A stretch of DNA of 64,000 nucleotides from Hamadaea flava. GTDB taxonomy: Bacteria > Actinomycetota > Actinomycetes > Mycobacteriales > Micromonosporaceae. The notes beneath the pieces are model-generated. The model was given only the letters and a program-made list of their open reading frames with translations, had not been told where the DNA came from and did no database searches. This document shows positions 1 through 64,000 of this stretch, one piece after another. Position 1 is the stretch's first letter, and each line of letters opens with the position of its first letter. The DNA lies in contig NZ_JAMZDZ010000001.1 of the NCBI RefSeq assembly GCF_024172085.1, positions 7,564,001 through 7,628,000 of the forward strand, given 5' to 3'. The position numbers and the translations under genes were made by a program.

Positions 1-2624
1 TGGTGCCCAGCGCTCCGTTACCCGCCATCGACGACCCGAACCTGTTGTTCATCAACGCCGGCATGGTGCAGTTCGTGCCGTACTTCCTCGGCCAGCAGTC
101 CGCGCCGTTCAAGCGCGCCGTCAGCGTCCAGAAGTGCATCCGGACGCCGGACATCGACGAGGTCGGCAAGACCAGCCGGCACGGCACGTTCTTCCAGATG
201 AACGGGAACTTCTCGTTCGGGGACTACTTCAAGGCCGAGGCGATCAAGCTGTCGTGGGAGCTGATCACCAACCCGATCGAGTCCGGCGGGTTCGGCATCG
301 ACCCGGAGAAGATCTGGGCGACGGTCTACCTCGACGACGACGAGTCCATCGAATACTGGCGCAACGTCGGGCTGCCGGCTGAGCGGATCGTCCGCCGGGG
401 CAAGGCCGACAACTTCTGGTCGATGGGCATCCCCGGTCCGTGCGGCCCCTGCTCGGAGATCTACGTCGACCGCGGCCCGGCGTACGGGCAGGAGGGCGGC
501 CCCGCCGTCGACGAGGACCGCTACATGGAGATCTGGAACAACGTCTTCATGCAGTTCGAGCGCGGTCCGGGCACGGACAAGGAGAACTACCCGATCCTGG
601 GCGAGCTGCCGGCGAAGAACATCGACACCGGCATGGGCCTGGAGCGGATGGCCTCGATCATGCAGGGCGTCGACAACCTCTACGAGATCGACGAGGTCCG
701 CCCGCTGATCGACAAGGCGTGCGAGATGACCGGCAAGCGGTACAACGTCACGCATACGCACACGGCCAGCGAGTCGCACCCCGACGACGTCCGGCTGCGC
801 GTCATCGCCGACCACGTCCGCACCGCGCTGATGCTGATCGGCGACGGCGTCACGCCGTCCAACGAGGGCCGGGGCTACGTGCTGCGCCGGATCATGCGGC
901 GGTCCATCCGGGCGATGCGCCTGCTGGGCTGGCAGGAGCAGGCCCTGCCGCAGCTGCTGCCGGTGGCGCGGGACTGCATGGCCCCGTCCTACCCCGAGCT
1001 GGCCACCGACTTCGAGCGCATCTCGCAGTACGCGTACGCGGAGGAGGACGCGTTCCTGTCGACCCTGCGGGCCGGCACGACGATCCTCGACACCGCGATC
1101 GCGGAGACGAAGCAGGCCAGCGGCGCGACCCTGGCCGGGGACAAGGCGTTCCAGCTGCACGACACCTACGGCTTCCCGATCGACCTGACCCTGGAGATCG
1201 CGGCCGAGCAGGGCCTGTCGGTGGACACCGACGGCTTCCGGGCGCTGATGGCCGAGCAGCGTAAGCGGGCCAAGGCCGACGCCCAGGCCCGCAAGACCGG
1301 CCACGCCGACCTGTCGGCGTACCGGGGTTCGCTGGAGGCCGGCGGCGAGGTTCAGTTCACCGGATACGCCGAGATCGCCCGCGAGTCGCGCGTACGCAGT
1401 CTGCTGACGCCGACTGGTGAGGCGTTGACGGTGGCCGGCGAGGGCGACCTGATCGAGCTGGTGCTCGACACGACTCCGTTCTACGCCGAGGGCGGCGGCC
1501 AGCAGGCAGACACCGGGTTCATCACGGTCGGCTCAGGCCGGGTGCAGGTGCTGGACGTGCAGAAGCCGATCCCGGGCCTGATCGTCCACAAGGTCAAGGT
1601 GCTGTCCGGCGAGGTCCGGGCAGGTGAGGCCGGGTTCGCCGAGATCGACATCACCCGCCGCAAGGCGATCTCCCGGGCGCACACGGCGACTCACCTGGTG
1701 CACCAGACGATGCGCAACTTCCTCGGCGAGGCGGCGACCCAGGCCGGGTCGCTCAACGCGCCGGGCCGGCTCCGGTTCGACTTCAACACGCCGGGCGCGG
1801 TCCCGGGCAGCGTGCTGGTCGACGTCGAGCAGAAGATCAACGAGGTCCTGTTGGAGGATCTGGAGGTCCGGGCGTTCCTGACCTCGCAGGCCGAGGCGCG
1901 GGCGATGGGCGCGATGGCGTTGTTCGGCGAGAAGTACGGCGATGTCGTGCGGGTCGTCGAGGTCGGCGAGTACGCGCGGGAGCTGTGCGGTGGTACGCAC
2001 ACCGAGCGCTCCGGCCAGCTGGGCCTGGTGAAGATCCTCTCCGAGTCGTCCATCGGCTCCGGCGTACGCCGGGTGGAGGCGCTGGTCGGCCTGGACGCGT
2101 TCAGCTACCTGGCCAAGGAGCACCTGCTGGTGTCGCGGCTGGCAGAGCTGTACCGGGTGCCGAACGACCAGGTCGCCGACCGGGTCGAGCAGACGGTGGC
2201 GCAGCTGCGCGACGCCGAGCGCGAACTGGAGAAGATGCGGGCGCAGATGGTGCTGGCCGGGGCGGCGTCCCTGGCGGGCGCGGCGACCGACCTCGGCGGG
2301 ATCGCGTTCGTCGGCACCGAGGCCCCTGAGGGCGCCGGCGCCAACGACGTACGCACCCTGGCCCAGGAGGTCCGCGGCAAGATCGCGGCCGATCGTCCCG
2401 GCGTGGTCGCTGTGGCGGCCCGCGCCAACGGCAAGGCGTCGCTGATCGTCGCGGTCAACGGGGCCGCCCGCGCTCGGGGCTTGGACGCGTCGGCACTGGT
2501 CAAGGGTGCGCTGTCGGGCCGCGGCGGCGGCAACGCCGACCTCGCCCAGGGCGGTGGCCTGCCCGCCGAGGAGGCGCCGAAGCTGCTGGCCGCCGTCGAG
2601 AACGCGGTACGGCAGGCCGCGTGA
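1..2624 (+). CDS. alaS: Alanyl-tRNA synthetase, 5' end cut by window edge
   Basis: Class II aminoacyl-tRNA synthetase that charges tRNA-Ala in the cytoplasm. The 873 visible residues begin inside the family's N-terminal VPSAPL segment, so about 20 residues and the true start lie outside the window; the GTG at base 3 is an internal Val codon. Order seen: catalytic core; editing domain with FYAEGGGQ near residue 492, HTATH near 559 and the zinc-binding CGGTH near 661; C-terminal DHHA1-type domain with [13 protein letters not shown] near 838. Length is normal apart from the cut. The stop overlaps the GTG of ruvX, indicating translational coupling. Identity is secure. Confidence 0.97.
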
Positions 2625-3118
2625 CTTCTCCGTGGGTCCGGGGCGTACGCCTCGGCATCGACGTGGGTTCGGTACGCGTCGGGGTCGCCAAGTGCGACCC
2701 CGACGGCATTCTCGCCACCCCCCTCATCACCCTCGCCCGGGATTCCTCGGTCGACGTCTCGGTCCTCGACTTGGCCGGGATCCGGTCCGCCACTGTGGGC
2801 GTACCGGCTGATATCGCGGAGATCGCGCGTCTCGTGACTGAACATGACAGCGTAGAGGTTGTCGTGGGTTTACCAGTCAATCTTGCGGGCATGGAAGGTC
2901 CGGCCGCGAAAAAGGTTCGCGAATATGTCCGGGTTCTTGCCGAAGCCATCGCTCCTGTCCCAATTGTCATGGCGGACGAGAGGATGTCAACCGTTACGGC
3001 AGCCCGTAGGCTCTCCGATCGAGGCGTGAAGGGAAAACGCCAGCGAGCCGTCGTGGATCAGGCGGCCGCCGTAGAGATCCTGCAGCACTACCTGGAGAGT
3101 CGACGGAGGCAAGGATGA
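2621..3118 (+). CDS. ruvX: Pre-16S rRNA nuclease / Holliday junction resolvase-like RuvX (YqgF)
   Basis: RNase H-fold protein of 165 aa. YqgF-family members act in 5' processing of 16S pre-rRNA and were originally proposed as Holliday junction resolvases. Visible motifs are [12 protein letters not shown] (first catalytic Asp, about residue 14), [10 protein letters not shown] in the middle, and DERMSTVTA with a second acidic residue near the C-terminus. The GTG start overlaps the alaS stop by 4 bases, and the stop overlaps the mltG ATG, so alaS-ruvX-mltG reads as one operon, a common actinobacterial order. The second half is slightly less GC-rich in third positions than alaS. Family assignment is firm; the exact in vivo substrate is not shown here. 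Confidence 0.93.
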
Positions 3119-4899
3119 TCGACGACCTGAACCTCGATTTCGAGGATCATGATCGCGGTCGTGGCCGGCGCCGACGGACCGAGCGCTGGGACAGCGGCGC
3201 CGAGCACCGCCGGCAGGACGCGAGTCAAGACCAGTGGCAGCAGCAGGGTGGTTGGGCTGGTTCCGGCGCACAAGCGCGTGGTGGTCATGAGCCCCGGTAC
3301 GACAGCGACCCCCGCTACGACAGCGATCCCCGGTACGACACGGGAACGCAGCGCGGCTACGACCCCCGCTACGACCAGGATCCGCGCTATGCGCCGGATC
3401 CGCGATACGCGCCAGACCCCCGTCAGGACACGGGAACGCAGCGTGGTTACGACCCGCGCTACGCGCAGGACCCCCGCTATGACACCGGTACGCAGCCCGG
3501 CTACGCGCAGGATCCCCGTTACGACACCGGTTCGCAGCCCGGCTACGACCCCCGTTACGACAGCGAACCCCGGTACGAGCCCGACCCCCGCTACGACACC
3601 GGTTCCCGGGCGTACCGCAAACTCGACGACCGGTACGACACCGGTTCCCGGCGCGGCGGGTTCCTCGAGGAGGGTTACGACGGGGACGGCCCCGGCCTCC
3701 TGCCCGGCGGCGGCGACTATCGCGACGATGACGACGGCGGCAAACGCCGTCCACGCAAGACCAAGAAGAAGCGGCGCGGCCGCAGCTTCCTCGCCCTCTT
3801 CATGACGCTGCTCCTGCTGGGCGCGCTCGGCGGCGGCGCCTACCTGGCGTACGACAAGGTCGCGGGCTACTTCCTGACGCCGGACTACGACGGCGCGGGC
3901 ACCACCGAGACGGTGATGATCGAGGTCAAGGACGGCCAACTGCTCGGCGATATCGCCAACACGCTGGTGGCTGCAGACGTCGTGAAGAGCTACAAGGCAT
4001 TCGTCTCGGCCGCCGAGGAGGACCCGAAGGCCAAGAACATCCAGGCCGGGTTCTACAACATGCACAAGCAGATGAGCGGCAAGGCCGCCGTCGCCGCGAT
4101 GCTGGATCCCAAGACGCGCAACGTCAAGGGTGTCACCATCACCGAGGGCATGATCACGATCCAGATCTACGAGAAGCTCTCCAAGGAACTCGGCATCCCG
4201 GTGGAGGACTTCAAGAAGGCCGCGGCCAATCCCAAGAAGTTCATCCCGGACTGGTGGTTCAAGCGGCTGGACGGCAAGGGCGTCGCCACCGGCGTCAGCG
4301 CCATCGAGGGCTTCCTGTTCCCCGCGACCTACGAATTCCCGCCGAAGGTCACTGCGGAACAGGCCATCAAGATCATGACCGACCACTTCCTGAAGGTGAC
4401 CGGGGACATGGGCTTCGCCGATGCGGCGAAGGCGCTCGGGCTGTCGCCCTACGAGGCGCTCATCTCCGCCTCGATCGGCCAAGCGGAGGTCGTCAAACCC
4501 GCGGACTACCCCAAGGTCTCGCGCGTGCTCTACAACCGCGTCTACAAGCCCGGCTTCGACTGCAAGTGCCTGCAGATCGACAGCGCGGTCAACTACTGGC
4601 TTCGGGTCAGCGGCAAGGTGCCGAAGGACTCCAGCCAGATCCTCGCCGGCGAGCAGCACAACCCGAAGGATCCGTACAACACCTTCGACGCGCCGAAGTT
4701 CTCCGGGATGCCGATCGGTCCGATCAGTAACCCGGGCGAGGAGGCGCTGAAGGGTGCGATCCATCCGGCGTCCGGGGCATGGGTCTTCTTCGTGACGATC
4801 GACAAGCAAGGCACCATGGGGTACGCCACGACCTGGAACGGCCACTGCCAAAACATCAACACAGCTATCAAGAACGGTCTACAACTCGAGAAGTGCTAG
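3115..4899 (+). CDS. mltG: Endolytic peptidoglycan transglycosylase MltG with long repetitive N-terminal extension
   Basis: Membrane-anchored lytic transglycosylase (YceG family) thought to cut nascent glycan strands during elongation. 594 aa, much longer than the roughly 340-aa enterobacterial protein. Residues 1-220 are a predicted cytoplasmic, Arg/Tyr/Asp/Pro-rich extension built of DPRYD and TGTQRGYDPRY repeats, followed by a Lys/Arg-rich stop-transfer patch and one membrane helix at about 223-245. The extracellular YceG domain has SASIGQAE (the last Glu aligns with the catalytic Glu of the family), LQIDSAVNYW and PIGPISNPG. ATG overlaps the ruvX stop (ATGA). A strong hairpin terminator follows, closing the operon. 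Confidence 0.94.
   Translation: MIDDLNLDFEDHDRGRGRRRRTERWDSGAEHRRQDASQDQWQQQGGWAGSGAQARGGHEPRYDSDPRYDSDPRYDTGTQRGYDPRYDQDPRYAPDPRYAPDPRQDTGTQRGYDPRYAQDPRYDTGTQPGYAQDPRYDTGSQPGYDPRYDSEPRYEPDPRYDTGSRAYRKLDDRYDTGSRRGGFLEEGYDGDGPGLLPGGGDYRDDDDGGKRRPRKTKKKRRGRSFLALFMTLLLLGALGGGAYLAYDKVAGYFLTPDYDGAGTTETVMIEVKDGQLLGDIANTLVAADVVKSYKAFVSAAEEDPKAKNIQAGFYNMHKQMSGKAAVAAMLDPKTRNVKGVTITEGMITIQIYEKLSKELGIPVEDFKKAAANPKKFIPDWWFKRLDGKGVATGVSAIEGFLFPATYEFPPKVTAEQAIKIMTDHFLKVTGDMGFADAAKALGLSPYEALISASIGQAEVVKPADYPKVSRVLYNRVYKPGFDCKCLQIDSAVNYWLRVSGKVPKDSSQILAGEQHNPKDPYNTFDAPKFSGMPIGPISNPGEEALKGAIHPASGAWVFFVTIDKQGTMGYATTWNGHCQNINTAIKNGLQLEKC
3292..3650 (+). repeat. In-frame degenerate repeats encoding DPRYD / TGTQRGY units of MltG
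   Basis: About 360 bp of imperfect in-frame direct repeats inside mltG. Units encode variants of DPRYD, PRYDTGTQ and GYDPRYAQ, around 20 PRY/DTG blocks in all. Lengths between units vary in multiples of three. The reading frame is intact throughout, so this is a low-complexity protein tract, not a pseudogene. Confidence 0.85.
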
Positions 4900-4917
4900 C
4901 TCGTCCTTGACGAATCC

Positions 4918-4945
4918 AGGCCCGGCCGCGATGCGGCCGGGCCTT
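4918..4945 (+). terminator. Rho-independent-type hairpin after mltG
   Basis: Perfect 12-bp stem AGGCCCGGCCGC / GCGGCCGGGCCT with a 3-base GAT loop, 19 bases past the mltG stop. It has only a short T run, as is usual in high-GC actinomycetes. Confidence 0.82.
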
Positions 4946-5025
4946 CGTCGTTCCGGCTGCCCTCATGGAATGCGATATGTCGATACACTGATGCGGACAT
5001 TGATCGCCCAAACGGGGAGGACGAC

Positions 5026-5382
5026 ATGATCAAAAGGCTGTGGGCTGCTCGCGTCGGATCGGTGATGGCGGTTGCGACGCTCGCCGTCGCTTTCGCCGCC
5101 GTTCCAGCCCAGGCGCTGGAGGTGACGTTTAGCACGACGGGTGCGTCGGGGCGTGCCATCTACATCGCGAACGGTGCGTGGACCCTCCGGGCCACCGACA
5201 CGCTGACCGACGGGCACTGCGCCCGTTTCCAGCGGCGGCTTATCGGCTCGTCGACCTGGGAGTGGACGGGGGAGAGCAGTTGCTCCGGCACCGATGAGTG
5301 GGTGGGGTCGGGTTTCAACGGCTACGACTACCGCATCTGCCGGACCGGCGTGCTCAACTGCTCGGCCGCGAAGAGCCTATGA
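5026..5382 (+). CDS. Small secreted protein, unknown function
   Basis: 118 aa, not recognised as a known family. Residues 1-30 form a clear Sec signal peptide: positive MIKRLWAAR, then a hydrophobic core, then a VPAQA-type cleavage site. The mature part is about 88 aa with four cysteines (GHCARF, SSCSG, RICRTG, LNCSA), which could form two disulfides. A GGGGAGG ribosome-binding site lies about 6 bases before the ATG. It has its own upstream and downstream terminators, so it is monocistronic. It is followed tail-to-tail by another small secreted protein gene; both separate aroE from mltG. Function cannot be assigned. Confidence 0.8.
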   Translation: MIKRLWAARVGSVMAVATLAVAFAAVPAQALEVTFSTTGASGRAIYIANGAWTLRATDTLTDGHCARFQRRLIGSSTWEWTGESSCSGTDEWVGSGFNGYDYRICRTGVLNCSAAKSL

Positions 5383-5392
5383 CCTGACGTAT

Positions 5393-5430
5393 CGAACGAG
5401 CCCGGCTGTGGCGCGGCCGGGCTCGTTCGT
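5393..5430. terminator. Bidirectional hairpin between two convergent secreted-protein genes
   Basis: Perfect 14-bp stem CGAACGAGCCCGGC / GCCGGGCTCGTTCG with a 9-base loop, sitting between the stop codons of two converging genes. Confidence 0.85.
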
Positions 5431-5439
5431 GCTCTCAGC

Positions 5440-6000
5440 TCAGCAGTAGTCGGGGGCCGAGTTGTACGTGGCGTACCAGGAACCCTGGCCGCCGGTCTGA
5501 TTCAGGATCACGTACGCGTTCGTGTAGGTGGACGCGCCAAGGCGACGCATCAGATACACCGTGTGAACCTTGCCGGTGTACCAGACGCTCCACTCGCCTT
5601 CGCCGTACGGGGCCGTCAGGAACGTGTTGGCCTTGGCGAAGGTGTTGGTTCCGACGACGCCGTCTGCGGACAGGTTGTGGTCGCGCTGCCAGTTCTTGGT
5701 GGTCTGGGTCGTGTTCGGCCCGAAATCGCAGTCGACGTCGGCTACGTCATACGCCGTGCCGTCGGTCTCCTTCGTGCCGTCGGCCCAGAGAATCCACTGC
5801 CAGAGCAGCGTCGCCCCACTGAAACGATGCGAGCTGGACGAGATGGTGCCCTCGTCGCCCCAGTCGTCGCGCAGCACCCCCGCGCCGGCGATGAAGCCTT
5901 CCGAGGTGTTGGCCTGCGCGGGCACCGCGATCGTCAGGCTGGCGGCGATGGCCACCGCCGAGGTGACGGCCAGCAGGACGCGTTTTGTACGATTCCCCAT
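5440..6000 (-). CDS. Secreted peptidoglycan-binding domain protein
   Basis: 186 aa with an N-terminal signal peptide (basic MGNRTKR, hydrophobic stretch, VPAQA cleavage site near residue 30). The middle contains a PG_binding_1-like repeat: DCDFGPNTT, NWQRDHNLSADGVVG, then NTFAKA, the usual D-x-D-F-G-x-x-T ... Q-x-x-x-G-L-x-x-D-G-x-V-G pattern. No catalytic domain is visible, so it is probably a cell-wall-associated or wall-binding secreted protein. The start has a GGGAGGA ribosome-binding site. Transcribed divergently from aroE and convergent with the preceding small secreted protein. Substrate and partner are unknown. Confidence 0.82.
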   Translation of the reverse strand: MGNRTKRVLLAVTSAVAIAASLTIAVPAQANTSEGFIAGAGVLRDDWGDEGTISSSSHRFSGATLLWQWILWADGTKETDGTAYDVADVDCDFGPNTTQTTKNWQRDHNLSADGVVGTNTFAKANTFLTAPYGEGEWSVWYTGKVHTVYLMRRLGASTYTNAYVILNQTGGQGSWYATYNSAPDYC

Positions 6001-6087
6001 GTCGTTCCTCCCGTGGTTACCGGCCCGGGAATCGGAACCAGTGATGAATGAGAATACGGAAATCCACGGTTTCGTAGGGGGCGCCGA

Positions 6088-6903
6088 ATGTCAGCCCAGC
6101 GCAGGGCCGCCGTGCTCGGTCAGCCGATCGAGCACTCGCTGTCCCCGGTGATCCACAACGCCGGGTACGCCGCCGCCGGGCTCGGCGGGTGGGCGTACGA
6201 GCGGATCGAATGCTCGATCGATCGCCTGCCGGGGCTGATCGCGGGGCTGGGGCCGGAGTGGGCCGGCCTGTCGCTGACCATGCCGCTCAAGGAGGCCGGA
6301 CTGGCGGTGGCCGACGAGGTCGCCTCGACCGCCGCTGCGCTCGGCGCCTGCAACACCCTGGTACGCCTGCCGTCCGGCGGCTGGCGTGCCGAGAACACCG
6401 ACGCGCCCGGGATGGTGGACGCGTTGGGCTGGGCCGGTGTCACGAGCGCGCAGCGGGTCGCGATCCTCGGGGCCGGCGGCACCGCGCGGGCGGCGCTGGC
6501 CGCGGCAGGTGAGTTGAAGGCGGCCGTGATCGAGGTGCACGCCCGGCGCGCGGCTGCGGTCGACGAGCTTCGGCCGGTCGCCGAACTGCTCGGCCTCCCC
6601 GACCTCGCGTACGCACCCTGGCCGTCGCCGGCCCGGGTCGCCGAGGCTGACGTCGTGGTCTCGACACTGCCGTTCGGAGTCGCCGACGACCTGGTCGTGC
6701 CGTGGCGGCCGGAGACGGTCGTGTTCGACGCGGTCTACAAGCCTTGGCCGACCCCGTTGGCGGGATCGGCCGCGGCGGCGGGCTGCCGGATCGTGTCCGG
6801 CCTCGACCTGCTGCTGGCCCAGGCGGTGCATCAGTTCGAGATGTTCACCGGGGTGAGCGCACCCGTCGACGCAATGCGGACAGCTCTCTTCGCCTCCGCC
6901 TAG
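6088..6903 (+). CDS. aroE: Shikimate 5-dehydrogenase
   Basis: NADP-dependent reduction of 3-dehydroshikimate to shikimate, the fourth step of the shikimate pathway. 271 aa, normal length. Seen: substrate-binding SLSP near residue 17, MPLKE with the catalytic Lys near 72, NTDAPG, the nucleotide-binding GAGGTARAAL loop near 130, and a C-terminal GLDLLLAQA helix. ATG is preceded by a G-rich Shine-Dalgarno. It is separated from the rest of the aro cluster (aroC at 13.8 kb) by a minus-strand island of five genes and by a 69-bp inverted repeat directly downstream. Confidence 0.95.
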   Translation: MSAQRRAAVLGQPIEHSLSPVIHNAGYAAAGLGGWAYERIECSIDRLPGLIAGLGPEWAGLSLTMPLKEAGLAVADEVASTAAALGACNTLVRLPSGGWRAENTDAPGMVDALGWAGVTSAQRVAILGAGGTARAALAAAGELKAAVIEVHARRAAAVDELRPVAELLGLPDLAYAPWPSPARVAEADVVVSTLPFGVADDLVVPWRPETVVFDAVYKPWPTPLAGSAAAAGCRIVSGLDLLLAQAVHQFEMFTGVSAPVDAMRTALFASA

Positions 6904-6936
6904 CGCGCTCGCTCGGCCCGCTTGGGCAGCGCGCTT

Positions 6937-7005
6937 GGGCGCTGGATCAGGGATCTCGGTCGAATCATGGCGCAAGATACGACCCGGATCCCTGATCCAG
7001 CGCCC
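6937..7005. repeat. Long inverted repeat, dispersed palindrome family 1 (copy A)
   Basis: Perfect 19-bp arms (6937-6955 and 6987-7005), with GGGCGCTGGATCAGGGATC on the left, around a 31-base centre that has its own CGGTCG/CGACCCG complementarity. It sits between the convergent ends of aroE and the UvrA-like gene, so it could end both transcripts. Bases 6944-7003 match 31002-31061 at about 50 of 60 positions (hand count). Confidence 0.85.
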
Positions 7006-7012
7006 TCCGCGG

Positions 7013-9361
<2,349 letters not shown>

Positions 9362-9403
9362 CGTCACTCCGTCCCTCGTGTCTGATTCGGCCGGTCCCAA
9401 AGT

Positions 9404-9436
9404 AGCCGGGCCCGCCGACATTCGGCGGACCCGGCT
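9404..9436 (-). terminator. Hairpin between VOC gene and UvrA-like gene
   Basis: Arms GCCGGGCCCGCCGA and TCGGCGGACCCGGC pair over 14 bp with one mismatch around a 3-base loop. It lies just beyond the stop of the VOC gene on the minus strand and upstream of the UvrA-like start, so the two genes are probably separate transcripts. Confidence 0.7.
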
Positions 9437-9448
9437 GACTACTACGGG

Positions 9449-9805
9449 TTACTTGTCCTCGAGGAGGCCCAGCACGTTGCCGTCGGCGTCGGTGAACGTG
9501 GCCACCGTGCGGCCCGGGCCGACCTCGCGCGGCTCGTCCTTCACCTTCCCGCCCGCGGCGGTCACCTCGGCCAGCTTGGCGGCGATGTCCGAGACATGCC
9601 AGTACGCCACCGGCGACGCCACGGACTGCGGCCCGCCCTTCGGCACCAGTCCGATGTGCTGGCCGGCGAGGTCGTAGCCGACGTAGTACTCCGAGTCGGC
9701 CTGCGGCTCGATGCCGAGCAGTGCGGTGTAGACCGCCTTGGCGGCCGCGAGATCGGACACCGGGTGCAGAACGGTCTTAATGCCCTCGTTGGACACGTCA
9801 GTCAT
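9449..9805 (-). CDS. VOC-superfamily protein (glyoxalase/bleomycin-resistance fold)
   Basis: 118 aa from the ATG at 9805, which has an AGGAG 5 bases upstream; the longer GTG at 9811 has no room for a ribosome-binding site. The pattern is that of a two-module VOC domain: KTVLHPVSDLAAAKAVY at the N-terminus, GLEPQ-like LLGIEPQ, YWHVSDI in the middle and FTDADGNVLGLLE at the C-terminus, where the Glu is a usual metal ligand. Members include antibiotic-binding proteins, glyoxalases and dioxygenases; the specific ligand cannot be told. It sits in a minus-strand cluster with a UvrA-like protein and two drug-efflux-type transporters. Confidence 0.86.
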   Translation of the reverse strand: MTDVSNEGIKTVLHPVSDLAAAKAVYTALLGIEPQADSEYYVGYDLAGQHIGLVPKGGPQSVASPVAYWHVSDIAAKLAEVTAAGGKVKDEPREVGPGRTVATFTDADGNVLGLLEDK

Positions 9806-9811
9806 AGTCAC

Positions 9812-10276
9812 TCCTAGCTCACGGATTCCCCTCTGACCTCACGCTACGTGCTGGGGGTGGGCCGTGCTTCTTCATTCCTGATCGATTCCGGTCCGTCACC
9901 CGGAGGGGCCGTCGCCTCATGATCAAGTGCCCGTGGTCAGCGCTCGGCGTCCGGTTTTGAAGATCAAGTGCCAGTGGTACGCGGAATCAGCCCTCCAGCG
10001 AATACCACCGGAACATGATTCCGATTCGAGCCGGAAATCGCAGATGTCGGGCGCTGGATCAAGCCGCGCACCTCGGTCGCTGTTGATCACGGAGTTGGGG
10101 GATCGAGCGGGGTGCTGCGGACACGACACGCCGGTCGATCACGACCATTAGTTCATGATCGCGCGGAAAGCGCGCGGAAAGCGGCGGGAGAGCGGCGGGG
10201 AGCGGCGCGCGGAGCGCGCGGCGACCCAGCGCGCGGCGCCGCGCGGAGCGCGGCGGAGCGCCGCGGAAGCGGCGGG
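9812..10276. other. Gene-free interval with direct repeats and GC-rich low-complexity DNA
   Basis: No credible gene seen. It holds two direct copies of GATCAAGTGCCMGTGGT (about 9920 and 9961), a 54-bp dispersed repeat (10119-10172), and a roughly 100-bp tract of GCGCGG/AGCGGCG-rich low-complexity DNA running up to the stop of the next minus-strand gene. Promoters for the VOC gene should lie at its left edge but I cannot pin one down. Confidence 0.6.
10119..10172 (+). repeat. 54-bp dispersed repeat, family 3 (copy A)
   Basis: Starts GGACACGACACGCCGGTCGA and ends ATCGCGCGGAAAGCG. The reverse complement of 52482-52535 matches it at 52 of 54 positions, and 49137-49184 is a third, more diverged copy. 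It is followed by AGCGGCG-rich low-complexity DNA, as is the 52.5-kb copy. Confidence 0.85.
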
Positions 10277-11506
10277 TCAGGCGGCGACGGGCCGGAGCTG
10301 GTCCCGGGTCAGCAGCGAGACGACGACGAGCGAGGCGAAGGCGAAGGCGAGCATCACGGCGGCCATGGGCACTCCGCTGGCCGCGCCCAGTGCCGCGACC
10401 AGCGGCCCGGCGACGGCGCTGATGGCGGACTGGGTCGCGCCCATGAAGGCGGCGGCGGTCCCGGCCATCTCGGGGTGCTGGTCGAGGGCGAGCGCGGTGC
10501 TGTTCGGGAAGACGACGCCGAGGCTGCCGATGAACAGGAACAGCGTGGCCATCACCAGGGGCAGGCTGCCGGTCTCCGCGCCGGCGAGCAGCACGGCGGT
10601 CGCGCCGAGTCCGATGACCAGCGCGGTGAAGAGCAGGGCGCGGGGCGTACGGCGGCCGACGATTCGGGCCGAGAGCTGTCCAGCAGTGACCAGGGCGATC
10701 GCGTTCAGGCCGAAGATCAGGCCGTAGACCTGCGGCGACACTCCGAAGACGTCTTGCAGGACGAACGAGCTGCCGGACAGGTAGGCGAACAGCCCCGCGA
10801 AGCTGAGCCCACCGGCCAATGAGTACCCCAGGTAGCGCCGGTCGCCGGCGAGCCGGCCGAAGCCGCGCAAAACCGTTGTCAGGCCGCCGGTGCGCCGGGC
10901 CGTGGCCGGCAGCGTCTCCGGCAGGAACCGCAGGATCGCCACGCCCAGGAGCACCCCATAGGCCGCCAGCAATACGAAGATGCCGCGCCAGGTGGTGAAG
11001 CGCAGGACCGCCGCGCCCACCGTCGGGGCCACGACCGGTGCGACGCCGAACACGAGCAGGATGCGCGACAGGTAGCGGGAGGCCTCAGCGCCCGAGTACA
11101 GGTCCCGGACGACCGCCCGCGAGATCGCCGTGCCGAACCCGCCGCCGATGCCTTGGAGCAGCCGCAACGCCACCAGGATCGGAATGCTGGGGGCGAACGC
11201 GATGAGCGCCGAGGTGATCGCGAACACGACCATGCCGACGAGTACCGGGCCGCGGCGGCCGAACCGGTCCGAGATCGGCCCGCCCAGCAGCTGCCCGACC
11301 CCCATGCCCACCAGCGCCGCGGTCAGCGTGAGCTGCACCTGGGGCGGCGTCACGCTGAGGGCCTCGGCGATCGCGGGGAAGGCCGGCAGGTACATGTCGA
11401 ACGAGAACGCTCCGACCGCACTCAATCCACCTAGGACGGTCAAGAGCAGGCCAGGTCGCACACGCACGGTCACATGCTCGGCCAACGCGCGCCTCACTCT
11501 TTCCAT
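10277..11506 (-). CDS. Bcr/CflA-family MFS multidrug efflux transporter
   Basis: 409 aa inner-membrane protein with about 12 hydrophobic helices. The first helix region carries FDMYLPAFPAI, typical of Bcr/CflA drug:proton antiporters, and the loop after helix 2 has GPISDRFGRRGPVL, the MFS loop 2-3 motif; RLLQGIGGG in helix 4 fits motif B/C of the family. The N-terminal start is uncertain: the ATG at 11506 lacks a good ribosome-binding site, and in-frame GTG codons follow within about 20 codons. Likely exports a small toxic compound; substrate unknown. Tail is next to low-complexity DNA; 27 bases separate it from the next minus-strand transporter. Confidence 0.88.
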   Translation of the reverse strand: MERVRRALAEHVTVRVRPGLLLTVLGGLSAVGAFSFDMYLPAFPAIAEALSVTPPQVQLTLTAALVGMGVGQLLGGPISDRFGRRGPVLVGMVVFAITSALIAFAPSIPILVALRLLQGIGGGFGTAISRAVVRDLYSGAEASRYLSRILLVFGVAPVVAPTVGAAVLRFTTWRGIFVLLAAYGVLLGVAILRFLPETLPATARRTGGLTTVLRGFGRLAGDRRYLGYSLAGGLSFAGLFAYLSGSSFVLQDVFGVSPQVYGLIFGLNAIALVTAGQLSARIVGRRTPRALLFTALVIGLGATAVLLAGAETGSLPLVMATLFLFIGSLGVVFPNSTALALDQHPEMAGTAAAFMGATQSAISAVAGPLVAALGAASGVPMAAVMLAFAFASLVVVSLLTRDQLRPVAA

Positions 11507-11533
11507 TTCTTGATACGCCGAGAGTAGTGATCG

Positions 11534-12772
11534 TCACACGACAGGTCGAGGCGAGCGCAACTCGGTGACGCCACGCACCAGGAAGACGCCGTACGTCGAG
11601 GCGACCATGACGAAGACGGCGATGGCCACGAAGACGCCCATGCCGATGGTGGAGGCGAGCAGCGGGGCGACCGCGATGGCGATGGGCTGCAAGGCGAAGT
11701 TGCCGATCGACTCCAAGGAGAAGACACGCCCGTGGACCTCGGCCGGGAACTCGGTCTGCAACGCGGTGAACCACAGCACGAAGAAGACGCCGATGCCGCC
11801 CCAGGCCAACATCTCGACCAGGCACCACAACGGCAACGACACCGGCAGGGCCAGGCAGAGCGGCAGGATCGCACAAGGGACGAGCGCGTTCATCGCCCAC
11901 AGGCCGGGGCGTCTCGTCCGGATCCTTCCGGCGACGGCCGAGCCCAGCATCATGCCGATCGAGGCGGACGCCGACAGCCACCCGTACGCCTCCGGCCCCC
12001 ACCGCTGCTGGCTGACGATCGGCACGAGGGCGTAGTTCGGGGCGAACAGGAAGAACACCTGCAACGTCCCCTGGATCATGATCACCAGTGCCCACGGGCG
12101 GCGGCGTACCTCCCGGACGCCGTCGCGCGCCTCGGTGAGCACAGCGCGCACGCCCGGCGGCACGTCCCCCGTACGCAGGGCGGGGAGCCGAAGCCAGAGC
12201 AGCGTCACCAGGCTCACGGCGTACGTGGCGAGGTCGACGACGAACGCGCCCCGAGCGCCCACCGTGGCGATGAGTACGCCGCCGAGCAGCGCACCGCCGG
12301 CCGCGCCGAGCCGCTTCGTGGCCGATTCGAGCGCGTTCGCCTTCTGCAGCAGCGCCTGGGGCACCACCTGCGGCATGGCGGCGCGGTGCGCGGGCTGGTA
12401 GATCGCCCCACCGACGCCGACCAGGCAGGCCGCCCCCATCAGCAGTGCCAGCGGGCCGGACTCGGCGAAGGCGAGGAACCCGGCGACGCCGACCACGCAG
12501 ACGGCGTCCGCGATCGCCATGACGACGCTGCGGGAATAACGGTCGGCGATCACCCCGCCGAACAGCAGAAGGAGTACCCCGGCCAGCGCCTGCGCCGCGA
12601 TGACCAGGCCGAACGCGGTGGCGCCCCGGGCCGGCAGGACCAGCGCGGGCAACGCGATCAGCGACACCGAACTGCCGACGACGCTGGTCACCTGCCCCAG
12701 CCAGAAGGCCAGATAGCGCGGGTACGCGAACAGGGCGCGATAACTCGGCGGGACGGCGTCGGCGGTGGTCAC
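11534..12772 (-). CDS. MFS transporter (MFS_3 / EntS-like type)
   Basis: 412 aa integral membrane protein with about 12 helices. Features typical of the MFS_3 group: PRYLAFWLGQ near the N-terminus, GGVIADRYSRS in loop 2-3, and EFPAEVHGRVFSL in the second half, resembling the ExPAEvrGRvfs motif of these exporters. The start is GTG with an AGGA element 8 bases upstream. It is the upstream gene of a two-transporter unit with the Bcr/CflA gene and could be co-transcribed with the methyltransferase gene behind it. Members include siderophore and macrolide exporters; substrate cannot be told. Confidence 0.85.
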   Translation of the reverse strand: MTTADAVPPSYRALFAYPRYLAFWLGQVTSVVGSSVSLIALPALVLPARGATAFGLVIAAQALAGVLLLLFGGVIADRYSRSVVMAIADAVCVVGVAGFLAFAESGPLALLMGAACLVGVGGAIYQPAHRAAMPQVVPQALLQKANALESATKRLGAAGGALLGGVLIATVGARGAFVVDLATYAVSLVTLLWLRLPALRTGDVPPGVRAVLTEARDGVREVRRRPWALVIMIQGTLQVFFLFAPNYALVPIVSQQRWGPEAYGWLSASASIGMMLGSAVAGRIRTRRPGLWAMNALVPCAILPLCLALPVSLPLWCLVEMLAWGGIGVFFVLWFTALQTEFPAEVHGRVFSLESIGNFALQPIAIAVAPLLASTIGMGVFVAIAVFVMVASTYGVFLVRGVTELRSPRPVV

Positions 12773-12803
12773 GCCGACATCCTGCTGTCTTCGGCGGCGG
12801 TGA

Positions 12804-13406
12804 TCAAACCAGTTTGGCTGCGCGTACGCCCAGCCAGGCCCGGTAGTGCGACCGGTGCGTCGCTTCCAGGACGGTCAGCCCGACCGCGGCCAGCAGGTCG
12901 GTGAGCGAATCGAGCCGGTGGTACGCGAACCACCGCAGCCCGTCGCCGCCGTATCCATGCCGTTCCCAGCCTTCGCCGTCGCCCTCGGCGACCACGAGGT
13001 GCACCGCGCCGCCCGGCCGCACCACGCGGGCGAACTCGGCCAACACCTCGGGAACGTGGTCGTGCGGGATGTGCAGCAGCGCCGCCTGGCACCACAGCCC
13101 GTCGAGGCAGCCGTCCCGCAACGGCAGCGTACGCATGTCGGCCTGCGCCACGCCGGTGTGCCCGCCGGCTCGGAGCATCTCGGCGGAGAGGTCCAGCCCG
13201 ATCGCGCGGAAGCCGATCCCGCGCAGCAGAGCCAGATCGCGCCCCGGCCCGCAGCCGACGTCGGCGACCCGGGAACCGGCGGAAATCCGACTGGCCAACC
13301 AGGTCAGGTCGGCCGTCAACTCCGGATAACCCTCCGCCTGCGCCTCGGCGAACTGTGCAGCGATCACGTCGTACGTCGATCGGGTAACGGACACCGCGTC
13401 GGGCAT
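12804..13406 (-). CDS. Class I SAM-dependent methyltransferase (Methyltransf_11 type)
   Basis: 200 aa from the ATG at 13406; a longer frame runs upstream to 13517 but has no methyltransferase homology there and overlaps the divergent gene. Motif I is VADVGCGPGRDL, followed by an acidic GLDLSAEM strand end, DMRTLPL (motif II region) and FARVVRPGGAVHLV (motif III region). It resembles small-molecule or quinone-type methyltransferases; the substrate is unknown. No Shine-Dalgarno is visible before the ATG, so the mRNA may be leaderless. It is the first gene of the minus-strand island. Confidence 0.85.
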   Translation of the reverse strand: MPDAVSVTRSTYDVIAAQFAEAQAEGYPELTADLTWLASRISAGSRVADVGCGPGRDLALLRGIGFRAIGLDLSAEMLRAGGHTGVAQADMRTLPLRDGCLDGLWCQAALLHIPHDHVPEVLAEFARVVRPGGAVHLVVAEGDGEGWERHGYGGDGLRWFAYHRLDSLTDLLAAVGLTVLEATHRSHYRAWLGVRAAKLV

Positions 13407-13476
13407 GGCGTGGAGGGTACGCCCGGCGTTAATGTTGCCGCTGCCCGTGCGGGCCCCAACGCGGGTAGGAGGTCGG

Positions 13477-13740
13477 TTGGACTCCACCGAGCTGCAACGA
13501 TTGCACCGGCTCGTCATCGAGTTCCTCGGTGACGTCGCCGTCGACGTACTGGACTACCCGACCGGCGCGATCGCCCTCACCATCTATCGCCACAGCCGGG
13601 TCGCCGTCCTCGACGGGATGGCCGACCGATCCCAGTGGGGCGTCACGGTCATCACCGAACCCGAGTTCTTCCATGCGGGCTACGACCAGGTCTTCGAAAC
13701 GCTCGCCGAAGCCTTGGCGTACCTCCGCGACCGCACCTGA
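13477..13740 (+). CDS. Small conserved-type hypothetical protein
   Basis: 87 aa from a TTG at 13477 preceded by AGGAGG four bases away; the frame is open further upstream (ATG 13405, GTG 13447) but without ribosome-binding sites and overlapping the divergent methyltransferase start. No signal peptide, membrane segment or known motif; mixed alpha/beta composition (VAVDVLDYPTGAIALTIY, then EALAYLRDRT at the end). Not recognised. It lies between the island and aroC. Confidence 0.6.
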   Translation: MDSTELQRLHRLVIEFLGDVAVDVLDYPTGAIALTIYRHSRVAVLDGMADRSQWGVTVITEPEFFHAGYDQVFETLAEALAYLRDRT

Positions 13741-13840
13741 CCCGGCAACCAGCCGCGGGCGGGGCGCTGGGCGTACCCGAATGTGAGACGCGGGGCACGG
13801 TGTGACGGAGGCCGCGGGCGGGGCGTGACAGACTGATCAG

Positions 13841-15019
13841 GTGTTGCGTTGGTTGACCGCAGGGGAGTCGCACGGCCCGTCGCTGACGGCTGTGCTGGAC
13901 GGCCTGCCCGCCGGTATCGAGATCACGAGCGCCGAGATCGGCCGTGACCTGGCGCGGCGGCGGCTGGGTTATGGCCGGGGCGCCCGCATGTCGTTCGAGC
14001 AGGACGTCGTGACCGTGACCGGTGGTGTCCGGCACGGGCTGACGCTCGGCAGCCCCGTCTCGATCATCGTCGGCAACTCCGAGTGGCCGAAGTGGGAGAC
14101 GGTGATGGCGGCCGATCCGGTCGACCCGGAGCTGCTCGCCGCGCAGGCGCGCAACGCGCCACTGACCCGGCCGCGCCCGGGGCACGCCGATCTGGCCGGG
14201 ATGCAGAAGTACGGGCACACCGACGCCCGGCCGATCCTGGAGCGGGCCAGCGCCCGGGAGACGGCTGCCCGGGTGGCCGTCGGCGCGGTCGCCAAGGCGC
14301 TGCTCAAGCAGGGGCTCGGCATCGAGATCGTGTCGCACGTCGTCGAGCTGGGCTCGGTCGCGGCCAAGCCGGGGCTGGTCCCGATGCCCGCCGACGCCGA
14401 ACGGGTCGACGCCGACCCGTTGCGCTGTCTCGACCCGGAGGCGAGCGTGGCGATGGTCGCCGAGGTCGACGCGGCGAAGAAGGACGCGGACACGCTGGGC
14501 GGCGTCGTCGAGGTGCTGGCCTACGGGGTGCCGCCGGGCCTGGGCAGCCACACCCAGTGGGATCGCAAGCTCGACTCGCGGCTGTCCGCCGCCCTGATGT
14601 CGATCCAGGCCATCAAGGGTGTGGAGATCGGCGACGCCTGGTTGCAGGCCCGGTCGCGGGGGTCGGTCGCGCACGACGAGATCTTCCCGAGCCCGGACGG
14701 CGTACTGCGCAACACCGACCATGCGGGCGGGCTGGAAGGCGGCATCACCAACGGCCAGCCGGTGCGCGTACGCGCGGCGATGAAGCCGATCTCGTCGCTC
14801 AACCGGGCGCTGAACACGATCGACGTGACGACCGGCGAATCGGCGACCGCGATCAACCAGCGGTCCGACGTCTGCGCCGTCCCGGCCGCGGCCGTGGTCG
14901 CCGAGGCGATGGTGGCGCTGGTACTGGCCGAGGCGGCGCTGGAGAAGTTCGGCGGGGACTCGGTCGCCGAGATCCGCCGGAACCTCGACGGCTACCTCGA
15001 GAACCTGGTGATCCGATGA
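13841..15019 (+). CDS. aroC: Chorismate synthase
   Basis: FMN-dependent conversion of EPSP to chorismate, the last step of the shikimate pathway. 392 aa, normal for actinobacteria. Diagnostic sequences: WLTAGESHG at the N-terminus, [12 protein letters not shown] near residue 40, RPRPGHADL near 110, [14 protein letters not shown] near 145, and NxDH-like [11 protein letters not shown] with GEPVRVR-like [12 protein letters not shown] later. GTG start. The stop overlaps the aroK ATG, so aroC-aroK are translationally coupled. Confidence 0.96.
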
Positions 15020-15522
15020 GCCGGCCGGTCGCGGTGCTGGTCGGCGCGCCCGGCAGCGGGAAGACCACCATCGGCGAGCTGCTGGCCGAGGCGCTGGGCG
15101 TACCGTTCCGGGACGTCGACGCCGACATCGTGGCGAGCGCCGGCAAGCCGATCTCGGACATCTTCGTCGACGACGGCGAGGAGCACTTCCGGGAACTGGA
15201 ACGGGCCGCCGTGGCCGCCGCGCTCGCCGAGCACGCCGGCGTCGTCTCGCTCGGCGGTGGGGCGATCCTCGCCGAGCCGACCCGGGCGCTGCTGGCCGAG
15301 CACACCGTCGTCTACCTGAGCGTCGACCTGCCCGACGCGGTGCACCGCATCGGGCTGGGCCAGGGCCGGCCGCTGCTGGAGCTGAACCCGCGGGCCACCC
15401 TGAAGTACCTGCTGGACCAACGGCGTCCGCTGTACGAGGAGGTCGCCACCATCACGGTGAAGACCGACGGCCGCGAACCCGCCGACATCGCCGCCGAACT
15501 GCGCCAGGCGCTGCCGGCCTAG
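15016..15522 (+). CDS. aroK: Shikimate kinase
   Basis: ATP-dependent phosphorylation of shikimate at the 3-OH. 168 aa from the ATG at 15016, which overlaps the aroC stop (ATGA). The frame is open far upstream, but only the part from 15016 looks like a kinase. Walker [10 protein letters not shown] at about residues 9-17, the substrate-binding DVDADI near 33, GEEHFRELE near 57, GGGAIL near 80, and the lid Arg in GRPLL. Length is normal. Followed tail-to-tail by a minus-strand secreted-protein gene that splits aroK from aroB. Confidence 0.95.
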
Positions 15523-15532
15523 CGGGCCGGCC

Positions 15533-16108
15533 TCAGGGGCAGGGCCGCTCGACCAGGCCCGGGCTGGGCCAGCCGTTGTCCGGCAGGATGTCGGCGAAGG
15601 CGGTCGTCACTCCGCCGTTGCACCACGGCGGGGTGTACGAGTACTTCTTCACGAAGGTGTTCGACCCGGTCCCGGTGATGCTGATGGTGCGCTGCGTTCC
15701 GCCGCCCCCGCTGCCGATGCCGCTGATGACGAGCTCGGCTGAACTGGAGCCGTAGCCGGTGGTCTGAATGGTGACCGTGACGGTGAACGTCGACCCGGAG
15801 AACGCCGCGGCCAGCTTGACGGACTTGATGACGAGCTTGGGCTTCGGCGAGGACGGCGGCTTCGTCGTCCGGACCGTTGTGGGCGACTTCGACGGCTTCG
15901 GGGAGGTGCTCGGCTTCGACGAGACGCTCGGCTGCGGCGTGGCGCTCGGCGAGGGCGTACTCGACGGCGCGAGGGTTGTCGCGACCGGCGAGCCGGTGGC
16001 GTCGGCCGACGTCGTCTCGGCGACCGTGACGGGCTCGTCCGCACTACAGGCTGAGGTGCCGGCCAGCAGGGCCAGCGAAAGGATCCAGACGGGAATGACG
16101 CGACGCAT
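15533..16108 (-). CDS. Secreted Ser/Thr/Pro-rich protein, possible lipoprotein
   Basis: 191 aa. The N-terminus is a signal peptide (MRRV, hydrophobic core, then AGTSAC). The Cys at about 21 could be a lipobox, but the -3 residue is Thr instead of Leu, so lipidation is uncertain. Residues 35-95 are a Ser/Thr/Pro/Lys linker of SPKPSKSP-type repeats; residues 95-191 form a beta-rich domain (KLVIKSVKLAAAF, TVTVTIQTTGYG, RTISITGTGSNTF) ending with two Cys. It resembles a wall-spanning stalk with an Ig-like head; no known function. Inserted against the direction of the aro genes. No clear ribosome-binding site. Confidence 0.72.
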   Translation of the reverse strand: MRRVIPVWILSLALLAGTSACSADEPVTVAETTSADATGSPVATTLAPSSTPSPSATPQPSVSSKPSTSPKPSKSPTTVRTTKPPSSPKPKLVIKSVKLAAAFSGSTFTVTVTIQTTGYGSSSAELVISGIGSGGGGTQRTISITGTGSNTFVKKYSYTPPWCNGGVTTAFADILPDNGWPSPGLVERPCP

Positions 16109-16180
16109 GGCGGCACGCTAGGGGCGATCCGCAGGCTGGGACAAGGCTCCCTCGCCAATCTTGATGATCACGTGATCCGA

Positions 16181-16193
16181 TACGCTGACCACG
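16181..16193 (+). promoter_or_regulatory. Candidate -10 element (TACGCT) for a leaderless aroB mRNA
   Basis: TACGCT at 16181-16186 fits TANNNT and ends 7 bases before the aroB ATG, which has no Shine-Dalgarno. The 10-bp palindrome ATCACGTGAT lies just upstream (about 16167-16176). No good -35 is visible. Confidence 0.4.
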
Positions 16194-17261
16194 ATGGAGA
16201 CGACAGCCATTCCGGTCGGCGGGCCGCGGCCCTACGAGGTGCTCGTCGGGCGGAGTCTGCACGGCGAACTGCCCCGGCTGACCGGCAAGGCCACCCGGGC
16301 GGCGGTGATCTTCACGCGGTCGGTCGAGCACTACGCCCAGCACGTGGCGCACGCGCTCATCGACAGCGGGCTGAGCGTACTGCCGATCGAGATCCCCGAC
16401 GCCGAGGCGGGCAAGACCCTCGCGACCGCCCAGTTGTGCTGGGACGCGCTCGGGGCCGCCGGGTTCACCCGGTCCGACGTCATCGTGGGTGTCGGCGGGG
16501 GAGCGGCGACGGACCTCGCCGGCTACGTCGCCGCCTGCTGGCTGCGCGGCGTCGCCTGGATCCCGGTCTCGACCAGCGTCAACGGCATGGTCGACGCCGC
16601 GATCGGGGGCAAGACCGGGATCAACGTCGCCGCCGGCAAGAACCTCGTCGGCGCGTTCCACCCGCCGGCCGGTGTACTGTGCGAGCTGTCGGCGCTCGAC
16701 ACCCTGCCCGGTGATCAGTTGCGCGCTGGGCTCGCCGAGGTGGTCAAGGGCGGGTTCATCGCCGACCCGGTGATCCTCGACCTGTTCGAGGCCGACTTGG
16801 CGGCCGCGACCGACCCCGCCGGGCCTGCGCTGCGCGAGCTGATCGAGCGGAAGGTACGCGTCAAGGCCGAGGTGGTCGCGGAGGACCTGACCGAACAGGG
16901 CCGCCGCGAGATTCTCAACTACGGACACACCCTCGGGCACGCCATCGAACGCGTCGAGGGCTACACCTGGCCGCACGGGCACGCCGTCGCGGTCGGGATG
17001 GTGTACGCCGCGCTGCTGTCCCGGCGTACCGGCCGGGTGGACGTGGTGGACCGGACCCGGAAGATCCTGACCGATCTGGACCTGCCGGTGACCTATCGCG
17101 CGGACGCCTGGGAGCGGCTGCTGCCCGCGATGCGCGTGGACAAGAAGGCGCGTGGCGCTGCGCTGCGGTTCGTCCTGCTGGACGAGGTGGCCAAGCCGGT
17201 GACCGTGCCGATCGAGGACGAGGCGCTGCTGCGCGCCGCCTACGAGGAGCTTGTACGGTGA
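16194..17261 (+). CDS. aroB: 3-Dehydroquinate synthase
   Basis: NAD- and zinc-dependent cyclisation of DAHP to 3-dehydroquinate, the second shikimate-pathway step. 355 aa, normal. Visible: NAD-binding [13 protein letters not shown] near residue 100, [21 protein letters not shown]-type lysine region near 125-140, [10 protein letters not shown] near 180, and the metal-binding HTLGHAIE near 243, with a second His in [11 protein letters not shown] start without a Shine-Dalgarno but directly downstream of a TANNNT element, so it may be leaderless. The stop overlaps the aroQ GTG by 4 bases. Confidence 0.96.
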
Positions 17262-17713
17262 CGAAGGTTTATGTCTTGAACGGGGTGAACCTGGGCCGGC
17301 TCGGCACCCGGCAGACCCTGATCTACGGCGCGACCAGCTACGAGGACCTGGCCAAGAGGTGCGTCGTGGAAGGTGAGCGGCTCGGCCTGGACGTCGAATG
17401 CCGGCAGACCGACGACGAGACCGAGATGATCCACTGGCTGTACGAGGCCGCCGACGAGGCGATCCCGGTGGTGCTCAACTCGGCCGCGTGGAGCCACTAC
17501 TCGTACGCCCTCCGGGACGCCTGCGCGATGTTGAAGGCCCCGCTCGTCGAGGTGCACATCTCGAACATCCACGCGCGGGAGGAGTTCCGCCACCACTCGG
17601 TGATCTCCGGGGTGGCGACCGGGGTGATCGCCGGGCTCGGCGTCGACGGCTATCGGCTGGCCCTGTCCTACCTGTCCCGCGTGATCACCGACACCTCGGC
17701 TCCAGCGGCCTGA
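17258..17713 (+). CDS. aroQ: Type II 3-dehydroquinate dehydratase
   Basis: Dehydrates 3-dehydroquinate to 3-dehydroshikimate; type II enzymes form dodecamers. 151 aa. [13 protein letters not shown] at the N-terminus, the loop Tyr in [11 protein letters not shown], and [18 protein letters not shown] with the catalytic His. Two departures from the family consensus are visible: LNGVN in place of LNGPN, and [16 protein letters not shown] where NPGAYTHTSVALRDA is usual. The key Asn, His and Arg residues remain, so activity is likely. GTG start overlaps the aroB stop. Confidence 0.92.
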
Positions 17714-17777
17714 TGACCGGCCGGTAAACTGGTCAGGCTTGTTCGTTATCAATTTCGCATACCCGGGAGCTTTTCCA

Positions 17778-18335
17778 GTGGCCAGCACGAACGACCTCAA
17801 GAACGGCTTGGTGCTCAACCTCGACAACGAGCTGTGGAGCGTGGTCGAGTTCCAGCACGTCAAGCCGGGTAAGGGCCCCGCGTTCGTGCGGACGACCCTC
17901 AAGCACGTGCTCTCGGGCAAGGTCGTCGACAAGACCTTCAACGCCGGCACCAAGGTCGAGACCGCCAACGTCGACAAGCGCTCGATGCAGTACCTGTACG
18001 CCGACGGCGAGGACTTCGTCTTCATGGATCTGGACACCTACGACCAGATCCACGTCTCCGGGACGACCGTGGGCACCAACGCCAACTACCTGCTGCCCGA
18101 GGCCGAGGTGGTCGTCGCCACCCACGAGGGCGCCCCGCTGTACATCGAGCTGCCCACCTCGGTCATGGTCGAGGTCACTTACACCGAGCCGGGCCTGCAG
18201 GGCGACCGCTCGACGGGCGGCACCAAGCCCGCGACCATCGAGACCGGCGCCACCGTGCAGGTTCCGCTGTTCATCACCACCGGCGAGAAGATCAAGGTCG
18301 ACACCCGCGACGGGCGTTACCTGGGCCGCTCGTAA
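17778..18335 (+). CDS. efp: Translation elongation factor P
   Basis: Relieves ribosome stalling at polyproline. 185 aa from the GTG at 17778, which has GGGAG 9 bases upstream; in-frame codons reach back to 17739 but the family begins at [12 protein letters not shown]-like domain I carries the loop [10 protein letters not shown] with the functional Lys at its tip; two OB domains follow, ending in [13 protein letters not shown]. No epmA/B or ymfI genes are nearby. A TAAACT -10-like element lies at 17725-17730. The stop shares bases with the nusB start (TAATG). Confidence 0.95.
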
Positions 18336-18766
18336 TGGCGGAGGCACCGAAGTCGCAGATGCCCGCTCGCCGCAAGGCACGCAAGCGGGCTCTGGACGTC
18401 CTCTACGAGGCCGACCTGCGCGACCGCAACATCGCCAAGACGCTGTCGGAATACGTCGAGCGGCTGGAGTTCCCGCGCCCGGAGCATCTGCCGTACGCCG
18501 TGTCGCTGGTGGAAGGCGTGTCCGCCCACCTCGACCGGATCGACGAGCTGATCGCGAGCTACGCCGAGGGCTGGACGATCGACCGCATGCCGGTGGTCGA
18601 CCGCAACCTCGCCCGGATCGCCGTCTACGAGCTGCTCTACGTCGAGGACGTGGACGACCCGGTAGCGATCACGGAGGCGGTCGAGCTGGCCAAGGAGCTG
18701 TCGACCGACGACTCGCCCCGCTTCCTCAACGGCATCCTCGGCCGCATCGCCGACTACGCCCACTAG
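18335..18766 (+). CDS. nusB: Transcription antitermination factor NusB
   Basis: All-helical RNA-binding protein that joins NusE on boxA of rRNA operons. 143 aa, normal length. Seen: RRKARKRALDVLYEADLR at the N-terminus, VEGVSAHLDRIDELI in the middle, and RNLARIAVYELLY plus FLNGILGRIADY at the C-terminus. ATG overlaps the efp stop, so the two genes are co-translated; efp-nusB pairing is common in actinobacteria. A 110-bp inverted repeat follows the stop. Confidence 0.95.
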   Translation: MAEAPKSQMPARRKARKRALDVLYEADLRDRNIAKTLSEYVERLEFPRPEHLPYAVSLVEGVSAHLDRIDELIASYAEGWTIDRMPVVDRNLARIAVYELLYVEDVDDPVAITEAVELAKELSTDDSPRFLNGILGRIADYAH

Positions 18767-18800
18767 GCAGCCTGGTTCTAGGGTTCTTAACTCAAGGTAA

Positions 18801-18910
18801 GGAAAACGGCCGTCATTTGGCCATCTGGCAAGGCGCACGACACCGACGTTGGCTAGGGCCAACGAGGTGTCGAGCAACGCAGCCAGGGGCCAAATGACGG
18901 CCGATTTTCC
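18801..18910. repeat. 110-bp near-continuous inverted repeat between nusB and bldD
   Basis: Nested arms pair in order: GGAAAA(c)GGCCGTCATTTGGCC (18801-18822) with 18888-18910; CTGGC 18825-18829 with GCCAG 18882-18886; CGACACC 18838-18844 with GGTGTCG 18866-18872; GTTGGC 18848-18853 with GCCAAC 18858-18863; loop TAGG. It lies between two convergent genes, and the outer TTTTCC would give a short U run, so a bidirectional terminator is plausible. It is much longer than the other hairpins here. Confidence 0.85.
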
Positions 18911-18912
18911 GG

Positions 18913-19410
18913 TCAGCTGCCGGCGAAGAAGGCCCGGGGGTCCGGCACGAGCACTCCCAGCTCGGCCAGCCGGTCGGTGAACTCCGACGGCGACTTGTCG
19001 TACATGATCGCGAGCGCCCGCATGTCGTCCGCGCGGATCGACAGGATGCGGCCGTTGTAGTCGCCGCGCTGCTGCTGGATGGCGCGGGCGTACCGGGCGA
19101 CGTAGCCCAGCTCCTCGTTCGAGGACTCGTAGAGCTTCTCGAGGTCCAGAACGATCTTGGTGGCGCGTTCCTCACTCTGTTTGACCTCGGCGCCGTCCGG
19201 AAGCAACTCGGACACGGGTACCCGGTAGAAATCGGCCAGCTCGGCCAGGCGCGAGACGGTCACCGCGCGGTCGCCGCGCTCGTAGGAGCCGACCACCACG
19301 GCCTTCCAGCGGCCGTTCGACTTCTCCTCCACGCCCTGCAGGGAGAGGCCCTGCTGAGTGCGGATCGAGCGCAGCCGGGCACCCAGTGACCTGGAGTATT
19401 CCGTCGACAT
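18913..19410 (-). CDS. bldD: Developmental regulator BldD (c-di-GMP-binding repressor)
   Basis: 165 aa. N-terminal HTH_3 DNA-binding domain (LGARLRSIRTQQGLSLQGVE, then VVVGSYERGDRAVTV), strongly BldD-like. The C-terminal domain carries RGD-x8-RADD near residues 114-128; the Streptomyces c-di-GMP-binding signature is RGD-x8-RQDD, so one position differs. In Streptomyces BldD with tetrameric c-di-GMP represses sporulation genes. ATG is preceded by GGAGGG. A perfect BldD box lies 36 bases upstream of the start, implying autorepression. Convergent with nusB and divergent from the pyr operon. Confidence 0.93.
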   Translation of the reverse strand: MSTEYSRSLGARLRSIRTQQGLSLQGVEEKSNGRWKAVVVGSYERGDRAVTVSRLAELADFYRVPVSELLPDGAEVKQSEERATKIVLDLEKLYESSNEELGYVARYARAIQQQRGDYNGRILSIRADDMRALAIMYDKSPSEFTDRLAELGVLVPDPRAFFAGS

Positions 19411-19445
19411 CTACACCCTCCCACAGTGCTGATCCACGAGTGATC

Positions 19446-19460
19446 GTTACGCAGCGTGAC
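19446..19460. promoter_or_regulatory. BldD operator (BldD box) upstream of bldD
   Basis: GTTACGCAGCGTGAC fits every fixed position of the published BldD consensus nTnACnC(A/T)GnGTnAn. It is 36 bp upstream of the bldD ATG, in promoter position. A weaker half-site, GGTTACGCGCTGTGG, follows at about 19469. Confidence 0.78.
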
Positions 19461-19569
19461 GGTACGTCGGTTACGCGCTGTGGTCAAGTGCTGCTAGCCC
19501 ACTTGTTGGTACGCCGATGGGCCGAACGGCTTCCCCACGCCTGCCTGAACCGGCGGGACGACCCTCACA

Positions 19570-19598
19570 TTGGCTGCTCATAGCCGAGTTGGTAGGGT
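19570..19598 (+). promoter_or_regulatory. Probable promoter of the pyr operon
   Basis: TTGGCT (19570-19575), a 17-bp spacer and TAGGGT (19593-19598) match a housekeeping -35/-10 pair. A start near 19605 would give an 87-base leader holding the PyrR hairpin. Confidence 0.6.
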
Positions 19599-19651
19599 CG
19601 TCGAAGACCTTGACGATCTCCTTGCGGAGTCGGAGAGGGATATCCAGACAC

Positions 19652-19685
19652 TCTTTAATCCCGTCCCGTGAGGCGGGGAAGGGGG
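19652..19685 (+). promoter_or_regulatory. PyrR-binding RNA hairpin next to the pyrR ribosome-binding site
   Basis: Stem CCCG (19660-19663) with CGGG (19674-19677) closes the loop TCCCGTGAGG, matching the conserved UCCNGNGAGG core of PyrR-binding loops. GGGGG (19681-19685) begins 3 bases past the stem and is the likely Shine-Dalgarno of pyrR. No terminator stem is seen between it and the start, which fits translational repression as described in mycobacteria and not Bacillus-style attenuation. Confidence 0.75.
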
Positions 19686-19691
19686 TCCCTG

Positions 19692-20270
19692 TTGGCCTAC
19701 AAAGTCATACTCTCAGAAGCGGACATTCACCGCGTACTCGATCGAATCGCTCATCAGATTCTCGAGAAGACTCAGGGTGCGAGCGACGTCGTCCTCCTCG
19801 GAGTCGCCACCCGCGGAGTTCCGCTGGCCCATCGGCTCGCCGAGCGCATCAACGCCTTCGAGCAGGTCAAACTGCCGGTCGGCACGCTCGACATCACGCT
19901 TTACCGCGACGACCTCGCGCGGCAGTCCATCCGGGCGGTCGGCCGGACCGAGCTGCCCAGCGGCGGCATCGACGGCTGCCAGGTGATCCTCGTCGACGAC
20001 GTGCTCTACTCCGGGCGTACGGTGCGGGCGGCGCTCGACGCGATCAGTGATCTCGGCCGCCCCGCGGCGGTGCAGCTGGCCGTCCTCGTCGACCGCGGCC
20101 ACCGCCAGCTGCCGATCCGGGCCGACTACGTCGGCAAGAACATCCCGACCTCCCTCGCCGAGCAGGTCAAGGTGCTGCTCAGCGAGGTCGACGGCGTCGA
20201 CGAGGTCCGGCTCGCCACCAGCGGCGCGTCGGCTGAGCCGTCCGGAGCGCAGTCAGGGAGTGTCCAGTGA
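19692..20270 (+). CDS. pyrR: Bifunctional pyr operon regulator / uracil phosphoribosyltransferase PyrR
   Basis: UMP-responsive RNA-binding regulator with UPRTase activity. 192 aa from TTG at 19692, with GGGGG 6 bases upstream; a GTG at 19668 is in frame but lies inside the PyrR hairpin loop and has no ribosome-binding site. PRPP-binding motif [20 protein letters not shown] near residue 105; [10 protein letters not shown] near 38. C-terminal tail is Ser/Ala-rich. First gene of the pyrimidine operon; the GTG of pyrB overlaps its stop. Confidence 0.93.
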
Positions 20271-21187
20271 TCAAGCATCTGCTGTCGGCGGCCGACCTGG
20301 ACGCCGTGACCGCCACCCAGATCCACGACATCGCCGCCGAGATGGCGACGGTCGCGGGCCGGGAAGTCAAGAAGCTGCCGACGCTGCGTGGGCGTACGGT
20401 GGTCAACCTGTTCTATGAGGACAGCACCCGGACCCGGACCTCCTTCGAAGTGGCCGCCAAGCGACTGTCGGCCGACGTCGTGAACTTCTCGGCCAAGGGC
20501 TCCAGCGTCGAGAAGGGCGAGTCGCTCAAGGACACCGCCTGGACGTTGCAGGCCATGGGGGCCGACGCCGTGGTCATCCGGCATCCCGCCTCGGGCGCGC
20601 CGCACCGGCTCACGCACTGGGTGCACGGCAGCGTCCTCAACGCCGGCGACGGGACCCACGAGCACCCGACCCAGGCGCTGCTCGACACGTACACGATGCG
20701 GTCGCGCATGGGCAAGGTCGAGGGCCTCAACGTGGCGATCGTCGGCGACGTCCTGCACAGCCGGGTCGCCCGGTCGAACGCGCTGCTGCTGCACACGCTG
20801 GGCGCGAAGGTGACCCTGGTCGGCCCGCCGACCCTGGTGCCGCCCGCGTTCGGCAGTCTCACCCCGAGCCTGGGCGTCAGCTACGACTTCGACTCGGTGC
20901 TGCCCCACGCCGACGTGGTCATGATGCTGCGAGTGCAGAAGGAGCGGATGAACGCGGCCTTCTTCCCGTCGTCGCAGGAGTACTACAAGCGCTACGGGCT
21001 GGACAGCGCGCGGCTGCGGCGGATGCCGGACCACGCGATCGTCATGCACCCCGGCCCGATGAACCGCGGCGTCGAGATCGCTCCCGAGGTGGCCGACTCG
21101 CCCCGCTCCACCATCGTCGAACAGGTCGCCAACGGCGTCTCCGTCCGGATGGCGTGTCTCTACCTGCTGCTTGGAGGTCGTTCGTGA
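20267..21187 (+). CDS. pyrB: Aspartate carbamoyltransferase catalytic subunit
   Basis: Condenses carbamoyl phosphate and aspartate, the committed step of UMP synthesis. 306 aa. Carbamoyl-phosphate motif [13 protein letters not shown] near residue 47, loop [16 protein letters not shown] near 80, HPTQALLD near 132, and HPGPMNRG near 264. No pyrI regulatory subunit is present, as expected for actinobacteria. GTG start overlaps the pyrR stop, and the pyrC GTG overlaps its own stop, so the operon is tightly coupled. Confidence 0.96.
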
Positions 21188-22473
21188 GCTACCTGATCCG
21201 CAACGTCAGCGTGCTGGGCGGTGCTCCCGTCGACCTGGTCGTCCGCGACGGCGTGATCGTCGACAGCGCGGACGGCACCGAAGAGGTCATGGACGGCACC
21301 GGGCTGATCGCCCTGCCCGGCCTGGTCGACCTGCACACGCACCTGCGCGAGCCCGGCCGGGAGGACGCCGAGACCGTGCTGACCGGTTCCCGGGCCGCCG
21401 CGCTCGGCGGCTACACCGCGGTCTGCGCGATGGCCAACACCAACCCGGTCGCCGACACGGCCGGCGTCGTCGAGCAGGTCTGGCGGCTCGGCCGGGAGGC
21501 CGGCCTGGTGGACGTGCAGCCGATCGGCGCGGTCACCGTCGGCCTCGGCGGCGAGAAGCTCGCCGAACTGGGGGCGATGGCAGACTCCGCCGCCGCCGTC
21601 CGGATCTTCTCCGACGACGGCATGTGCGTGCACGATCCCCGCCTGATGCGCCGGGCACTGGAATACGTCAAGGCGTTCGACGGCGTCATCGCGCAGCACG
21701 CCGAGGAGCCGCGGCTCACCCAGGGCGCGCAGATGCACGAGGGCGACGTCTCGGCCCGGCTCGGGCTGACCGGCTGGCCCTCCGTCGCCGAGGAGGCGAT
21801 CATCGCCCGCGACGTGCTGCTCGCCGCCCACACGGGTGCCCGCCTGCACGTCTGCCACGTCTCCACGGCCGGCAGCGTCGAGGTCATCCGTCAGGCCAAG
21901 GCCCGGGGCGTACGCGTCACCGCCGAGGTCACGCCGCATCACCTGCTGCTCACCGACGAGGCGGTCGGCGGTTCGATCGAGGGCACCGCGCCCTACGACC
22001 CGGTGTTCAAGGTGAACCCGCCGCTGCGTACCGCCGAGGACGTCGAGGCGCTGCGCAGCGGGCTGGTCGACGGCACCATCGACGTCGTCGCCACCGACCA
22101 CGCCCCGCACGCCGCGCAGGACAAGGAATGCGAGTGGGCGTACGCCCGGCCGGGCATGCTCGGCCTGGAGACCGCGCTGCCGATCGTCCTGCACACCGTC
22201 GGCGACGCGCTGGGCTGGGACGGCATCGCCGACCGCATGTCGCGTACGCCGGCCCGCATCGCCGGGCTCGACGAGCACGGCCACACCCCGGTCCCCGGTT
22301 CCCCGGCGACCTTCACTTTGATCGATCCGCAGGCCCGGTTCACCGTCGATCCGGCCGCGCTCGCCAGCCTCAGCGCCAACACCCCGTACGCGGGGATGGA
22401 GCTGCCCGGCAAGGTGGTCGCGACCTTCCTGCGGGGTAAGCGCACGGCCCTCGACGGGAAGGCAGCAGCATGA
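21184..22473 (+). CDS. pyrC: Dihydroorotase (type I)
   Basis: Zinc amidohydrolase cyclising carbamoyl aspartate to dihydroorotate. 429 aa from GTG 21184, which has GGAGG 6 bases upstream; the frame also opens at 21154 but that lies inside pyrB. Metal-binding [10 protein letters not shown] near residue 47, later His in HAEEP and HVCHVSTAG, and the catalytic Asp in VATDHAPHA near 305. Length and motifs indicate the multidomain-type class I enzyme. A 25-codon ORF links it to carA. Confidence 0.95.
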
Positions 22474-22547
22474 CCATGCGCAGCTTGGGCATCAGACAAC
22501 ACAGGGTTGACGGGCATTCGGCCGTCGACCGGAGGGAGACGGCCTGA
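22470..22547 (+). CDS. 25-codon ORF bridging pyrC and carA
   Basis: ATG at 22470 overlaps the pyrC stop as ATGA; the TGA at 22545-22547 overlaps the carA start as TGATG. The peptide begins [12 protein letters not shown] and ends DRRETA. It fills the only gap in an otherwise fully overlapping operon. It carries GGAGGGAGA, the ribosome-binding site of carA, inside its 3' part. Could be a real coupling ORF, a remnant of a small gene, or chance. Confidence 0.4.
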
Positions 22548-23652
22548 TGTCCGAAGCCATCTTGGTGTTGGAAGACGGCCGGACCTTCCGCGGCGAGGCG
22601 TTCGGCGCCGTCGGGGAGACGTTCGGCGAGGCCGTGTTCAGCACGGCGATGACCGGTTACCAGGAGACGCTGACCGACCCGTCGTACCACCGTCAGGTCG
22701 TCGTGCAGACCGCGCCGCACATCGGCAACACCGGCGTCAACGGTGAGGACGACGAGTCCGACCGGATCTGGGTCGCCGGATACGTGGTCCGCGACCCGTC
22801 GCGGGAGGCCTCGAACTGGCGAGCGACCGGCGAACTCGAGGACCGGCTCAAGGCCGAGGGGATCGTCGGCATCGCCGGGATCGACACCCGGGCGCTGACC
22901 CGGCACCTGCGCGACCGCGGCGCCATGCGGGTCGGCGTGTCCAGTGTAGACCTCGATCCCGCCTCGCTGCTGTCGAAGGTGCTGGCCAGTCCGCAGATGG
23001 TCGGGGCGGACCTCTCCGCTGAAGTGACCACGCGTCAGGCGTACACGGTGGAAGCCGAAGGCGAGAAGCTCTTCACCGTCGCGGCACTGGACCTGGGCAT
23101 CAAGCGCAACGTGGCGCGGCGCTTGGCCGCGCGCGGGGTGACCACCCACATCCTGCCGGCGACCTCCACCCTGGAGGACCTGCTGGCCGTGCAGCCGGAC
23201 GCGGTCTTCTTCTCGCCCGGACCAGGCGACCCGGCGACCGCCGACCACCCGGTGGCCCTGGCCCAGGAGGTGATGCGCCGCCGGATTCCACTGTTCGGGA
23301 TCTGCTTCGGCAGCCAGATCCTCGGCCGGGCGCTCGGCTTCGGCACCTACAAGCTGGGCTACGGCCACCGTGGCGTCAACCAGCCGGTGATGGACCGCAC
23401 CACCGGGAAGGTGGAGGTCACGTCGCACAATCACGGCTTCGCGGTCGACGCACCGTTGGACAAGGTGGTGGACACCGAGTTCGGCCGGGTCGAGGTATCC
23501 CACGTCTGCCTGAACGACAACGTGGTCGAGGGGCTGCGGGCGCTGGACGTGCCCGCCTTCACCGTCCAGTACCACCCCGAAGCGGCAGCCGGCACGCACG
23601 ACGCCGACTACCTCTTCGATAGGTTCAAGCTGCTCATCGAGGGGACGCACTG

Positions 23653-23653
<1 letters not shown>
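22547..23653 (+). CDS. carA: Carbamoyl phosphate synthase small subunit (glutaminase)
   Basis: Class I glutamine amidotransferase that feeds ammonia to CarB. 368 aa. Nucleophile Cys in [15 protein letters not shown] near residue 249; the usual His after Gly (GxxLGHQ) is Ser here, as in other actinobacterial CarA. SHNHGFAV and [11 protein letters not shown] provide the catalytic His and Glu. ATG has a GGAGGGAGA ribosome-binding site. The stop overlaps the carB ATG. Confidence 0.96.
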
Positions 23654-27062
<3,409 letters not shown>

Positions 27063-27066
<4 letters not shown>

Positions 27067-28184
27067 GCTTCTTCGAGTCCTTCGTACGCCCGGCGCTGTT
27101 CCGGATCGGCGGAGGTGACGCCGAGGCGGCCCACGAGGCGACCCTGCACCGGCTGGCCGGGATGTCCGGGCGGCACCGGGTCCTGGAGTCGCTGCGCCGC
27201 CGGTACGCGGTGGCCGCGCCGACCCGGGTGTTCGGGGTGGACTTCCCGAATCCGGTCGGCCTGGCCGCCGGGATGGACAAGAACGGGATCGCCCTGCCCG
27301 CGTGGCCGGCGCTGGGCTTCGGCTTCGTCGAGGTCGGCACGGTCACGGCGAAGGCGCAGCCGGGCAACGACAAGCCCCGGTTGTTCCGGGCGCCGGCCAG
27401 CGAGGCCGTCGTCAACCGGATGGGGTTCAACAACGAGGGCGCCATGGCGCTGGCCGGACGGCTCACGGCGTTGCTCGGCGAGCCGGCCCGGCGGCCGAAC
27501 GTGCCCGACACCCCGGCGACCCTGATCCGCACCCGTACGCCGGGCGACCTGCCCGCGCTGGCCGGCCCGCTGGGGCTGCGCGCCCCGTTGGGCATCAGCC
27601 TGGGCAAGTCGAAGGTCACGCCGCTGGAGGAGGCGGTCGACGACTACGTCTACAGCCTCCAGCTGCTGCGCCCGTACGCCGACTACGTGGCGGTCAACGT
27701 CTCGTCTCCGAACACTCCGGGCCTGCGCGAGCTGCAGGACCGCGGCCACCTGAACGAGCTGCTGGCCGCCCTGGTCAAGGAGGCGAAGGGCACGCCGGTG
27801 CTGGTGAAGATCGCGCCGGACCTGACCGACAGCGCGATCGGCGAGGTCTTGCAGGTCTGCGCCGACCGGGGAGTCGCCGGGCTGATCGCCACCAACACGA
27901 CGCTGGGCCGCGACGGGCTCGCCTCGGCCGACGCCCAGCTCGCGGGGGAGGCCGGTGGCCTGTCCGGCAAGCCGCTGACCGAGCGCGCTCGCAAGGTCGT
28001 CTCGTTCGTGCACGCCGAGACCGGCGGCAAGCTGCCCGTCATCGGGGTCGGCGGGGTCATGTCGGCCGACGACGCGACCCGGCTCTTCGACGCCGGCGCC
28101 AGCCTTGTCCAGCTCTACACCGGGTTCATCTTCCACGGCCCGGCGTTGGTCCGAGCGGTCGCTGTGGCGGCCCATGGACGCTGA
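27063..28184 (+). CDS. pyrD: Dihydroorotate dehydrogenase (quinone), class 2
   Basis: FMN enzyme oxidising dihydroorotate with respiratory quinone at the membrane face. 373 aa, with the class 2 N-terminal amphipathic helix ([13 protein letters not shown]). FMN and substrate contacts: [11 protein letters not shown] near residue 68, NRMGFNNEG near 119, [15 protein letters not shown] with the catalytic Ser near 218, and [11 protein letters not shown] near 329. GTG start overlaps the carB stop; the bioA start lies inside its last codons. Confidence 0.96.
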
Positions 28185-29469
28185 CGAGCTGCTCCGGCTC
28201 GACCGGGAACATGTCTGGCACCCGTACGGGCCGATGCCCGGGCGGATGGAGCCGCTGGTGGTGCGGTCGGCGTCGGGCGTACGCCTGACTTTGGACGACG
28301 GCCGGGAACTGGTCGACGGGATGTCGAGCTGGTGGTCGGCGATCCACGGCTACCGGCATCCGGTGCTCGACGCCGCCCTGGCCGAGCAGGCGGGCCGGAT
28401 GAGCCACGTGATGTTCGGCGGGCTCACCCACGAGCCCGCCGTCCGCCTGGCGCAGACCCTCGTCGAGATCACCCCGGCCGGGCTGGAGCATGTGTTCCTG
28501 GCCGATTCCGGCTCGGTCAGCGTCGAGGTCGGCATCAAGATGGCGGTGCAGTACTGGCGGTCGCTGGGCCGCCCGGCCAAACGCCGCCTGCTGACCTGGC
28601 GCGGCGGCTACCACGGCGACACGTTCCACCCGATGAGCGTGTGCGATCCCGAGGGCGGCATGCACAGCCTCTGGGGCGACGTGCTGCCCCGGCAGATCTT
28701 CGCCGACCTGCCCCCGGCCACCTTCGAGCAGGCGTACGCCGACGAGCTGCGAGCTGCGCTCAAGGCGGAGGCGGACGAGATCGCCGCGATCATCGTCGAG
28801 CCGTTGGTCCAGGGGGCGGGTGGCATGCGGTGGCACCATCCGGCGTACCTACGGGTGCTGCGGGAGCTGGCCGACGAGTTCGGTGTGCTGCTCATCTTCG
28901 ACGAGATCGCGACCGGCTTCGGGCGTACCGGCCGGATGTTCGCGGCCGACCACGCCGGCGTGACCCCCGACATCATGTGCGTGGGCAAGGCACTGACCGG
29001 CGGATACCTGACGCTGGCCGCGGCGCTGTGCACATCGGAGGTCGCCGGGGGGATCTCGCGTGGCGAGGTGCCGGTGCTCGCGCACGGGCCGACCTTCATG
29101 GGCAACCCGCTGGCCTGCGCCGTGGCGAACGCGTCTCTCGGCCTGCTGCTGTCGTCCGACTGGGAGACGGAGGTACGCCGCGTTTCCGCAGGTCTGAGTG
29201 CTGGTCTCGACGCGGCGCGGCACCTGCCCGGCGTACGCGACGTGCGGGTGCTCGGGGCCATCGGGGTGATCCAGCTGGATCACGAGGTTGCCATGGCGCC
29301 CGCGACCGCCGAGGCGGTCGCGCACGGCGTGTGGCTGCGCCCCTTTCGGGATCTGATCTACGCCATGCCGCCCTATGTGACCTCCGACGCCGATCTCGTG
29401 CTGGTCACCGGCGCGATGCGGGCCGCCGCCGGGGCCTCGTACTCAGCCTTCTCACAGCATTCGTCCTGA
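28174..29469 (+). CDS. bioA: Adenosylmethionine-8-amino-7-oxononanoate aminotransferase (biotin synthesis)
   Basis: PLP-dependent class III aminotransferase making diaminopelargonic acid. 431 aa from ATG 28174, overlapping pyrD by 11 bases. N-terminal WHPYGPMPG and [10 protein letters not shown] are typical of BioA; later [23 protein letters not shown] and the PLP-lysine region [11 protein letters not shown] near residue 270. The position is odd: it interrupts the pyr operon between pyrD and pyrF, and no other bio gene is in the window. The last bases before pyrF lack a terminator, so pyrF is probably still co-transcribed. Confidence 0.93.
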
Positions 29470-29504
29470 TTTCGCCGTTATTTCGTCGTGAACGGAGCAC
29501 CGTC

Positions 29505-30338
29505 ATGGAACCCTTCGGCAGTCGCCTGCACCAAGCCCTGGCCAAGCGCGGACCGCTGTGCGTGGGCATCGATCCCCATGCTTCGCTGCTGGCCGCATGG
29601 GGTTTGAGTGATGACGTGGATGGTGTCGAGCGGTTCAGCCGAACGGTGGTAGAGGCACTGGCCGAACGGGTAGCTGTCTTTAAACCTCAGGCCGCATTCT
29701 TCGAGCGATTCGGTTCGCGTGGCATGGCCATTCTTGAGTCAACTATCCGACAGTTGCGGGATGCCGGAGCACTTGTCTTGCTGGACGCGAAACGCGGTGA
29801 TATCGGCTCGACGATGGCCGCGTACGCCGACGCGTACCTGAATCCATCTAGCCCAATCTATGTAGACGCGATCACCGTGAGCCCGTTCCTCGGCTTCGGA
29901 TCGCTCCGTCCGGCGTTCGACTCGGCCGCCTTGCACGGTGGTGGGGTATTCGTCCTGGCCCTTACATCGAACCCTGAAGGATCGCAGGTCCAGCATGCCC
30001 GGACGGCCGATGGGCGGACGGTCGCCCAACTGATACTAGATGAGATTTCCCAGCTCAACACGGGTGCGAAGCCGCTGGGCAGCATCGGTGCGGTGGTCGG
30101 GGCGACCGTCGGGCGGACCGGCGAGGATCTGTCCCGGACCAATGGGCCGTTCCTCGTTCCGGGGCTCGGCGCGCAGGGTGGCGACCCCGCCGGACTGCGC
30201 GAGATCTTCGGCGACTCCATCGACGCCGTCCTTCCCTCGTACTCGCGTGAGGTGCTCGCGGGCGGGCCGACGGTTCGCGGCCTGATCGAGGCTACTGAGC
30301 GGTCGCTCGATGCGTGCCGCCGCGCCCTGGGCGGGTGA
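29505..30338 (+). CDS. pyrF: Orotidine 5'-phosphate decarboxylase (group 2)
   Basis: Last step to UMP. 277 aa from ATG 29505, with a GGAG element 8 bases upstream; the open frame continues upstream through bioA but that part is non-coding in this frame. Motifs: LCVGIDPHASLL near residue 15, FKPQAAFFE, and the catalytic LLDAKRGDIGST near 95, which defines the mycobacterial-type (group 2) enzyme. Codon use is visibly less GC-biased in the first third (TTTAAACCTCAG) than in neighbouring genes. Confidence 0.95.
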   Translation: MEPFGSRLHQALAKRGPLCVGIDPHASLLAAWGLSDDVDGVERFSRTVVEALAERVAVFKPQAAFFERFGSRGMAILESTIRQLRDAGALVLLDAKRGDIGSTMAAYADAYLNPSSPIYVDAITVSPFLGFGSLRPAFDSAALHGGGVFVLALTSNPEGSQVQHARTADGRTVAQLILDEISQLNTGAKPLGSIGAVVGATVGRTGEDLSRTNGPFLVPGLGAQGGDPAGLREIFGDSIDAVLPSYSREVLAGGPTVRGLIEATERSLDACRRALGG

Positions 30339-30388
30339 CCGGTGACGCCACTCACGGCGTAACCATTTTGTGATCATGCGTGGTGACG

Positions 30389-30417
30389 TTGCCGAAAGCG
30401 GCTCTGACCGCTAGTTT
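30389..30417 (+). promoter_or_regulatory. Probable mihF promoter
   Basis: TTGCCG (30389-30394), a 17-bp spacer and TAGTTT (30412-30417) fit a housekeeping promoter. It implies a leader of about 145 bases before the mihF GTG. Confidence 0.55.
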
Positions 30418-30441
30418 TCCCCGCGACTGGAAACCACAGGC

Positions 30442-30456
30442 GTCACCGTAGGTGAC
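30442..30456. promoter_or_regulatory. Palindrome in the mihF leader, BldD-box-like
   Basis: GTCACCGTAGGTGAC is a perfect 6-3-6 palindrome 25 bp downstream of the -10. It misses the BldD consensus at two fixed positions, so another regulator is equally possible. Confidence 0.4.
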
Positions 30457-30570
30457 ACGTGACCCAGGCACAGGCAAAACGTCGTCCGTCCCACCCGGGG
30501 CGGACGTGTAGACCAACGAACGAGCGGTGGGTCGACCCCTCGACCGCCGCGTGGGACCTGAGGAGAACTG

Positions 30571-30888
30571 GTGCCGCTCCCCACACTGAGCCCCGAGCAG
30601 CGCGCTGCCGCGCTCGAGAAGGCCGCTGAGATTCGCAAGGCCCGGGCCGAGCTGAAGGAACAGCTCAAGAAGGGTCAGACCACGCTGGACGCGGTGCTGA
30701 GCCGTGCCGAGGCCGACGACGTCGTCGGCAAGCTGAAGGTGTCGGCGGTGCTGCAGTCGCTGCCCGGCATCGGCAAGATCCGCGCCACGCAGATCATGGA
30801 GAAGCTGAAGATCGCCGACTCGCGCCGTCTGCGCGGACTCGGTGAGCAGCAGCGCAAGGCTCTGCTCGCCGAGTTCTCCGGCAACTGA
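30571..30888 (+). CDS. mihF: Integration host factor, actinobacterial type (mIHF)
   Basis: Small nucleoid-associated DNA-binding protein, essential in mycobacteria and required for normal development in Streptomyces; unrelated to HU-type IHF. 105 aa, all-helical. The N-terminal helix is charged (EKAAEIRKARAELKEQLKKG), and the helix-two-turn-helix region LPGIGKIRATQIMEKLKI near residue 62 contacts DNA. GTG start with GAGGAG 6 bases upstream. A 20-bp-stem terminator follows, so it appears monocistronic although gmk-rpoZ lie downstream, as in other actinobacteria. Confidence 0.95.
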   Translation: MPLPTLSPEQRAAALEKAAEIRKARAELKEQLKKGQTTLDAVLSRAEADDVVGKLKVSAVLQSLPGIGKIRATQIMEKLKIADSRRLRGLGEQQRKALLAEFSGN

Positions 30889-30897
30889 GCTGACGTG

Positions 30898-30940
30898 ACA
30901 CACAAGGCCGCCGCCCGTTTCGGGCGGCGGCCTTGTGTGT
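30898..30940 (+). terminator. Strong hairpin terminator after mihF
   Basis: Perfect 20-bp stem (30898-30917 with 30921-30940), centre GCCGCCGCCCG-TTT-CGGGCGGCGGC, starting 10 bases past the stop. Confidence 0.9.
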
Positions 30941-30950
30941 ACCCGGACTC

Positions 30951-31002
30951 GGCGTCGCGCCCGCCCTTCCGGGGTGGGCGTCGCGCCCGCCCTTCCGGGG
31001 TG
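30951..31002 (+). repeat. 26-bp tandem duplication
   Basis: Two identical head-to-tail copies (30951-30976, 30977-31002) beginning GGCGTCGCGCCCGCC and ending TTCCGGGGTG. It lies between the mihF terminator and the palindrome that follows. Confidence 0.9.
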
Positions 31003-31061
31003 GATCAGGGATCTGAGTCGAATCTTGGTCCAAGATTCGACCCGGAACCGTGATCTGGCGC
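31002..31061. repeat. Dispersed palindrome family 1 (copy B)
   Basis: Begins GGATCAGGGATCTGAGTCGA. The centre is a perfect TCGAATCTTGG/CCAAGATTCGA inverted repeat; the outer arms pair imperfectly (ATCAGGGATC with GAACCGTGAT). About 50 of 60 positions match copy A at 6944-7003 (hand count). It lies 110 bp upstream of gmk. Confidence 0.82.
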
Positions 31062-31171
31062 TTTCGGCGATGTGATCTGTGACGTGATCTGTGCCGGGGT
31101 AACGCGACAAGATCAGCTGCGTTGGGTAGAAAGGGACCCAACGAGCGCTGCCCATCTGGCGAGGAGAAGAA

Positions 31172-31768
31172 GTGACCGACGTATCCCGACCGCCGGCCCG
31201 CCTCACCGTGCTGTCCGGCCCGTCCGGGGTCGGCAAGGACAGCGTGATCGAGTGGATCAAACCGCGCGCGCCCTGGGTGTGGTTCTCCGTCTCGGCGACC
31301 ACGCGGAAGATGCGAGACGGCGAGGTCGACGGCATCCACTACCACTTCGTGAACCGGGCCCAGTTCCGCCACCTGGAGGCCTCCGGGCAGCTGCTGGAAT
31401 GGGCCGAGTTCGCGGGCAACCTCTACGGCACGCCCCGCGCGGGCGTCGAAGCCCGGCTCGACCAGGGCATCCCGGTCCTGCTGAAGATCGACATCCAGGG
31501 CGCTCGCCAGGTCCGGGCGGTCATGCCCGAGGCTCAACTCGTCTTCCTCGCCCCGCCGAGCGTCGAGGAGTTGCACCGGCGGCTGCGCGGCCGGGGGACC
31601 GAGGACGAGGAGACCATCCGGCGCCGGCTGCTGCACGCCGACGAGGAGCTGGCCTCGCAGAAGGAGTTCGATGTCACCGTCGTCAACGACTCGGTCGAAC
31701 GCGCTGCTGACGAGTTGCTAGGATTACTCGGTTCACGACAGCTCGCGCCGATCCGGGCGCACGGCTGA
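31172..31768 (+). CDS. gmk: Guanylate kinase
   Basis: Phosphorylates GMP to GDP with ATP. 198 aa. P-loop GPSGVGKDS at about residues 16-24; Asp replaces the usual Ser/Gly after the Lys, but the Lys and final Ser are kept. GMP-binding residues appear in [21 protein letters not shown] and [13 protein letters not shown]. Lid Arg residues are in [20 protein letters not shown] start with GAGGAG 6 bases upstream. Followed at 28 bases by rpoZ, the usual actinobacterial pair. Confidence 0.95.
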
Positions 31769-31796
31769 CAAAACAGACACAAGTTTTTCTAGGGAC

Positions 31797-32072
31797 GTGA
31801 AAGTGGCCGCAACCGTCGCCAACCCAGAGGGCATCACCAACCCGCCCATCGACGAGCTGCTGGAGAAGACCTCCTCGAAGTACGCGCTGGTCATCTTCGC
31901 GGCGAAGCGCGCGCGCCAGATCAACGCCTACTACTCGCAGCTCGGCGAGGGCCTGCTGGAGTACGTCGGCCCGCTGGTGGAGACCACTCCGCAGGAGAAG
32001 GCGCTCTCGATCTCGATGCGCGAGATCAACGCCGGCCTGCTCGTCGCCGAGCCGACCGGCGAAACCGCCTGA
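31797..32072 (+). CDS. rpoZ: RNA polymerase omega subunit
   Basis: Assembly and ppGpp-related subunit of RNA polymerase. 91 aa. The core is recognisable: [30 protein letters not shown] and the C-terminal [16 protein letters not shown]. The start may be GTG 31797 or GTG 31803 (GTGAAAGTG); the AGGGAC upstream is better spaced for the second. Lies between gmk and coaBC. Confidence 0.94.
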
Positions 32073-32109
32073 TCAGGCGCTGAAACTCGGCAGAGAACAG
32101 AATCCGACG

Positions 32110-33312
32110 GTGAGCAGGGTCGTCCTCGGCGTCAGCGGCGGCATCGCCGCGTACAAGGCGTGCGAGTTGCTGCGCCTGCTCACCGAATCGGGTCACCAGG
32201 TCCGCGTCGTGCCGACGGAGGCCGCCCTGCGGTTCGTCGGCGCGCCCACCTGGGAGGCCCTGTCCGGTCAGCCGGTCGCGACCGGAGTCTTCACCGACGT
32301 CCCCGAGGTGCCGCACGTCCGCCTCGGGCAGACCGCGGATCTGGTGGTCGTCGCGCCCGCGACGGCCGATCTGCTGGCCAAGGCGGCCCACGGGCTGGCC
32401 GACGACCTGCTCACCTCGACCCTGCTCACCGCTCGCTGCCCGGTCGTCTTCGCGCCGGCCATGCATACGGAGATGTGGGAGCACCCGGCCACCGCCGACA
32501 ACGTGGCGACGCTGCGCCGCCGGGGCGCGATCGTGATCGAGCCCGCCGTCGGCCGCCTCACCGGCGCCGACTCCGGCAAGGGCCGCCTGCCCGACCCCGC
32601 CGAGATCTTCGCGATCGCGCGGCGGGTGCTCGCCGGGCGTACCGCCGCCGACTTGGCCGGACGGCACGTCGTGGTCACCGCCGGCGGCACCCGGGAACCG
32701 CTCGACCCGGTCCGCTTCCTCGGCAACCGGTCGTCCGGCAAGCAGGGGTACGCGTTCGCGACGGCCGCGGTCGCCCGCGGTGCGAAGGTCACCTTGATCG
32801 CGGCCAACGTGGCCCTGCCCAACCCGGCCGGGGTCGAGCTGGTCCGGGTCGGCAGCACGGCCGACCTGCGGGATGCCGTCCTCGCGGCGGCTGACGTCGC
32901 CGACGCGATGGTGTTCGCCGCCGCGCCCGCCGACTTCCGCCCCGCGCAGTACGCCGAGCAGAAGATCAAGAAGACGGCCGACGGGTCGGCGCCCAGCCTC
33001 GAACTGGTCACCAACCCCGACATCGCCGCCGAGGCGGGCGCGCTGAAACGGCCCGGCCAGGTGCTCGTCGCGTTCGCCGCGGAGACGCACGACGCGCTCG
33101 ACAACGGCGCGGCCAAGCTCGTCAAGAAGCGGGCCGACCTGATCGTGGTGAACGAGGTCGGCGCCGACAAGGTCTTCGGGGCCGACGACAACGACGTCGT
33201 GGTGCTGGGGGCGGACGGATCCACGACAGCGCTCGGCCGGCGACCCAAAGAGGATGTCGCCGACGCCGTCTGGGACCTCGTCCTGGACCGCTGGTCGGCG
33301 AAGACCGACTGA
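32110..33312 (+). CDS. coaBC: Bifunctional phosphopantothenoylcysteine synthetase/decarboxylase
   Basis: Two consecutive coenzyme A steps: CoaB joins cysteine to 4'-phosphopantothenate, CoaC decarboxylates the product. 400 aa. CoaC half (1-185): LGVSGGIAAYKA FMN site, VVAPATADLLAKAA, and PAMHTEMW, the actinobacterial form of the PxMNxxMW motif. CoaB half (190-400): VVTAGGTREPLDPVRF, NRSSGKQGYAFA and the lysine region KIKKTADG. GTG start; only a weak ribosome-binding site. Confidence 0.95.
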   Translation: MSRVVLGVSGGIAAYKACELLRLLTESGHQVRVVPTEAALRFVGAPTWEALSGQPVATGVFTDVPEVPHVRLGQTADLVVVAPATADLLAKAAHGLADDLLTSTLLTARCPVVFAPAMHTEMWEHPATADNVATLRRRGAIVIEPAVGRLTGADSGKGRLPDPAEIFAIARRVLAGRTAADLAGRHVVVTAGGTREPLDPVRFLGNRSSGKQGYAFATAAVARGAKVTLIAANVALPNPAGVELVRVGSTADLRDAVLAAADVADAMVFAAAPADFRPAQYAEQKIKKTADGSAPSLELVTNPDIAAEAGALKRPGQVLVAFAAETHDALDNGAAKLVKKRADLIVVNEVGADKVFGADDNDVVVLGADGSTTALGRRPKEDVADAVWDLVLDRWSAKTD

Positions 33313-33438
33313 AGAGTCCGAATTGTGAACACACGGCCGGTCGCCGGATCGGCGTACGCGCAGGTTGACTAGACTGCCGCGATAACTAGCAATCGTTGAG
33401 CGTCTTGCCGTTGGCAAGCGGACCGTTGAGGGAGCACT

Positions 33439-34629
33439 GTGGCACGCCGTCTCTTCACCTCCGAATCGGTCACGGAGGGTCACCCCGACAAGATCGCCGA
33501 CCAGATCAGCGATGGCATCCTCGACGCGCTGCTGACGCAGGACCCGCACAGCCGGGTCGCCGTGGAAACCCTGATCACGACCGGCCAGGTGCACGTCGCG
33601 GGTGAGGTCACCACGAAGGCGTACGCCGACATCCCGACGATCGTCCGCGAGACGATCCTCGGCATCGGCTACGACTCCTCGAAGAAGGGCTTCGACGGCG
33701 CGTCCTGCGGCGTCAGCGTCTCGATCGGGTCGCAGTCGCCCGACATCGCCCAGGGCGTCGACTCCGCCCTGGAGCAGCGCGAGGGCGGCCACGACCTGCT
33801 GGACTCCCAGGGCGCCGGCGACCAGGGCATGATGTTCGGCTTCGCCTGCTCGGAGACGCCCGAGCTGATGCCGCTGCCGATCGCGCTCGCGCACCGGCTG
33901 GCCCGCCGGCTCGCCGCGGTCCGCAAGGACGGGGTGATCCCGTACCTGCGCCCAGACGGCAAGACCCAGGTCACCATCGAGTACAACGGCCTCAAGCCGG
34001 TCAAGCTGCACACCGTCGTGGTGTCCTCGCAGCACGCCCCGGACATCTCGCTCGAGTCGCTGCTCGCCCCGGACGTCCGCGAGCACGTCATCGCGCCGGA
34101 GCTGGAGAGCCTCGGCCTCGACACCGAGGGCTACCGGCTGCTGGTGAACCCGACCGGCCGCTTCGAGATCGGCGGCCCGATGGGCGACGCCGGCCTGACC
34201 GGCCGGAAGATCATCGTCGACACCTACGGCGGCTACGCCCGCCACGGCGGCGGCGCGTTCTCCGGCAAGGACCCGTCCAAGGTGGACCGTTCGGCGGCGT
34301 ACGCGATGCGCTGGGTCGCCAAGAACGTCGTCGCGGCCGGGCTGGCCGAGCGGTGCGAGGTGCAGGTGGCGTACGCCATCGGCAAGGCGCACCCGGTGAG
34401 CCTGTTCGTCGAGACGTTCGGCACCGAGGTCGTCCCGGTGGACCGGATCGAGAAGGCCATCAACGAGGTCTTCGACCTGCGTCCGGCCGCGATCATCCGG
34501 GACCTGGAGCTGCTGCGCCCGATCTACCAGCAGACCGCGGCGTACGGCCACTTCGGCCGCGAGCTGCCCGAGCTGGCCTGGGAGCGGACCGACCGGGTCG
34601 CCGACCTGAAGTCCGCGGCGGGGGCGTGA
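33439..34629 (+). CDS. metK: S-adenosylmethionine synthetase
   Basis: Makes SAM from methionine and ATP. 396 aa. Visible: [19 protein letters not shown] at the N-terminus, [13 protein letters not shown] near residue 130, and the P-loop-like [19 protein letters not shown] near 270. GTG start with GGGAG 5 bases upstream. The 126-base upstream gap has a TTGACT element (33365) and a 6-bp CTTGCC/GGCAAG hairpin, but no SAM-riboswitch pattern. A 7-bp inverted repeat separates it from priA. Confidence 0.96.
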
Positions 34630-34645
34630 CCCACCTTCGTCGTAG

Positions 34646-34665
34646 TCACCTGATACACCAGGTGA
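34646..34665. repeat. Inverted repeat overlapping the priA ribosome-binding site
   Basis: TCACCTG-ATACAC-CAGGTGA, 7-bp perfect arms. The right arm carries AGGTGA, the only Shine-Dalgarno-like sequence before the priA GTG at 34667, so folding could hide the site. Confidence 0.55.
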
Positions 34666-34666
34666 C

Positions 34667-36640
34667 GTGACGAGCAAGACCAAGCGCAGCGACCGGCAGC
34701 CCGCATCGGGGTTGCCGGTCGCTCGCGTCTGCGTCGACGTGCCGCTGCCGCACCTCGACCGGCCGTTCGACTACCTGGTCCCAGCGGATCTCGACACGGC
34801 GGCCCAGCCGGGCACCCGGGTGCGGGTCCGGTTCTCCGGCCAACTCGTCGACGGCTGGCTGCTCGACCGGGTCGAGCACACCGAGCTGGACCGGAAGCTG
34901 GCGTTCCTGGAGAAGGTCGTGTCGCCGGAGCCGGTGCTGCGCCCGGAGATCATCCGGCTCGCCCGCGACATCGCCGACCGATACGCCGGCAGCCTGATCG
35001 ACGTCCTGCGGCTGGCCGTGCCGCCCCGGCACGCGGCGGCCGAGAAGGCGGCCCCGAACACCCCGAAGCCACCCGGCCGGCGAGAAGAACGCCCCGGCTG
35101 GGGGCACTATGCCGCCGGGCAGGCCTTCCTGCGGGCGCTGGCCGACGGCAAGTCCCCACGGGCGGTCTGGTCGGCCCTGCCGGGGGAGCGCTGGCCGGAC
35201 CGGGTCGCGGCCGCCGTCGCCGACACGCTGGCGAGCGGCCGGGGCGCCGTCGTCATCGTGGCCGACTATCGGGACCTGGACCGCCTCGACGCCGCCCTGA
35301 CAGCCGCGCTGGGCGGCGACGACCAGCATGTCGCCCTCTCGGCAGCACTGGGCCCGGCCGAGCGCTACAAGCGCTTCCTACGCGTCAGCCGGGGCGAGGT
35401 GCAGGTGGTCATCGGGACGCGAGGCGCGTCCTTCGCCCCCGTACGCGACCTCGGCCTGGTGGTCATCTGGGACGACGGTGACGACCTGCACGCCGAACCA
35501 CGGTCGCCCTACCCGCACGCGCGACAGGTGCTGCTGAGCCGGGCGCAGCTGACCGGCTGCGCCGCCCTCGTCGGCGGGTACGCCCGGACGGCCGAGGGCC
35601 AGCTGCTGGTGGAGACCGGGTGGGCCAAGGAGATCACGCCGTCCCGGGAGACGTTGCGGGTGCTCTCGCCGCGCATCGTCACCGCCGACGACCGCCAACT
35701 GGCCCGCGACCCGGGCGCCGTCGCGGCCCGCCTGCCGAGCGTGGCGTGGGACGCCGCCCGTGAAGCGATGCGAGCCGACGCCCCCGTGCTGATCCAGGTG
35801 CCCCGCCGGGGTTACGTGCCCTCCGTGGCCTGCCAGGAGTGCCGCGAACGGGCCCGCTGCTCCCGCTGCTCGGGCCCGCTGGCGCTGCCGGGCAACGCCG
35901 GTCCGCCGGCCTGTCGCTGGTGCGCCCGCCCGGCCGCCGACTACACCTGTCCGCGCTGCGGTGGCCGCCGCCTGCGTGCCTCGGTGACCGGCGTCCGGCG
36001 TACGGCGGAGGAGCTGGGCCGGGCGTTCCCGGGGGTGCCGGTGCGTACGTCCGGCGGCGAATCGGTCTTGGCGACCGTCCCGGCGGAGGCGTCGCTGGTC
36101 CTCGCCACGCCCGGCGCGGAACCCATCGTGGACGGACCCGGCTACGGCGCGGTGCTGCTGCTCGACACCTGGGCGATGCTGACCCGGGCCGACCTGCGCG
36201 CCGCCGAGGAGGCGCTGCGACGCTGGATGGCGGCCGCCGCGCTCGCCGTCCCCGCCGGCAAGGGCGGCAAGGTGGTCGTGGTCGCCGACGGTTCGATGAT
36301 CCCGGTGCAGGCGCTGCTGCGCTGGGACGCCGCCTGGCTGGCCGAACGGGAGCTGGCCGACCGGCGGGCGCTCGGCTTCCCGCCCGCCGCGCGGATGGCG
36401 TCGCTCACCGGTCCACCGGCTGCGGTCGCCGAGCTGACCGAGTCGGCCGACCTGCCGCCGGGAACCGAGCAACTCGGCCCGCTGGAGATCGGCGAGGGCT
36501 CAGAACGGTTGCTGCTTCGGGTCCGGCGGTCGGAGGCGGCGGCGTTGGCGCATGCGCTTCACGCGGCCGCCGGGACGCGCAGCGCCCGCAAGTCGGCCGA
36601 CGCCGTCCGGGTTCAGCTCGATCCGCTGGAACTGCTCTAG
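34667..36640 (+). CDS. priA: PriA-like replication restart protein lacking helicase motifs
   Basis: 657 aa. The N-terminal 3'BD fold of PriA is clear (VCVDVPLPHLDRPFDYLVP). The helicase core is degenerate: no GxTGSGKTE Walker A is found, and the DEEH box is replaced by WDDGDD before PYPHARQVLL. The zinc region keeps four Cys pairs (CQECRERARCSRC, CRWC, CPRC). The C-terminal domain keeps ELADRRALGFPPAARM. This helicase-dead form is usual in actinobacteria, so it probably acts as a DNA-structure-binding loader. GTG start. Confidence 0.9.
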   Translation: MTSKTKRSDRQPASGLPVARVCVDVPLPHLDRPFDYLVPADLDTAAQPGTRVRVRFSGQLVDGWLLDRVEHTELDRKLAFLEKVVSPEPVLRPEIIRLARDIADRYAGSLIDVLRLAVPPRHAAAEKAAPNTPKPPGRREERPGWGHYAAGQAFLRALADGKSPRAVWSALPGERWPDRVAAAVADTLASGRGAVVIVADYRDLDRLDAALTAALGGDDQHVALSAALGPAERYKRFLRVSRGEVQVVIGTRGASFAPVRDLGLVVIWDDGDDLHAEPRSPYPHARQVLLSRAQLTGCAALVGGYARTAEGQLLVETGWAKEITPSRETLRVLSPRIVTADDRQLARDPGAVAARLPSVAWDAAREAMRADAPVLIQVPRRGYVPSVACQECRERARCSRCSGPLALPGNAGPPACRWCARPAADYTCPRCGGRRLRASVTGVRRTAEELGRAFPGVPVRTSGGESVLATVPAEASLVLATPGAEPIVDGPGYGAVLLLDTWAMLTRADLRAAEEALRRWMAAAALAVPAGKGGKVVVVADGSMIPVQALLRWDAAWLAERELADRRALGFPPAARMASLTGPPAAVAELTESADLPPGTEQLGPLEIGEGSERLLLRVRRSEAAALAHALHAAAGTRSARKSADAVRVQLDPLELL

Positions 36641-36757
36641 GCCCAGCCGCCTGTCCCGTCGCCCGTTCGGGGTCGGCTGCACGACACCGTCTCGGTCACC
36701 CTCGCCGCACGCTGTGCGGTACGCCGGTGACGAGGCGGTGGGCGAGAGGAGCCGGCC

Positions 36758-37018
36758 ATGGCCGAAGGCGTCCCAGTCTGGGAGACGAGCTGGAGCGTAC
36801 GCGAATTCGAGCCGGACGAGGTCGTCGAGGAGGTCTCCTGCCAGCCGGTCGACGAGCGCAACGACGGCCTGAACTGGCAGGGCAACCGGATCCCGACCGC
36901 TGAGGACTTCGAGGAGGCCGCCATCGGGCGCAATGTGCCCGGCGACGGCGGACCCGACGACGTCGACGAGGACCCCGAGGCTCCGGCGGGGGAGGCGGAG
37001 ACCGATGCCCCCGCGTGA
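36758..37018 (+). CDS. Small acidic protein, unknown function
   Basis: 86 aa, strongly acidic (long runs of Asp/Glu), no signal peptide or membrane segment. VPVWETSWSVREFEPDEVVEE at the N-terminus, GNRIPTAEDFEEAA in the middle, and a DDVDEDPEAPAGEAE tail. GAGAGGAG ribosome-binding site 6 bases before the ATG. Its last 14 bases overlap the start of the M15 peptidase gene, so the two are co-translated and may work together. Not recognised. Confidence 0.72.
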   Translation: MAEGVPVWETSWSVREFEPDEVVEEVSCQPVDERNDGLNWQGNRIPTAEDFEEAAIGRNVPGDGGPDDVDEDPEAPAGEAETDAPA

Positions 37019-37826
37019 GGCGTACATGAAACGGCCGCACGGGGTGAGCCTCGACCGGGCTCAGCAGAACGGTTGGGGCACCGGCTGGCCGAACTGCCAG
37101 AAGAGCAAGATCGTCGAGCTGTCGGCCGGCGGAGTGAAGGTCAACGTACGCCGGGAGCTGGCCGAGCTGGTGGGGCTGCTGCTCAACGCGACGGTCGCCC
37201 TGCACCGGTACCGCCTCAAGGCGCATGCGACCGGTGGCTACAACTGCCGCAGCATTCGGAACAAGAACAAACCCAGCAACCACTCGTGGGGGCTGGCAGT
37301 CGATCTGAACTGGAACGACAACCCGTTCCAGAAGCCGTTCAAATCCGACCTGCCGATCGACGTCATTCCACTGTGGTGGAACTGCGGCTTCTACTGGGGC
37401 GGCTGGTACTCGACCAAGCCCGACCCGATGCACTTCGAGTACGTCTTCACCCCGGCCGACGTCCCGCGCCACGTGCGCAAGGCAAAGGAGCTGACCATGC
37501 CGTTCCGCGACGACGGCGACGCCCGCGCGCTGATCTTCCGGGTCGAGGGCCTGCTCGCCATGCGGGAGACCATCGACAACCACGTCAACAACCCGCACGA
37601 GCCGAACAAGCTGACCGCCGTGGTCAACGCGATCGCCTTGGATGCCAAGGGCGCCCGAGCCTCGGCCGGTGACGCCGCCGCGGCCGCCCGGCTCGCGGCG
37701 GAATCCGCCCGGGCCGCGCAGACCGCCGCCGAAGCGGCCCAAGCCGCGGTGCTCGACCCGGCCGCGCTGGAGGCGCTCCTCGAACGCGTCGTGCGCCGGG
37801 TGCTGGCCGAGCCCCCGCCCGCCTGA
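37005..37826 (+). CDS. M15-family peptidase (VanY/endolysin-like) with Ala-rich coiled-coil tail
   Basis: 273 aa from ATG 37005 (GGGAGG 8 bases upstream). The zinc peptidase core shows HSWGLAVDLNW, where the His and Asp are the usual M15 metal ligands, and DPMHFEY with the third ligand His. This architecture is found in D,D- or L,D-carboxypeptidases and phage endolysins. No signal peptide is visible, which is unusual for a wall enzyme. Residues 190-273 are Ala-rich with heptad-like AAAARLAAESARAAQ repeats and a LERVVRRVLAEPP end, reminiscent of phage-encoded proteins. Substrate and export route unknown. Confidence 0.8.
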   Translation: MPPREAYMKRPHGVSLDRAQQNGWGTGWPNCQKSKIVELSAGGVKVNVRRELAELVGLLLNATVALHRYRLKAHATGGYNCRSIRNKNKPSNHSWGLAVDLNWNDNPFQKPFKSDLPIDVIPLWWNCGFYWGGWYSTKPDPMHFEYVFTPADVPRHVRKAKELTMPFRDDGDARALIFRVEGLLAMRETIDNHVNNPHEPNKLTAVVNAIALDAKGARASAGDAAAAARLAAESARAAQTAAEAAQAAVLDPAALEALLERVVRRVLAEPPPA

Positions 37827-37857
37827 CCCGCCCGCCTCCGCAGGTCGGCGTTTCTCA

Positions 37858-37916
37858 GCAGATCGCGGTTATGCATGCCTCCGACGGCCTCGGAAGCATG
37901 CATAACCGTGATCTGC
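37858..37916. repeat. Long inverted repeat, dispersed palindrome family 2 (copy A)
   Basis: 21-bp arms (37858-37878 and 37896-37916) with one mismatch, left arm GCAGATCGCGGTTATGCATG plus C, around 17 bases. It sits between the convergent ends of the M15 peptidase and rsmB genes. Related in arm sequence to 56344-56406. Confidence 0.85.
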
Positions 37917-37938
37917 ACCAAAGGCGGTGCGGGTCGGG

Positions 37939-39333
37939 TCAGGCGGTGCGGCGGAGGACGGCCAGGAACATGGCGTCGGTGCCGTGCCGGTGCGGCCACA
38001 GCTGCACGGTCGGCCCGCCGCCGAGGCCGGGCATCGGCGGAAGCAGCGGCCGGGCGTCCACGAAGTCCATCGTGGACGGCGAACGGCGGGCCGCCTCGAC
38101 GACGCTGACCTGCGTCTCCACTACGTGCGGCGAGCACGTCACGTACGCGACCAAGCCGCCGGGCCGGACCGCCTGGAAGGCCGCCCCCAGCAGTTCCCGT
38201 TGCAGCCGGGTCAGCGGCGGCAGGTCCGACGGCTGGCGGCGCCAGCGGGACTCGGGCCGCCGCCGCAGCGAGCCGAGCCCGGTGCAGGGCGCGTCGACCA
38301 GGACGCGGTCGAAGCCGTCGGCCGGTAGCGCGGGATCGCGTCCGACCGCCCGGCCGTCGGTGCAGACCACGTCGGCGGGCAGTCCGCGGACGGCCAGCTC
38401 GACCAGGCGAGCCCGATGCGGCTGCACCTCGACCGCGGTCAGCCGCGCGCCTCGTTCGGCCGCCAGCGCGGCCAGCAGCCCGGCCTTGCCGCCCGGTCCG
38501 GCGCACAGGTCGAGCCAGCGCTCGTCCGAACCTTCCAGTTCCGCGTTGACCAGCGCCGCCGCGACGAGCTGCGAACCCTCGTCCTGAACGTGCGCCCGGC
38601 CGTCGCGGATCGCGGCGAGGTCGCCGGGCGCGCCGCCGGACAGGTAGACCGCGTACGGGGAGAACGCTCCGGGCGCGCCGCCGACCTCGTCGGCGAGGTC
38701 CACCGCGTCGGCCCGGCCCGGCCGCGCGCACAGGTGCACCGGTGGACGTTCGTTGTCCTCGGCGAGCAGTTGCGCGGTGTCGGCCAGATCGCCGCCGAGC
38801 GCCTCGGAGAACGCCCGCACGATCCACTCCGGATGGCTCCAGGCCGCGGCCAGGTGCGCGATCGGGTCGTCGCCCGCCGGTGGCGCGACCACCCCGACCC
38901 ACTCGTCGAAGGTCCGCTCGCTCACCCGGCGCAGCACCGCGTTCGCGAAGCCGATCGCCCCCGGTGCCACCTCCCGCACCAGCTCCACCGTCTCGCCGAC
39001 GGCCGCGTGCGGGGGCACTCTGGTCTGCAGGATCTGGTACGCGCCCAGCCGCAGAGCGTCCCGGGCGGGCGGATCGATGCGGTCGATGTCGCGTCCGGCG
39101 GCCTCGGCGAGGATGAGGTCGATGGTGCCCTGACCACGCAGCGTCCCGTAGGTGATCTCGGTGGCGAAGGCGGCGTCCCGGCCGAACAGCTCCCGGTCGC
39201 GCAGGATCTGCGGCAGGACGATGTTCGCGTACGCTCCGTCGCGGTGCACGGCCAGCAGCGCCTCGTACGCGGCCGCGCGGGCGGGGTCGATGGTGCTGCG
39301 CCGGCCGCCGCGCCGGGCGGGTGCGGCCCGCAT
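37939..39333 (-). CDS. rsmB: 16S rRNA m5C967 methyltransferase RsmB
   Basis: SAM-dependent rRNA (cytosine-5) methyltransferase (Sun/NOL1 family). 464 aa. N-terminal NusB-like domain (AAYEALLAVHRDGAYANIVLP, then DALRLGAYQIL). The catalytic domain has DLCAGPGGKAGLLAAL for SAM binding, the VDAPCTGLGSLRRRP motif near residue 348, and the nucleophile in YVTCSPHVVE near 398. The TGA of fmt overlaps its ATG (TGATG). Last gene of def-fmt-rsmB. Confidence 0.94.
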   Translation of the reverse strand: MRAAPARRGGRRSTIDPARAAAYEALLAVHRDGAYANIVLPQILRDRELFGRDAAFATEITYGTLRGQGTIDLILAEAAGRDIDRIDPPARDALRLGAYQILQTRVPPHAAVGETVELVREVAPGAIGFANAVLRRVSERTFDEWVGVVAPPAGDDPIAHLAAAWSHPEWIVRAFSEALGGDLADTAQLLAEDNERPPVHLCARPGRADAVDLADEVGGAPGAFSPYAVYLSGGAPGDLAAIRDGRAHVQDEGSQLVAAALVNAELEGSDERWLDLCAGPGGKAGLLAALAAERGARLTAVEVQPHRARLVELAVRGLPADVVCTDGRAVGRDPALPADGFDRVLVDAPCTGLGSLRRRPESRWRRQPSDLPPLTRLQRELLGAAFQAVRPGGLVAYVTCSPHVVETQVSVVEAARRSPSTMDFVDARPLLPPMPGLGGGPTVQLWPHRHGTDAMFLAVLRRTA

Positions 39334-40286
39334 CAGCCGAGCCGTTCTTGCGTGCTGAGGTGCAGACCCCGGGCCCAGTCGGCGGCCCGCATGGCCTTCT
39401 TGCCGGCCGCGCGTACCTCCCCGAGGACGACGGGATCGGTCGCGGTGCCGACCAGCACCCGGTTCTTCTCGACCAGCAGGTCACCGGGCTCCAGGCGGGG
39501 ACCGCCGGGCAACGGGGTGACCGCGCCGAGTTTGAGCCGCTCGTCGCGCTGAGTCTCCGGTGCCCCGTTCCGGAGCAGCCGCGTCCACGCGCCCGGATTC
39601 GGGGTCGCCGCCCGGATACGGCGGTCGACGGCGAACGCCGGTTCGATCCAGTGCACCTGCGCGTCCTCCACGGTGATCTTCGGGGCCAGGGTGATGCCGT
39701 CCATCGGCTGCGGAACCGGCGTGACCGCGCCCGCCTCGATCGCGTCCAGCACGCTGACGAGCAGGCCCGCACCGTCGACGGCGAGCCGGCCGAGCAGGTC
39801 GCCCGCGGTGTCGGCCGGGCGGATCTTCTCCGCCATCGTGCCGAAGACCGGGCCGGTGTCCAGGCCGGCCTCCAGCTGGAAGACCGACGCGCCGGTGATC
39901 TCGTCGCCGTGCCAGATCGCGTGCTGCACCGGTGCCGCGCCGCGCCAGGCGGGCAGCAGCGAGAAGTGCAGGTTCACCCAGCCGAGCCGGGGGATCTCCA
40001 GGGCGGCGGGCGGCACCAGCGCACCGTACGCCACGACCGGCACACAGTCCGGCGCGATGTTGGCCAGCCGGGCGAGGAACTCGGGATCCCTGGGCCGCTC
40101 CGGGGTCAACACCTCGACCCCGTGCTCGTCGGCCCAGGCGCCAGCGGGGGAGCGCACGACGTGCCGGCCACGGCCGGCCGGCGCGTCAGGGCGGGTCACG
40201 ACGGCCACCAGTTCGTGGTCCGAGGCGGCCAGGGCGTCCAGGGACGGGAGAGCGACCTCCGGCGTACCGGCGAAGACGAGACGCAT
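39333..40286 (-). CDS. fmt: Methionyl-tRNA formyltransferase
   Basis: Formylates initiator Met-tRNA using 10-formyl-THF. 317 aa. [16 protein letters not shown] at the N-terminus, [17 protein letters not shown] with the catalytic Asn, His and Ser loop near residue 107, and GLDTGPVF. The C-terminal OB-like domain runs from about 205. Follows def by 17 bases; the stop overlaps rsmB. Partner of def in the N-formyl cycle. Confidence 0.96.
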
Positions 40287-40302
40287 CAGTTCAGTCCACC
40301 CT

Positions 40303-40875
40303 TCAACGCCCGAGCCCGAACGGGCTGGGACCGGCTTGGGGGTGGACGGCGTGCGGGCTGACCTTGATCCGGGTGTTCGCCGGGTCGTACCAGTCGGCCC
40401 GGCGGATCTCCTTCAGCGCCTTCTTGCGCTCGTCGGTCTCCAGCCGGTCGATGAAGATCACCCCGTCGAGGTGGTCGGTCTCGTGCTGGGCGCAGCGGGC
40501 CATCATCCCGGTTCCGACGATCTGCAGGGGATCGCCGAACTCGTTGAAGCCCCGGGCCACCACGTTCTGCCGGCGCTTGGTGTCGAAGTAGAGGCCGGGC
40601 AGCGACAGGCAGCCCTCCTGGCCGTCCTGCTCCTCGTCGTCCGGGAACTCCAGCACCGGGTTGATCAGGTGCCCGACGACGTCGTCCACGTCGAAGGTGA
40701 ACACGCGCAGCCCGACGCCGATCTGCGGCGCCGCGAGTCCAGCCCCGCCGTGTTTGCGCATCGTCTCCACCAGGTCGCCGACGAGCCGCCGCAGCTCCTT
40801 GTCGAAGTCGACCACGGGGTCTGCCGGCGTACGCAGAACCGGGTCGCCGAAGTAGCGGATGGGCTGGACAGTCAC
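40303..40875 (-). CDS. def: Peptide deformylase
   Basis: Fe/Zn hydrolase that removes the formyl group from nascent peptides. 190 aa. The three family motifs are present: [11 protein letters not shown] near residue 43, QEGCLSLPG near 85, and [10 protein letters not shown] near 130, giving the Cys and two His ligands and the catalytic Glu. GTG start with GAAGGAG 8 bases upstream. First gene of the def-fmt-rsmB operon, divergent from rpe. Confidence 0.96.
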
Positions 40876-40975
40876 GTCGGACGGCTCCTTCGCAGAAACG
40901 CGGGTAAAGAACGTGGGTACAAGTGCCCCCAGTCTACGGACTCCGGTACGCCGAGGGCGGAGCGACGAGATGACC

Positions 40976-40988
40976 TAGGCTGAGCGCG
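40976..40988 (+). promoter_or_regulatory. Candidate -10 (TAGGCT) for a leaderless rpe mRNA
   Basis: TAGGCT at 40976-40981 fits TANNNT; a start 7 bases on would fall at the rpe GTG (40988), which lacks a Shine-Dalgarno. No good -35 is seen. Confidence 0.42.
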
Positions 40989-41641
40989 TGACGCCGATCA
41001 TCGCGCCCAGCCTGCTCGCAGCCGACTTCGCCCGGCTCGCCGAGGCCGCCCAGGCCGTCCACGCCGACGCCGACTGGCTCCATGTCGACGTCATGGACTA
41101 CCACTTCGTCCCGAACCTGACGATCGGGCTGCCGGTCGTTCAGAGCCTGCGGGCGGCCACCGATCACCCGCTGGACTGCCACCTCATGATCGAGGCGCCG
41201 GAGCGGTGGGCCGTCGGGTACGCCGAGGCCGGCGCGTACAACGTGAGCTTCCACGTGGAGGCCGCCGCCGACCCGATCGCGCTGGCCAAGAACCTGCGGG
41301 CGGCCGGGGCCAAGGCGGGCCTCGCGGTCGACCGGGACACCCCGATCGAGCCCTATCTGGAGCTGCTCCCGCACTTCGACACCCTGCTGATCATGACGAT
41401 CAAGGCCGGGTTCGGCGGCCAGAAGTTCATGCCGGAGATGCTCGACAAGGTACGCACGGCGCGGCGGCACGCCGACGCCGAAGGTCTGCAGATCCGGGTC
41501 GAGGTCGACGGCGGCATCGCCGCGGACACCATCGAGCAGGCGGCCGAGGCCGGCGCGGACGCGTTCGTCGCCGGGACGGCTGTGTTCGGCGCTGTCGACC
41601 CGGCTGACGCCTGCCGTCGCCTGCGCGCCCTGGTCGGCTAG
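40988..41641 (+). CDS. rpe: Ribulose-phosphate 3-epimerase
   Basis: Metal-dependent TIM-barrel enzyme interconverting ribulose-5-P and xylulose-5-P. 217 aa. Seen: [13 protein letters not shown] at the N-terminus, [16 protein letters not shown] (usually MDNHFVPN, with Asn replaced by Tyr), [13 protein letters not shown] and [14 protein letters not shown] start. Stands alone between the def operon and the GGDEF gene. Pentose phosphate feeds the riboflavin genes that follow, but that link is only positional. Confidence 0.95.
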
Positions 41642-41693
41642 CCGACCTCGCAGCAATAGTCACTCGCCGCAATAGTCAGCTGAGTCGCCTGGC

Positions 41694-41755
41694 CTGATCC
41701 GCCGGTCGGGTACAACCAGATGTTCCCAAGATTCGAAGCGGATCACTGATCCGTC
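41694..41755. repeat. Degenerate copy of palindrome family 1
   Basis: CCCAAGATTCGAAGCGGATCACTGATCC resembles the right half of the 31-kb copy, and CTGATCCGCCGGTCGGG resembles the left arm region. The match is too weak to score by eye with certainty. Confidence 0.35.
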
Positions 41756-41818
41756 CGGGCACGGTCCGCGTAGACTTCGACAACGCCAGTTGGTGCGCGC
41801 GAGATAGCATGCACCACA

Positions 41819-42886
41819 ATGGACAGTGGGGTCGGCTTGGGTTTCCCGGGACACGGCGGCGACGCCGAGGTCATCCTGGTCGTCGACGACGACCGTGACA
41901 TCGTGCGCTTCGTCGAGGTGAACCTGCGCCTGCACGGTTTCGAGGTGATGACCGCCCACGACGGGGAACAGGCCCTCTCGGTGATCGAGCAGCGGCGCCC
42001 CGATCTCGTGATCGTGGACCTGATGATGCCCACTTTGGACGGCATCGGGCTGACCCGGCGGCTGCGCGCCGACCCGCTCATGGCGGCGTTGCCCATCATC
42101 ATGCTGACGGCCCGCGCGATGACCGCCGACAAGGTGCTCGGGCTGTCCGCCGGGGCCGACGACTACCTGGTCAAGCCGTTCGACACGCTGGAACTGGTGG
42201 CCCGCGTCCGCTCGACGCTGCGGCGCAACCAGGAATATCGCGAGGTGTCGCCGCTGACCGGGCTGCCCGGCAACACCCGCATCCTGCGGGAGATCTCCGA
42301 TCGGGTGCAGAGCGGCTGCGACTACGCGGTCTGCTACATCGACGTCGACCGGTTCAAGACGGTCAACGACGCGTACGGGTTCGGCCGGGGGGACGAGTTC
42401 ATCACCGCGCTGGCCCGTTCGCTGCACCGGGCGGTCGCCGAGGCCGGCCTGCCGCCGGTGTTCCTCGGCCACGTCGGCGGCGACGACTTCGTCCTCGTGC
42501 TCACCCCCGACCAGGTACGCCCGGTGACCACCCGATCGGTCGAGCTGTTCGAATCGGCCGCCGACGACCTCTACGACCCCGACGCGGCGGCGCGCGGCTA
42601 TCTGGAGCTGACCGACCGCCGGGGCAACGTGCAGCGGGCCAACCTGGTCACCCTCTCGATCGGGGTCGCCTTGTCGACCGCCCGGCAGTTCGACGATCCC
42701 CGTGAGGTGATCGCGGCGGCGTCGGAGATGAAGTCGGTGGCCAAGAGCCAGCCGGGCTCGTTCGTGGCGATCGACCGCCGCCGGATGGACGACGAACCCG
42801 ACAGCGGCGGCTTCGGCGACTACAGCACCCCGCCGCACGGCATCCCGCTGCCGCGTACGCCCTCCGAGCACGGTGCTGAGCTGTGA
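41819..42886 (+). CDS. Response regulator with GGDEF domain (candidate diguanylate cyclase)
   Basis: 355 aa. Residues 15-135 are a receiver domain: acidic VVDDDRDI, phospho-acceptor Asp in LVIVDLMMP near residue 65, and Lys in YLVKPFD near 118. Residues 145-320 are a GGDEF domain with ETGLPG-like SPLTGLPGN, YIDVDRFKTVNDAYG and the active-site GGDDF near 221, a permitted variant of GG(D/E)EF. No RxxD I-site is present five residues before it (FLGHV), so product inhibition there is unlikely. No histidine kinase is adjacent. TAGCAT at 41805-41810 suggests a near-leaderless start. Possible c-di-GMP source for BldD. Confidence 0.87.
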   Translation: MDSGVGLGFPGHGGDAEVILVVDDDRDIVRFVEVNLRLHGFEVMTAHDGEQALSVIEQRRPDLVIVDLMMPTLDGIGLTRRLRADPLMAALPIIMLTARAMTADKVLGLSAGADDYLVKPFDTLELVARVRSTLRRNQEYREVSPLTGLPGNTRILREISDRVQSGCDYAVCYIDVDRFKTVNDAYGFGRGDEFITALARSLHRAVAEAGLPPVFLGHVGGDDFVLVLTPDQVRPVTTRSVELFESAADDLYDPDAAARGYLELTDRRGNVQRANLVTLSIGVALSTARQFDDPREVIAAASEMKSVAKSQPGSFVAIDRRRMDDEPDSGGFGDYSTPPHGIPLPRTPSEHGAEL

Positions 42887-42947
42887 TCAAGGTATCCCGG
42901 GCAGCCCGGGGCTGACCCCGGTCACCGCCCTGCGGGAAGATGTGGCC

Positions 42948-44012
42948 ATGACGGAGGCCACACCCGCCGAGCATGCCGCGATGGCCCGTGCGATCGAACT
43001 CGCCGCCCGCGGACTCGGCACGACCAGCCCCAACCCCGTGGTGGGCTGCGTGATCCTGGACAGCTCGGGGGAGGTCGCCGGCGAGGGCTTCCACGCGTAC
43101 GCGGGCGGCCCGCACGCCGAGATCGTGGCGCTCGCCCAGGCCGGGGAGAAGGCCAAGGGCGGCACGGCGGTGGTGACCCTGGAGCCGTGCAATCACACCG
43201 GCCGGACCGGCCCGTGCAGTCAGGCCCTGATCCGGGCGGGGATCGGCCGCGTGGTGATCGCCGTGCTCGACCCGACCGACGCCGCCAAGGGTGGCGCGGA
43301 GACCCTCCGGGAATCCGGTGTGCAGGTCGTCTCCGGCGTACGCGAGGCCGAGGCGACCCGGGGCAACGTCATGTGGCTGTCCTCCGTACGCCGAAAGCGC
43401 CCATACGTGATCTGGAAGTTCGCCTCCACGGTGGACGGCCGGTCGGCGGCCGAGGACGGCACGAGCATGTGGATCACGTCCGAGGCGTCCCGGATGGACG
43501 TGCATGCGCTGCGGGGCACGGTGGACGCGATCATCGTCGGCGTCGGCACCGTCATCGCCGACGACTCCCGGTTGACCGCGCGCAATCTCCGGGACGGCAG
43601 TCTGGCCATCCGGCAACCACTTCGCGTCGTCGTGGACTCCGTCGGGCGTACCCCTGAGAACGCGAAGGTCAGGGACGGCGCGGCCGCGACCTGGATCGCG
43701 ACCGCGGCCGAGGTCGGCGCGGACGCCGAGGGGCGCGTGGATCTGGTGGCCCTGATGAGCCGGATGTACGAGCGGGGCGTGCGCAGCGCCCTGCTGGAGG
43801 GCGGTCCCACACTGGCCGGCGCGTTCCTCGCGGCCGGGCTGGTCGACAAGATCGTCGGGTATGTGGCGCCGAAGCTGCTCGGCGGCGGCCCGGCGGCGCT
43901 CATGGGCGCCGGTGTGAAGACCATCACCGAGGCGATCGAACTCGATGTCACCGACGTTGACCGGGTTGGACCGGATCTCCGGATCACCGCCGTGCCGAAG
44001 AGGGAGAATTAG
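42948..44012 (+). CDS. ribD: Bifunctional riboflavin deaminase/reductase RibD
   Basis: Second and third steps of riboflavin synthesis from GTP: deamination then reduction of the pyrimidine intermediate. 354 aa from ATG 42948 with GGGAAGA upstream; the frame is open back to 42873. Deaminase zinc site: HAEIVAL near residue 50 and LEPCNHTGRTGPC near 76-88. The reductase half starts at about 145 with KFASTVDGRSA and ends with LLEGGPTLAGAF. First gene of ribD-ribE-ribBA-ribH. No FMN riboswitch is seen in the 61-base gap upstream. Confidence 0.95.
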   Translation: MTEATPAEHAAMARAIELAARGLGTTSPNPVVGCVILDSSGEVAGEGFHAYAGGPHAEIVALAQAGEKAKGGTAVVTLEPCNHTGRTGPCSQALIRAGIGRVVIAVLDPTDAAKGGAETLRESGVQVVSGVREAEATRGNVMWLSSVRRKRPYVIWKFASTVDGRSAAEDGTSMWITSEASRMDVHALRGTVDAIIVGVGTVIADDSRLTARNLRDGSLAIRQPLRVVVDSVGRTPENAKVRDGAAATWIATAAEVGADAEGRVDLVALMSRMYERGVRSALLEGGPTLAGAFLAAGLVDKIVGYVAPKLLGGGPAALMGAGVKTITEAIELDVTDVDRVGPDLRITAVPKREN

Positions 44013-44014
44013 GC

Positions 44015-44620
44015 GTGTTCACCGGCATTGTCGAGGAGTTGGGCGAGGTAGTCGAGCTCACCTGGAAGGGCGAAGGCGCACGGCTGGCGATCAAGGGGCC
44101 GGTGGTGACCTCCGACGCCGGGCACGGCGACTCGATCGCGGTCAACGGCGTCTGCCTGACCGTCGTGGAGAACCTGGGCGACGTCTTCACCACCGAGGTG
44201 ATGAAGGAGTCCTTCGACCGCAGCGCGCTCGGCGGCCTGCAGGTCGGCGACCGGGTCAACCTGGAGCGGGCGGTCAAGGTGTCCGACAGGCTCGGCGGGC
44301 ACATCGTGCAGGGGCACGTCGACGGGGTCGCCACGATCACCGAGCGGGTCCCCGGCGATCTGTGGGAGATCGTCCGGTTCACTCTTCCGGAGGATCTTTC
44401 CCGCTATCTCGTGGAGAAGGGCTCGATCACGGTCGACGGAATCTCGCTGACTGTGACCGAGATCTCTGAAGACGCGTTCGCGGTGAGCCTCATTCCCACC
44501 ACACTGGAAGTGACGACACTGGGCCGTAAGGGCGTCGGTGACCAGGTGAACCTGGAGGTCGACGTGATCGCCAAGTACGTCGAGAAGATGGTGGGCAACG
44601 GCGGAGGGAACCGGGCATGA
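44015..44620 (+). CDS. ribE: Riboflavin synthase alpha chain
   Basis: Dismutates two 6,7-dimethyl-8-ribityllumazines to riboflavin. 201 aa made of two homologous beta-barrels: [12 protein letters not shown] with [13 protein letters not shown] in the first, and [10 protein letters not shown] with [12 protein letters not shown] in the second. GTG start with GAGGGAG upstream, 2 bases after ribD. The stop overlaps the ribBA ATG. Confidence 0.96.
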
Positions 44621-45843
44621 CGCTGTCCTCGATCGAGACCGCGATCGCCGAGGTCAAAGCCGGCAAGGCCGTCGTCGTCGTGGACGACGAGGACCGCGAG
44701 AACGAAGGCGACCTGATCTTCGCGGCCGAGCTGGCCACGCCCGAGCTGCTCGCCTTCACCGTCCGCTACACCTCCGGCTACATCTGCGCCCCGATCCTGG
44801 AGCCCGACGCCGACCGCCTCGACCTGCCGCCGCAGTGGCACACCAACCAGGACCGGCGGGGGACGGCGTACACGGTCACCGTGGATGCCCGGGAAGGCGT
44901 GAGCACCGGCATCTCCGCCGCCGACCGCGCCCACACGATCCGGCTGCTCGCCGACCCCGTGACCCGGCCGAGCGACCTGTCCCGTCCCGGGCACGTGGTG
45001 CCGCTGCGGGCGAAGTCGGGCGGCGTCCTGCGCCGCCCCGGGCACACCGAGGCCGCCGTGGACCTCGCCACCCTCGCCGGGCTGCGCCCGGCCGGGGTGC
45101 TCTGCGAGCTGATCAACGACGACGGCACGATGATGCGACTGCCCGAGCTGACCGCGTTCGCCCAGGAACACGGGCTGGCCATCATCTCCATCGCCGACCT
45201 GATCGAGTACCGGCGGCGGACCGAGCGGCTGGTCGAACGGATCGCCGGCGCCCGCCTGCCCACCGAGTACGGCGAGTTCACCGCGGTCGGCTACCGCGCC
45301 ACCGACGACAACGCCGAGCACATCGCCCTGGTCTTCGGCGAGATCGGCGACGGCGAGGACGTCCTGGTCCGGGTGCACTCCGAGTGCCTGACCGGCGACG
45401 TGTTCGCGTCGGTGCGCTGCGACTGCGGACCCCAGCTGCACGCCGCGCTGGAGCGGGTCGCCGAGGAGGGCCGCGGTGTCGTGCTCTACATGCGCGGGCA
45501 CGAAGGCCGGGGCATCGGGCTGCTGCACAAGCTGCAGGCGTACCAGCTGCAGGACGGCGGCCGGGACACCGTCGACGCCAACCTCGACCTCGGGCTGCCC
45601 GCCGACGCCCGCGACTACGGCACCGGCGCGCAGATCCTCTACGACCTCGGCGTACGCACGATGCGCCTGCTCACCAACAACCCGGCCAAGCGCGCCGGGC
45701 TGGAAGGCTACGGCCTGTCCATCGTGGGCCGCGAGCCGCTGCCGGTCCGCCCCCACCCGGAGAACCTGCGCTACCTGCAGACCAAGCGGGACCGCATGGG
45801 CCATCTGATCGATCTCGAACCGCCGACTGAAGGAGTCGCCTGA
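44617..45843 (+). CDS. ribBA: Bifunctional DHBP synthase / GTP cyclohydrolase II
   Basis: Makes both riboflavin precursors. 408 aa. The RibB half (1-200) has [15 protein letters not shown] near residue 23 and [12 protein letters not shown] near 145. The RibA half (205-408) has the zinc site Cys in [17 protein letters not shown] and the catalytic [10 protein letters not shown] near 295. Both halves look complete and catalytic residues are kept. The start overlaps ribE, and ribH follows 1 base after the stop codon. Confidence 0.96.
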
Positions 45844-45844
45844 C

Positions 45845-46315
45845 ATGGCCGGATTCGGCACGCCTGAGGACAGCGCGGTCGACGCGCACGGGCTGACCCT
45901 CGGCATCGTCGCCACCCGCTGGAACGGCGAGCTGGTCGACCAGATGCTCGAGCGGGCGCTCGCGGCCGCCAAGGCCAGCGGGGTCAGCGACGTCGAGGTC
46001 CACCGGGTCGCCGGTTCGGTGGAGATCCCGGTAGTCGCGCAGGCGCTCGCCGGCCGCAAGGACGCCGTGGTCGCCCTGGGCGTCGTCGTGCGCGGCGACA
46101 CCCCGCACTTCGACTACGTCTGCCGCTCGGTCACCGACGGACTGACCCGCCTCGCGCTCGACGAGCGCACGCCGATCGGCCAGGGCGTGCTCACGGTCAA
46201 CACGATCGAGCAGGCGCGCGACCGGGCCGGGCTGCCCGGCTCAGGTGAGGACAAGGGCTGGGCGGCCACTATCGCCGCCCTCGACGCCGCGGTCACGCTG
46301 CGGTCACTGTCCTAG
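45845..46315 (+). CDS. ribH: 6,7-Dimethyl-8-ribityllumazine synthase
   Basis: Penultimate riboflavin step; forms icosahedral or pentameric shells. 156 aa. GIVATRWNGELVDQML at the N-terminus (RWN motif), VAGSVEIPVVAQAL near residue 58, and the His in VVRGDTPHFDYV near 90. ATG with GAAGGAG upstream. Last gene of the rib operon; no terminator is visible before the lipoprotein gene. Confidence 0.95.
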   Translation: MAGFGTPEDSAVDAHGLTLGIVATRWNGELVDQMLERALAAAKASGVSDVEVHRVAGSVEIPVVAQALAGRKDAVVALGVVVRGDTPHFDYVCRSVTDGLTRLALDERTPIGQGVLTVNTIEQARDRAGLPGSGEDKGWAATIAALDAAVTLRSLS

Positions 46316-46359
46316 ATACGTCACTGGTGTCCGCTCCGCCAGGGGCGTTCACTGGAGGC

Positions 46360-47190
46360 ATGCGGGTTCTCGCGGCTTCACTCGGGCTCGCCCTGCTGGC
46401 GGGCTGCACAACTCCGGCGCCGGTCCCGTCGGGGTCACCCCCGGCTTCCCACGCGGCTTCCGTGTCGGCCTCGGCCCCGGGGAGCGGCTTGCTTCCCGTC
46501 TACTACACGCTTTCCGACCGCGGTACGCCGAAACTGGTGCGCGAGTTCCACCGGTTGGCCGTCGCAGCGGACACGCCCGCTGGGAAGACCACGGCGGCGG
46601 TGGCGGAGATGCTGCGCCCCAGCGCGCTGGACCCGGACTACAAGACGCTGTGGCCGGTGGGCGTACGCGTCACGGGCTGCTCGGTCGACGGCGACGTGGT
46701 CACGGTGGACCTCACGGGCCTCACCAGCGGCGTGGGCGCGGAGGCGGAAGGTCAGGCCGTCCAGCAGCTCGTCTGGACCGCCACCGCGAACTCCGGGGCG
46801 TCTCGCGTACGCATTCGGGTCGACGGCGCCACCGTGGAGACCGTCTTCGGCCACGTCTCCGTCAAAGACCCGGTACGCCGAGCCGAGGCGGTCGACACCC
46901 TGCACCTGGTCTGGGTGATCTCCCCGCAGCAGGGCGAGACCGTCGGCCGCGACGTGACCCTGCACCTGGCCGGGATCGTCTTCGAGAACACCCTCAACTA
47001 CGAGATCCTGCGGGACGGCAAGGTCGTCCAGCACGAGGTCGTCACCCTCGAACCCGGACATCCGGCGATGGGGGAGAAGAAGGTGACGGTGCGGTTGTCG
47101 CCGGGCTCCTACGTCGTGCGGGCCTACGAGATCTCGATGGCCGACAGCAGCCGGCAGCACGTCGACAACCACACCTTCACCGTGAGCTAG
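46360..47190 (+). CDS. Lipoprotein with GerMN and Gmad2 domains
   Basis: 276 aa from ATG 46360; a GTG at 46327 is also in frame. MRVLAASLGLALLAGC is a textbook lipobox signal, with the Cys at position 16. Residues 50-180 match the GerMN fold (YYTLSDRGTPKLVREF, VTVDLTGL, and QAVQQLVWTATA); residues 185-276 match the Gmad2 Ig-like domain (WVISPQQGETVG, YEILRDGKVV, and SPGSYVVRAYEIS). GerMN domains occur in spore germination and LpqB-type proteins. Cell-surface role is likely, specific function unknown. Ends 7 bases from the convergent MBL gene. Confidence 0.82.
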   Translation: MRVLAASLGLALLAGCTTPAPVPSGSPPASHAASVSASAPGSGLLPVYYTLSDRGTPKLVREFHRLAVAADTPAGKTTAAVAEMLRPSALDPDYKTLWPVGVRVTGCSVDGDVVTVDLTGLTSGVGAEAEGQAVQQLVWTATANSGASRVRIRVDGATVETVFGHVSVKDPVRRAEAVDTLHLVWVISPQQGETVGRDVTLHLAGIVFENTLNYEILRDGKVVQHEVVTLEPGHPAMGEKKVTVRLSPGSYVVRAYEISMADSSRQHVDNHTFTVS

Positions 47191-47197
47191 CGGTGAG

Positions 47198-47827
47198 CTA
47201 GAGGTCGGCGCCGCTCCCGATCGGGATGCGCGAGTACGCCGTCTGGCCCTTCATCTCCATCCACCGGTCGAACCCGGCGAAGCCGATGTCCTCCGAGAAC
47301 ATCCGGTCGTGGATCGGGTGCGCCCGCTTCGGGGCGACCGCCCGGACGAAGTCCAGCGCCTCCCGCAGCTTGAGCCACGGCGCGGAGGCCGGCACGAGCA
47401 GCACGCCGACCTCGGCCTCGGGCACGAACAGCGCGTCACCGGGGTGGTAGAGCGCCCCGGACGAGGTCCCGACCAGGTAGCCGACGTTGGCGCAGCCCGG
47501 CAGGCCCTCGTAGATCTCGGCGTGCTCGCCACCGACCACGGTGACGTCGAACCCGGCGGCGGTGAAGGTGTCGCCGGTCGCCACGGTGGTCACCGCGTCG
47601 CCCATCTTCTCGCGCAGCTCGCCGGCGATCAGCTCGGGCGCGAAGACCCGCACGTCCTGCTGGGCCAGCCGCTCCGCGTCGACGTGATCGTGGTGCTCAT
47701 GGGTGATGAGGACGTCGGTGACACCCTCGAAGACCGCCGGCTCCGACCACACGCCGGGGTCGATCAGCAACGTCCGGTCGCCGTCGTGCAGGCGTACGCA
47801 GGCGTGCGTGAACTTGATCAACTGCAT
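47198..47827 (-). CDS. MBL-fold metal-dependent hydrolase (UlaG-like)
   Basis: 209 aa from ATG 47827; longer frames upstream would cover the hisE promoter region and lack homology. Metal-binding THEHHDHVD near residue 50, further ligands in GGEHAEIY and YHPGDALFV, and a final His in HPIHDRM. It lacks a large lid and looks like the short, single-domain MBL_fold hydrolases whose substrates are mostly unknown. Divergent from hisE. No Shine-Dalgarno is seen. Confidence 0.85.
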
Positions 47828-47912
47828 GGTTTCGAGCGTACGCCGTTCTCGCTCCGTGGAACCGGTCACGTCCAGGGTCGTGGGTGTGATCGCGTCGGGC
47901 AGAATTGCGGGC

Positions 47913-48176
47913 GTGAAGACGTTCGAGGAGCTCTTCGAGGAGCTGCGGGCGAAGGTCGCCGCCGGTGACCCCGCGTCGGGCACGGTCAAGGCCGTCCAGG
48001 GTGGGGTGCACTCGGTCGGCAAGAAGGTGGTCGAGGAGGCCGCCGAGGCGTGGATGGCCGCTGAGCATGAGGGGCCCGACCGCGCCGCCGAGGAGATCTC
48101 GCAGCTGCTCTACCAGGCTCAGGTGCTGATGCTCGCGACCGGGATCGAGCTGAAGGACGTCTACCGACATCTCTAG
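47913..48176 (+). CDS. hisE: Phosphoribosyl-ATP diphosphatase
   Basis: Second histidine-biosynthesis step: PR-ATP to PR-AMP. 87 aa from the GTG at 47913; the frame is open back to 47703 but only this part is His[18 protein letters not shown] at the N-terminus, [18 protein letters not shown] with the metal-binding Glu cluster in the middle, and ELKDVYRHL at the end. Followed by hisG after 49 bases, the standard actinobacterial pair. Confidence 0.94.
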
Positions 48177-48225
48177 ATCGGGTTTGTCCATCCGTTCCAG
48201 ACACCGATCTTGAGGAATCTTCAGA

Positions 48226-49074
48226 ATGCTGCGCATCGCCGTGCCCAACAAGGGCACCCTGTCCAAGCCCGCCATCGAGATGCTGCGTGAGGCGGGCTAC
48301 CGCCAGCGCACCGACGACCGCGACCTCGCCTGCCTCGACACCGACAACGACATCGAGTTCTTCTACCTGCGCCCACGCGACATCGCGACCTACGTCGGCT
48401 CCGGCGACCTCGACCTGGGCATCACCGGCCAGGACCTGCTCGTCGACGGCGGCACCCCGGTCGAGCAGCTGCTGGAGCTGGGCTTCGCCGGGGCCACCTT
48501 CCGATTCGCCGCCCCGCAGGGCACCGTCGCCGACCTCGGCTCGCTCGACGGCAAGCGCATCGCCACGGCGTACCCGGGGCTGGTCGAGCGCTATCTGGAG
48601 GAGCGCGACATCAAGGCGCGCGTCGTCGAGCTGGATGGCGCGGTGGAGAACGCCGTACGCCTCGGCGTCGCCGACCTGATCGCCGACGTCGTCGCGACCG
48701 GGGCCACGCTCCGGCAGGCCGGCCTCGTCCCGATCGGCGACCCGATCATGGTCTCCGAGGCGGCGCTGATCCACCGGACCGGCGACGACCCCGCCCAGCC
48801 GCAGGTCGCCCAGCTGCTGCGGCGACTGCAGGGCGTCCTGGTCGCCCGGCGCTACGTCATGCTCGCCTACGACTGCCGGGCCGACCGGCTCGACGAGGCG
48901 GTCGCGCTGACCCCGGGCATCGAGTCGCCGACGGTCTCCCCGTTGCACCGCGAGGGCTGGGTCGCCGTGCAGGCGATGGTCCAGCGGGCCGGGATGCACC
49001 GGATCATGGACGAGCTGTACGACATCGGCGCCCGGGCCATCCTGGTCACCGACATCCACGCCTGCCGCCTCTAG
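48226..49074 (+). CDS. hisG: ATP phosphoribosyltransferase (long form)
   Basis: First step of histidine synthesis and the site of feedback inhibition. 282 aa, so the long form with its own C-terminal ACT-like regulatory domain (about 210-282, VQAMVQRAGMHRIMDEL). RIAVPNKGTLSKPA at the N-terminus and DLIADVVATGATLRQAGL, the PRPP-binding loop, near residue 150. ATG with AGGA upstream. No hisZ is needed for this form. A 57-bp inverted repeat follows the stop. Confidence 0.96.
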   Translation: MLRIAVPNKGTLSKPAIEMLREAGYRQRTDDRDLACLDTDNDIEFFYLRPRDIATYVGSGDLDLGITGQDLLVDGGTPVEQLLELGFAGATFRFAAPQGTVADLGSLDGKRIATAYPGLVERYLEERDIKARVVELDGAVENAVRLGVADLIADVVATGATLRQAGLVPIGDPIMVSEAALIHRTGDDPAQPQVAQLLRRLQGVLVARRYVMLAYDCRADRLDEAVALTPGIESPTVSPLHREGWVAVQAMVQRAGMHRIMDELYDIGARAILVTDIHACRL

Positions 49075-49080
49075 CCATAC

Positions 49081-49137
49081 GCGTTCGCCAGCCCGTTGAT
49101 CATGCCCGAATGGGATCGATCATGGACTGGCGAACGC
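49081..49137 (+). terminator. Inverted repeat after hisG, likely terminator
   Basis: Arms GCGTTCGCCAG (49081-49091) and CTGGCGAACGC (49127-49137), 11 bp perfect, with a GATCAT-rich centre (TGATCAT...GATCGATCATGG). The right end runs straight into a family 3 repeat copy. Confidence 0.7.
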
Positions 49138-49184
49138 GACACGCCGGTTGATCACGAGCGAAAGTTCATGATCGCGCAGTCAGC
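49137..49184 (+). repeat. Dispersed repeat family 3 (copy C, diverged)
   Basis: CGACACGCCGGTTGATCACG at the start and AGTTCATGATCGCGC near the end match the 10119 copy; the middle and last bases differ. Same orientation as copy A. Lies between hisG and the PH-domain gene. Confidence 0.72.
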
Positions 49185-49233
49185 ACGGCGGTGAACCGGT
49201 GCGCCGAGCCGGGCGCGATGGTGGGGTGGCAGG

Positions 49234-49725
49234 ATGGACGCCGTGGCAGCAGCGGAGACGGTGATGATCGACGTCCGGCCCAAGCGCGTACGTGTGGTGG
49301 CGTGGGTCGCGGCGGTCGCGATCCTGGCGGTGTTCGCCGCGGTGGCGACTGCGCTGACCGGCTCGATCGGCGAGGGCAACGCGGTGTTCCGCCCGGGTGA
49401 CCAGGCCGCCATGATCGGCCTCGGGGTCTGCGGCGCGCTGGCCGCGCTCGCCTTCGGCCGTCCCCGGGTCTGGGGCACCGAGCGGGGCATCCGCGTCCGC
49501 AATGTGTTCGCGACCTATGAGCTGCCGTGGAACGTCGTCCGGGCGATCCGGTTCGACCACGGCCACCCGTGGGCGCAGCTGGAGCTGCAAGACGACGACA
49601 CGGTGTCGGTCCTGGCCATCCAGGCGGTCGACAAGGAGCACGCCCTCGTCGCCGTACGCGGCCTCCGGAGCCTCCACGCGGCGCACGCCACCGCACCGGC
49701 TAGTACGCCCGATTCGCGGTCCTGA
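49234..49725 (+). CDS. Membrane protein with bacterial PH domain
   Basis: 163 aa. Two hydrophobic segments (about 20-42 and 58-74) flank a short loop; residues 75-145 form a bacterial PH domain (bPH_6-like): RPRVWGTERGIRVRN, LPWNVVRAIRFD, WAQLELQDDDTVSVLAIQ. Genes of this kind often follow hisG in actinobacteria. Function unknown; membrane-associated. ATG preceded by a G-rich GGGGTGGCAGG stretch. The tail after the PH domain is Ala/Ser-rich and short. Confidence 0.8.
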   Translation: MDAVAAAETVMIDVRPKRVRVVAWVAAVAILAVFAAVATALTGSIGEGNAVFRPGDQAAMIGLGVCGALAALAFGRPRVWGTERGIRVRNVFATYELPWNVVRAIRFDHGHPWAQLELQDDDTVSVLAIQAVDKEHALVAVRGLRSLHAAHATAPASTPDSRS

Positions 49726-49739
49726 ACCCTGCCTGGTAA

Positions 49740-50116
49740 AGTTGCTGCGTCGACCTTGCCGACGCTCACATCACCCTCGGGTGGTGCGGGTAGCTCAGCC
49801 GCCGAGTGGCGGCGGGGCAGTCGGCCACAAAGCGGAGCGCCTGCTCCCACCCGGTCACCTTGAGTGAATCGGGTCCGGTCACCGGCCTCGGGCCGCCGTC
49901 CGCACGACGGTAGCCGCCGAAGGTCCGGGTCGTACGCCTGACAGCGTGCGTGGACCGGTCGAGCGGGCCCTGGCATGCGCCGGGGCCTTCTGCTTTGGGC
50001 CACCGGGACACGGCGCGAGCCCGCTCGGTGGCGCACAAAGACACGGTCCACGCCTTCGCACCCGCGAGGGAGCGGACGCCGAAGGTCGGCACGGACACTA
50101 GTTTGGAGGAGGCCAC
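49740..50116 (+). promoter_or_regulatory. Long structured leader of the infC-rpmI-rplT operon
   Basis: Gene-free 390-base interval. A TAAAGT -10-like element lies at about 49736-49741. Hairpins seen: GCCGCC-GAGT-GGCGGC (49798-49813), GGAGC/GCTCC (49834-49847), CCGTC/GACGG (about 49897-49911), the terminator-like hairpin at 49966-49996, and a long-range GAGCGGGC/GCCCGCTC pairing (49961 with about 50018). Such leaders control the IF3-L35-L20 operon in other bacteria, usually through L20; the mechanism here is inference. Confidence 0.55.
49966..49996 (+). terminator. Attenuator-like hairpin inside the infC leader
   Basis: Stem GGCCC-T-GGC / GCC-G-GGGCC (49966-49987) with a 4-base loop, followed by TTCTGCTTT. 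The T-rich tail is rare in this GC-rich DNA. The preceding GAGCGGGC overlaps the 5' arm and can pair downstream, so two folds compete. Confidence 0.5.
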
Positions 50117-50713
50117 ATCAGCGTCGAGCCACGCGTCAACGATCAGATCAGGGCACGTGAGGTCCGTCTGGTCGGCCCTGAGGGTGAGCAGGTCGGCATC
50201 GTTCCGATCGAGCGCGCCCTGCAGTTGGCCGCCGACGTCGATCTGGATCTGGTCGAGGTCGCGCCGATGGCCCGCCCGCCCGTCTGCAAGCTCATGGACT
50301 TCGGCAAGTTCAAGTACGAGAGCGCGCTCAAGGCGAGGGAAGCCCGGCGTAACCAGCAGCAGACCATCATCAAGGAGATGAAGCTGCGTCCGAAGATCGA
50401 CCAGCACGACTACGAGACCAAGAAAGGTCACGTCGTGCGCTTCCTCAAGGCCGGGGACAAGGTCAAGGTGACCATCATGTTCCGCGGCCGGGAGCAGAGC
50501 CGCCCGGAGCTGGGCTACCGCCTCCTGCGCCGGCTCGAGGAAGAGGTCTCGGAACTGGGCTTCGTCGAGGCCGCCCCGAAGCAGGACGGCCGAAACATGA
50601 TCATGGTGCTCGCACCGAACCGTGCGACCAAGGCCATTGTCCGCGGCGCGAAGTCCGACGAGGACGCGCCGGCCGAGGCCGACGAAGCAGTACAGCCGGC
50701 CGCCGAGGGCTGA
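50117..50713 (+). CDS. infC: Translation initiation factor IF-3, AUC start codon
   Basis: 198 aa. Binds the 30S subunit and checks start codons. N-domain [17 protein letters not shown] and GIVPIERAL, linker, and C-domain [22 protein letters not shown] and [10 protein letters not shown]. An in-frame TAG at 50099-50101 and the lack of any ATG, GTG or TTG before the conserved N-domain force initiation at ATC 50117, which has GGAGG 7 bases upstream. Rare start codons in infC allow IF3 to repress its own synthesis. The gene model that begins at ATG-like codons near 50225 would cut the N-domain. C-terminal tail is Glu/Ala-rich. Confidence 0.94.
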
Positions 50714-50774
50714 CCAGCCCGATGGCGGGCCGCCAGAGCACCGTACATAGCTATATCAGGGGAGATACTTCGCA

Positions 50775-50969
50775 ATGCCGAAGATGAAGAGCCACACCGG
50801 CATGGGCAAGCGGGTCAAGGTGACCGGCACCGGCAAGATCATGCGTCAGCAGACCGGCCTGCGCCACCGCCTCGAGGTGAAGGCGTCCAAGGAGACGCGC
50901 AGCCTCAGCGGGACCGTCGAGGTCGCCAAGAACGACCTGCCCCGCGTCAAGAAGATGCTCGGCCGCTGA
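50775..50969 (+). CDS. rpmI: Ribosomal protein L35
   Basis: 64 aa, highly basic 50S protein. MPKMKSHTGMGKRVKVTG at the N-terminus, RQQTGLRHRLEVK in the middle, and DLPRVKKMLGR at the end, all family-typical. GGGGAG ribosome-binding site upstream. Second gene of infC-rpmI-rplT. Confidence 0.96.
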   Translation: MPKMKSHTGMGKRVKVTGTGKIMRQQTGLRHRLEVKASKETRSLSGTVEVAKNDLPRVKKMLGR

Positions 50970-51003
50970 CGCGCGCCACGACGAACTGAAGGAGTAGATC
51001 GAC

Positions 51004-51375
51004 ATGGCACGCGTCAAGCGGGCGGTCAACGCCCAGAAGAAGCGCCGTACCCTGCTGGAGGCCGCGAGCGGCTACCGCGGCCAGCGCTCCCGGCTCTACC
51101 GCAAGGCCAAGGAGCAGGTACTGCACTCGATGCAGTACGCGTACCGCGACCGTCGTGACCGCAAGGGCGACTTCCGCCAGCTGTGGATCACCCGGATCAA
51201 CGCGGCCGCCCGCGCCAACGGGATGACCTACAACCGCCTCATCCAGGGCCTCAAGCTCGCTGAGGTGGAGGTCGACCGCAAGATCCTGGCCGACCTCGCC
51301 GTGCACGACGAGGCCGCGTTCGCCGCCATCGTCGATGTCGCGCGCAAGGCCGTCGCGGCACAGGCTCAGGCCTGA
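51004..51375 (+). CDS. rplT: Ribosomal protein L20
   Basis: 123 aa rRNA-binding 50S assembly protein, and in several phyla the repressor of its own operon. [15 protein letters not shown] at the N-terminus, [33 protein letters not shown] and [23 protein letters not shown] with GAAGGAG upstream. Likely candidate for controlling the structured leader at 49.7-50.1 kb. Confidence 0.97.
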
Positions 51376-51383
51376 GCGACACC

Positions 51384-52163
51384 ATGACGACGGGGGGTGC
51401 GCCGTTCACTCGGCGTACCCCCCGCGTCGTGTCCGCGGTCAAGCTTCAGCGCCGCAAGGACCGCGAGGCCCAGGGCGCCTTCCTCGCCGAGGGGCCGCAA
51501 GCGGTCGCCTCGGCTCTTTCCTCCGGAGTGGTACGGGAGATCTTCGCGACCGTCGATCGCATCGCGGATTACCCGGGCGCGTCCCTCGTGGCCGATGACG
51601 CCATGGCCGCCCTGTCGGAGACCGTTCAGCCGCAAGGCGTCGTCGCCGTCTGCGACCTCCTCGACGTCCCGCTGGCCGACGCGCTCGCCAAGGAACCCCG
51701 CCTCGTCGCGGTGGTGCTGGAGATCCGTGATCCCGGCAACGCCGGGACGATCCTGCGTACAGCGGACGCGGCGGGCGCGCGGACAGTGATCTTCGCCGGT
51801 GACGCCGTCGACCCGTACAACGGCAAATGCGTACGCGCCAGCGCGGGCAGTCTGTTCCATGTGGACGTCGTGCGGGAACGCGACTGGTCGGCGCTGTTCT
51901 CCCAGCTGCGTGCGGCCGGTCTGCAGACGCTGGCCACGAGCGGGTACGCCGCTCGCGACCTCGACGACCTCGCCGACACCGGTCGCCTCGCCGGGCGTAC
52001 CGCCTGGATCTTCGGATCGGAGGCCCACGGACTGCCGGACGCCGCGTTGAGCGAGTCCGACGAGGCTGTGCGAGTGCCGATCTACGGCGGCGCGGAAAGC
52101 CTGAACCTGGCAGCCGCCGCCGCGGTGTGCCTGTACGCCTCCGCGCGCGCTCAGCGCTCATGA
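51384..52163 (+). CDS. SpoU/TrmH-family RNA 2'-O-methyltransferase
   Basis: 259 aa. N-terminal substrate-binding domain (LQRRKDREAQGAFLAEG) and C-terminal SPOUT domain with the three motifs: DPGNAGTILRTADAAGA near residue 117, WIFGSEAHGL near 210, and VPIYGGAESLNLAAAAAV near 229. Likely modifies 23S rRNA or tRNA; the exact target cannot be read from sequence. It follows rplT by 8 bases with no terminator, so it is probably the last gene of the operon. Confidence 0.92.
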   Translation: MTTGGAPFTRRTPRVVSAVKLQRRKDREAQGAFLAEGPQAVASALSSGVVREIFATVDRIADYPGASLVADDAMAALSETVQPQGVVAVCDLLDVPLADALAKEPRLVAVVLEIRDPGNAGTILRTADAAGARTVIFAGDAVDPYNGKCVRASAGSLFHVDVVRERDWSALFSQLRAAGLQTLATSGYAARDLDDLADTGRLAGRTAWIFGSEAHGLPDAALSESDEAVRVPIYGGAESLNLAAAAAVCLYASARAQRS

Positions 52164-52170
52164 TGGTGGG

Positions 52171-52419
52171 ATGGCACCCCTCGCCGGTTTCGGTACCGCG
52201 GTCATCCTGTTGATCATCGGCCTCGGCTTGTTGTTCGCCCGACACGTGTTCCGGCTCTACACCGGGCTGGCCGTGCTCGTGATCGCGCTCGTCGCGGGCG
52301 CGCTCGCCGGGGTATCCGCGCAGCAGGCGGTGATCGCGGCCGCGCTGCTCGTCGGGGCGATCCTGATCGCGGGCGTCGGCGCGGTCGCCTCCGTCGCCCT
52401 CCTGGCCCGCCGCCCCTAA
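52171..52419 (+). CDS. Small membrane protein, unknown function
   Basis: 82 aa, almost wholly hydrophobic with three predicted helices (about 6-24, 30-48, 52-76) and a short RRP tail. ATG 8 bases after the methyltransferase stop, with GGTGGG upstream, so likely co-transcribed. No motif recognised. Followed by repeats and no clear terminator. Confidence 0.66.
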   Translation: MAPLAGFGTAVILLIIGLGLLFARHVFRLYTGLAVLVIALVAGALAGVSAQQAVIAAALLVGAILIAGVGAVASVALLARRP

Positions 52420-52440
52420 CCCCCACCCTCCCACCACCCC

Positions 52441-52468
52441 GCTCGCCGCTCGCCGCTCGCCGCTCGCC
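52441..52468. repeat. Four tandem copies of GCTCGCC
   Basis: A 7-bp unit repeated head to tail four times, directly next to the family 3 repeat copy. Intergenic. Confidence 0.85.
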
Positions 52469-52481
52469 GCGCGGCCCCCGT

Positions 52482-52535
52482 CGCTTTCCGCGCGATCATG
52501 AACTAACGGTCGTGATCGACCGGTGTGTCGTGTCC
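52482..52535 (-). repeat. 54-bp dispersed repeat, family 3 (copy B, inverted)
   Basis: Reverse complement of 10119-10172 with 2 differences in 54. It again sits next to GC-rich short tandem repeats. Between a membrane-protein gene and the pheST leader. Confidence 0.86.
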
Positions 52536-52613
52536 CCGGCACCCTGATCGTTCCCGCAACCCCCTGATCGACTGCGGGACGACGGCGGATGAGCGCCGAA
52601 TCCGGCCGACGGG

Positions 52614-53850
<1,237 letters not shown>

Positions 53851-53851
53851 G

Positions 53852-56332
53852 ATGCGGGTGGGTCTGTCCTGGCTGCGAGAGTTCGTGGCGCTGCCCGAGT
53901 CGGTGACCGCCGCCGAGCTGGACGCCGCGCTGAACGACCTCGGCATCGAGGTCGAGGAGATCGTCGACCAGCGCGAGACCGTGCGCGGCTCGCTGGTGGT
54001 CGGCCGGGTGCTGACCGTCGAGGAGCTGACCGGCTTCAAGAAGCCGATCCGCTTCTGCACTGTGGACGTCGGCGCCGCCAACGGAACCGGCGAACCGCAG
54101 GAGATCGTCTGCGGCGCGACCAACTTCGTCGCCGGTGACCAGGTCGTCGTGATCCTGCCCGGCGGGGAGCTGCCGGGCGGCTTCCAGATCGGCGCACGCA
54201 AGACGTACGGGCACATGTCGGCCGGCATGATCTGCTCGGCTCGGGAGCTGGGCATCAGCGACGAGCACGACGGGATCATCGTGCTGCCCGCCGAACTCGC
54301 GGTCGCGCCCGGTGACGACGCGCGCCCGATCGTCGGCCTCGACGACATGCTGATCGACGTCACCCCGACGCCCGACCGCGGCTACCAGATGTCCGTCCGG
54401 GGGCTGGCTCGCGAGCTGGCGCACTCGTTCGGCGTACCGTTCACCGATCCCGGTCTGGCCGCCGCGCCCGGTGCGACGAGCGGCGACGCCTGGGACATCG
54501 TGATCGACGACCCGGCCGGCTGCGACCGGTTCGCGGCTCGGCTCGTGCGCGGTGTCGACCCGGCCGCCGCGACGCCGGACTTCATGGCGCGCCGGTTGAC
54601 GGCGGCCGGCGTACGCGTCCTCGGGTTGCCGATCGACATCACGAACTATGTGATGCTGGAACTCGGTCAGCCGATGCACGCCTTCGACGCCGACCGCGTC
54701 CAGGGCGCCCTGGTGGTCCGCCGGGCGGCCGAGGGCGAGAAGCTGACCACGTTGGACGGTGTCACTCGCGTACTCGCCGCTGAGGACATGGTCATCTGCG
54801 ACGACAGCGGCCCGATCTCGCTCGCCGCCGTGATGGGCGGGCAGACCAGCGAGGTCGCGCCCGAGACGACGAGTGTCCTGTTCGAGGCGGCGCATTGGGA
54901 CCCGGTGATGGTCGGCCGGACGGCGCGGCGGCACAAGCTGTTCAGCGAGGCGGCCAAGCGCTGGGAGCGCGGCGTCGACCGCGAGCTGTGCCTGGTCGGC
55001 GTCGAACGGGCGGTGAACCTGCTCCTCGAGTACGGCGGCGGCAAGGCCGGGGACGAGATCACCGACGCGAACTACCCGCCGGAGTCGTTCTCGCTGAGCT
55101 TGGACCCCGGTCTGCCGACCCGGCTGATCGGCGTGAACTACAGCCCCGAGCGGGTGGCCGAGGTGCTGACCGAGGTCGGCTGCCACGTGGCGATCGGCGA
55201 CGACTTCCTGGTCACCCCGCCGAGTTGGCGGCCCGACCTGCTGCAGCCCGCCGACCTGGTCGAGGAGGTCGTCCGCCTGGACGGCCTGGACAAGGTGCCG
55301 AGCGTGCTGCCGATCGCCCCGCCGGGCAACGGCCTGACCCCGCAGCAGCGCCGTCGCCGTTCGATCGGCCGGGCGTTGGCCGAGCAGGGCTACGTCGAGG
55401 CGATCTGCAACCCGTTCGTGTCGGCCGCCGCGCTGACCTCGCTCGGGCTGCCGACCGACGCCGTACGCCTGGCGAATCCGCTGTCGGACGAGGAACCGCT
55501 GCTGCGTACCTCGCTGCTTCCGCCGCTGCTGACGACGCTCAAGCGCAACCTCGGCCGGGGGCAGCGTGATGTCGCGCTGTTCGAGCTGGGCCTGGTCTTC
55601 CGGGCCGCCGCCCGGCAGGGTGTGCCGCCGGTGCTGACCATCGCCAGCCGTCCGTCCGAGGAGGAATGGCAGGCGGCTCAGGAGTTCGTGCCGCACCAGC
55701 CGTACCACGTCGCGGTGGTGCTCGCCGGTTCTCCGCTGGAGCCCGCCGGCTGGTGGGGCGCCGGTCGCGCCGCCGACTGGTCCGACGCGATCCAGGCCGC
55801 GCGCGACACCCTCGCCGCGGCGGGCCTCGACGCCGCGCGGGTCTCGGTGGCCGCGGCGGAGCAGGCTCCGTGGCATCCCGGTCGCTGCGCGGCGATCAAG
55901 GTCGACGGCGAGATCATCGGGTACGCCGGTGAGCTGCACCCGGCCGTCTGCGCCGAGCAGGACCTCCCGAAGCGGACCTGTGCCATGGAGCTGGACCTGG
56001 ATCTCGTGCCGTTGCCGGGGGTCACCCCGCCGCCGGTGCTGTCCAACTTCCCGCCCGCGCTGATCGACGTCGCGCTCGTGCTGCCGCAGGAGGTTCCGGC
56101 GGCTGACGTCGAGGCGGCGCTGCGCGAGGGGGCCGGTCCGCTGCTGGAGTCGGTCAGGCTGTTCGACGTGTACACCGGTCAGGGCATCGACCCGGGGCAG
56201 AAGTCGCTGGCGTACAAGCTGGTCTTCCGGGCCCAGGATCGTACGCTCACCGGCGAGGAGGCGGTCGCCGCCCGTGACGCGGCGGTCGCGACCACCGCTT
56301 CGCGATTCGGCGCCGTGCTCCGCGGCGCCTGA
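53852..56332 (+). CDS. pheT: Phenylalanyl-tRNA synthetase beta subunit
   Basis: 826 aa from ATG 53852, with GGAGG upstream inside the end of pheS; the open frame back to 53810 is within pheS. Domains in order: EMAP-like tRNA-binding domain (about 40-150, GASNF-like CGATNFVAGD), B3/B4 editing domain, B5 domain (LIGVNYSPERVAEVL), catalytic-like core (NPLSDEEPLLRTSLLPPLL), and the C-terminal FDX-ACB domain (FPPALIDVALVLP). Complete, with normal length for actinobacteria. Confidence 0.97.
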   Translation: MRVGLSWLREFVALPESVTAAELDAALNDLGIEVEEIVDQRETVRGSLVVGRVLTVEELTGFKKPIRFCTVDVGAANGTGEPQEIVCGATNFVAGDQVVVILPGGELPGGFQIGARKTYGHMSAGMICSARELGISDEHDGIIVLPAELAVAPGDDARPIVGLDDMLIDVTPTPDRGYQMSVRGLARELAHSFGVPFTDPGLAAAPGATSGDAWDIVIDDPAGCDRFAARLVRGVDPAAATPDFMARRLTAAGVRVLGLPIDITNYVMLELGQPMHAFDADRVQGALVVRRAAEGEKLTTLDGVTRVLAAEDMVICDDSGPISLAAVMGGQTSEVAPETTSVLFEAAHWDPVMVGRTARRHKLFSEAAKRWERGVDRELCLVGVERAVNLLLEYGGGKAGDEITDANYPPESFSLSLDPGLPTRLIGVNYSPERVAEVLTEVGCHVAIGDDFLVTPPSWRPDLLQPADLVEEVVRLDGLDKVPSVLPIAPPGNGLTPQQRRRRSIGRALAEQGYVEAICNPFVSAAALTSLGLPTDAVRLANPLSDEEPLLRTSLLPPLLTTLKRNLGRGQRDVALFELGLVFRAAARQGVPPVLTIASRPSEEEWQAAQEFVPHQPYHVAVVLAGSPLEPAGWWGAGRAADWSDAIQAARDTLAAAGLDAARVSVAAAEQAPWHPGRCAAIKVDGEIIGYAGELHPAVCAEQDLPKRTCAMELDLDLVPLPGVTPPPVLSNFPPALIDVALVLPQEVPAADVEAALREGAGPLLESVRLFDVYTGQGIDPGQKSLAYKLVFRAQDRTLTGEEAVAARDAAVATTASRFGAVLRGA

Positions 56333-56343
56333 CGGTTGTCGAG

Positions 56344-56406
56344 CGGCAGATCACGGATATGCAGGCTTCGGAGACCCGAAATGGCCTGCGTATCCGTGAT
56401 CTGCCG
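56344..56406. repeat. Long inverted repeat, dispersed palindrome family 2 (copy B)
   Basis: 23-bp arms (56344-56366, 56384-56406) with one mismatch; left arm CGGCAGATCACGGATATGCA. Shares GCAGATC(A/G)CGG(A/T)TATGCA with the 37.9-kb copy. Lies 12 bases after pheT and could be its terminator. Confidence 0.85.
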
Positions 56407-56441
56407 GTAACGCTGTACAGCGGGGAACGGGATTGATCGCC

Positions 56442-56921
56442 GTGGCACGGGACGAGAAGCGCAAGGTCATCGCGGTCAATCGCAAGGCGCGGCACGACTA
56501 CGAGATCCTCAAGACCTACGAGGCCGGTCTCGTGCTGCGTGGGACCGAGGTGAAGTCGCTGCGGGACGGCCGGGTGTCGCTCGTCGACGCGTTCGCCCAG
56601 GAGACCGACGGCGAACTGCTCCTACATGGTCTCCACATCGCCGAGTACGCCTTGGGCACCTGGACGAACCACACCCCGCGCCGGATCCGCAAGCTCCTGC
56701 TGCACCGGGTGGAGATCGAGAAGATCCTGCTGAAGCTGCGCGACCCCGGCGTCACATTGATCCCGCTGTCGATGTACTTCGCCAACGGCTGGGCCAAGGT
56801 CGAGCTGGGGCTGGCGCGCGGGCGGAAGGCGTACGACAAGCGGCAGGTGCTGGCCGAACGGGACGCCAATCGCGAGATCGCCCGGGAGTTCGGCCGTCAC
56901 CTCAAGGGGCGACCCCGGTAG
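56442..56921 (+). CDS. smpB: SsrA-binding protein SmpB
   Basis: Partner of tmRNA in ribosome rescue. 159 aa from the GTG at 56442; a TTG at 56433 is in frame but has no space for a ribosome-binding site. [55 protein letters not shown] and the basic C-terminal tail GRKAYDKRQ are family-typical. ssrA itself is not adjacent: the next gene starts within 25 bases. Transcribed after a long inverted repeat that closes pheST. Confidence 0.95.
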
Positions 56922-56945
56922 CCCAGCTCCGTTACAGTGTGGACG

Positions 56946-58073
56946 GTGCGGATCGAGGAGCATCTGACGACCGTCCCGGACGACGTGGACGTGGTGCTCG
57001 ACTTGTCCAATGTGGTCCGCGAGCGCGGCCTGTGCAGTGCTCGCCCGGCCGATCTGCGACGGCTCTTCGCCCTGATCGACGGACTGAAGACGTATCTCGC
57101 CGACGGCACCGTGCAGGTCTCCGTGGTGACCGACTGGTCGCTTGAGCGCCGGTCCGATCTGCTCTCCACGAGCGAGCGCCGGGCGCTGCGCCGGTGGATC
57201 GACGGCGGCCTGATCGAGGCTCGGGACGGCGCCGACGACCGGGTGCTGGAGATCGCCGACGTGACCGGGGCGAAGGTCGTCAGCCACGACAACTTCAAGG
57301 GCCGGCACCGCGACTTCCCGTGGATTCCGGGCAGCGCCGACCGTTTCCTGCGGATGCGGCCTGACGGCGACGGCATACGCGTCGAAGCGCGCGACATCCC
57401 GATCTACCCCGAGCACCAGCTGTCGAGCGCTGAGGAGCACGACCTGCTGCGGGCGGCCGGGCTCTACGACCGGGAACGCCGTCTGCGCCGGGAACCCCTG
57501 ACCCGAGGCTGGCGGTGCCCGGTGCCGGACTGCCCGCTGTTCGGCGAGGGGCGCGACGGCGGCCAGCCGCTGCCGGCGTACCGGGACGGGCGGGTGTGCT
57601 GCCCGAGCCATCGGCGGCCGATGAGCGACCTCGGCCGGCTTCTTCGCCCGATCCAGCTCAAGGTCTCGGTCAACCGCACGGTCGTCGACCGCTTCCTGGT
57701 GACGCCGGGCGAGCCGGTGACGGTCGGCCGGGAACTGCTGCGCCGGGTGCCGCCGCAGTACGGGGACTTGATCAGCCGCCGGCACGCTGAGCTCGCCTGG
57801 GACGGTCAGGTGCTCACCGTCACCGATCTGAACAGCCGAAACGGCGTACGCGTCAAGGGCCGCCGGCTGACGCCGGGCCGTCCGGAGCGCTGGGATCTCC
57901 GCGACGCCGTGGCGCTGCACGAGAAGGTGAAGCTCGTGGTGAGCGGACGGCACTTCGTCTTCGACGATGCCCCTACGTCCGAGGACGCCAAGGCAACCGG
58001 CGACAGCGCGGCCGCCGACGCTCCCAGCGTCGCGTTCGACGCCGAGACCCGAGTGCACCGGGGGCGGCGGTGA
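56946..58073 (+). CDS. PIN-like (NYN/Zc3h12a-type) RNase - zinc knuckle - FHA domain protein
   Basis: 375 aa from GTG 56946, 8 bases past a TACAGT -10-like element; GTG 56937 is an alternative. Residues 10-130 look like a PIN-like RNase: acidic DLSN near 18, SVVTDWSLERR, ADDRVLEIAD near 96 and SHDNFKGRHRDFPW near 113, in the order seen in NYN/Zc3h12a nucleases. CPVPDC near 190 and CCPSH near 217 suggest one zinc site. Residues 245-335 are an FHA domain: VTVGREL, SRRHAEL, NSRNGVRV, the phosphothreonine-binding pattern. The stop overlaps a Ser/Thr kinase start by 4 bases. A phospho-controlled RNase is a reasonable guess, not shown. Confidence 0.78.
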   Translation: MRIEEHLTTVPDDVDVVLDLSNVVRERGLCSARPADLRRLFALIDGLKTYLADGTVQVSVVTDWSLERRSDLLSTSERRALRRWIDGGLIEARDGADDRVLEIADVTGAKVVSHDNFKGRHRDFPWIPGSADRFLRMRPDGDGIRVEARDIPIYPEHQLSSAEEHDLLRAAGLYDRERRLRREPLTRGWRCPVPDCPLFGEGRDGGQPLPAYRDGRVCCPSHRRPMSDLGRLLRPIQLKVSVNRTVVDRFLVTPGEPVTVGRELLRRVPPQYGDLISRRHAELAWDGQVLTVTDLNSRNGVRVKGRRLTPGRPERWDLRDAVALHEKVKLVVSGRHFVFDDAPTSEDAKATGDSAAADAPSVAFDAETRVHRGRR

Positions 58074-59047
58074 CCCTCCTGGACCATCGGTACCGCCTCG
58101 GCGAACGGCTGGGCGTGGGCGGTTTCGGCGAGGTCTTCCTCGCCCAGGACGTCAAGATGAACCGGGACGTCGCGGTCAAGATGCTCAGGGACGAGGCGGA
58201 CCCGGCCGACCTCGCCCGGCTGCTGCGCGAGGCCAAGGTGCTCGCCGGGATCCGGCACCCCAACATCGTCTACATCCTCGACGTCGGCGCGAACTACCTC
58301 GTCATGGAGCGGCTCACCGGCCCGGACCTGCTGACTCTCGCGAAGGCGCGGTTGCCGTTCGCGGTGGAGGAGGCGGCCAGCTACGGCGTGGTGCTGGCGG
58401 GCGCCCTCACGGTGTTGCACGAGCGGGCGGAGCCGATCGTGCACCGCGACGTCAAACCGCACAACATCATGCTCGACGGCGCTCCGGGCAGCCAGCAGGT
58501 GAAGCTGGTCGACTTCGGGCTCGCCACCACCCCGCAGCTTCCCCAGGTCACCGAGTCGGGGCAGTTGGTGGGCACGCTCGCGTACATGGCGCCCGAGCAG
58601 CTGGCCCGGCACCGGGCCGGTCCGCCGGCTGACGTCTACTCCCTCGGAGTCACGCTCTACCTGCTCCTGAGCGGGTCGATGCCGTCGGATCCGCTGGCGC
58701 AGCCGCCGGTGCCGCCCCGGCCCTTGCTGCGGTTGCGACCGGAACTACCGCCCGCACTGGCCGGCATCGTGCACCGCATGCTCGCCGTCGATCCCGCCGA
58801 GCGACCGCGGGCGGCGGAGGTTCGCGAGGGACTGGCCGCGCTCGGTGGGGCCCAGGCAGCGGCCGAGGCGGTCGCCTCGCGGCTGGCCGGTCAGTTCACC
58901 GACGTACAGGCCCTGTTCGGCGCGGGTCGAGCGAAACGCGCGGCCTTCGCGCTGGTCCGGCTCCTGGCGCGAGCCGAGGCCGAGTTGGGCCCGGATCATT
59001 CACTGGTACGCCGAATGCACGACTACGCCCTCACGCGTACTCCGTAG
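58070..59047 (+). CDS. Soluble Ser/Thr protein kinase
   Basis: 325 aa Hanks-type kinase. Gly-loop GVGGFGEV near residue 15, VAVK with the ATP-binding Lys at 37, catalytic HRDVKPHN near 125, DFGLA near 148, and the APE in YMAPEQLA near 173. No membrane helix is seen; the C-terminal 70 residues are helical and Ala/Arg-rich. GTG start overlaps the stop of the FHA gene (GTGA), so the two are made together and the FHA domain is the obvious partner. The 3' end overlaps the convergent second kinase gene by 17 bases. Confidence 0.92.
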   Translation: MTLLDHRYRLGERLGVGGFGEVFLAQDVKMNRDVAVKMLRDEADPADLARLLREAKVLAGIRHPNIVYILDVGANYLVMERLTGPDLLTLAKARLPFAVEEAASYGVVLAGALTVLHERAEPIVHRDVKPHNIMLDGAPGSQQVKLVDFGLATTPQLPQVTESGQLVGTLAYMAPEQLARHRAGPPADVYSLGVTLYLLLSGSMPSDPLAQPPVPPRPLLRLRPELPPALAGIVHRMLAVDPAERPRAAEVREGLAALGGAQAAAEAVASRLAGQFTDVQALFGAGRAKRAAFALVRLLARAEAELGPDHSLVRRMHDYALTRTP

Positions 59048-60608
59048 TGGCCCACACGGTCGCGGTCGCGCTGTCGCCGAAGGTGAAGCCGCCAGTGATC
59101 TTGGTGATGGTGGCGACGCCGAGCAGGCCCTTCTCCGTGCGGAAGCACAGGGTGGAGCCCTTGGTGACCTCCACCCGGTCGGTTCCCACGGTCGAGATGA
59201 GCTCGTTGCACTTGTGCGGGCTCGCCGTGGCGCCCGCCGGCAGGATCGCGACGCTGGTGTGGTTGCCGCCGTCGATGCCGTCGATGGTGGACTCGGTGTC
59301 GTTGGTGAGACCCAGCTGCAGGTCGATACGGCCGCTGCTGGGATCGACGACCGGCGGCGTGGTGTCGAGGTCGATGCCGTCGCCGTTGATCCGGATGGGG
59401 CCGGTCCAGCGCACTTCGTCGCTCCCCGCCGACGCCGAAGCCGACGCTGACGCCGACGGCGCGGCCGAGGACGGCGTGCCGGCCCCGGTGGTGGCGGTGA
59501 CCTGGACGGCGGCTGTCGGGGCGGTGGAGACGCTCGCGCTCGGACCCACTCCCGACCCGGAGTCCGCCGCGGGGTTCGCTGCGGAGCCGGCACCGAGCTT
59601 CACCCCGACGAGCACGGCCGCCGCGAGCACCACTGCCGCGACGCCCGCTCCTACCAGCCGGCGCCGTCTGGCGGAGCGCTGTGGCAGCACGGCGGTCGGA
59701 CCGATCGGCGGAACCGGCTGGGCCGCTATCCGCGCCAGTTCGGTCGCCCGGGCCGCGATGTCCGTGGTGATCGCCGGGGGCAGCCAGCCCTCGCCGAGCC
59801 GGGGCGTGCCGCCGCAGGCAGCGATTATCTCGGCCGTGTCGGGACGGTTGCCGGGGTCGACCGCCAGGCATCGTTCGACCAGATCGCGAAGTTCGGCCGG
59901 GCAGCCCGTCAGGTCGGCTTCGCCACGGGTGATCCGCACCAGCTGATGGGCGAACGTCCCGTCCCCGTACGCCGAGCGCCCGGTCGCGGCGAAGTAGGCG
60001 ATGCCGCCGAGGGCGAAGACGTCGGATGCGGGGGTGGCGGGCTGGCCGAGCGCCACCTCCGGTGCCATGGAGCCGGGCGTGCCGAGCGGCGTACGCGAGA
60101 CGAAGGTCTGGCTGACGTCGGTGGCCCGGGCGATGCCGAAATCGATGACCTTCGGGCCGTCGGCGGCGAGCACGACGTTGCCGGGGGAGAGGTCCCGGTG
60201 GACGATGCCGTACGAGTGGATGGCCTGCAACGCCGTGGCGACCGCGGCGACCAGTCCCTGTACGGTCGGCAGCGGCAGGGGCCCGGCGGCGCGTACCGCG
60301 TCGAGCAGCGTCGGCCCCGTCACGTAAGCCGTCGCCAGCCAGGGGATCGGGGCGTCCGCACTGGAGTCGACGAGCGGTGCGATGTAGGGCCCGGCGACTC
60401 GCCGCGCCGCGTCGGCCTCCTGGGCGAACCTGATGCGGAAGGCCTGGTCGTCGGCGTACTCGCGGCGTACCACCTTGATCGCCAGCGCTTGCCGGCCGCC
60501 CGGGAGGAAGGCGAGGTAGACCTCGCCCATGCCGCCCATGCCGAGGCGAGCACGCAGGCGGTATCCGCCGATCTCCTGCGGATCCTGATTGCTCAATGTG
60601 GACACCAC
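59031..60608 (-). CDS. Membrane-anchored Ser/Thr protein kinase with extracellular beta domain
   Basis: 525 aa. Kinase domain 15-275: LGMGGMGEV, AIKVV Lys near 45, VHRDLSPGNVV (HRDLSPGN, not the more usual HRDLKPGN), VIDFGIAR near 156, and a MAPE-like GSMAPEVAL. One membrane helix at about 313-335 after RRRR. Then a Ser/Ala/Thr linker and an outside domain (about 410-525, EVRWTGPIRING, TVGTDRVEVTKGSTLCF) with two Cys. HRDLSPGN loses the Lys of the catalytic loop, so activity may differ. GTG start without a clear Shine-Dalgarno. Confidence 0.87.
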   Translation of the reverse strand: MVSTLSNQDPQEIGGYRLRARLGMGGMGEVYLAFLPGGRQALAIKVVRREYADDQAFRIRFAQEADAARRVAGPYIAPLVDSSADAPIPWLATAYVTGPTLLDAVRAAGPLPLPTVQGLVAAVATALQAIHSYGIVHRDLSPGNVVLAADGPKVIDFGIARATDVSQTFVSRTPLGTPGSMAPEVALGQPATPASDVFALGGIAYFAATGRSAYGDGTFAHQLVRITRGEADLTGCPAELRDLVERCLAVDPGNRPDTAEIIAACGGTPRLGEGWLPPAITTDIAARATELARIAAQPVPPIGPTAVLPQRSARRRRLVGAGVAAVVLAAAVLVGVKLGAGSAANPAADSGSGVGPSASVSTAPTAAVQVTATTGAGTPSSAAPSASASASASAGSDEVRWTGPIRINGDGIDLDTTPPVVDPSSGRIDLQLGLTNDTESTIDGIDGGNHTSVAILPAGATASPHKCNELISTVGTDRVEVTKGSTLCFRTEKGLLGVATITKITGGFTFGDSATATVWATTEYA

Positions 60609-60641
60609 GAGGGCAGCTTAGGTCATGTGTGCCGGCGATGG

Positions 60642-60675
60642 TGGTGCCCCGGTCCTGAGGGAGACCGGGGCACCA
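60642..60675 (-). terminator. Hairpin terminator after the GH12 cellulase gene
   Basis: Perfect 13-bp stem TGGTGCCCCGGTC / GACCGGGGCACCA with an 8-base loop, 15 bases past the minus-strand stop codon. Confidence 0.82.
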
Positions 60676-60689
60676 TGAGGGGATGGGAT

Positions 60690-62078
60690 TCAGCCGAGGG
60701 TGCAGGCGGCGCCGTTCAGGGTGAACGACGTCGGCGAGGTGTTGGTGCCGGAGTAGGTGCCCTGGAAGCCGAAGGCGGTGCTCGCCTCGGCGGCGAGGGT
60801 GCCGTTGTAGCCCAGGTCGCGAGCGGTCACCGACTGCCCGCTCTGGGTGACGGTGGCGTTCCAGAAGCTGGTGATCTTCTGGTTGCCGGAGTACGCCCAG
60901 GCCGCGGTCCATCCGGTGATCGTGGTGGAGCCGGTGTTGGTCACCGTGACGTCGGCGGTGAATCCGGTGTTCCAGGTGTTGGGGACGTACTTCACCCGGC
61001 ACGACCCGCCGCCTCCGCCGCCGCTGGACGTGGTGGCGGTGACCGTCGACGAGTTGCCGGAGGTGTTCCCGGCGGCGTCTCTGGCGCGGACGTAGAACTG
61101 GTATTGCGTGGACGCGGCCAGCCCGGTCGCGGTGTACGAGGTGCCGGATGCCGTGGCGATCTGGCTGAACGATCCGCCGTTGGTGGCCCGGTAGACGTCG
61201 TACCCGGTGACTCCGACGTTGTCCGACGACGCGCTCCAGTTGAGGTTCACGCTGTTCGCGGTCGCGCCCGACGCCGTCAGGTTCGCCGGAGTCGACGGCG
61301 GCGAGGTGTCGCCACCGCCGCCACCGCTGCCGACGGAGAACGCGGTGACCGCCAGCCCGGTCTGCCCGACCCACGGCTCGAAGCCGGCCTGGATGCTGGT
61401 GAGGTACCAGCTGCGCTGGGCGTACCCGCGGCTGACGGCGTCGCTGTAGAAGTCGTTGACCGTGAAGTTCATCGAGCCGGTCGCCGATTGCCGGACGTAG
61501 GAGACCACGTTCCAGCCGATGTTGCCTTCCCAGACGTTCCAGGTCGCGCCGTTGATCGTCGCGGTGCCGACCTGGGAGCCGACCGGCTGGATCGAGCCCA
61601 TCTTGTTGAGCCAGATCATGATCTCGGCGCCGGTGTTCTGCCCGTCGGTCCGCGGCGTCGGGTCGAACCAGATGTCGTACGCGGCGTCCCAGACTCCGCT
61701 CGACGGGTAGTTCATCGACACCGAGGTGGTGAGCCCGGTGAAGGTGCTGGTGCTCGCCTGGAGCGGTAGCCCGCTGCCGGTGCTGCAGTTGGCGTAGTGG
61801 CAGCCGAAATAGACCGACGGGTACGCCCCAGGCGCGCCGTTGGTCGCCTTGTTGTGGCTGGCCGTGGTCACCGCGAAACCGGTGCCGGTGACGTTGATGC
61901 ACTGGGTGGTGTCGTCGCCCCAGTTGTTGTTCTGGACGACGTAGCGCCCGCTCTGAATCGTGGTGGAGCCGTACTTCTCGCAGATCGTGACGTCGGCGTG
62001 GGCGGTGCCGGACGCGGTGAGCGTCCCGGTCACGATCAGCGCACCCGCCGCGAGCGCGGCGAGGATGCGGTGTCTCAT
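60690..62078 (-). CDS. Secreted endoglucanase, GH12 - FN3 - CBM2
   Basis: 462 aa from ATG 62078, which has GGAGG 6 bases upstream; the frame runs further up but without a signal. Signal peptide about 1-28, cut after AHA. GH12 domain about 30-240: NNNWGDD, nucleophile Glu in GAEIMIWLN near 152, and acid/base Glu in AGFEPWVG near 233. A Gly/Ser linker, one fibronectin type III domain (PANLTASGATANSVNLNW) and a C-terminal CBM2 cellulose-binding module (VKYVPNTWNTGFTADVTVTNTG ... GFQGTYSG) follow. Secreted beta-1,4-glucanase. A CebR-type operator lies 56 bp upstream. Confidence 0.92.
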   Translation of the reverse strand: MRHRILAALAAGALIVTGTLTASGTAHADVTICEKYGSTTIQSGRYVVQNNNWGDDTTQCINVTGTGFAVTTASHNKATNGAPGAYPSVYFGCHYANCSTGSGLPLQASTSTFTGLTTSVSMNYPSSGVWDAAYDIWFDPTPRTDGQNTGAEIMIWLNKMGSIQPVGSQVGTATINGATWNVWEGNIGWNVVSYVRQSATGSMNFTVNDFYSDAVSRGYAQRSWYLTSIQAGFEPWVGQTGLAVTAFSVGSGGGGGDTSPPSTPANLTASGATANSVNLNWSASSDNVGVTGYDVYRATNGGSFSQIATASGTSYTATGLAASTQYQFYVRARDAAGNTSGNSSTVTATTSSGGGGGGSCRVKYVPNTWNTGFTADVTVTNTGSTTITGWTAAWAYSGNQKITSFWNATVTQSGQSVTARDLGYNGTLAAEASTAFGFQGTYSGTNTSPTSFTLNGAACTLG

Positions 62079-62133
62079 CTGCTTCCTCCATGGGCGTGGA
62101 GTCGCGGCACGTCCGTGTGCCGCCGAAGGGGGA

Positions 62134-62147
62134 TGGGAGCGCTCCCG
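62134..62147. promoter_or_regulatory. CebR-type operator upstream of the GH12 cellulase
   Basis: TGGGAGCGCTCCCG matches the 14-bp CebR palindrome TGGGAGCGCTCCCA at 13 of 14 positions. It is 56-69 bp upstream of the cellulase start, overlapping the region where transcription should begin. CebR is the cellobiose-responsive LacI-family repressor of cellulase genes in streptomycetes and thermobifidas. Confidence 0.8.
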
Positions 62148-62241
62148 CACGGCAGCCTACCGTCAATCTTCATCGATGGAAAGCCGTGAGCCCATCGAAC
62201 GCGATTCGATGAAAGGAGTTTCGCGAGAAGTGATGCGTGCC

Positions 62242-62286
62242 ATAATTGCATGATCATACCTTCGGGCGTATGCTCATTCCTGCATA
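62242..62286. promoter_or_regulatory. Candidate ArgR boxes upstream of argC
   Basis: TATGCTCATTCCTGCATA (62269-62286) is an 18-bp imperfect palindrome with TATGC/GCATA ends, and ATAATTGCATGATCATAC (62242-62259) is a second AT-rich box 9 bases upstream. Both resemble paired ARG operators and lie 18-62 bp before the argC start. AT-rich compared with all surrounding DNA. Confidence 0.55.
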
Positions 62287-62303
62287 AAGTTGCGGAGGAC
62301 GGT

Positions 62304-63314
62304 ATGAGCATCAAAGCGGCAGTAGCGGGGGCCAGCGGATACGCGGGCGGCGAGCTGCTGCGCCTGCTCGCCGGGCACCCCGACATCGACCTGGTCACGG
62401 CGACCGCGCACTCCCAGGCCGGACAGCCCCTCGGTCGCGTACACCCGCAGTTGGCGGCGCTGGACCTGACCCTGACCGAGACCGACCCGGCCACCCTGGG
62501 CAGCGCGGACCTGGTGTTCCTGGCGCTGCCGCACGGCGAGTCGGCCGCCCTGGCCGCGCAGCTGCCCGCCGGGGTGAAGATCGTCGACCTGGGCGCGGAC
62601 CACCGGCTGATCGACGGCGCGCAGTGGACCAAATACTACGGCGGCGAGCACGCCGGGACCTGGACCTACGGTCTGCCCGAGCTGCCCGGCCAGCGTCTCC
62701 AGATCGCCGACAGCGACCGGGTGGCGGCCACCGGCTGCTACGCCGTCGCGACCACGCTCGCGCTCGCGCCGCTGATCGCCGCCGACCTGATCGAGCCCGC
62801 CGACGTCGTCGTGGTCGCGGCCAGTGGCACCACCGGCGCGGGCAAGGCCCCCAAGCCGCACCTGCTCGGCTCGGAGGTGATGAGCGACCTGAGCCCCTAC
62901 AAGGTCGGCGCCCACCAGCACGTGCCCGAGATCAAGCAGGCGACCGGCGCCCGGTCGCTGTCGTTCACGCCGGTGCTGGCACCGATGCCCCGCGGCATCC
63001 TCGCCACCGTGACCGGCCGCCCGACCAGTTGCGACATCACCGGGGCCGTCGTGCGGGAGGTGCTGGCCGACGCGTACGCCAACGAGCCGTTCGTCCACGT
63101 CCTCGCCGACGGCCAGCAGCCCCACACCAGCGCCACGCTGGGCTCCAACAGCTGTCACCTGCAGGCCGCCGTCGACCTCGACAGCGGCCGGGTGATCGTC
63201 GTCAGCGCCATCGACAACCTCGGCAAGGGCGCAGCCGGCCAAGCTGTGCAATGCGCCAACCTGATGCTGGGCCTGGCCGAGACGGCCGGCCTGCCGATCT
63301 ACGGAACTCGGTGA
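62304..63314 (+). CDS. argC: N-acetyl-gamma-glutamyl-phosphate reductase
   Basis: NADPH-dependent reduction of N-acetylglutamyl phosphate, third step of arginine synthesis. 336 aa from ATG 62304, with GGAGG 5 bases upstream. AVAGASGYAGGELLRLL nucleotide-binding loop at the N-terminus, active-site Cys in AATGCYAVATT near residue 145 (usual form is PGCY), and HQHVPEIKQATG near 210. First gene of the arg cluster; argJ follows after 4 bases. Confidence 0.96.
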   Translation: MSIKAAVAGASGYAGGELLRLLAGHPDIDLVTATAHSQAGQPLGRVHPQLAALDLTLTETDPATLGSADLVFLALPHGESAALAAQLPAGVKIVDLGADHRLIDGAQWTKYYGGEHAGTWTYGLPELPGQRLQIADSDRVAATGCYAVATTLALAPLIAADLIEPADVVVVAASGTTGAGKAPKPHLLGSEVMSDLSPYKVGAHQHVPEIKQATGARSLSFTPVLAPMPRGILATVTGRPTSCDITGAVVREVLADAYANEPFVHVLADGQQPHTSATLGSNSCHLQAAVDLDSGRVIVVSAIDNLGKGAAGQAVQCANLMLGLAETAGLPIYGTR

Positions 63315-63318
63315 CCCC

Positions 63319-64000
63319 ATGTCCGTGACCGCACCTCAGGGCTTCCGGGCCGCCGGCGTGACCGCCGGGATCAAGGCCAGTGGCAAGCCGGACCTCGCGC
63401 TCGTCGTCAACGACGGCCCTGACGCGACCGCCGCCGGAGTCTTCACCGCCAACCGCGTACAAGCCGCGCCGGTCCTCTGGAGCCGGCAGGTGCTCAAGGG
63501 TGGCGTCCTCAAGGCGGTCGTGCTCAACTCGGGCGGCGCCAACGCCTGCACCGGCCCGGCCGGATTCCAGGACACCCACGCCACCGCCGAAGCCGTCGCC
63601 GCCGCACTGCGCGGGCCGGGCGCCAAGCGCATGCTGCTCGGCGCGGTCGACGTCGCGGTCTGCTCCACCGGCCTGATCGGCGAGCGGCTGCCGATGGACA
63701 AGGTGCTCGGCGGGGTCACGACGGCCGCCAAGGCGCTGGCGAAGGACGGCGGCGGCACGGCGGCCGAGGCGATCATGACCACCGACACCGTCGCGAAGAA
63801 CACGGTGATCTCCGGCGACGGCTGGTGCGTCGGCGGCATGGCCAAGGGCGCGGGCATGCTCGCCCCCGCGCTGGCCACGATGCTCGTCGTGCTCACCACC
63901 GACGCCATCGCCGGCTCGTCGGCCCTGGACGAGGCGCTGCGCGAGGCCTGCCGCCTGACCTTCGACCGGCTCGACTCCGACGGCGCGATGTCCACCAACG
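63319..64000 (+). CDS. argJ: Glutamate N-acetyltransferase / ornithine acetyltransferase, 3' end cut by window
   Basis: Recycles the acetyl group between acetylornithine and glutamate. 227 codons are visible, open to the window edge. GFRAAGVTAGIKASGKPDL at the N-terminus, NRVQAAPVLWSR, LNSGGANACTG near residue 75, and the self-cleavage site GAGMLAPALATMLVVL, where the Thr of ATML becomes the nucleophile of the beta chain. ATG 4 bases after the argC stop. The frame has no stop codon within the window, so it is easily missed. Confidence 0.95.
   Translation, partial: MSVTAPQGFRAAGVTAGIKASGKPDLALVVNDGPDATAAGVFTANRVQAAPVLWSRQVLKGGVLKAVVLNSGGANACTGPAGFQDTHATAEAVAAALRGPGAKRMLLGAVDVAVCSTGLIGERLPMDKVLGGVTTAAKALAKDGGGTAAEAIMTTDTVAKNTVISGDGWCVGGMAKGAGMLAPALATMLVVLTTDAIAGSSALDEALREACRLTFDRLDSDGAMSTN

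Follow-up and report, generated by a model that had tools for sequence, protein, structure and literature searches.

The locus described here raises the question of whether a bacterial protein that resembles a nuclease could be switched by Ser/Thr kinases encoded directly beside it. It lies in a 64,000-nucleotide stretch of the genome of Hamadaea flava, a probable soil actinobacterium (contig NZ_JAMZDZ010000001.1); this stretch is referred to as the window. The locus comprises three genes that we call A, B and K2. Our best reading is a predicted cassette in which an RNase, A, is tethered through its FHA domain and gated by its kinases. That the three genes form such a phosphorylation-gated unit, with RNase activity and gating both predicted from sequence, is a proposal we hold with slightly better than even confidence.

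The three genes and their products

Gene A (56946..58073, forward strand; a further in-frame GTG lies at 56937) encodes a protein of 375 amino acids with the build NYN/PIN - zinc site - FHA. The FHA domain (57720..57905, forward strand; PF00498, E 2.5e-10) scores 41 bits against a Pfam cut-off of 20.7 and belongs to the family. It shows the motifs GR, SRRH and NSRNG, and residues G261, R262, S277, R278 and H280 are invariant in 12 of 12 full-length relatives of A. The zinc site C191-x4-C196-x22-C219-x2-H222 (57516..57611, forward strand) is likewise invariant in 12 of 12 relatives. From its spacing, this element looks like a single ribbon- or C3H-like site. No Pfam family scores above its cut-off in residues 1-250.

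The first domain (residues 8-152; 56967..57401, forward strand), recognized with profiles, is likely an endoribonuclease domain of the Zc3h12a (Regnase) NYN type, as predicted from several comparisons. It carries the motifs DLSN, TDW, ADD and SHD and the pentad D19/N22/D63/D97/D115. An alignment of 29 N-terminal domains of A relatives from actinobacterial genomes, termed A3 and 26-47% identical to the window domain, contains seven invariant columns that include all five pentad positions. When the A3 profile was compared with the PDB at E up to 10, 11 of 14 matches were PIN/NYN nucleases (PRORP2, VapC6, KHNYN, ZC3H12A, B and C) and three were other proteins, the top E-value being just 0.022. 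At E up to 1, 12 of the 29 members gave a match to Pfam RNase_Zc3h12a (PF11977), the top E being 5.3e-6; the window domain alone reached 13.1 bits where the cut-off is 23, so that the single protein falls short of the curated threshold. A further link was obtained by hhalign between A3 and L168, a protein of genome G315 that scores above the PF11977 cut-off. The match spans 124 columns at 97.7% (E 1.7e-12) and has all pentad residues in register, compared with at most 1.3% in 40 column shuffles and 2.7% with a reversed profile. A classical NYN domain was rejected at 0.3% in the profile comparison, and the lack of a match to the PF01936-type profile places the kinship on the Zc3h12a/PRORP side. 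An AlphaFold2 model of A computed from two sequences alone had a mean pLDDT of 47, too low for the model to be of use. L168 itself (G315:C57:76083-76505), a separate protein, lies about 35 kb from the A homologue on the same contig, and G315 is the sole genome among 98 with a match at E up to 1e-6.

The stop codon of A and the start codon of B share the letters GTGA. Gene B (58070..59047, forward strand; 325 amino acids, identified by Pfam and motifs) encodes a Ser/Thr kinase that is soluble and ends in a short C-terminal tail. It scores 153.1 bits with Pkinase (PF00069; cut-off 31.7), which makes it a Hanks-type kinase, and its motif set is complete (GVGGFGEV, VAVK, HRDVKPHN, DFG, APE). No strong hydrophobic segment was seen in B, the top mean over 19 residues being 1.4 as against 2.65 in K2. 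K2 (59031..60608, reverse strand) is convergent to B and overlaps its end by 17 nt. Its product exceeds the Pfam kinase cut-off and has one transmembrane segment by hydrophobicity (about residues 318-336), beyond which the C-terminal domain is probably the outer one. K2 has HRDLSPGN where the usual form is HRDLKPGN; since HRDLS replaces HRDLK, its catalysis is perhaps weak. The G+C content of A, B and K2 is 71.5-72.6%, that of the window 70.2%.

The first-pass annotation, made from the letters alone, had read A as a protein with a PIN/NYN-type first domain, an acidic cluster, a zinc knuckle and a complete FHA pattern, followed after a 4-base overlap by a complete and soluble Hanks kinase. The overlap, the FHA and kinase domains and the soluble nature of B agree with the data above, the profiles group the first domain with PIN/NYN nucleases, and the acidic cluster persists in 29 of 29 homologous domains. 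The zinc-knuckle label has to be dropped because the spacing C-x4-C-x22-C-x2-H is incompatible with it. The annotation's further idea, that the kinase might phosphorylate itself, draw in A by way of FHA and so control RNA cleavage, is a prediction that these data support in part.

A three-gene segment and its empty site

By Pfam, the window genes flanking the cassette encode PheT, SmpB, a GH12-fn3-CBM2 protein and an ArgC-like dehydrogenase; the names pheT, smpB and argC, which we take to apply, come from these domains and from recall. Genome comparison delimits a segment of the window, 56919..60639 (no strand assigned), that contains A, B and K2 and is missing from the same-genus genome G039 and, judged by the flanks, from G080. 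In both genomes the neighbouring genes are found together and are highly similar to those of the window (in G039 and G080, respectively: smpB 96 and 94%, the GH12-CBM2 gene 90 and 92%, argC 95 and 95% identical), and none of A, B and K2 had a match in these smpB-GH12-argC neighbourhoods. In G080, about 120 nt of different sequence replaces the cassette. A less similar pheT is present at the empty site as well (72% in G039; a partial 84% at a contig end in G080). The third same-genus genome, G061, has a relative of smpB, the neighbourhood being otherwise absent.

The layout of A-B with a convergent K2 recurs in G186 and G736, where K2 is 46% and 39% identical to that of the window and the outer domain is similar too. 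Because the layout recurs twice and the site is empty in two sister genomes, the three genes, on about 3.7 kb, are gained or lost as a unit. From its sparse distribution, gain of the cassette looks likelier than loss. Bracketing repeats were absent among the largest 20 of 24 direct-repeat families and the 25 of 45 inverted pairs listed. K2-like kinases also occur as divergent partners of A relatives at six loci (L065, L069, L137, L141, L143, L163).

Two further observations concern the neighbours. Besides the smpB gene adjoining the cassette (56433-56921), this genome has a second one (G000:C1:5574120-5574590), which matches it at 73%, and several relatives have two copies as well. On the other side (60690-62150), the GH12 - fibronectin III - CBM2 protein is a probable secreted cellulase.

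Kinase linkage among relatives of A, and a paralogue whose active site is lost

Gene neighbourhoods indicate that a kinase accompanies most relatives of A. As window-type we counted 48 loci, including the window, whose score with the A2 profile is at least 263 bits. Rows with lower scores, labelled 'mid' (six of them on the tree) and 'second' (five), lie outside this set; L153, a gene in two pieces, was counted in the 48 and left off the tree. From three homologue searches, 6 of 6, 13 of 16 and 31 of 39 match places were fetched and examined in stretches of 9 to 20 kb, of which those at L127 (A at the contig end) and L132 (a short contig) could conceal a kinase. Eight seeds, among them some partners of A, went into the kinase profile. 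A kinase is located directly downstream of A on the same strand at 27 of the 48 loci, directly divergent at 6, about 5 kb off within a divergent module at 5 and upstream on the same strand at 1, giving a link at 39 of the 48.

Twelve of the 27 downstream pairs come from genus g236 and six from g243, so that the loci are not independent. On the tree, no fewer than 5 changes on supported branches are required to explain the downstream-kinase label. In the window clade (18 rows, support 92) the kinase is downstream in 17 rows, and the kinases of this clade have a C-terminal tail in common as judged by eye. A start codon that allows the 4-nt overlap is present in 9 of the 27 downstream pairs, including that of G186. 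Elsewhere the partner of A is a kinase-WD40 protein (by Pfam in L064, L067 and L068) or, at L156, a kinase with TPR/Sel1 repeats; Pfam detected no TPR in B or at L039 and L149.

The divergent modules at L062, L063, L127 and L129 have another NYN-zinc-FHA protein directly before the kinase, which it overlaps by 4 nt at the first three of these loci. This second family has the same D/N pentad and a zinc site of the type C-C-C-C. At L062, Pfam additionally identifies a VWA_2 protein and a SpoIIE-type phosphatase, the kinase there scoring 25.3 bits and thus under the cut-off of 31.7; vWA proteins were also found by Pfam at L063 and L040. An NYN-zinc protein with two FHA stretches stands before a kinase-like gene at L073 (6669-8558; genome G387).

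Residues 1-233 of A used as query gave matches in 267 of 300 genomes of the bacterial family to which the window belongs. A paralogue with a lost active site, of which the window genome carries its own copy, was read from 33 rows representing 31 different genes. None of the 31 has an intact pentad, and N22 is replaced by Glu throughout. All retain the four zinc ligands, and all but L021, where they are cut or shifted, retain the FHA motifs. The profile of the paralogue's first domain did not match L168 (4.3%). A kinase was seen near the paralogue at one of 31 loci (L014), in a scan that mostly covered 1.5 kb per side. Ten of the paralogues form one clade (support 100) beside the window clade, and the paralogue of Virgisporangium aurantiacum (L006) falls within the clade of the window's bacterial family; a search of genome contigs returned three loci, namely L006, which is full-length and paralogue-type, and two matches to the FHA part only. 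In both genomes examined, the paralogue follows a very large hydrophobic protein with a Cys-rich N-terminus (L005 2899-6564, L041 5406-8969), the L041 copy being without a Pfam match at E up to 0.1.

All five pentad residues are present in 38 of 39 kinase-linked copies, in 4 of the 9 window-type copies without a kinase in the fetched stretch and in none of the 31 paralogues. The association of kinase link and intact pentad, suggested by these neighbourhoods, may serve as a lead: Fisher's test gave p 0.0004 with ancestry ignored, and in a test on independent pairs 1-3 of 6 agreed and none disagreed, which is not significant. As to the first-pass annotation, a lack of joint conservation of A and the kinase would have spoken against it; instead, the two are linked at 39 of 48 loci and in 17 of 18 members of the window clade. 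It described the A-B pair and missed K2, the empty site, the paralogue with the dead site and the sister arrangements with WD40, vWA and phosphatase proteins.

Possible modes of control and known systems

In the mechanism that we propose, K2 would sense a signal at the envelope, and K2, B or both would phosphorylate A or themselves. Through its FHA domain, A would dock on the resulting phosphothreonine, located either on a kinase or, as in GarA, on A's own tail, and this docking would switch RNA cleavage by A. A candidate acceptor is a threonine near the C-terminus, Thr368 in AETRVH (58047..58049, forward strand), proposed by inference only. Among 48 relatives, 25 have (A/P)-T-(M, L, I, V, R, S, T or A) within their final 22 residues, whereas stretches of that length taken at random from these proteins contain it in 4.1% of cases. 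The tail of the window protein, DAPSVAFDAETRVH, misses this pattern; APT(M/L/I) is present in the tails of 32 of 33 paralogue rows. We lean slightly towards a nuclease that its kinases keep inactive in the resting state, since catalytic residues tend to be lost, and the zinc and FHA motifs kept, where a copy has no kinase. More tentatively, the cassette might be a mobile outside-in switch, running from the membrane kinase to the soluble kinase and on to FHA docking that turns a Regnase-like RNase on or off, with the dead-nuclease paralogue acting as a phospho-adaptor in the window's bacterial family. The nuclease family is paired with short-tailed soluble, Sel1/TPR, WD40, transmembrane and vWA/phosphatase-linked kinases.

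Actinobacteria are rich in kinases, and the kinase neighbourhood of A could be a matter of chance, given that eight of the genomes hold 21-84 kinases each (E up to 1e-20). However, this amounts to one kinase per about 114-422 kb, a density so low that well under one chance adjacency is expected, against an immediate downstream kinase at 27 of 48 loci. As the three-gene layout also occurs at three sites and scanned paralogue loci have a kinase in only 1 of 31 cases (L014), we regard coincidence as highly improbable. That A serves chiefly as an adaptor for phosphopeptides, as GarA and ArnA do, is unlikely, but far less remote: its NYN domain would bind RNA or protein and leave it uncut, and the kinases would control what A binds. 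The paralogue, with zinc and FHA motifs kept and the pentad lost in 31 of 31 genes, indicates that the build can serve without catalysis, and ArnA, a zinc finger-FHA protein, is a regulator of such a kind according to the accessible part of PMC6509490. A pure scaffold, however, would need none of the pentad residues, which are kept in 38 of 39 kinase-linked copies and invariant in 29 diverse domains.

The RNase could also be idle until the kinases fire, as an activated effector of the abortive type in stress or phage defence. The sparse distribution and the movement as a unit would suit such a role, as would the likeness of conflict systems in the accessible text of PMC7159879 to those sister arrangements that combine vWA, phosphatase and kinase genes. 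Still, A matched none of the PADLOC 2.0.0 families, no relative of A was found in searches of plasmids, phages and viral contigs, and the window flanks are housekeeping or GH12 genes and not a defence island, so that we consider this rather unlikely. B matched 33 PADLOC families, and those shown were mostly kinase models (mad6, PD-T4-6 and others), which is why we take these matches to be unspecific; A and B together fit no one system. With PADLOC, three neighbours at L064 gave a single weak partial match in each of two, and one distant kinase was matched by B in viral contigs. A type II toxin-antitoxin system with a PIN toxin was rejected, as there is no small antitoxin gene: the gap between smpB and A is 24 nt and the kinase overlaps the end of A. 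We return to the FHA-tethered, kinase-gated RNase as the best reading. If true, the three genes would make up a compact phospho-switch that acts on RNA and would offer some of the many Ser/Thr kinases of actinobacteria a target open to direct testing, with a natural control available in the sister family of the same build that has lost its active site.

Among known systems, the MoxR-vWA ternary and GAP1-N2 systems share with A the combination of PIN and FHA on a single polypeptide, and Kaur et al. 2020 describe kinase, PP2C and vWA neighbours in actinobacteria (accessible part of PMC7159879). The kinase, PP2C and vWA genes of the GAP1-N2 systems in that part resemble the divergent modules at L062, L063 and L040. 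The window cassette differs in that no vWA or phosphatase gene adjoins it, and assignment to the kinase-PP2C-vWA type was rejected because neither a PP2C nor a vWA gene is present in the flanks. The conflict systems in the accessible text of PMC7159879 include no mention of a kinase-coupled NYN-zinc-FHA protein, and no kinase-coupled build was found in the literature on NYN/PIN domains with FHA, kinase or vWA, outside preprints and most subscription papers.

GarA/OdhI with PknB/PknG likewise combines an actinobacterial FHA protein with Ser/Thr kinases, and the FHA domain of GarA binds GarA's own phosphothreonine (PMC5448819, in the part available); unlike A, GarA/OdhI has neither nuclease nor zinc site, and the NCBIfam OdhI and FhaB models match A in the FHA part only, far under their cut-offs. 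In Sulfolobus, ArnA-ArnB with ArnC/ArnD resembles A by joining a zinc finger-FHA protein to kinases, the partner being a vWA protein, which ArnA binds and the kinases phosphorylate (accessible part of PMC6509490). ArnA differs by its archaeal motility control and by having no nuclease domain, and its PDB match to A is weak (E 0.12). Like A, Regnase-1 (ZC3H12A, MCPIP1) joins a PIN/NYN domain of the Zc3h12a type, bearing an Asp cluster, to a C3H zinc element behind it. The likeness of the zinc parts is one of description, and the spacing C-x4-C-x22-C-x2-H of A counts as a difference. It is an animal protein without FHA, controlled via ubiquitin and 14-3-3. Phosphorylation by IKK-beta or IRAK1 leads to its degradation or inactivation (PMC12982082, in the part available), and kinase control is what we propose for A. 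Animal immunity uses kinase-controlled RNases of the Regnase kind, and the A cassette, if our reading is true, would be a bacterial counterpart wired through FHA.
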